Virus record (IMG/VR): IMGVR_UViG_3300036715_000989
Coordinates: 1 to 22,464 of that record
Reading direction: 5' to 3' (one strand)
Origin: a virus
Length of the DNA stretch: 22,464 bases
The notes under the pieces were generated by a model, which was given only the letters and a program-made list of their open reading frames with translations, was not told the origin of the DNA and did no database searches. The translations under genes and the position numbers were made by a program. Shown piece by piece: positions 1 to 22,464 of the stretch. Numbering within the stretch: the stretch's first letter is position 1; each line of letters begins with the position of its first letter.

Positions 1-103
1 ATGAGATAAAGCAGAACTCGACTGCAGCTGGTTGGGTCTATTTTAGTTGTAAGAGGATAAGAGGGTTTTAAGTTACGATCCCCACAAACGCGGTTTTAAA
101 GTC

Positions 104-355
104 TCAAAAAGCCTGGTTGTCAACCAGCTTCTTGTATTCTTCCGGACGTTTCAGTTGCAGACTAAAGGCCCACAATGAAACGTGAGGTTCTACAAGTTGG
201 TACACAGTACCGCTTGCAGTCTTCACATGACCAGGCTGAGCGCCCACGATTCGTGTGGTCTTCCAATCGGCCCCGTCGAGGGTTCCGATAGCGCAAACGC
301 CACCACCGTTAAGTGGGACGATGCGGAAGTTCCGAAGAACTTTGATAGTGGTCAT
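104..355 (-). CDS. small hypothetical phage protein, leftmost gene of the leftward cluster
   Basis: An 83-residue protein of unknown function with no membrane segment or signal peptide. The start is supported by a strong ribosome binding site (AGGAGG on the minus strand, about 6 bases before ATG). It follows a leader of about 40 bases that begins at promoter-like copy 1 (395-432), so it probably has its own promoter rather than depending only on read-through from the genes to its right. The leader holds a short hairpin (GGCT/AGCC around a 4-base loop, 372-383). I do not recognise the family. Nothing gene-like is seen between position 1 and 103. Confidence 0.75.
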   Translation of the reverse strand: MTTIKVLRNFRIVPLNGGGVCAIGTLDGADWKTTRIVGAQPGHVKTASGTVYQLVEPHVSLWAFSLQLKRPEEYKKLVDNQAF

Positions 356-394
356 GATGACCTCCTGTTGGGGCTATAAAGCCGGGGTTGAGAT

Positions 395-432
395 TCGATT
401 CTCTCATTATAGATACATTGTTTTCCTCAGTT
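395..432 (-). promoter_or_regulatory. leftward promoter-like repeat, copy 1
   Basis: On the minus strand this reads AACTGAGG, 6 variable bases, then a 24-base block holding ATGTATC-TATAAT-GAGAG. The same arrangement with identical spacing recurs at 3166-3203. TATAAT (positions 411 to 406) is a perfect bacterial -10 hexamer, but nothing at the right distance resembles TTGACA; the conserved AACTGAGG lies 13 bases upstream of the -10. It stands about 40 bases before the start of the gene at 104-355 and overlaps the end of the gene at 427-687. Orientation is chosen because both copies face leftward genes. It may be used by host RNA polymerase or by the phage polymerase. Confidence 0.7.
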
Positions 433-687
433 TTTTATACCAGGAATACAACGGTACTCGTACCAAAGACCAAACAACTTTGCCTGGTCTCGAAGCAACT
501 TATCCATTGCCAGCTGCGTGGCAGCTTTGCAAAGGTCTTCCGACTGAAAACCAGAGTCCAGCACCCCTGAAAAAGTCTGGAGCTCCGAGTCTTTGTCGAC
601 CATGATGTGAACGTCAATCACAACATAGTAGTTTTCGGCGCTAGCGGACCCCGCGAGCATTGTGGACAAAATTAACCCCTTGAGCAT
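427..687 (-). CDS. small secreted protein with two cysteines
   Basis: An 86-residue protein. The first 17 residues form a clear signal peptide (Lys, hydrophobic core, then Ala-Ser-Ala before Glu18), so it is predicted to be exported. The mature part has two cysteines, Cys53 and Cys80, which could form a disulphide bond. A GAGGT ribosome site lies about 8 bases before the ATG. The start overlaps the end of the upstream gene (641-1015) by 47 bases, typical of compact phage operons. The Cys-x-Pro ending resembles that of the unrelated-looking small secreted protein at 5879-6082. Function unknown; a periplasmic role during infection is only a guess. Confidence 0.75.
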   Translation of the reverse strand: MLKGLILSTMLAGSASAENYYVVIDVHIMVDKDSELQTFSGVLDSGFQSEDLCKAATQLAMDKLLRDQAKLFGLWYEYRCIPGIKN

Positions 688-1015
688 TCTCAGTTACCTC
701 ATAACTTGCGATTACTTCGTTTGACGACAGGTGATAAAGCGCCGACCCCAGCGCTTCCTCTTTGTTTGTAGCCCTGACCTTGAAGGTCCTGATCAACCTG
801 GGGAGATTGTCTGGAACCTCCCCGACTTGGATGTCAACAGTACAGTCACCAACGTGATTGCGGTGAACTGCCCAGTCAGCAATTGGTTGCTGAAGGTGAA
901 GCAGGATAGTCCCCAGAGCTTCTTCCTCGTGGGGCACCTTGACCAGATGCGTTGACCTTGACCTTGGTTTTGACGAGGTTGTCAACGCCAACTCAACTAG
1001 ATAGTAATTCATCAT
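641..1015 (-). CDS. hypothetical phage protein
   Basis: A 124-residue protein starting at a double ATG (1015 and 1012). The open frame extends to 1072, but GGGAG 7 bases before ATG 1015 and the end of the upstream gene at 1030 favour the shorter form. Two segments of the protein look alike: a beta strand-like stretch followed by EEALG, at about residues 30-36 and 81-86 (HEEEALGT and NKEEALGS). This suggests an internal duplication of a small alpha/beta unit. No known family recognised. It lies in the middle of the leftward early-type operon. Confidence 0.7.
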   Translation of the reverse strand: MMNYYLVELALTTSSKPRSRSTHLVKVPHEEEALGTILLHLQQPIADWAVHRNHVGDCTVDIQVGEVPDNLPRLIRTFKVRATNKEEALGSALYHLSSNEVIASYEVTENAQGVNFVHNARGVR

Positions 1016-1029
1016 CACTTGACTCCCGG

Positions 1030-1251
1030 TCAGTGCAACACATGAACGTTTTTGCTTTGGGTAAAACTCCAACGCGCCATGCTCGAGTCCTTGGCCCCAC
1101 CAAGGTACTCCAGCTGGAAGCTAGGAGCCTTGTAGATTACCTTGTAACAAGGGTACCAGTAGTTCGGGTCAATCTGTGTGCTGGACAGATCAATGAGGAT
1201 GATGTCACCTACCGCCAGCTCTTTCCCGTTAACGTCATAAAGACCAGTCAT
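1030..1251 (-). CDS. small protein with YopX-like N-terminal motif
   Basis: A 73-residue protein. Its start, TGLYDVNGKELAVGDII, resembles the opening of small phage YopX-type proteins, where a Gly-Leu-x-Asp-x-Asn-Gly-Lys-x-x-x-x-Gly-Asp pattern is common; those have a small beta-barrel fold and no firmly known role. The ribosome site GGAG lies about 5 bases before the ATG and overlaps the stop of the upstream gene (1260). The rest of the protein is rich in aromatic residues. The family assignment rests on the motif only and is tentative. Confidence 0.7.
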   Translation of the reverse strand: MTGLYDVNGKELAVGDIILIDLSSTQIDPNYWYPCYKVIYKAPSFQLEYLGGAKDSSMARWSFTQSKNVHVLH

Positions 1252-1259
1252 GGTTTCTC

Positions 1260-1646
1260 CTAGGGAGTTATGGCCGCTACAAGGGCGGCAGTTGTTGCAG
1301 TTACGTAGTCTCGATTGTCAAAGGCCACGAAGTCGTACAGGCTTAGCCCACGGCTAAGAGCGCAGAGCTTTCGAGTCATTACTAGTGACCCTATCATTGA
1401 TAGAGGATTGTCAAGGCAAGAGTCAACCGCATGCACAAACTTCCGTTGCGCAAGAGCGGCAATGCCTGTAGACAAAATCACGACAGGGGGCGAGGACCGC
1501 CCCTCAATCTTGTTAATTGCAAGGGCAATCAGGTGATCGACTGGCTCGTTCAGCGCCAACAGGAAAGATTGACCGGACAGGGTTCCTGTGACCAATCGAT
1601 CCACTGCAAACTTCCGCGCTGCAGTCTCTGTCATCCTAAGAAGCAT
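1260..1646 (-). CDS. hypothetical protein, start uncertain
   Basis: A protein of about 128 residues if it begins at ATG 1646. Other starts in frame are ATG 1634 and TTG 1706; none has a convincing ribosome site at a normal distance (a TGGGG lies about 11 bases before 1646). The sequence is rich in alanine and short hydrophobic stretches (for example around AALAQRK and the C-terminal TTAALVAAI) but shows no clear signal peptide. It ends just before the ribosome site of the next gene, consistent with membership of the same operon. No family recognised. Confidence 0.55.
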   Translation of the reverse strand: MLLRMTETAARKFAVDRLVTGTLSGQSFLLALNEPVDHLIALAINKIEGRSSPPVVILSTGIAALAQRKFVHAVDSCLDNPLSMIGSLVMTRKLCALSRGLSLYDFVAFDNRDYVTATTAALVAAITP

Positions 1647-1727
1647 CGTACAACATACCCCAGATGTTTCTAGAACGGTCAACTTGTACCGTGGGAGAAA
1701 CAGCAAAGGTAAGGGGTTCTAGTAGAT

Positions 1728-1964
1728 TCAGGTCCAATCTGTTTGTCCCCCGTACAAACGTTTCCTGGGCAAGAACAGCATAGTGGCCCACAGATGCTGT
1801 TCATACGTTGTAAGCTCATAGACCTCCATCAACTGCCAAAAACGGTCAGAATACTGAAGCTTTTGCAGAATAGCCTGCCTCTCACGATAAGTCTTCTCGT
1901 TGCAGTACAACCCCCACAACGATGCCACAATCACAAGAAGCAGTAATCCAAGTATTGCAAGCAT
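1728..1964 (-). CDS. small membrane-anchored protein
   Basis: A 78-residue protein beginning with a hydrophobic segment (residues 2-19, MLAILGLLLLVIVASLWG), followed by a charged, probably helical tail rich in Glu, Arg and Gln. It is predicted to be a single-pass inner-membrane protein. The ribosome site GAGGGGAA sits 5-6 bases before the ATG, inside the end of the upstream gene (stop at 1965). Function unknown. Its closing stretch MLFLPRKRLYG resembles the residues just upstream of the next gene when that is read from TTG 1706, which may be an old local duplication or chance. Confidence 0.75.
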   Translation of the reverse strand: MLAILGLLLLVIVASLWGLYCNEKTYRERQAILQKLQYSDRFWQLMEVYELTTYEQHLWATMLFLPRKRLYGGQTDWT

Positions 1965-2141
1965 TTAGTTCCCCTCGTAGTCTTCTTCACTGACAACACG
2001 ATCATAGATCATGACCTGGTACCACGTCGAGTCTCTCGCGTAGCGTGTCTCCCCCTTTAGTTTCCAACCTCGAGCCAACAACCGATTGACTTCGTCTGCC
2101 AACTTAGGAGCTGTTGTTTCTGCCACCACCCAGTACTTCAT
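1965..2141 (-). CDS. very small protein, DUF1737-like
   Basis: A 58-residue protein starting MKYWVVAETT and continuing with a helix (LADEVNRLLARGWKL) and a strand (WYQVMIYDR). The pattern of a short strand, a helix with Val-Asn-x-Leu-Leu, Gly-Trp and a Tyr-Gln-x-Met strand matches small phage and bacterial proteins of the DUF1737 type, whose role is unknown. The start ATG overlaps the stop of the upstream gene as ATGA (2138-2141), so translation is probably coupled. The stop codon directly abuts the start of the next gene (1964). Confidence 0.75.
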   Translation of the reverse strand: MKYWVVAETTAPKLADEVNRLLARGWKLKGETRYARDSTWYQVMIYDRVVSEEDYEGN

Positions 2142-2518
2142 GGATTCAGGACCCTAGTGTCTAACTCAAAGCGCTCGGCGATTCTCTTGAATCCCTCATA
2201 CAATTTGGGCACAAAAGGCATCAACGCGTTGAGTTCATCATGGCATTCCTGGATTTCACTGAGCAAGGCTAGAGACCCCTCAAACTCCACCAGGTACTGT
2301 TTGCTCTTGCCATCGTGCATGAGGGTTGAGATACCTTTACCCTCGAAAGTCGCTACCACCTCTGGATCAAGATGCGTCAGCAACCAACCCACCCCACAAT
2401 GTCGTCCTCCTGGTCCGTTGTATTGACAAATGTTTGTTTTGAAGTCCACCGATTTGCGACCTTGGCTGACAAGTCCAAGCCAGGCAGCGTCAAACAGTTC
2501 TTGCTTAGTCTTAACCAT
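2138..2518 (-). CDS. conserved hypothetical phage protein
   Basis: A 126-residue soluble protein. It opens with a helix (KTKQELFDAAWLGLVSQGRKS) that leads to a Cys-x-Tyr-x-Gly-Pro-x-Gly-x-x-Cys-Gly-Val-Gly stretch at about residues 31-44. This kind of motif, a short Cys-Tyr-Arg/Asn-Gly loop followed by Cys-x-Val-Gly, is known to me from small uncharacterised proteins in several phages. The remainder is helical. GGGAG about 10 bases before the ATG serves as ribosome site. It is translationally coupled to the DUF1737-like gene that follows. Function unknown. Confidence 0.75.
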   Translation of the reverse strand: MVKTKQELFDAAWLGLVSQGRKSVDFKTNICQYNGPGGRHCGVGWLLTHLDPEVVATFEGKGISTLMHDGKSKQYLVEFEGSLALLSEIQECHDELNALMPFVPKLYEGFKRIAERFELDTRVLNP

Positions 2519-2551
2519 GGATTACAAGCTCCCACTTGATTCAGTTGTTCC

Positions 2552-2983
2552 CTAATGAAAGGTTTTCTTGCACTCAACGCAACGCCACCCAGACCGATCA
2601 TGCAGCTCGGCAAAGGTGTGGCCATTGCATTGATCACAGCAGTCTGGGCGGGTTGCTGAGCGAACCACAGCCAGAGCAACAGCTGCATCAGCCCGATAGG
2701 CTGCTCTCTGCTGCTCAGACACCCCCCGGCAATCATGGTCCCACAGTCGATTGAACTGCACCTCTACTAGGTGGCGCATCGACTCGGGGAACCCCGCCAT
2801 CGCTTCGGCGTCAAGCTGGGCCTCGGTGTAGCCGATGGGGAGGGCGAGGATGGCCTGCTCGCAGTCCGCAACATTCCAGTACGCCGCGCCAAGTTCTCCA
2901 CGGTCTATCTTGCCGCAAACCTCAGCCGCCTCCCGCTTCATACGTTCCGCCGCCAGCGCCATCAGTTCGATTTGTGCTGTCAT
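2552..2983 (-). CDS. hypothetical protein with C-terminal zinc ribbon
   Basis: A 143-residue protein. The N-terminal two thirds is helical and alanine-rich. The C-terminus carries Cys116-x-x-Cys119 and Cys135-x-x-Cys138, a spacing expected for a small zinc ribbon that could bind nucleic acid or a protein partner. The ribosome site GAGTGAG lies just before the ATG and overlaps the stop of the upstream gene (2987). It is the second gene from promoter copy 2, so it would be among the first made. The coding GC content looks higher here than in its neighbours. Confidence 0.75.
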   Translation of the reverse strand: MTAQIELMALAAERMKREAAEVCGKIDRGELGAAYWNVADCEQAILALPIGYTEAQLDAEAMAGFPESMRHLVEVQFNRLWDHDCRGVSEQQRAAYRADAAVALAVVRSATRPDCCDQCNGHTFAELHDRSGWRCVECKKTFH

Positions 2984-2986
2984 CTC

Positions 2987-3136
2987 TCACTCTTGAGTGG
3001 TTATGTGGTTACAGTTGAGGCATACCCCTTGTCCGGAGTCATACACCCGCGCTCCTGTCACTGGGTTAATCGGGTAGCGCACCTTGCATCTCCTACACAC
3101 CCAGGACGAAAACAGGCGTTTGAAGAAGGTCAGCAT
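2987..3136 (-). CDS. 49-residue zinc-ribbon protein, first gene of the leftward operon
   Basis: A very short gene encoding a basic N-terminus (MLTFFKRLFSSW) followed by Cys14-x-x-Cys17 and Cys39-x-x-Cys42, a compact zinc ribbon. The ribosome site AAGAGGTG lies a few bases before the ATG. It is the first gene after promoter-like copy 2 (3166-3203), with a leader of roughly 35 bases, and its stop is 3 bases from the start of the next gene, which also ends in a zinc ribbon. Function unknown; small zinc proteins of this kind are often early host-directed factors, but that is inference here. Confidence 0.7.
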   Translation of the reverse strand: MLTFFKRLFSSWVCRRCKVRYPINPVTGARVYDSGQGVCLNCNHITTQE

Positions 3137-3165
3137 GGTCACCTCTTGAAGTTTATACTAGAGAG

Positions 3166-3203
3166 TCGATTCTCTCATTATAGATACATAAAAACCCTCA
3201 GTT
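3166..3203 (-). promoter_or_regulatory. leftward promoter-like repeat, copy 2
   Basis: This is the second copy of the sequence at 395-432: a 24-base identical block containing minus-strand TATAAT (3182 to 3177) and, at identical spacing, the 8-base block AACTGAGG. The 6 bases between them differ, which argues that the two blocks are separately constrained. Downstream of the -10 the minus strand reads GAGAG, AATCGA, CTCTC, a small hairpin; in copy 1 the stem is shorter. It lies about 35 bases before the first gene of the leftward cluster. Confidence 0.75.
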
Positions 3204-3207
3204 CTCA

Positions 3208-3228
3208 CCTCTTAGCGTTAAAGAGGGA
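3208..3228. repeat. variant of the CCTCTTAGC element with hairpin
   Basis: Reads CCTCTTAGCGTTAAAGAGG, a 6-bp stem (CCTCTT/AAGAGG) with a 7-base loop. It shares its left half CCTCTTAGC with the elements at 3267, 11087 and 16450 but differs in the core (GTTAAAG rather than TATAAAG). It lies directly upstream of leftward promoter copy 2 and is followed by a G- and C-run stretch (3224-3246). It may be a diverged copy of the same site. Confidence 0.45.
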
Positions 3229-3266
3229 GGGCCGCCCCCCTGCCCCCGTTGGATAATACCCCTAGT

Positions 3267-3287
3267 CCTCTTAGCTATAAAGAAGAA
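3267..3287 (+). promoter_or_regulatory. CTATAAAG element upstream of the rightward genes (candidate phage promoter)
   Basis: This 21-base sequence beginning CCTCTTAGCTATAAAG is repeated exactly at 16450-16470, and its first 18 bases recur at 11087-11104. The core CTATAAAGAAG resembles the CTATAGAAG core of SP6-class single-subunit RNA polymerase promoters (established knowledge). It lies in the divergent intergenic region about 65 bases before the PhoH gene and points rightward. Use by the polymerase at 7383-11897 is inferred, not shown. Confidence 0.45.
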
Positions 3288-3291
3288 TGAT

Positions 3292-3312
3292 AACATATGT
3301 TAACATTATGTT
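3292..3312. promoter_or_regulatory. tandem palindromes, operator-like
   Basis: Two adjacent inverted repeats, AACATATGTT (3292-3301) and AACATTATGTT (3302-3312), share the half-site AACAT/ATGTT. The first extends to a perfect 12-bp palindrome (3291-3302). They lie between the CTATAAAG element and the start of the PhoH gene, where a repressor or activator dimer would act. No DNA-binding regulator is identified in the window. Confidence 0.45.
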
Positions 3313-3350
3313 TTGTAGTTTCTTCTCATCAATAAAAATTAAGAGGATAA

Positions 3351-4025
3351 ATGAGAAATAATCGTGATAACACCCCGTCTCATATTCAACCCAAGACTGT
3401 CAATCAAGATCGTTTGTTGAGAGCAATTACTCGTTCTCAGCTGACAATCGCCATTGGCCCTGCGGGTGTTGGTAAGACATGGTGTGCTGTTAACGCTGCT
3501 GTTAATCTCTTGTTGTCAGGTCAAGCTCGACAACTTGTTTTTACTCGAACCAATGCTCCTACTGGTCGATCCCTAGGCTTCTTTCCCGGAACTGTAACTG
3601 AGAAACTAGAACCCTGGTTGGCCCCCATGATTGGAGTAGCTCGGTCTCGTCTAGGAGCAACCAACTACGATTCAAAGGTCCACTCAGGGTCTATTGTCTA
3701 TGTCCCTCTCGAGACTATTCGCGGTACCTCGTTCGAGGACTCTGTTGTTCTTGTTGATGAAGCCCAGAATCTAGACTACGAGGAAGTCAAGGCTGTGACC
3801 ACCCGCATCGGTGAAGGGTCAAGGATGGTGTTGATGGGTGACCCCATGCAACGTGACATTCGTGACTCGGGACTGTCCGAGTTTGAGGGGCTGGTCCACC
3901 ACTACGGACTCGAGACTGAAATTCCTATTATTAAATTCACTGTTGACGATATCGTTCGTTCCGACCTAGTAGCAACTCTGGTCCGAACCTTCATGCTACA
4001 CGAAGGAGCATCCCATGGCACGTAA
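3351..4025 (+). CDS. phoH: PhoH-like ATPase
   Basis: A 224-residue P-loop ATPase of the PhoH family, common in phages and of uncertain role (suggested links to RNA metabolism and phosphate stress). Walker A is GPAGVGKT at residues 36-43, followed by the family's basic/Gly-Phe-Phe-Pro-Gly stretch (LGFFPG, 75-80), IRGTSFED (123-130), Walker B VVLVDEAQN (132-140) and the GDPMQRD motif (163-169). These are all the expected PhoH landmarks. The ribosome site AGAGGA is about 5 bases before the ATG. It is the first gene of the rightward cluster and overlaps the next gene by 11 bases. It is not a terminase: the PhoH signature motifs are specific. Confidence 0.93.
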   Translation: MRNNRDNTPSHIQPKTVNQDRLLRAITRSQLTIAIGPAGVGKTWCAVNAAVNLLLSGQARQLVFTRTNAPTGRSLGFFPGTVTEKLEPWLAPMIGVARSRLGATNYDSKVHSGSIVYVPLETIRGTSFEDSVVLVDEAQNLDYEEVKAVTTRIGEGSRMVLMGDPMQRDIRDSGLSEFEGLVHHYGLETEIPIIKFTVDDIVRSDLVATLVRTFMLHEGASHGT

Positions 4026-4317
4026 CACCTATGTACACCAATTGTCCAGTTCGACCTGGACCGAGTTGACTAACGCTGACTGCACCAAGGCGTCCATGAC
4101 CTGGCTGTCCGGTAATCAAGCCGGAGTTATTCTTGTTGTCACTACGACTGCAACCCCTCCCGCGGCTTCTGACCTTGGTCATGTGTTTCGCCCGACTGAC
4201 CCTCCACTGCACGGTCGACTGTTGACTGACCTTAACCCTGCTGTGGTTGGCAAGCGAGTGTTTGCACGAACGTTGACTGGGTCAGCCGCTGTAGTCTGGT
4301 CGGATGACTCGCTGTGA
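4015..4317 (+). CDS. small hypothetical protein, probable virion component
   Basis: A 100-residue protein rich in Thr, Ser and Val, with the composition of an all-beta domain and no signal peptide. The ribosome site AAGGAG is 6 bases before the ATG, within the end of phoH. It overlaps the portal gene start (GTGA at 4314-4317), so the two are translationally coupled, which suggests a head-related role such as a decoration or portal-associated protein. That is inferred from position and composition only; no family recognised. Confidence 0.75.
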   Translation: MARNTYVHQLSSSTWTELTNADCTKASMTWLSGNQAGVILVVTTTATPPAASDLGHVFRPTDPPLHGRLLTDLNPAVVGKRVFARTLTGSAAVVWSDDSL

Positions 4318-5882
4318 GCCTAGTTTTTCCAACCGGTCGGGTGACCGTGGGGACGCCCTGCTACGAGTACGAGTCCATGGAGTCCCTGTGGCGTCGTTCT
4401 CGTGCAGTCGTCAATGGCGAGCTGTACGCCAAGGCCCATGATGAGATCCTAGATACAGTCAACTATACAAACTTGCTTGTCCCGTTCAGCCCTCGAATGT
4501 CTCCCGAACACTACCGTTGGTATGTTTCCGAGGCCGAGCTGCCGGGGCTAGTGTCTCAGTATGCCAAGATCCTTGCTGGAGGGCTGTTGAGGAAGAAACC
4601 TCAGCTAGAGTTACCCGCGTCAGTCCCAGCAGACGCCGAGGACTGGCTGCGTAATCGGTTCACCGAGGACGGTCGGTCGTTGTTTGCGTTTCTGGACGCA
4701 GCGATCTGGGAAGAGTTGGTGACATCCCGAGGCTGGGTGTCAATTGACTTTCCTGTGGTCGAGGACTATGTTGGACTGTCGTCCCAGGACCGTGATCAAC
4801 TGTTCCCGTACCCTGTGTTGTGGCGAGCCGAGGACGTGATTAACTGGCAGACCACTCGTGACCCGGTCACGTCCAAGGTCCGGTTGTCTCGTGTTGTGTT
4901 TCGCTACCTGGTCAAGGACTATGACCCGGCTGTGTCGGTGTTCCACCCTGTGTTGAAGGTTGTTGCTGCTGACCATTACCTCGACGAGTCTGGTAACTAC
5001 ACTGTTGATACCTATCATCGTGTGGGAACCACTGTTGCTGACGTTCAATCGGGAACACTGCAGATTCCAGGGTCAGTGTCTGGCTCCGATGCCTGGCAGC
5101 TGGTGTCTCAGTCGCAACCCGTGATGGGGGGTCAGTTGGTCAACTACTTGCCTATTTACCCGCTGTCCGGGGAAGTGTCTCTCGAGATTCCTTTCTTGAC
5201 TCCTGTCATCGACCGGGAAGTGGCGTTGTACAACAAGTTGTCTCGTCGTAACCATCTGATGTACGGGGCGTCAACGTTTACTCCTGTGGTGTTCTCGGAC
5301 ATGTCGAACGAGGACTTTCAGGGTATTGTGTCCGCTGGGCTGGGTACCTGGATCAAGCTGAATCGTGAAGACAAGATCGATAGTGTTGCCACTCCCACGG
5401 CAGCGCTGTCTGACATGGAGCGATCCATTGAATCAGCTGTGGCGGACATGATGCGCATGGGGCTACGGTTGTTGTCTCCTGAGTCTGGTCACGGGTCTGG
5501 AGCTGACTCGGGTATTGCTCTCGAGATTCGTAACTCGAGTGTGACGTCTCAGTTGGCTGTGATCAACATGAAGGTCTCGACGACAATGAAGTACGTCATT
5601 GAGACTATGCTTCGTTGGAAATATGGTACTGAGCTGGACATGACAGATCTTGACTTCAAGTTGTCGAGTGACTTTAACCCTGCGCCTCTTGGTGCTGAGT
5701 GGGCGAGACTTGCTACAGAATGGTATCAGAACAGATTGATTCCCCGGTCTGTGTGGCTCGCAATTGCTAAGCAACACGATATCATACCTTCCGACTACTC
5801 CGATGATGACGGGGTGGCCGAAATTCAACAAGACGCCCTGCTTCCTGCCAACGAAAGAGTGTCAATTCAGGAGAATCAATGA
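4314..5882 (+). CDS. portal protein (DUF4055-like)
   Basis: A 522-residue protein. The N-terminal pattern, with YTNLLVPFSPRMSPEHYRWY followed by a stretch on repeated recruitment of a helix (AELPGLVSQYAKILAGGLLRKKP), and the later IALEIRNSSVTSQLAVINMK region, match portal proteins of the DUF4055 type. Portals form the dodecameric ring at one head vertex through which DNA is packaged and leaves. Length agrees with the family. The start is GTG, overlapping the previous stop. Its position before the MuF gene and the capsid module supports the call. The C-terminus is acidic and Gln-rich. The following gene overlaps by ATGA. Confidence 0.85.
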   Translation: MSLVFPTGRVTVGTPCYEYESMESLWRRSRAVVNGELYAKAHDEILDTVNYTNLLVPFSPRMSPEHYRWYVSEAELPGLVSQYAKILAGGLLRKKPQLELPASVPADAEDWLRNRFTEDGRSLFAFLDAAIWEELVTSRGWVSIDFPVVEDYVGLSSQDRDQLFPYPVLWRAEDVINWQTTRDPVTSKVRLSRVVFRYLVKDYDPAVSVFHPVLKVVAADHYLDESGNYTVDTYHRVGTTVADVQSGTLQIPGSVSGSDAWQLVSQSQPVMGGQLVNYLPIYPLSGEVSLEIPFLTPVIDREVALYNKLSRRNHLMYGASTFTPVVFSDMSNEDFQGIVSAGLGTWIKLNREDKIDSVATPTAALSDMERSIESAVADMMRMGLRLLSPESGHGSGADSGIALEIRNSSVTSQLAVINMKVSTTMKYVIETMLRWKYGTELDMTDLDFKLSSDFNPAPLGAEWARLATEWYQNRLIPRSVWLAIAKQHDIIPSDYSDDDGVAEIQQDALLPANERVSIQENQ

Positions 5883-6082
5883 CCATGACCCCTCTGTTTT
5901 TAGCTGTTTTTCTGTGGTGCACAGGTGACTCGGCAACTACTTGTAATGTATCAATTAACCCCGAGCTGCTGTCTCTAACTGACTGTCAACTGCTGCTCTC
6001 AACGCAACTAGAGTCCGCTAAGGCGGCTAACATTCCGGTGGCAACCGCTACCTGTTACCCGGACGTTGGGCAAGGAGTATAA
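5879..6082 (+). CDS. small secreted cysteine-containing protein
   Basis: A 67-residue protein. The first ~19 residues form a signal-like hydrophobic segment (PLFLAVFLWC) and the mature part has Cys22, Cys36 and Cys59. The ATG overlaps the portal stop (ATGA) and AGGAG is 6 bases upstream. The ending Cys-x-Pro resembles that of the secreted protein at 427-687, although they share little else. If Cys14 were lipidated it would be a lipoprotein, but the residues before it (FLW) do not fit a good lipobox. A small exported protein inside a head-gene operon is unusual. Function unknown. Confidence 0.65.
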   Translation: MTMTPLFLAVFLWCTGDSATTCNVSINPELLSLTDCQLLLSTQLESAKAANIPVATATCYPDVGQGV

Positions 6083-7372
6083 ATGTCTACAATTCTAATC
6101 AAGGACGCAAATGGAGCGTTTACGACAGCAGCCAAGGCCGACTCGACTGGTCAGAAGCTTGCAGCAGACTCGTTGCCTGTTGTACTGGCCAGTGATGTCG
6201 AGTCCATGACCACCACCAGCCGGGTCTCGTATCGTGAAGCCTTCATGACGCTTGACCCTGCTCGGTGGGTAACTGTTGCAACGGGAGCAGGCCAAGCAGT
6301 GACTGTTAACGGTACAGCTAACTCTAGCCGTTACCTGAACATTGCTGCAGGAACTACTGCCGGGTCTGAGACCGTGCTGCTGTCAGTTGACACGTTTACC
6401 ATGCCATTGAAGTTCAGTGTTGCTGTGTCAGCGTCTCAGCGCATTGCCAACACCACCTTCCACGTAGAGTTGGTCTCTGTTGACTCTACCGGTGCTGTGG
6501 AGACAGACACTACTTTTCCTGGAACTGTGACTGAGAACGCAACTAACCTGTTTGGTTATCGCTGGACAGGTACTGCTGTGGCTGTTGCTAACTACGTGAC
6601 TCGTGGCTATGGCATTAGCGAGTACGTCTCGTCGAACTTCAACTTTGGTACCACTGCCGCCACGGGTACAACCCCTGACTTCATCCACAGCTGGATGTAT
6701 GAAATTGTGGCTGACACTGACCAGGTTGTGTTTACTAGTAAGTTTGTTGACGCGGCTACTACTAGTTTTGTTGGTGGTAAACGTACTGGTGGTATTCCTG
6801 ACCCGACCAAGCTGTACAAGATTCGTATTCGCTGTATCAACGGGTCAACTGCTCCCGCGAGCTCTACCAGCTGGCGAGTTCATGCTATCAGCGTCCAGGA
6901 CGACTACCGTATGTCGGTTGACTTTAGCCGCTACTCTGGTCGTTCAGACCTTAGTGACAGTCTGCCTGTTCAGGTAACTGCGTCCGCCCTGGCTCCTGCC
7001 TCGCTTCGAGTTGAAGCTGTAGCTGGTGGGTTGACGTCGACCTTCAGCTTGTTTTCATCGTTGGCTACAACTAACCCCAACTCTGTAAAGGCTAGCGCTG
7101 GTCGGCTGTACACTATCGACTGTTACAACGCGTCGGCTACTCGTCGTTACCTAAAGATCTACAACAAGGCGTCTGCTCCTACTGTTGGCACTGATAGCCC
7201 TGTATTGACCTTTGTGTTGCCCCCTAACTCTATGTTTATTCGAGACTTCTCATCGATTGGGTTGTATCTCGGTACAGGTATCGCCTTTGGTATCTCAGGC
7301 GGAGTTGTTGACACTGATACTACAGCCATTGCTGCCGCAGACATCCTAGGATTGAATCTCATCTACGCATAA
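6083..7372 (+). CDS. probable virion structural protein
   Basis: A 429-residue protein rich in Thr, Ser, Ala and Val with almost no long helices, as in beta-rich capsid or fibre proteins. Its opening, with KADSTGQKLAADSLPVVLASD at residues 18-38, carries the Ser-Leu-Pro-Val-Val-Leu-Ala-Ser-Asp motif found at the start of many phage structural proteins. The ribosome site AAGGAG is 6 bases before the ATG. Lying between the portal and the MuF gene, it may be a head fibre, decoration or other virion-surface protein. The exact role cannot be told from the sequence. Confidence 0.7.
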   Translation: MSTILIKDANGAFTTAAKADSTGQKLAADSLPVVLASDVESMTTTSRVSYREAFMTLDPARWVTVATGAGQAVTVNGTANSSRYLNIAAGTTAGSETVLLSVDTFTMPLKFSVAVSASQRIANTTFHVELVSVDSTGAVETDTTFPGTVTENATNLFGYRWTGTAVAVANYVTRGYGISEYVSSNFNFGTTAATGTTPDFIHSWMYEIVADTDQVVFTSKFVDAATTSFVGGKRTGGIPDPTKLYKIRIRCINGSTAPASSTSWRVHAISVQDDYRMSVDFSRYSGRSDLSDSLPVQVTASALAPASLRVEAVAGGLTSTFSLFSSLATTNPNSVKASAGRLYTIDCYNASATRRYLKIYNKASAPTVGTDSPVLTFVLPPNSMFIRDFSSIGLYLGTGIAFGISGGVVDTDTTAIAAADILGLNLIYA

Positions 7373-7382
7373 GGAACCACCT

Positions 7383-10300
7383 ATGTCTATTAACCAGGAC
7401 TTGTTTGACCGACAAGTTGAACATCTTATCCTGACGAGACGCTACCAAGACGCAGCAAAACTTTTGATCGAACGAGAAGCTGCAGCCCACCGTGGCTTCT
7501 TGTCTCGACTGTTTCGTACTAAACCCCCTTCGCTGTCTCTCGACCTAGAGCGTGAAGTTACTCGCCACGTACAACAGCTTTATGGCATTGGTCGGTCAGC
7601 AATTGACGACTTTGTGGGGGCTGAACTTGACTTTCAAGTTAACAGTCTGTCTCGCTCTGTTCGTGACTTCTTCAAGGTCCAGTCGGTTAATCGTGGTGAG
7701 TTAGCTCGTGACATTACCCGAACCCCTCTTCGGTTGTCTAACACGTCCACTGAGCACGGTACTTTGTTCGAGAACCTTAACCGTGCAGGGTCGGACGAGC
7801 TGACTCGTATCAACGCCAGAGTACGGCGTGGCATTGTGGCAGGCACCACCGAACGTGAGTTGATCGACGACATTATCCGTACTAGTCGGTTGACCGAGGC
7901 TCAGGCCAAGACCTTGGTGGTCACTAACTTTACTCAGGCAGAGTCACTCATAAAGCGTCGTGTAGCTCAGGCTAACAGTGACCTGATTGCTGGGCTTGTC
8001 TTCACCGCTATCCTTGACTCTCGCACTAGCTCTATTTGTGCAACTACAGACGGGTTGGTTCAGACTCCTGACAACCTCAAGGTAGTACCCCCTCTGCACT
8101 GGAACTGTCGCTCTACCCTAGTGTTGACTGTCAAGGCTAAGTCTGTGTTGCGCTCGGTACAGTCTCCCTGGTTGAACCATACTGCTCTTGAGGCTGTTGA
8201 CGAGACCCGACTGAACGGTCTCGCCCCTGCCAAGGAGTCCTTTACTGACTGGCTTCGTCGTCAGTCCATGTCTACTAAGCTGTCTCACCTAGGAACAGAG
8301 GAACGAGTAGGACTGTTTGAGCGTGGTACCTTGTCAATGTCTGACTTCTTCACAGCTCGTGGCAATCCGATTAGCCTGTCTGTGTTGCGTGTCAAGGACA
8401 ACCTTGCTACGTTCTTCGGGCTAGAGGGTACAGCTACAGTCGCTCCTACTCTTGACGGTCTAGTGTCTGTGTCTCGCCCGTTTCAGCTAGTACGGTCAAC
8501 CCGTGCAGCAGACGAGCTGACAAAGATGATTATCACAGATACTACCAATGCAGGACAACCCCTGTCTCTTGTGGACTACCGGGGTACGTCTCTTGCGGGT
8601 AAACGGGGAGTTCGCTTTGCGTCAACTAATGAGTTTGACCCTCGTAACTCTACCTTCGATCCCTTCACGGGAGAAGTTCGCTCTTCGTACTACTACAACC
8701 CTGACTTTACTCTGTATCGTGAACGACTCGACTACATGCAGCAGTCTAAGCTGCTTGATCGTCGACAAAAAGCCTTCATTGAGAACTTTGTTGAGTCGCT
8801 GACCGATCGTGTGTCAGTCAATCAACAGTCTGTTGTCACAGAAACTCTTCGTGTGGTGTTTGAACGCTACCAGAAGACTCCTGTTCCCTGGGAGGACTTC
8901 CAGGCTACCTTCCGAGCAGAGACTAACTACTCTGTGGTCAACGTTTCTCGACTGTTGGACCGCCGGTCTCGGGCTCGTGACAGCCTGTTCCTTGGGTTCC
9001 GTGGTGATCCATCACAACCTAGTGTACAAATTGGTGGTGAGACTATCTCGATCGAAGACTTGCTCGCTAACCGTCGGTCTTATGAGTTGTATGCTCAGGA
9101 CTGGACAGCTGACCAGGGTACTGCTCTTGCTCGTCGCATGTACTACACAGGCCGATCGCCCTGGAAGGCGTACTTTTTTGACCAGCCTGATAAACCTAAG
9201 TCTATTGTTGACCGAGTCAAGGACTCTTTCTTCAAGCGTACTATTCGGTCTGTGTTCTATCGTAACAACCCCCTCGAATTCTATACTCGTTATGGCAAGA
9301 CGCCTCCTGCAATCAAGAAGATTATACTCGATGAGATCAAGGGCTTCTTTACACCAGGTTGGTACAAGGACCTTAGAGCTGTGTACGAAGAAGGGTTCAT
9401 GGACTTTGCTACTCGCACAATCAAGGAAAAGTATCAATCGATCATCGACCTGGAGTTTCTTCGTTTCCACTTGTGGCGTGACTTCTTGAAGACTAACCTT
9501 CGTGATCTAGAGGGTCGGTCTGTGTCTAACCTCGCTCGTATGTTCCGCATTGTTGCAGAGGGCCGAACCACTGACTACGACTCGCTGGCAATTAGTCTCG
9601 GTCGTGAAGTTGCTGATTCCTGGGGTGACATTGTTCCTTACCTAGGACATAGCCTGCAAGACTATCATGAAGAAGGGTCTAAGATCCTTGAGTACATGCG
9701 ATCCCAGGGGTTGATCCGTATCAACAGCCGAGGGGTAACTCGACGAGCTGTCATCGACCTTGAAACTAACCGAGCGTCAGGAGCCTGGAAAGACACTGTT
9801 TCTCGTGAAGTTCAAGTTCTTGACCCAGACATGCTACGACTGCAGTCAAACAATCGTCGTCTAGAGCTAGCTAATCGCTTCGGCATCGACCGCCCAGAGA
9901 ACCGCTACGTTGTTGTTCCTGGTCGAAAGACCTATGTTAACTCACGGGGGAAAGACTCAGGCATCAGCCTAATTACCCGGTCAGCTCAGGCTAACTTTGA
10001 TGCAAAGCAAATTGACGGTGACTTCTCGGACATGTTAAACCATACCATGTCACTGGAATATGAAGTAGACCCTGAGTTTACAAGTTTCATGGACGATCTT
10101 GTCCGCTTCAAAGACAATCGCGGTGCAGCCGCTCACTACGACGAGCTGAACACCTTTAGAGAGGAGATTATTAGACGTGGTGACCAAGGTTATGGACTCA
10201 TGGAAGCCCTTCGCTACTATCGCGCCACAGGTCGTCGTTTCCGTGCAATGGCTAGGATTGATGGACGGGGTCGTGTATACTACAATGGCTACCTCACTCC

Positions 10301-11897
10301 TACTGGCGGAGAGGTTGTTCGCCCTTTCCTGAACTCAGCCGAAGCTACAGCCATGACACCCGAGGGGCTGCATCAGATTCGTATTCAGCTCGCTGCTGTA
10401 ATCGGGCCTGCCACAGAGGCCTTGACTGACGCTGGGCGGTTGCAGATTTTCCGAGACAACGAGGAGGCAATTCTTCGTGTTGGTCGGTTGATCTCCGAGA
10501 CTACTCAACGAGATCGTCGACTGCGTGAGTTCCTTGACGACCCCTTTATCCAATCCATCGACGGGGAAGAGGTTGCCAAGATTGCTAGATTTAGTCTCGA
10601 GTACTATCGTATCCACCAGGCTACAGGTGGTCGGTTCGATGCAGTCAGCCTAGCGGGCTACAAGACTAAGTTGATGGGTGAAGCTGACGCTAGTGCTAGC
10701 GGGTTGCAGGTCATCTCGTTGTCAACGGGAAACCGACTGGCAGCGTTGACGAGCAATGTGTTGCCAACAACGCGTAAGATGCGGATCTATGACCTCGTTG
10801 CTCAAGACGTGGTTGCTGACCCCCGCTTCCAGCAACTAATGGACGATCTAGGATTGAAGTTGACCTGGGAAGACCTGTCAAAGGCGTCTAAGTACCAGGT
10901 CATGATTGCCTTCTATGGTGCTGGACAAACAGGGCAAACTGCTCGTGTGGCTCTAGAGCTAGCAAAGGTGTTGCGTAAAAAAGACATTCTTGTTACCACT
11001 CGGGCTGAATTTCTGGCTATCACGAAGGAAATTGACAAGAAAGCAAAGGAAGCCGAGGCTCTTGGCGCTCTCGAAACTAAGGTAGACCTCTTAGCTATAA
11101 AGAAAGAGTTGCTCGAGATCATCAACACAGGAGACGCTGCTCAGGCGTCAGCTATTCTCGCCGAGGCTGAAGAAATTCACCCCGCAGTGGCTGACTTAGT
11201 TCGTAAGTACTCGAACAATCGCAACGTAGCTCTAGGTCCCGATCACTTCCGTGAAATTGCTAAGCTGATGTCTGAAAAACTAGCCGAGCGTGCTCCGGTG
11301 ACTCAAACCTACATCGACTTCTGGAAGCGTGTGGGGGCAGACTTTGCTCGTACAACCAAGAAAGTTCGTATTCCGTGGGTTACCTTTGACGGCAAGAAGC
11401 TGTATCAAGACTATCGACCAAAGATCCAACAAGAGATTCGGTTCTATGACCCAGCGTCTCGTCGCTACGTCCGTAACATCTATCAGATGGACGCGGAAGA
11501 TGGCAAACTACTAGGCAAGGCCGAAATCGGTGATGTTCGACTGGGCTTCGGCGTTAACGGCAACCATGCTCTTGACGCGTCCCTGGTTCGTGGCTACCAC
11601 CTCGAGGGTCGAAAACTCAACATGGGTACGTCGACTATTCACGATGCTATCTTCCAGAACATCAACGAGTTGCCCGAGGGCATCAACGCCATGTTCCGGG
11701 TCTATGCTCGTGCTCGTGAGTCTAACAACATTCGCAAGACAATGGATGCGCTGTTGGCTGACGGGTTGCCCCGCGAATTGTACAACTCGTACCTAGCCGA
11801 AGCTGAACGACTTGGGTTTTTCGACAAAGGCTTTACTCCCGAAGAAATTCTGGCTCCACTGAAACCTGGCTTCGATCGCTATGGTTTTGGTCCGTAA
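7383..11897 (+). CDS. MuF head-morphogenesis domain fused to a T7/N4-type single-subunit RNA polymerase
   Basis: A 1504-residue protein with two recognisable parts. Residues ~60-255 are a MuF (SPP1 gp7-like) domain: helical lead, then FTAILDSRTSSICATTDG (207-224) and PPLHWNCRST (236-245), the family's signature with Asp, Cys, His and Cys. Residues ~940-1504 hold all core motifs of single-subunit RNA polymerases: DGRGRVYYNGYLTPTGG (960-976; T7 equivalent DWRGRVYA), motif A with catalytic Asp1102 (ADASASGLQ), motif B with Lys1170 and Tyr1178-Gly1179 at the same 8-residue spacing as T7 Lys631/Tyr639, WVTFDGKKLYQDYRPK (1332-1347; T7 HWVTPDG), and motif C His1420-Asp1421. The C-terminus GFGP lies where T7 ends FAFA. 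Residues 255-940 are unassigned and may form the polymerase N-terminal part. No frameshift is seen. Neighbouring portal and structural genes suggest it is packaged in the virion and injected; that is inference. Confidence 0.92.
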   Translation: MSINQDLFDRQVEHLILTRRYQDAAKLLIEREAAAHRGFLSRLFRTKPPSLSLDLEREVTRHVQQLYGIGRSAIDDFVGAELDFQVNSLSRSVRDFFKVQSVNRGELARDITRTPLRLSNTSTEHGTLFENLNRAGSDELTRINARVRRGIVAGTTERELIDDIIRTSRLTEAQAKTLVVTNFTQAESLIKRRVAQANSDLIAGLVFTAILDSRTSSICATTDGLVQTPDNLKVVPPLHWNCRSTLVLTVKAKSVLRSVQSPWLNHTALEAVDETRLNGLAPAKESFTDWLRRQSMSTKLSHLGTEERVGLFERGTLSMSDFFTARGNPISLSVLRVKDNLATFFGLEGTATVAPTLDGLVSVSRPFQLVRSTRAADELTKMIITDTTNAGQPLSLVDYRGTSLAGKRGVRFASTNEFDPRNSTFDPFTGEVRSSYYYNPDFTLYRERLDYMQQSKLLDRRQKAFIENFVESLTDRVSVNQQSVVTETLRVVFERYQKTPVPWEDFQATFRAETNYSVVNVSRLLDRRSRARDSLFLGFRGDPSQPSVQIGGETISIEDLLANRRSYELYAQDWTADQGTALARRMYYTGRSPWKAYFFDQPDKPKSIVDRVKDSFFKRTIRSVFYRNNPLEFYTRYGKTPPAIKKIILDEIKGFFTPGWYKDLRAVYEEGFMDFATRTIKEKYQSIIDLEFLRFHLWRDFLKTNLRDLEGRSVSNLARMFRIVAEGRTTDYDSLAISLGREVADSWGDIVPYLGHSLQDYHEEGSKILEYMRSQGLIRINSRGVTRRAVIDLETNRASGAWKDTVSREVQVLDPDMLRLQSNNRRLELANRFGIDRPENRYVVVPGRKTYVNSRGKDSGISLITRSAQANFDAKQIDGDFSDMLNHTMSLEYEVDPEFTSFMDDLVRFKDNRGAAAHYDELNTFREEIIRRGDQGYGLMEALRYYRATGRRFRAMARIDGRGRVYYNGYLTPTGGEVVRPFLNSAEATAMTPEGLHQIRIQLAAVIGPATEALTDAGRLQIFRDNEEAILRVGRLISETTQRDRRLREFLDDPFIQSIDGEEVAKIARFSLEYYRIHQATGGRFDAVSLAGYKTKLMGEADASASGLQVISLSTGNRLAALTSNVLPTTRKMRIYDLVAQDVVADPRFQQLMDDLGLKLTWEDLSKASKYQVMIAFYGAGQTGQTARVALELAKVLRKKDILVTTRAEFLAITKEIDKKAKEAEALGALETKVDLLAIKKELLEIINTGDAAQASAILAEAEEIHPAVADLVRKYSNNRNVALGPDHFREIAKLMSEKLAERAPVTQTYIDFWKRVGADFARTTKKVRIPWVTFDGKKLYQDYRPKIQQEIRFYDPASRRYVRNIYQMDAEDGKLLGKAEIGDVRLGFGVNGNHALDASLVRGYHLEGRKLNMGTSTIHDAIFQNINELPEGINAMFRVYARARESNNIRKTMDALLADGLPRELYNSYLAEAERLGFFDKGFTPEEILAPLKPGFDRYGFGP
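11087..11104 (+). repeat. intragenic copy of the CTATAAAG element
   Basis: Eighteen bases identical to the left part of the elements at 3267 and 16450 (CCTCTTAGCTATAAAG followed by AA), here inside the polymerase gene, encoding LLAIKK at about residues 1236-1241. The region is an Ala/Glu/Lys-rich, probably helical stretch between motifs B and C. It may be a chance match or an internal promoter for the tail genes downstream. Confidence 0.4.
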
Positions 11898-11914
11898 GAC
11901 TAAGAAAGGTCTCA

Positions 11915-12217
11915 ATGTCTATTGTTTACTACCGTCTCACTCGAGGGGCAAACTTTACTCGAGACCTTTTAATTCGTGACAAGGTAACAGGAAACCCTAT
12001 CTCGCTGGTAGGGTTGACTGCGACCCTGTTCGAGGTGTCTCCAACAAGTCTACAATCGTCAATGACTGTGATCGTTGCTGATGCAGCCAACGGACGGTTG
12101 CGCATAACCTGTCCTTGGTCGGGCAACTGGCCATCAGGCACAGGAGCTCAAGTTCAGTTTCGGGTAATCTTGTCCGATGGTCGTGGCTACGGTCCTATTG
12201 GAGTTTACCTTAAATGA
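11915..12217 (+). CDS. small fibre/baseplate-associated beta domain protein
   Basis: A 100-residue all-beta protein. The pattern (polar strand, RGANFTRDLLIRDKVTGNPISL, then TATLFEVSPTS, then a C-terminal strand pair) resembles the small beta-sandwich found at the N-terminus of phage receptor-binding or baseplate proteins (BppU-type), where a phrase such as 'G-x-x-F-x-x-x-L-x-x-x-D-x-x-G-x-P-I-D-L' recurs. The ribosome site AAGAAAGG precedes the ATG. It overlaps the tailspike start as ATGA (12214-12217) and probably attaches or adapts the spike to the tail. The family assignment is from pattern memory only. Confidence 0.65.
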   Translation: MSIVYYRLTRGANFTRDLLIRDKVTGNPISLVGLTATLFEVSPTSLQSSMTVIVADAANGRLRITCPWSGNWPSGTGAQVQFRVILSDGRGYGPIGVYLK

Positions 12218-14907
12218 CAGAAGTTGTCTATGTTAATGATACTCAAGAGTCAGTTGTGTTAAACGACACGACTGGTGATGAAGTTGTCATTGAAACCGTA
12301 CCGTCCTATGGTCGCTTTACAAGTACTGCTGACGGGCTGGTCCCCGCTTCTGGTGGAAGTGGGCTGACCTACCTACGAGACGACGGAACCTGGGTTACCC
12401 CTGCGGGTGGTGCAGGTGGTGTGGCAGATGGTGACAAGGGTGATGTGGTTGTCTCTGATGGCGGTACTGTCTGGTCTCTAGACTACACGATTATCAACGC
12501 TACTGTGGCTCCAACCTGGGCTCGGGTCACGGGTCGACCAACTACTCTAGCAGGCTATGGTATCACCGATCCAGTAGCTGCAAGAACAACTCTGGAACGA
12601 CAAGACTTTGCTACTCGCTCTGATTTTGTTACCTGGGCTACAGGACGAACTCCTGCAGTAGGGCTAGTTATGCGAGCCGGTGGTCAAGTCTACCGATATC
12701 TAGGCACAGGCACAGCTATTAGTGACTTGCCAGGTTGGGTTCCTGACTTTGCTGTCCACTTGCTGCACTGGGGCGCAGACCCTACAGGCACTACTACTTG
12801 TAGTACGCGAGTGAAACAAGCTGTGAACTATGTTGCTAGCCTCGGAGGTGGGTCGATTGACACGTCAGGAGGCATCTGGCGTTGTGATACTCAAATCAAC
12901 GTTGATGTTGGTCAAGACAATGTAGCTCTGGTTGGCAACGGAGTTTTCCGCAAAGGCACTAACACTGCTAACAACTTGCTTCGTGTCTATGGGGCTTACT
13001 TTAGCCTGGACGGACCAACAATTGACGGCCAGAAGGCTGTAAACACCACTGATACTACTCTGCTGTTTGTGTATGGGGCCGACGCTCGAGTTCGCAACTC
13101 TCGGTTGACAGGTAGTGCCAAGAATGGCATTGCTACTGGCTATGACGCTACATCAGGTCTGACCACTACCCGACTGATGGTGACTAACACTCTGTTTGAC
13201 TCTAACGATGGTGTTGGGTTGTCTAACGCAGGGGTGATCGGGTTGACCTGTATAGGTAATACCTTCCGGTTAAACGGACTCGAGGGATTGACTCTCGACC
13301 AAGGTGCAAGCCAAGTCAAGGTTGTTTCAAACCACTTTGAAAACAACAACCAAGGGTCGCTCGAGGGTGGTTTTGGCATTGGGCAAATTGGCTATGACGG
13401 TGTGTCTACAGCTGTAATTGCTGACAATACCTTCAAGGGTACAGGAACTCGATCGGGTGTCCGGATGGGCAACGCCACAGGCACCAGTACAGGGGTCACT
13501 ATTACAGGCAACAGCTTTGACGGTCAGTCAATTGCCATTGACCTAAGTGGTACCACGTCAACTACTGCTGGCGATACTGGCACAGTTATCTCCGGTAACG
13601 TAGCCAAGAACTGCACAACAATGATTGCCTACGATGGTCGGTCTACTGTCAAGGTAGGAACTAACCTCGCAAGTCCTAGTGTCACTTACTATGTAAACAC
13701 AGAGCTGGCTGTTGCTGGAACTTATCTGACCGAACACCCTAGCTTCAGTAGCCTCACGGAGCTGCCAACTACTCTGGCTGGTTATGGTATCGTCAACGCC
13801 ATGCCTCTGACAGCCGACCTGACCTACATGCCCCTGTCCGGGTTCAAACAACCCGCAAGGTTGTTGTCAACCACAAACATTGACATTACAACTGGTGGTA
13901 CTGCAGCCGTAGATGGCATCACAACTACCCTCGGTGACCGAGTATTGCTGGTTGGTCAGACTACAGCTAGCCAAAATGGCCTGTACACTGTTAACGCAGG
14001 ATCCTGGACCAGGGTTACAGACGCTAACACCAGTAACCAACTTGCTGCAGCCCTGGTTGTTGTCGAACGGGGGCCTAATGGTGGTACTCGTTGGGCTACT
14101 ACCTGGAAAAGAGGCAACGTTCTTGACACTGCATCTATGTCCTGGTACAAAATTCTGGACACAAGCAGCGTTTCGTCGTCTGCTGTCGACCTTACAACTG
14201 CTCAAACTGTGGCGGGTAAGAAAACCTTTACTTCCGAACTAGGTTTTACCGCGCTCAGTAGTGATCCTGCCAGCCCTGCAAACGGAGACCAATGGCTATC
14301 TCCTGATGGGAGACTCAAGGCTCGTGAAAGCGGGGTAACTTCTCCTGTTTTTGGACAAAAAATCTTGCCATTTATGGTGCCGCCTTCTGGAACTTATATC
14401 CATACATTACCACTAGGTGGAACTAATACTTATGGCTCACCATCTGCAACTGCAGACCAGTTTAATATGTATGCTCATATCTTTGGTATTGATTTTACTT
14501 GTGACCAAGTTCTGTTAAATATTGCAACAGCAGTAGTGGGTGGTCTTGCCAAAGTTGCAATATACGATTCTGACGCACAAGGTAGACCAGCTAATAAACT
14601 ATTTGAGACTGGGGATATTGACGGTTCTGTTACTGGCGATAGATTTGTAGCACAAGCATACAATTTTGTAGCAGGTAAAACCTATTGGATTGGAACTCGT
14701 ACTAATTCTTCTTCACTTTTAATTTATGGAGTTGCTCGTCAACCAATCCAAGGACTGACTACCGGCCTTACGTCAAATAACCAAAATAGGAACCTACTAC
14801 GACGAACAATTACGTATGCAACGCCTGCACCAGCTTCTTGGGGGTTTTCTAATGCTGAAGGTGCTTCTCAAGCAGCAACTAACATGGTTTATTTCAGGGT
14901 AGCATGA
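12214..14907 (+). CDS. tailspike/tail fibre with beta-helix and receptor-binding C-terminus
   Basis: An 897-residue protein. Residues 1-90 look like an attachment region with Gly-rich repeats (ADGDKGDVVVSDGGTVW). LAGYGI, a common tail-fibre repeat, occurs at 112-117 and 521-526. Residues ~180-480 form a right-handed parallel beta-helix of the pectate-lyase-like type, opening with HWGADPTG and followed by many short strand-turn repeats with Asn ladders (VSNHFENNN, ITGNSFDG). Residues ~546-648 are a known fibre module (GDRVLLVGQTTASQNGLYTV). From ~711 to the end is a beta-rich, Gly/Ser/Asn-rich domain (YDSDAQGRPANKL), probably receptor binding. That part is clearly more AT-rich than the rest of the gene, suggesting module exchange. 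The beta-helix could act as a depolymerase on capsule or LPS; this is unproven. Confidence 0.88.
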   Translation: MTEVVYVNDTQESVVLNDTTGDEVVIETVPSYGRFTSTADGLVPASGGSGLTYLRDDGTWVTPAGGAGGVADGDKGDVVVSDGGTVWSLDYTIINATVAPTWARVTGRPTTLAGYGITDPVAARTTLERQDFATRSDFVTWATGRTPAVGLVMRAGGQVYRYLGTGTAISDLPGWVPDFAVHLLHWGADPTGTTTCSTRVKQAVNYVASLGGGSIDTSGGIWRCDTQINVDVGQDNVALVGNGVFRKGTNTANNLLRVYGAYFSLDGPTIDGQKAVNTTDTTLLFVYGADARVRNSRLTGSAKNGIATGYDATSGLTTTRLMVTNTLFDSNDGVGLSNAGVIGLTCIGNTFRLNGLEGLTLDQGASQVKVVSNHFENNNQGSLEGGFGIGQIGYDGVSTAVIADNTFKGTGTRSGVRMGNATGTSTGVTITGNSFDGQSIAIDLSGTTSTTAGDTGTVISGNVAKNCTTMIAYDGRSTVKVGTNLASPSVTYYVNTELAVAGTYLTEHPSFSSLTELPTTLAGYGIVNAMPLTADLTYMPLSGFKQPARLLSTTNIDITTGGTAAVDGITTTLGDRVLLVGQTTASQNGLYTVNAGSWTRVTDANTSNQLAAALVVVERGPNGGTRWATTWKRGNVLDTASMSWYKILDTSSVSSSAVDLTTAQTVAGKKTFTSELGFTALSSDPASPANGDQWLSPDGRLKARESGVTSPVFGQKILPFMVPPSGTYIHTLPLGGTNTYGSPSATADQFNMYAHIFGIDFTCDQVLLNIATAVVGGLAKVAIYDSDAQGRPANKLFETGDIDGSVTGDRFVAQAYNFVAGKTYWIGTRTNSSSLLIYGVARQPIQGLTTGLTSNNQNRNLLRRTITYATPAPASWGFSNAEGASQAATNMVYFRVA

Positions 14908-15371
14908 TGATTAAATTCTATATGACTAAGACAATGGATTTTGCGGCATCCTGTCAAGATAATACTCCACCCCCAGATCAAAGCTTTTTACCAATCCCAG
15001 ATGAAATGCTCGACAAAGGTGAAGGCTATGGCACCCGATGGGATGGTAGTCGATGGGTAGATGACCCGGAATCGTACGCCAGGGTTGAGGCAGTCTTGTG
15101 TGGGACACAGTCGTGGTTTATTGAAGAACAGCGGGCCAGTATGACCTGCACACGTTGGCAGTTGATTGTTGCCCTTGGAGAGTCAAAGTGGGCTAAGATT
15201 CTAGCCTTCCGTGATGATCCTGACTGCACCTGGGCAATGCGCCAAATCATTGACACAGCTGTAACAATCCCACGAGTGTCAGAGCTAGTTGATTTGCTAG
15301 CCTATGTACTCGGTCTAGATGCCGCTGCTGCCGATGCTCTCTTTACCTCAGCAATGTCCTTGCGTGCTTGA
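14904..15371 (+). CDS. tail-fibre assembly/chaperone-like protein
   Basis: A 155-residue protein starting at ATG overlapping the tailspike stop (ATGA); a second ATG is 3 bases on. The N-terminus is Pro-rich and acidic (DNTPPPDQSF), with GTRWDGSRWVDDP; the C-terminal half (CTRWQLIVALGESKWAKIL..., WAMRQIIDTAVTIPRVSELV, LGLDAAAADALFTSAM) matches the helical pattern seen in proteins or domains encoded next to phage tail fibres, where Thr-Arg-x-Gln-x-x-x-Ala-Leu and Leu-Gly-Leu-x-x-x-x-x-Asp-x-Leu-Phe recur. These probably help fold or cap the fibre. The early stretch is AT-rich like the end of the spike, consistent with co-transfer of the two. Confidence 0.7.
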   Translation: MMIKFYMTKTMDFAASCQDNTPPPDQSFLPIPDEMLDKGEGYGTRWDGSRWVDDPESYARVEAVLCGTQSWFIEEQRASMTCTRWQLIVALGESKWAKILAFRDDPDCTWAMRQIIDTAVTIPRVSELVDLLAYVLGLDAAAADALFTSAMSLRA

Positions 15372-15419
15372 GGTCTAACTATCAATGTTACCTACTAGGT
15401 GACTACCCAAAGGAATCCT

Positions 15420-15746
15420 ATGAGTAACAACGAACCAACCAGCCTCGAGCACCTTCAAGAGTCTGTTGAGGCAATTAAAAAGCTGCTTCAACCAGGCACA
15501 GTAGTCTTCACCCCTGAGCAGTCTCGGTCTATTCTAGAAATTATTGAACACAAAGGACCACTGATTGCTCTTGTGGAAACCTTCGACGGTAATGCTGACA
15601 CCATGGTAAGAATGTCTACGGCCTGGAAGGCTGTGGAGGGTTTTGTAAGTGTAACTAAAACTATCGGGGTTATCCTGGCCTTTGTCGTTGTTCTAGTAAT
15701 GAACTGGTCCAGGGTAGTCTCCTGGCTACAAGGAGCCCCACATTGA
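15420..15746 (+). CDS. membrane protein with C-terminal transmembrane segment, possible holin
   Basis: A 108-residue protein. The frame opens at GTG 15399, but ATG 15420 has AAAGGA 5 bases before it and is the better start. Residues 1-78 are soluble and helical (HLQESVEAIKKLL; TPEQSRSILEIIEH). Residues 81-99 (TIGVILAFVVVLVMNWSRV) are a hydrophobic membrane segment, ending with SWLQGAPH. The downstream gene, also membrane-anchored, overlaps its stop (TTGA). Its position after the tail genes is compatible with a lysis role (holin or related), but a single transmembrane segment and lack of an endolysin gene here leave it open. Confidence 0.7.
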   Translation: MSNNEPTSLEHLQESVEAIKKLLQPGTVVFTPEQSRSILEIIEHKGPLIALVETFDGNADTMVRMSTAWKAVEGFVSVTKTIGVILAFVVVLVMNWSRVVSWLQGAPH

Positions 15747-16237
15747 CGAGTTTTTCTTCTTGGATTTTACCCTGTGTTCTAGGGCTGTACCTAGTAGGAG
15801 CCTCGATTCCCATGGAATGGCTCTGGTTTGACCCCAACCAACCACAACTAGTTAGCACAGAGGTTGGCCAGCCTGTTAACCTGGTGTTTACTCGTGACAT
15901 CAAAGTAGCCACCGACATTCAGTATGCTGTCATTATACGGTCAGTAGACTCAAATGAAGTTGCCTGTGAAGCACACGGTGGCCCCTTCGAATACAAACAA
16001 CAAAAAGGACCGCTGGTTGGTAAAACACTAGCCTGGTGGGCTCCTGACGATCCTCGCTGTTCTAACCTTCCTCCTGGGTCTTACTACGGAGAAGTTATCT
16101 GGACAGCTGTAACACCCCTGGCTTCTTTCTTGCCTGATGCTCTTGATGGAACACTTGGCTGGTTGTTGCCCACTAAACATGTAAAGCGGGATATCCCCGT
16201 CTTCAGTATTACTGAAAAGGAAAAACTTAGTGGTTAA
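15743..16237 (+). CDS. membrane-anchored exported protein
   Basis: A 164-residue protein starting at TTG, overlapping the previous stop as TTGA, with AAGGAG 8 bases upstream. Residues 5-24 (SSWILPCVLGLYLVGASIPM) are a membrane anchor or uncleaved signal, followed by a probable periplasmic domain with strands and two cysteines (Cys75 and Cys106), ending in a charged tail. No catalytic motif for an endolysin or spanin is recognised. Tight coupling with the holin-like gene suggests shared function in the envelope. The initiating TTG is unusual, but no other start fits the ribosome site. Confidence 0.65.
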   Translation: MTSFSSWILPCVLGLYLVGASIPMEWLWFDPNQPQLVSTEVGQPVNLVFTRDIKVATDIQYAVIIRSVDSNEVACEAHGGPFEYKQQKGPLVGKTLAWWAPDDPRCSNLPPGSYYGEVIWTAVTPLASFLPDALDGTLGWLLPTKHVKRDIPVFSITEKEKLSG

Positions 16238-16457
16238 AGTCGTTAATCTGTTTGATAAAACGGAAGAAGAAACTGAAACTCAATCCTTTGATAAATTGAT
16301 CAAGGACCTCGAAGACCTGCGAAGCTCAGCTGTCAGTGCTGTTGTTCTTGTTGAAGGTGAAGATGGCTACCTGAAGCTGCTGTCTACGTCAATGACTGTT
16401 CCCGAGGTCTACTACCTGCTATCTTTTGCCAAGGCTTCACTGCTCGGCACCTCTTAG
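16230..16457 (+). CDS. small conserved hypothetical protein
   Basis: A 75-residue protein starting at GTG with AAAGG upstream, overlapping the previous gene by 8 bases. It is acidic in the middle (DKTEEETETQSFDKLIKDLE) and ends with MTVPEVYYLLSFAKASLLGTS. A strand (SAVVLVEGEDGYLKLLSTS) followed by a helix of Val-x-x-Leu-Leu-x-x-Ala-Lys-x-x-Leu-Leu is typical of small phage proteins of unknown function. The stop TAG lies within the CTATAAAG element at 16450-16470 and is followed at once by the terminator. Confidence 0.7.
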   Translation: MVKVVNLFDKTEEETETQSFDKLIKDLEDLRSSAVSAVVLVEGEDGYLKLLSTSMTVPEVYYLLSFAKASLLGTS

Positions 16458-16470
16458 CTATAAAGAAGAA
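16450..16470 (+). promoter_or_regulatory. CTATAAAG element overlapping gene end and terminator
   Basis: An exact 21-base copy of the sequence at 3267-3287. It covers the stop codon of the gene at 16230-16457 and the first bases of the terminator stem. Position immediately before a terminator fits poorly with a promoter for the genes downstream, unless polymerases of one type ignore the terminator or it makes a short RNA. Alternatively the element is an RNA processing or regulatory site. Confidence 0.4.
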
Positions 16471-16525
16471 GGGTGAGAGTCTACCTCCGGGTGGATTCTC
16501 CTCTTCCCTCTTTTCTTTTTTTTTC
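16468..16525 (+). terminator. strong intrinsic terminator
   Basis: A long hairpin (stem arms 16468-16485 and 16490-16506 with a 4-base TCCG loop and one bulge) is followed by a T-rich tract, CCTCTTTTCTTTTTTTTTCTC to 16525. This is the classical rho-independent form. It closes the tailspike-membrane protein block. Confidence 0.9.
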
Positions 16526-16533
16526 TCATCCCC

Positions 16534-16610
16534 GTTCCTGCATCATCTAAGGTAGAACCCGTGGCCCCTAACCCATGGGGGTGTCTGTTCGATTCAGGCC
16601 AGGTACACCA
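16534..16610 (+). tRNA. atypical tRNA-like gene, anticodon unclear (possibly CTA)
   Basis: A 77-base segment with most tRNA marks: acceptor arms GTTCCTG and CAGGTAC (6 of 7 pairs), discriminator A and encoded CCA, a canonical T arm (GTCTG-TTCGATT-CAGGC) and a GG in the D-loop at the right place. But the D stem does not pair, and the anticodon arm has an 8-base loop CCCCTAAC with no U33; the best anticodon reading is CTA (amber) with A37. It may be decaying, a genuinely unusual tRNA, or a tRNA-like RNA. It starts just after the terminator. Confidence 0.5.
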
Positions 16611-16694
16611 ATAAGGATCTTTAATGTTCTAGATTGATAAACCGCCCTAGACTCGAGTTTATGTCCACACATAACTCAATCTTAGGAGAATCAA

Positions 16695-17045
16695 ATGTCT
16701 ATTGAACTTAAAATTAAATCTAAAAGCCTTTCAGCTGAAGCCTCGATTATTCGCATAGAAGAAAGACGAGCTCGTGCTGCACGTAAGACTGAGCTGCTCA
16801 CCAGTCTTCACCTTCATCGTGTCACTGTTGTCCGGTGGGAAGCTAGAGCTACCTATCTTGCAAGAGCTTACCTGGCTGGTCAATCCTACTCGACGGTAGA
16901 AGCCAGTACTAAGCACTGTAAAGAAAATGAATTTTGGTCACGAGTCTTTCCTCGTATCGTCACAATGGTGAATCGATATGGGTTGATTGTTTCAAAAGAA
17001 CAAGTGAAGAACTGGATCAACACGAGAAGCGCGGTAGAGCAGTAA
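16695..17045 (+). CDS. conserved hypothetical phage protein
   Basis: A 116-residue, basic, mainly helical protein. The N-terminal part is rich in Arg, Lys and Glu (IIRIEERRARAARKTELL); the C-terminal part contains RATYLARAYLAGQSYSTVE and a helix ending in a Tyr-Gly turn. The Ala-x-x-Leu-Ala-x-Ala-Tyr-Leu-x-Gly-x-x-Tyr-x-x-Val/Ile-Glu pattern is familiar from short uncharacterised phage proteins. AGGAG lies about 7 bases before the ATG. Its last 18 bases overlap the following tRNA gene, whose D-loop holds its stop codon. Confidence 0.75.
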   Translation: MSIELKIKSKSLSAEASIIRIEERRARAARKTELLTSLHLHRVTVVRWEARATYLARAYLAGQSYSTVEASTKHCKENEFWSRVFPRIVTMVNRYGLIVSKEQVKNWINTRSAVEQ

Positions 17046-17103
17046 GTAGCTCGGCAGACTCATACTCTGCAGGTCGAGGGTGCAAGTCCTTCCCGCGCAA
17101 CCA
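17028..17103 (+). tRNA. tRNA-Met (CAT), initiator-like features
   Basis: A complete 76-base cloverleaf: acceptor AGCGCGG/CCGCGCA, D stem GAGC/GCTC, anticodon stem GCAGA/TCTGC with loop CTCATAC (anticodon CAT), variable AGGTC, T stem GAGGG/CCTTC with loop TGCAAGT, discriminator A and encoded CCA. The first pair (1-72) is A-A, unpaired, and position 11-24 is A-T, both features of bacterial initiator tRNA; the anticodon stem lacks the three G-C pairs of true initiators. T55 is replaced by G. It overlaps the end of the gene at 16695-17045. Confidence 0.9.
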
Positions 17104-17126
17104 ACCATAACCCTTTAGGAGTCTAT

Positions 17127-17699
17127 ATGAAGACTATTAATCTTGTTAGCGTCCTCGATTCTTCGGGATCGATGATGTCTGTGGCAGACCGAGTACGAGG
17201 TACCTATAATGCCTTCTTGTCTCGTCACAAAGAACTTTCTGACAACACTAACTTTGAGTTTGTAGTGACTACTTACTTGTTCAACTCTGTAGTGCGTGTT
17301 CTCGACAGCCGTGTTCCTATTAAGTCAGCCCAACTACTGACACCACAAAACTATACCCCGTCTGGTGGCACTGCCCTCTATGACGCTGTGGGTAAAGCAC
17401 TTTACGACTTTGGGCCTAAGGAAGATGTGCTGCTGTACATCGACACAGACGGTTATGAAAACTCAAGCATCAACTTCAATCACGGAACGTTGACTAAGTT
17501 AATCAGTGAGCGAACAGCTGTTGGCTGGGATATTAGCTTCATTGGTGCAGACCTGAGTGTTGCTGACGTTTCAACCATGGCCAATGACATTGGTATTGCT
17601 AAGTTCTTTGCCTTTGACAAGACTTCTAGCGGCTACAAAGCCAGGGCAGGAGTTGTCTCGGCTAACACTGCTACTTACCTCTCAACAAAAGGAACCTGA
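17127..17699 (+). CDS. von Willebrand factor A domain protein
   Basis: A 190-residue protein that is one vWA domain. The metal-ion-dependent adhesion site is intact: Asp11-x-Ser13-x-Ser15 (VLDSSGSM), Thr82 in SGGTALYDAVG and Asp106/Asp108 in YIDTDGYEN. Such domains bind a divalent ion and a protein partner. AGGAG lies 7 bases before the ATG. It is encoded just before two tiny genes and the scaffold-capsid module. Its role in the phage is not known; it could be a virion or host-interaction protein. Confidence 0.88.
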   Translation: MKTINLVSVLDSSGSMMSVADRVRGTYNAFLSRHKELSDNTNFEFVVTTYLFNSVVRVLDSRVPIKSAQLLTPQNYTPSGGTALYDAVGKALYDFGPKEDVLLYIDTDGYENSSINFNHGTLTKLISERTAVGWDISFIGADLSVADVSTMANDIGIAKFFAFDKTSSGYKARAGVVSANTATYLSTKGT

Positions 17700-17700
17700 A

Positions 17701-17850
17701 ATGGACTTTGCTAAACTTAAATCTGTCTGGGAAGATCTCCTGATTGTGGTTAGTCATATTGACGACTTCAAACAAGAATGGGATCACATTCAAGCAATTA
17801 TCGATGATATCAAAACTCGAGTTGCTGCGAACGATGCTGCTGACAAATGA
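17701..17850 (+). CDS. very small helical acidic protein
   Basis: A 49-residue protein, largely one helix or helical hairpin with many Asp, Glu and Lys residues (FAKLKSVWEDLL; HIQAIIDDIKTRV). It starts one base after the vWA stop, with AAAGGA about 7 bases upstream, and its stop overlaps the next start as ATGA. No family recognised. Reading from within the vWA gene in the same frame is possible, but the ribosome site supports ATG 17701. Confidence 0.65.
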   Translation: MDFAKLKSVWEDLLIVVSHIDDFKQEWDHIQAIIDDIKTRVAANDAADK

Positions 17851-17993
17851 AGGTAGCTGACTTTAAAACCTGGGTTGAAGACTTTAAGTCTAAGACCAAC
17901 TACAAAACCCTGCTTAACTCTCACGAGTTGGCTGTTCTGTTCGAAACTATTGACAGTCTTGAAGTGCCTGCAGCACCCAAGGCTCCTAAATAA
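17847..17993 (+). CDS. very small protein with Pro/Ala/Lys tail
   Basis: A 48-residue protein coupled by ATGA to the previous small gene. It has a helical body (VADFKTWVEDFKSK; LLNSHELAVLFETI) and a tail ending PAAPKAPK. Like its neighbour it starts with a Phe-Lys-x-Trp-x-Glu-Asp helix, so the two may be distant duplicates. Two bases after the stop there is a 7-bp hairpin. Function unknown. Confidence 0.65.
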   Translation: MKVADFKTWVEDFKSKTNYKTLLNSHELAVLFETIDSLEVPAAPKAPK

Positions 17994-17994
17994 A

Positions 17995-18014
17995 CTAGAA
18001 GCGCCTACTTCTAG
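17995..18014 (+). other. hairpin between the small genes and the scaffold gene
   Basis: A perfect 7-bp stem CTAGAAG/CTTCTAG with a 6-base loop, not followed by a T tract, so not a standard terminator. It may stabilise or mark the 5' end of the capsid-module transcript. Confidence 0.45.
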
Positions 18015-18077
18015 ACTTGAAATTATTGTTGTACCTTAATTTCCAACCTAACCTATTGCTGTGCAAAGGAAACACTA

Positions 18078-18746
18078 ATGACTGAAGACACTGATGATAA
18101 CCTCGATGATGGGGTTGACAATGAGAATTCTGGAGAAGCCGCCACTGGTGGTGAACGCTCCGAGGAATTTAACCGCATGGTTGAAGAAGCCGCTAACGCC
18201 AAACTGGCGCGTATGAAGGCCAACCAAGATGCGATGAGTAAAAAGCTTGAAGCTGAGACGAAGGCTCGTGTTCGTGCTGAGAAAGCTGCTGCTGATGTTC
18301 AGCGAGCTGCCCTCAAGGCCGATGGAAAAGAGCTTGAAGCTGCCAACATGCGAATTGCTGAACTAGAAGAAGAGTTGAAAATGACTTCAACGAAACTAGT
18401 GTCAGTTACGCGAGATCGTGAACTTGAGACTGCTCTCAGTTCGCTCGAATTCCGTACTAACTTTGCCAAGATCAGCGCTACGGACCTGATCGCAAAAGAT
18501 CTGATTCAAGATACTGACGGTGCCTGGGTGCACAAGTCTGGTGCCTCGATTCAAGACTACATTAAAACTCTTCCTAAGAACGATGAGTTTCGAGATACCT
18601 TCCTTAAGTCGAAGGATAACCAAGGTACTGGTGCCCCTACTAACAAGACAACTGCTAAAGATAAAGCTCCCAAGTCTTTCATCGGAATGAGTTCCGAAGA
18701 ACTACTGGCCTGGGCGGCTAAACAGACTGCTTTGTCTGGTAATTAA
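18078..18746 (+). CDS. capsid scaffolding protein
   Basis: A 222-residue, highly charged protein. The N-terminal 40 residues are acidic; a long coiled coil runs from about residue 30 to 115 (EEAANAKLARMKANQ; EAANMRIAELEEEL); the C-terminal part has the Lys-rich linker and small helix typical of phage scaffolds. Lying directly upstream of the major capsid gene, it fits a scaffold that directs procapsid assembly and leaves before packaging. AAAGGA is about 8 bases before the ATG. No protease motif is seen, so removal must involve another factor or simple exit. Confidence 0.85.
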   Translation: MTEDTDDNLDDGVDNENSGEAATGGERSEEFNRMVEEAANAKLARMKANQDAMSKKLEAETKARVRAEKAAADVQRAALKADGKELEAANMRIAELEEELKMTSTKLVSVTRDRELETALSSLEFRTNFAKISATDLIAKDLIQDTDGAWVHKSGASIQDYIKTLPKNDEFRDTFLKSKDNQGTGAPTNKTTAKDKAPKSFIGMSSEELLAWAAKQTALSGN

Positions 18747-18754
18747 GGCGACCA

Positions 18755-18775
18755 GTCAACACACTATAAGGTACA
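18755..18775 (+). promoter_or_regulatory. CACTATAAGG sequence ahead of the capsid gene
   Basis: The short intergenic space holds CAACACACTATAAGGTAC, whose CACTATA core matches the CACTATAGGG core of T7-class promoters (established knowledge) and resembles the CTATAAAG elements elsewhere in this window. It lies about 10-30 bases before the highly expressed-type capsid gene. The AAGG in it is the only ribosome-site candidate and is 13 bases from ATG 18785, longer than usual. Confidence 0.4.
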
Positions 18776-18784
18776 ACAAAAACT

Positions 18785-19879
18785 ATGGCTATTAACCACA
18801 CTCTTTTTCAGAACGTGGCTCTCGCAATTTCTGCCTACGCTCAAGAGCGCTGGACGCAAGAGCAACGCATTAACTCCACGGGCCTTGTGACTTCCGGTAA
18901 CGGCATTGACACGACCGGGGAATCCTTCATCGGTCAGCTCCGCTGGTTCAAACCAGTGCAGGGCGTCTTTAACCAGCCCGTAATCGGTACGGCTACTGCT
19001 GGGTCCTACTCGACCATGTCGACCTCGATCCTGAACTACATCAAGAACGTTCGTACGCTCGGTGTGCAGGAAGAAAACATTCAATCGATCATCAGCCGCC
19101 AAGAAGGTATTCCCTACGTGGCTGGCCAGTTCGCTCAAAACCGCGCTCAGGACGAACACGCTGCTGTTCTGTCTACGCTCAAGGGTGTTGCTGCGTACGA
19201 GAAGTCGATTGCTAGTGGTGGTGGTATCACTACGTTCACCTCGGTGCCCTCGGCTACTGTTGGTGCCTTCGTAGACCTTAACGCTGCTGGCGAATTCGGT
19301 GCTGTTGTGGCGTCTGCTCCCACGGCTCGCAAACTGATCGATAGCTCGGTCAAGGGTGCTGACCGCGGTGCTCGCCTGTTCCGCGCCATGGGTATGTTCT
19401 GGAAAGACTACGAACCGGACTACCTGTACATGATTACGTCCCCCGCCGTGCTCGCCGACCTGCGTGAAGCCAACCTTATCGACCTGGACAAAATCCGTGA
19501 CGGTAACCTGGACTTCCAAACGATCTTCAACGGCAAGTTCCGTCTTGTTGTGTCGCGCGCAGACCAAGGTGACAACTCCGGTGGTAACGTCAACACCTAC
19601 TCCACCAAGACGACCTTCCTGGTCCAACCGGGTGCTATCTCGTTCAATGAAGTTGCGGTTCCGACTCCGACTGAAATTCAACGTGATGCTCGCTCGTATG
19701 GTGGTGGTGGTACGACTGAACTGTGGTACCGTTATGGCTTCGTCTCTCACCCGATGGGCTACAACTGGGCAGGTGCATCGAACGCCTTCGCAACGAACGC
19801 TCTCCTGGGCACCGCTGCTTCGTGGACGCGTGTTGTTGACCCGCTGAACCTCAAAATTCTCCCCATCTTCCACGGCTAA
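18785..19879 (+). CDS. major capsid protein
   Basis: A 364-residue protein following the scaffold. Segments such as QPVIGTATAGSYSTMSTSIL and a late YRYGFVSHPMGYNW region fit phage coat proteins that are probably of the HK97 fold (inferred). Codon use is strikingly different from neighbours, with many ACG, TCG and CGC codons, and GC is higher, as expected for the most abundant product. The strong bias also opens a long false frame on the other strand. The protein begins MAINHTLFQN and has no sign of a cleaved propeptide that I can define. Confidence 0.88.
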   Translation: MAINHTLFQNVALAISAYAQERWTQEQRINSTGLVTSGNGIDTTGESFIGQLRWFKPVQGVFNQPVIGTATAGSYSTMSTSILNYIKNVRTLGVQEENIQSIISRQEGIPYVAGQFAQNRAQDEHAAVLSTLKGVAAYEKSIASGGGITTFTSVPSATVGAFVDLNAAGEFGAVVASAPTARKLIDSSVKGADRGARLFRAMGMFWKDYEPDYLYMITSPAVLADLREANLIDLDKIRDGNLDFQTIFNGKFRLVVSRADQGDNSGGNVNTYSTKTTFLVQPGAISFNEVAVPTPTEIQRDARSYGGGGTTELWYRYGFVSHPMGYNWAGASNAFATNALLGTAASWTRVVDPLNLKILPIFHG

Positions 19880-19891
19880 TGAGGTTCATTG

Positions 19892-20380
19892 ATGACGCTA
19901 ACTCTTTTTACAAATACTTTCTTGGTTGACGCCACCCCCTGGATCGGCACTGACCCTGAATGGATCGCTGCAACTGTAGCTGAACAAGAGCAGGCGTTGA
20001 TCAATGCGACGAGAGTCCTCGACGACACGACTTGGCTTGGGTACGCGGTTTCGCCTACTCAAGTCTTGTCCTGGCCTCGTGCCTCTTTTACCTACTATGA
20101 TTCAAGTCTAGCCCTGCTTGTAACCACCGACAGCCTGACAGTTCCTACCAGACTCTCCAAGGCTACCGCCTTTCTCGCACTTCACTATCTTCGTTATCCT
20201 AGCGCTATTCAAGGCTATGACGCGAACTATGACGAGTTGACTGTCGGTCCAATTACACTGAAAAACACTAATGCTACAAGCGACCCTGGCCGTGTCCCTC
20301 TGATACCCAGGCAAGTTTCTAATCTTATTGCACCCCTCACAACCAACTCCTCAGAGCTACTCTGGTGGAGGGCTAACTGA
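19892..20380 (+). CDS. head-tail connector (head completion-type protein)
   Basis: A 162-residue protein. The frame begins at TTG 19889 but ATG 19892 is preferred (GAGG about 8 bases upstream). The N-terminal helix AEQEQALINATRVLDDTTWLG followed by LSWPR is a pattern found in the adaptor proteins that sit under the portal (DnaT-like/gp6-type head completion proteins). Position right after the capsid gene supports this. The stop overlaps the next start (TGATG). Confidence 0.8.
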   Translation: MTLTLFTNTFLVDATPWIGTDPEWIAATVAEQEQALINATRVLDDTTWLGYAVSPTQVLSWPRASFTYYDSSLALLVTTDSLTVPTRLSKATAFLALHYLRYPSAIQGYDANYDELTVGPITLKNTNATSDPGRVPLIPRQVSNLIAPLTTNSSELLWWRAN

Positions 20381-20715
20381 TGAGTCTTAGCACTACGATT
20401 GAAGCAGCAGTAGAAACAGTATTCAAGCAGCTAGACAACCTCGCTGTGGAAGTAACTCTTGTAAACTCTAGCTCTAACGCCTTTAACTTTGCTCTTGGTG
20501 AACCTGTTGTCCAGGAAACCACTGTGAACACCAAGGCGTTAGTCCTTGAGACCAAGTTAGAAACTGGTAAATCTTTTTACCAAAAGCTCCTACTTAGAAA
20601 AGCTATCTTTGAAACTTCCTTGTATGACTCGATTATTGTGAACTCTGTTACCTACAGAGTAAAGTGTATTGAGGTCTACGAGGGGGCTGTTATCCTGGAA
20701 GTGCAAGGTGAGTAA
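20380..20715 (+). CDS. head closure / joining protein
   Basis: A 111-residue alpha/beta protein: N-terminal helix (TTIEAAVETVFKQL) followed by a run of strands with VYEGAVILEVQGE at the end. GGAGG about 9 bases upstream serves as ribosome site and the stop overlaps the next ATG (TAATG). By order (connector, this gene, terminator, tail tube) it is probably the head closure or joining protein that seals the head and meets the tail; sequence alone does not identify it. Confidence 0.65.
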   Translation: MSLSTTIEAAVETVFKQLDNLAVEVTLVNSSSNAFNFALGEPVVQETTVNTKALVLETKLETGKSFYQKLLLRKAIFETSLYDSIIVNSVTYRVKCIEVYEGAVILEVQGE

Positions 20716-21101
20716 TGTATGGTGACATTATTACTTACGTCTACAACCTGGTCAACAGTCTGCAACTACAACAGTCAATCTATCCTGAAGACTTTGTAGG
20801 TAAAAAATCAGAGGCCCCTTTTCTAAAGGTGTCAATTCTTCTACCAAGGAAGCAATTGATTGACTACACCCATAACCAAGAAATTCGAGGTATGGTTGTT
20901 TTCCAAATCTATACAAAGTCCGGACAAGGACAAGTGCCAGCAGCAACCATTGCAGATAAGTTGGACCAAACCTTCCAGAGTAAGACACTAGGCGCTCTAC
21001 AATTCACAGCAAGCTCGTTGAATTATATGGGACTAGACGCTTCAGACAACTCTTTGTCGAGAACTGATTACTCAATTCCCTTCATTTTCTTCGGAGTATA
21101 A
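20715..21101 (+). CDS. tail terminator protein (DUF4128-like)
   Basis: A 128-residue protein with N-terminal helix, then beta strands and a central helix (TIADKLDQTFQSK), ending in SIPFIFFGV. The order of elements (ITYVYNLVNSLQL; FLKVSILLPRKQ; GMVVFQIYTKSGQGQ; Asp-Lys-Leu-Asp-Gln) fits phage tail terminator proteins of the DUF4128 type, which cap the growing tail tube and fix its junction with the head. Position immediately before the tail tube genes supports this. Confidence 0.8.
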   Translation: MYGDIITYVYNLVNSLQLQQSIYPEDFVGKKSEAPFLKVSILLPRKQLIDYTHNQEIRGMVVFQIYTKSGQGQVPAATIADKLDQTFQSKTLGALQFTASSLNYMGLDASDNSLSRTDYSIPFIFFGV

Positions 21102-21102
21102 A

Positions 21103-21666
21103 ATGGCTCATATTACTGCAATTACCGCAGCTTATCACTCTGTGATGAGCGTTGCTCGAACCGCTGTTCCTGGCGGTACGCTCACTTCTACTGTTCTTCA
21201 AGGTCTCTTTACGGGTCTGACGACTAACACCTACCTTTCCTTTGACAACGTTCGTGACTTCCCAACCCTGGGCTCGACCGCTAACATTGTCAAGGTTCCT
21301 GTTTACGGCTCTAGCCGCACCTACTCGATTGGTGCTCAGGGCGACGCTCCTGACTACTCGGTCAAGGTCAACTTTGTTCCCACGAACTGGGTTGCCACGG
21401 GTGTTAGCTTCATGGGCGCTGGTACGGGTAACTTTGGTGACGCTGTTAGTGACAACGTTTCCAAGGTGTTCCAGTTCACCATGATGAACCAAAAACCCAC
21501 CAACTATAACATGGTTGCAGGTGGTATTGGTACTGTGTTGAACACCCAGTTCTATTTTATCGGTCGTATCGAATCCTACCAAGTTACGCCCGCTCGCGAT
21601 GACGCTGTGACTGCTGACGTTCAGTTGTCTGTTCAGTCGGAACTGCTCGGGCCGTTTACGATCTAA
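21103..21666 (+). CDS. major tail tube protein
   Basis: A 187-residue beta-rich protein. GGAG is about 6-7 bases before the ATG. Its codon use is biased toward ACG, GGC and GCT in the same manner as the major capsid gene, suggesting very high expression, as expected for the tube of a long tail. A paralogue follows. The pair share NVRDxPTLGSxxNIxKV near residues 48-64 and NTQFYFxGRxE near the C-terminus. The strong bias opens a false antisense frame. Confidence 0.85.
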   Translation: MAHITAITAAYHSVMSVARTAVPGGTLTSTVLQGLFTGLTTNTYLSFDNVRDFPTLGSTANIVKVPVYGSSRTYSIGAQGDAPDYSVKVNFVPTNWVATGVSFMGAGTGNFGDAVSDNVSKVFQFTMMNQKPTNYNMVAGGIGTVLNTQFYFIGRIESYQVTPARDDAVTADVQLSVQSELLGPFTI

Positions 21667-21667
21667 C

Positions 21668-22249
21668 ATGGGTAACCTAAACTCTATTCAATCAACTCAG
21701 TACGCCGTACTGTTGGTGTCTAGGCAATCAGTTCCCGCCGTCCTTAGTGCAGCAAATTGCAGAGCAGCCTTTGCTACTGCAGCTGACTTTGTCAGTATTG
21801 ATAACGTTCGTGACATGCCCACTCTCGGTAGTCAAGACAATATTATCAAGGTAGCCCAATACAATAGCAAGTCCACTATTCAGGCAAACGTTCAAGGTGA
21901 TCTTGAAGCTGTTGACGTGGTGGTTAACTATGACCCTAGCCTCTGGCTGGTTAATGGTAACTCCTTTGCTACTACGGGTACGCTAATGGACGCAGTTAAT
22001 GACGGTACTTCTAAGCTGTTCATGGTAGCCATGTTGAGTGGTTTGCCTCCGGCTTATGTTACTTCAGCCTCAGTCCCCAACATCGGTGGTACTCTCACCA
22101 ACATTGTAAAGAATACTCAGTTCTACTTTGTTGGTCGCCTTGAGGCCATTACCTACACTCCCATGAGAGACGACGTTGTCACCGCTACGATCAATCTTAG
22201 CGTTCAATCGGACCTCATTGGACCCACTAGCACCAACCCCGGTGTTTAA
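21668..22249 (+). CDS. second tail tube-like protein (paralogue)
   Basis: A 193-residue protein clearly homologous to the preceding tail tube protein: NVRDMPTLGSQDNIIKV matches NVRDFPTLGSTANIVKV, NTQFYFVGRLE matches NTQFYFIGRIE, and SVQSDLIGP matches SVQSELLGP. The N- and C-terminal ends differ. Its codon use is ordinary, and there is no clear ribosome site before the ATG, which begins one base after the previous stop, so it is likely made in smaller amounts by coupling. It may form part of the tube, a distal-tail ring or a decorated tip. Confidence 0.83.
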   Translation: MGNLNSIQSTQYAVLLVSRQSVPAVLSAANCRAAFATAADFVSIDNVRDMPTLGSQDNIIKVAQYNSKSTIQANVQGDLEAVDVVVNYDPSLWLVNGNSFATTGTLMDAVNDGTSKLFMVAMLSGLPPAYVTSASVPNIGGTLTNIVKNTQFYFVGRLEAITYTPMRDDVVTATINLSVQSDLIGPTSTNPGV

Positions 22250-22255
22250 TAGTTT

Positions 22256-22273
22256 CCCCCAGTTCGCTGGGGG
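22256..22273 (+). terminator. stable hairpin after tail tube genes, no T tract
   Basis: A 7-bp stem CCCCCAG/CTGGGGG closed by a TTCG tetraloop, unusually stable. It is followed by CAACCCC rather than a T tract, so it is not a standard terminator. It may pause transcription or protect the tube mRNA and lower expression of the next gene. Confidence 0.45.
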
Positions 22274-22295
22274 CAACCCCTCATACAAGGTCATC

Positions 22296-22464
22296 ATGAA
22301 ACCTAAACCCTTTTCCAACCAGTATGTCATTGCTGAAACCTTGAAGCACATGCTTGCAAGTGTTGAAATTTCCATTGCCAAAACAATTGCGCGTCTACCC
22401 GAAGCTAGTGATCAACCCTCACTGGGGGCAGAAATTCTGCTGACTCTTAGTAACCTTCACAAAT
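22296..22464 (+). CDS. start of a gene cut by the window edge, possibly tail assembly protein
   Basis: An open frame begins at ATG 22296 (AAGG about 7 bases upstream) and runs off the right end after 56 codons. It starts MKPKPFSNQYVI and continues as a helical protein (LKHMLASVEISIAKTIARL). Tail assembly chaperones usually follow the tail tube gene and often begin this way, but the fragment is too short for a firm call. Confidence 0.6.
   Translation, partial: MKPKPFSNQYVIAETLKHMLASVEISIAKTIARLPEASDQPSLGAEILLTLSNLHK

Follow-up and report, generated by a model that had tools for sequence, protein, structure and literature searches.

The window analysed here, a virus contig of 22,464 bases, contains on its plus strand a single open reading frame (positions 7383-11897) that runs unbroken through 1504 codons, as the initial annotation had stated. 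The frame encodes a MuF head protein fused to a single-subunit RNA polymerase, and it lies within a gene set that is the head module of a long-tailed phage:

3351-4025, PhoH-like ATPase gene, upstream of the portal gene
4314-5882, plus strand, portal protein (phrog_145, E 3.3e-41), which precedes the fusion in relatives
6083-7372, plus strand, 429-aa protein between portal and fusion, with no significant family match
7383-11897, plus strand, MuF-RNA polymerase fusion CDS, 1504 aa (Pfam and PHROG matches; 96 distinct intact relatives)
17028-17103, tRNA-Met amid the structural genes
18078-18746, plus strand, head scaffolding protein (phrog_206, E 2.6e-6), conserved downstream
18785-19879, plus strand, major head protein (phrog_247, E 8.6e-28)
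19889-20380, plus strand, head-tail adaptor Ad1 (phrog_477, E 2.6e-18)
20715-21101, plus strand, tail terminator (phrog_179, E 1.6e-5)
21103-21666, plus strand, major tail protein of long-tailed phage (phrog_158, E 1.4e-5)

A beta-helix/decoration-like protein is also encoded around the fusion in the window. These head-module genes, including the major tail protein, uphold the siphovirus setting proposed initially. The adjacent genes at 21103-21666 and 21668-22249 both match phrog_158 and possibly represent a duplicated tail-tube protein.

Full-length homologues (40% identity) were found in the cultured roseophages DSS3_VP1 and DSS3_PM1 (Naomviridae), where GenBank labels them 'minor head protein-like', and also in EBPR siphovirus 1. 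The wider search for other MuF-RNA polymerase fusions that the initial annotation had suggested was carried out by a profile scan of IMG/VR, in which 494 contigs were found to encode a relative; the best 80 of these 494 were retrieved for study. A second scan, using the EBPR protein as query, added 49 loci from a more distant branch. The resulting alignment comprised 78 intact fusions and 18 members of the EBPR-like branch, that is, 96 distinct intact relatives, which were 28-65% identical and shared the same domain architecture. Copies of the fusion in prophages were also sought, and a pattern-based scan of 84,980 genomes returned MuF-only relatives only, an outcome that leaves room for temperate copies. 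The fusion is carried by a large group of long-tailed bacterial viruses that has hardly been studied.

The neighbourhood common to the relatives consists of a portal gene upstream of the fusion, and scaffold and major capsid protein genes downstream. The portal gene was found at most 4 kb upstream of the fusion in 37 of the 43 testable loci, and about 9 kb upstream in the closest relatives of the window; the major capsid protein was encoded downstream in all testable loci (38 out of 38). In each of the 19 records tested, the fusion was the sole MuF gene detected in the genome, and it therefore fills the MuF role of the virion. A PhoH gene upstream of the portal gene was also observed in many relatives, and in DSS3_VP1 a tRNA-Asn gene directly precedes the fusion (L004, 19822-19897).

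Modules of the fusion protein

Profile, conservation and structural analyses confirmed that the 1504-aa protein is composed of a MuF module (residue 1 to about 345), a helical segment (about 346-554) and an RNA polymerase (about 555-1504). Along the gene, the modules and their landmarks are as follows:

7383-8417, plus strand, MuF/SPP1 gp7-like portal-associated module, residues 1-345 (phrog_241; MuF-only phage proteins align over residues 1-342)
7806-8120, plus strand, PF04233/TIGR01641 core with the invariant MuF residues (profile matches, alignment of relatives)
8418-9044, plus strand, family-specific helical linker/adaptor, residues 346-554 (Pfam-negative; conservation bins; model)
9045-11894, plus strand, single-subunit RNA polymerase domain, residues 555-1504 (model, Foldseek, VIA, hhalign)
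10260-10274, plus strand, DGRGR at 960-964, equivalent to T7 D421-R425 (DxxGR motif; alignments)
10686-10688, plus strand, motif A Asp1102, equivalent to T7 D537 (alignments)
10890-10919, plus strand, motif B K1170...Y1178-G1179, equivalent to T7 K631...Y639-G640 (alignments; spacing of 8 in both)
11412-11525, plus strand, counterpart of the T7 promoter-specificity loop (T7 739-770), residues 1344-1381 (alignment; strands in the model)
11640-11645, plus strand, motif C His1420-Asp1421, equivalent to T7 H811-D812 (alignments)

In the N-terminal part, the profile search against MuF gave a match to PF04233 at residues 142-246 (E 5.5e-10), together with matches to TIGR01641 (phageSPP1_gp7; E 1.2e-12), both above cutoff, and to phrog_241 (head morphogenesis; residues 74-342, E 7.5e-47), in keeping with the MuF signature first placed at about residues 207-245. 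Within this core, residues D212, T215, C219, PP236-237, H239, C242, R243 and S244 were invariant in the 96 intact fusions. The assignment to the MuF family thus combines matches to PF04233 and TIGR01641 with a gene position downstream of the portal within the head operon. The MuF part was modelled with a pLDDT of 80, and the fold search returned no convincing solved structural counterpart; a match to dynamin stalks (VIA Z up to 11.5) looks like a resemblance between helical bundles. In the Pfam search, neither family covered the segment at residues 346-554, which is nonetheless strongly conserved among the relatives at about 401-500, as judged from conservation bins.

The C-terminal part matched PF00940 (E 3.9e-6, above the gathering score) and phrog_414 (RNA polymerase; E 2.2e-18). 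A polymerase is therefore present, as had been claimed, but its domain starts near residue 555 instead of residue 400. In a motif-blind alignment, all tested catalytic residues of T7 RNA polymerase fell in register, at the very positions named initially (DGRGR, D1102, K1170/Y1178-G1179, H1420-D1421), except R627, a residue near the NTP triphosphate that is replaced and not conserved in the fusion polymerase. Residues D960, R962, R964, D1102, K1170, Y1178, G1179, H1420 and D1421 were invariant in the 96 relatives, which places the motif match far beyond chance.

To describe the fold, an AlphaFold2 model of residues 305-1504 was built from 41 aligned relatives (pLDDT 76.6, pTM 0.68), with catalytic parts mostly at 80-95. 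This structure prediction, also proposed in the initial annotation, yielded the T7 fold: the top PDB matches by Foldseek were T7 RNA polymerase (E 8.7e-18) and mitochondrial RNA polymerase, and VIA aligned the model with T7 structure 1s76 at Z 26.8 and an rmsd of 3.2 A over 525 residues. The superposition covered T7 residues 32-882 and residues 558-1502, approximately, of the window protein, the N-terminal domain included. A direct phmmer search of the protein against PDB sequences returned nothing relevant; the alignment profile, in turn, did find T7 RNA polymerase there.

The initial description of the enzyme as T7/N4-type stood in its first half only: hhalign gave a probability of 99.4% (E 3.7e-21) against T7-like phage polymerases, versus 0.4% and no significant similarity against N4 virion RNA polymerases, to which the protein is thus not recognisably close. 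Similarly, VIA aligned the model with the N4 virion polymerase at Z 14.7, versus 26.8 for T7. Maximum likelihood recovered three clades with 100% support each, one of MuF polymerases, one of N4 virion polymerases and one of the second polymerases of the same phages, described below; the deep nodes were weak. With PF00940 above its gathering score, the T7 fold in the model, and DxxGR and motifs A, B and C all present, the fusion polymerase is T7-like and is predicted to be a complete T7-fold enzyme. Family profiles, fold and catalytic residues therefore support the initial claim of a MuF protein fused to a complete single-subunit RNA polymerase.

Compared with T7-type polymerases (gp1 of Autographiviridae, mitochondrial RNA polymerase), the fusion polymerase has the whole fold, the DxxGR motif, motifs A, B and C and a specificity-loop counterpart, at about 13-17% identity over aligned residues. 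However, T7 RNA polymerase is produced early by host RNA polymerase and is a free enzyme, whereas the present one is fused to a head protein. N4 gp50 (Schitoviridae) is likewise a large structural-module protein near head genes that carries a single-subunit RNA polymerase, in a phage that makes a second polymerase after infection. It differs in its size (3500 aa), its short-tailed phage and its N-terminal injection and C-terminal encapsidation domains, with no MuF; moreover, two residues present in the fusion polymerase, the D of DxxGR and the H in motif C, are missing from the N4 polymerase. As the fusion polymerase most resembles T7 and mitochondrial enzymes in structure and is far removed from the N4 virion polymerase, the joining of a polymerase to a head protein looks like an invention independent of that of N4.

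All three parts of the protein, MuF, middle and polymerase, appear to evolve under constraint, with dN/dS values of about 0.04-0.15 (Nei-Gojobori, close pairs; one pair gave no usable MuF and middle values, and one was saturated). Together with the residue invariance, these low values indicate that the fusion is old, intact and selected as one protein. Some EBPR-like fusions (L195, L210, L213, L220) carry about 145 extra residues, in frame, between DxxGR and motif A; these insertions differ in sequence, and Pfam recognises no family in them.

Second polymerase and promoter-like repeats

A second phage polymerase elsewhere in the genome, as in an N4-like cascade, was found in all 14 records of at least 63 kb (in one of them, G004, the contig ends within the fusion). 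It is a canonical T7-like enzyme of about 720-790 aa, sometimes intron-split. None was seen in EBPR siphovirus 1 (54 kb) and G005 (60 kb), both of which may be incomplete.

In DSS3_VP1, we identified ten T7-promoter-like repeats with the consensus AATAGGGTGCGTTAAAGAGGGGGA, all on one strand and including a tandem pair located 140-180 bases ahead of the fusion operon's portal gene. About four copies each of a related element, ACCAGGGGACGCTAAAGAGAGATC, were observed in G001 and G002. The repeats form two related T7-promoter-like families, GTGCGTTAAAGAGGGGGA and GGACGCTAAAGAGAGATC (DSS3_VP1, L145-L148; G001 and G002, L132-L139). They are probably promoters read by the second polymerase, in which case the fusion would be made late.

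Early promoters were also sought. Perfect N4-style hairpins (stem of at least 7, loop of 3-5) showed no excess in seven relatives; compared with first-order shuffles, they tended instead to be depleted, as seen in several of these genomes (L132-L158). No shared early promoter motif was detected in intergenic gaps, where only the presumed second-polymerase promoter stood out, and near the second-polymerase gene of DSS3_VP1, sigma-70 sites were no more frequent than by chance (13 versus 15.8 expected). That neither hairpin promoters nor an early promoter motif was found is the weakest link of the delivery account set out below. Transcription without host polymerase, as proposed initially, draws no support from these promoter searches.

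Proposed role of the polymerase at infection

The N-terminal module resembles SPP1 gp7 and Mu gpF in its matches to TIGR01641 and PF04233 and in its position downstream of a portal gene; in SPP1 gp7 and ordinary MuF proteins, however, the chain stops after the head module or continues into other C-terminal domains, and no polymerase on them is described in the literature consulted. MuF-toxin/effector fusions (polyvalent proteins; ART, RelA/SpoT, PBECR) similarly bear an enzymatic C-terminal cargo, whereas the cargo of the present fusion is a transcription enzyme. MuF C-terminal toxins are believed to exploit the MuF dock and to reach the cell upon infection, the onset of which SPP1 gp7 itself promotes (PMC6316719); other MuF-fused enzymes are read as delivered likewise (PMC5512222, PMC9503650), and N4-like virion RNA polymerases are stated to occur only in N4-like phages or prophages (PMC5512222).

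The MuF-effector literature consulted mentions no MuF-RNA polymerase fusion. None was found in the open full-text literature, a scope outside which the DSS3_VP1 genome paper lies and within which both MuF-effector fusions and N4 virion polymerases are retrieved. The paper on EBPR siphovirus 1 mentions neither polymerase nor intron, and a 2025 paper on dU-DNA in DSS3_VP1 does not mention the polymerase. A virion-carried polymerase and the MuF dock are hence known; the searched literature contains no description of the two combined, of the T7-like origin or of the long-tailed lineage, which bears out the novelty claimed initially.

We consider it rather probable that the fusion is an RNA polymerase packaged in the virion, with a head protein as its anchor, and that it acts in an N4-like cascade in a long-tailed phage. 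The fusion gene would be expressed late, together with the portal and capsid genes; its MuF part would bind the portal and bring a few copies into the procapsid, like SPP1 gp7, and the T7-like polymerase would sit inside the head beside the DNA exit. At infection, the protein would leave with or ahead of the DNA, and the delivered polymerase would transcribe the early phage genes, including that of the second, soluble T7-like polymerase. The latter would then read its own promoters, among them those before the portal-MuF-polymerase operon, and transcribe the late genes. We infer packaging, ejection and activity, and delivery with the DNA to start transcription is likely the best explanation; the layout fits it, with one MuF gene, a position in the head operon, a second polymerase and, in DSS3_VP1, late-type repeats. 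Against delivery, ejection through the siphovirus tail tube would require this protein of about 170 kDa to unfold.

It is unlikely that the delivered polymerase serves mainly to pull in the genome or to make replication primers, and not for early expression. The genome entry of T7 is transcription-driven, host RNA polymerase and T7 RNA polymerase pulling the DNA while transcribing, and a polymerase tethered to the portal, as its junction with a portal-binding module would allow, could also reel DNA in as it transcribes. However, the promoter-specificity loop has a complete and conserved counterpart in the fusion, and a transcription cascade accounts more simply for the presence of two polymerases. 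For the primers, the DnaG-type primase zinc ribbon was not found in five near-complete records, but the search covered the DnaG type alone.

For work inside the cell, these phages already encode a soluble T7-like polymerase, which argues against the view that the fusion polymerase acts late in the producing cell, being packaged only incidentally or cut from MuF before packaging. This would suit a gene that belongs to a late operon, and cleavage by prohead proteases is common among phage head proteins; nevertheless, we judge it quite unlikely, as the fusion frame is intact in 96 relatives, the window contains no Shine-Dalgarno-backed internal start for a separate polymerase at residues 240-640, and nothing would keep a late-only enzyme joined to a capsid-targeting module.

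Virion-carried single-subunit RNA polymerases are so far known from N4-type short-tailed phages. If delivery is true, bringing one's own polymerase evolved more than once, here by a route other than that of N4, and the cargo of MuF extends from toxins to core gene-expression machinery. It seems probable that a large lineage of lytic, long-tailed phages independently evolved MuF-borne virion transcription, with MuF as a general loading dock and a two-polymerase cascade. The Ruegeria pomeroyi phages DSS3_VP1 and DSS3_PM1 make a direct test possible in a cultured system. The question bears on how transcription starts in these dU-DNA phages and raises the problem of getting a large folded enzyme through a narrow tail tube; moreover, the fusions offer a new, divergent family of RNA polymerases.

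Conservation of the active site and group I introns

A catalytically dead polymerase domain with a structural or DNA-binding role in the head could be suspected from the strong divergence from T7 and the replaced R627. This is very improbable, given that the equivalents of T7 D421, R425, D537, K631, Y639, G640, H811 and D812 are invariant in 96 proteins and that dN/dS is low in the polymerase part. Nor is the fusion an assembly chimera or a misread frame: although the window is a metagenome contig that has no second copy, the same single frame recurs in two cultured phages that were deposited separately and in dozens of independent contigs, relatives that already refute this reading and leave it next to no probability.

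In EBPR siphovirus 1 (L005, 22798-23640), an HNH-bearing group I intron interrupts motif B of the fusion gene and separates gp47 from gp49; exon 1 ends in ...NMV and exon 2 begins with TFYG. The intron's match to Rfam RF00028 (E 1.1e-8) falls short of the gathering score. Six relatives of the EBPR-like branch with split fusion genes (L188, L190, L214, L218, L221, L222) contained 16 group I introns above the Rfam gathering score, with breaks near DxxGR, motif B and motif C and up to five exons. Group I introns settle in conserved, essential sites, and their presence at the catalytic motifs agrees with a working active site.

The products gp47 and gp49 are annotated as separate proteins, though they are exons of one gene. 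Group I introns were also found in the second-polymerase genes of three of the four relatives tested (L224, L226, L227); both polymerases of these phages thus attract such introns.
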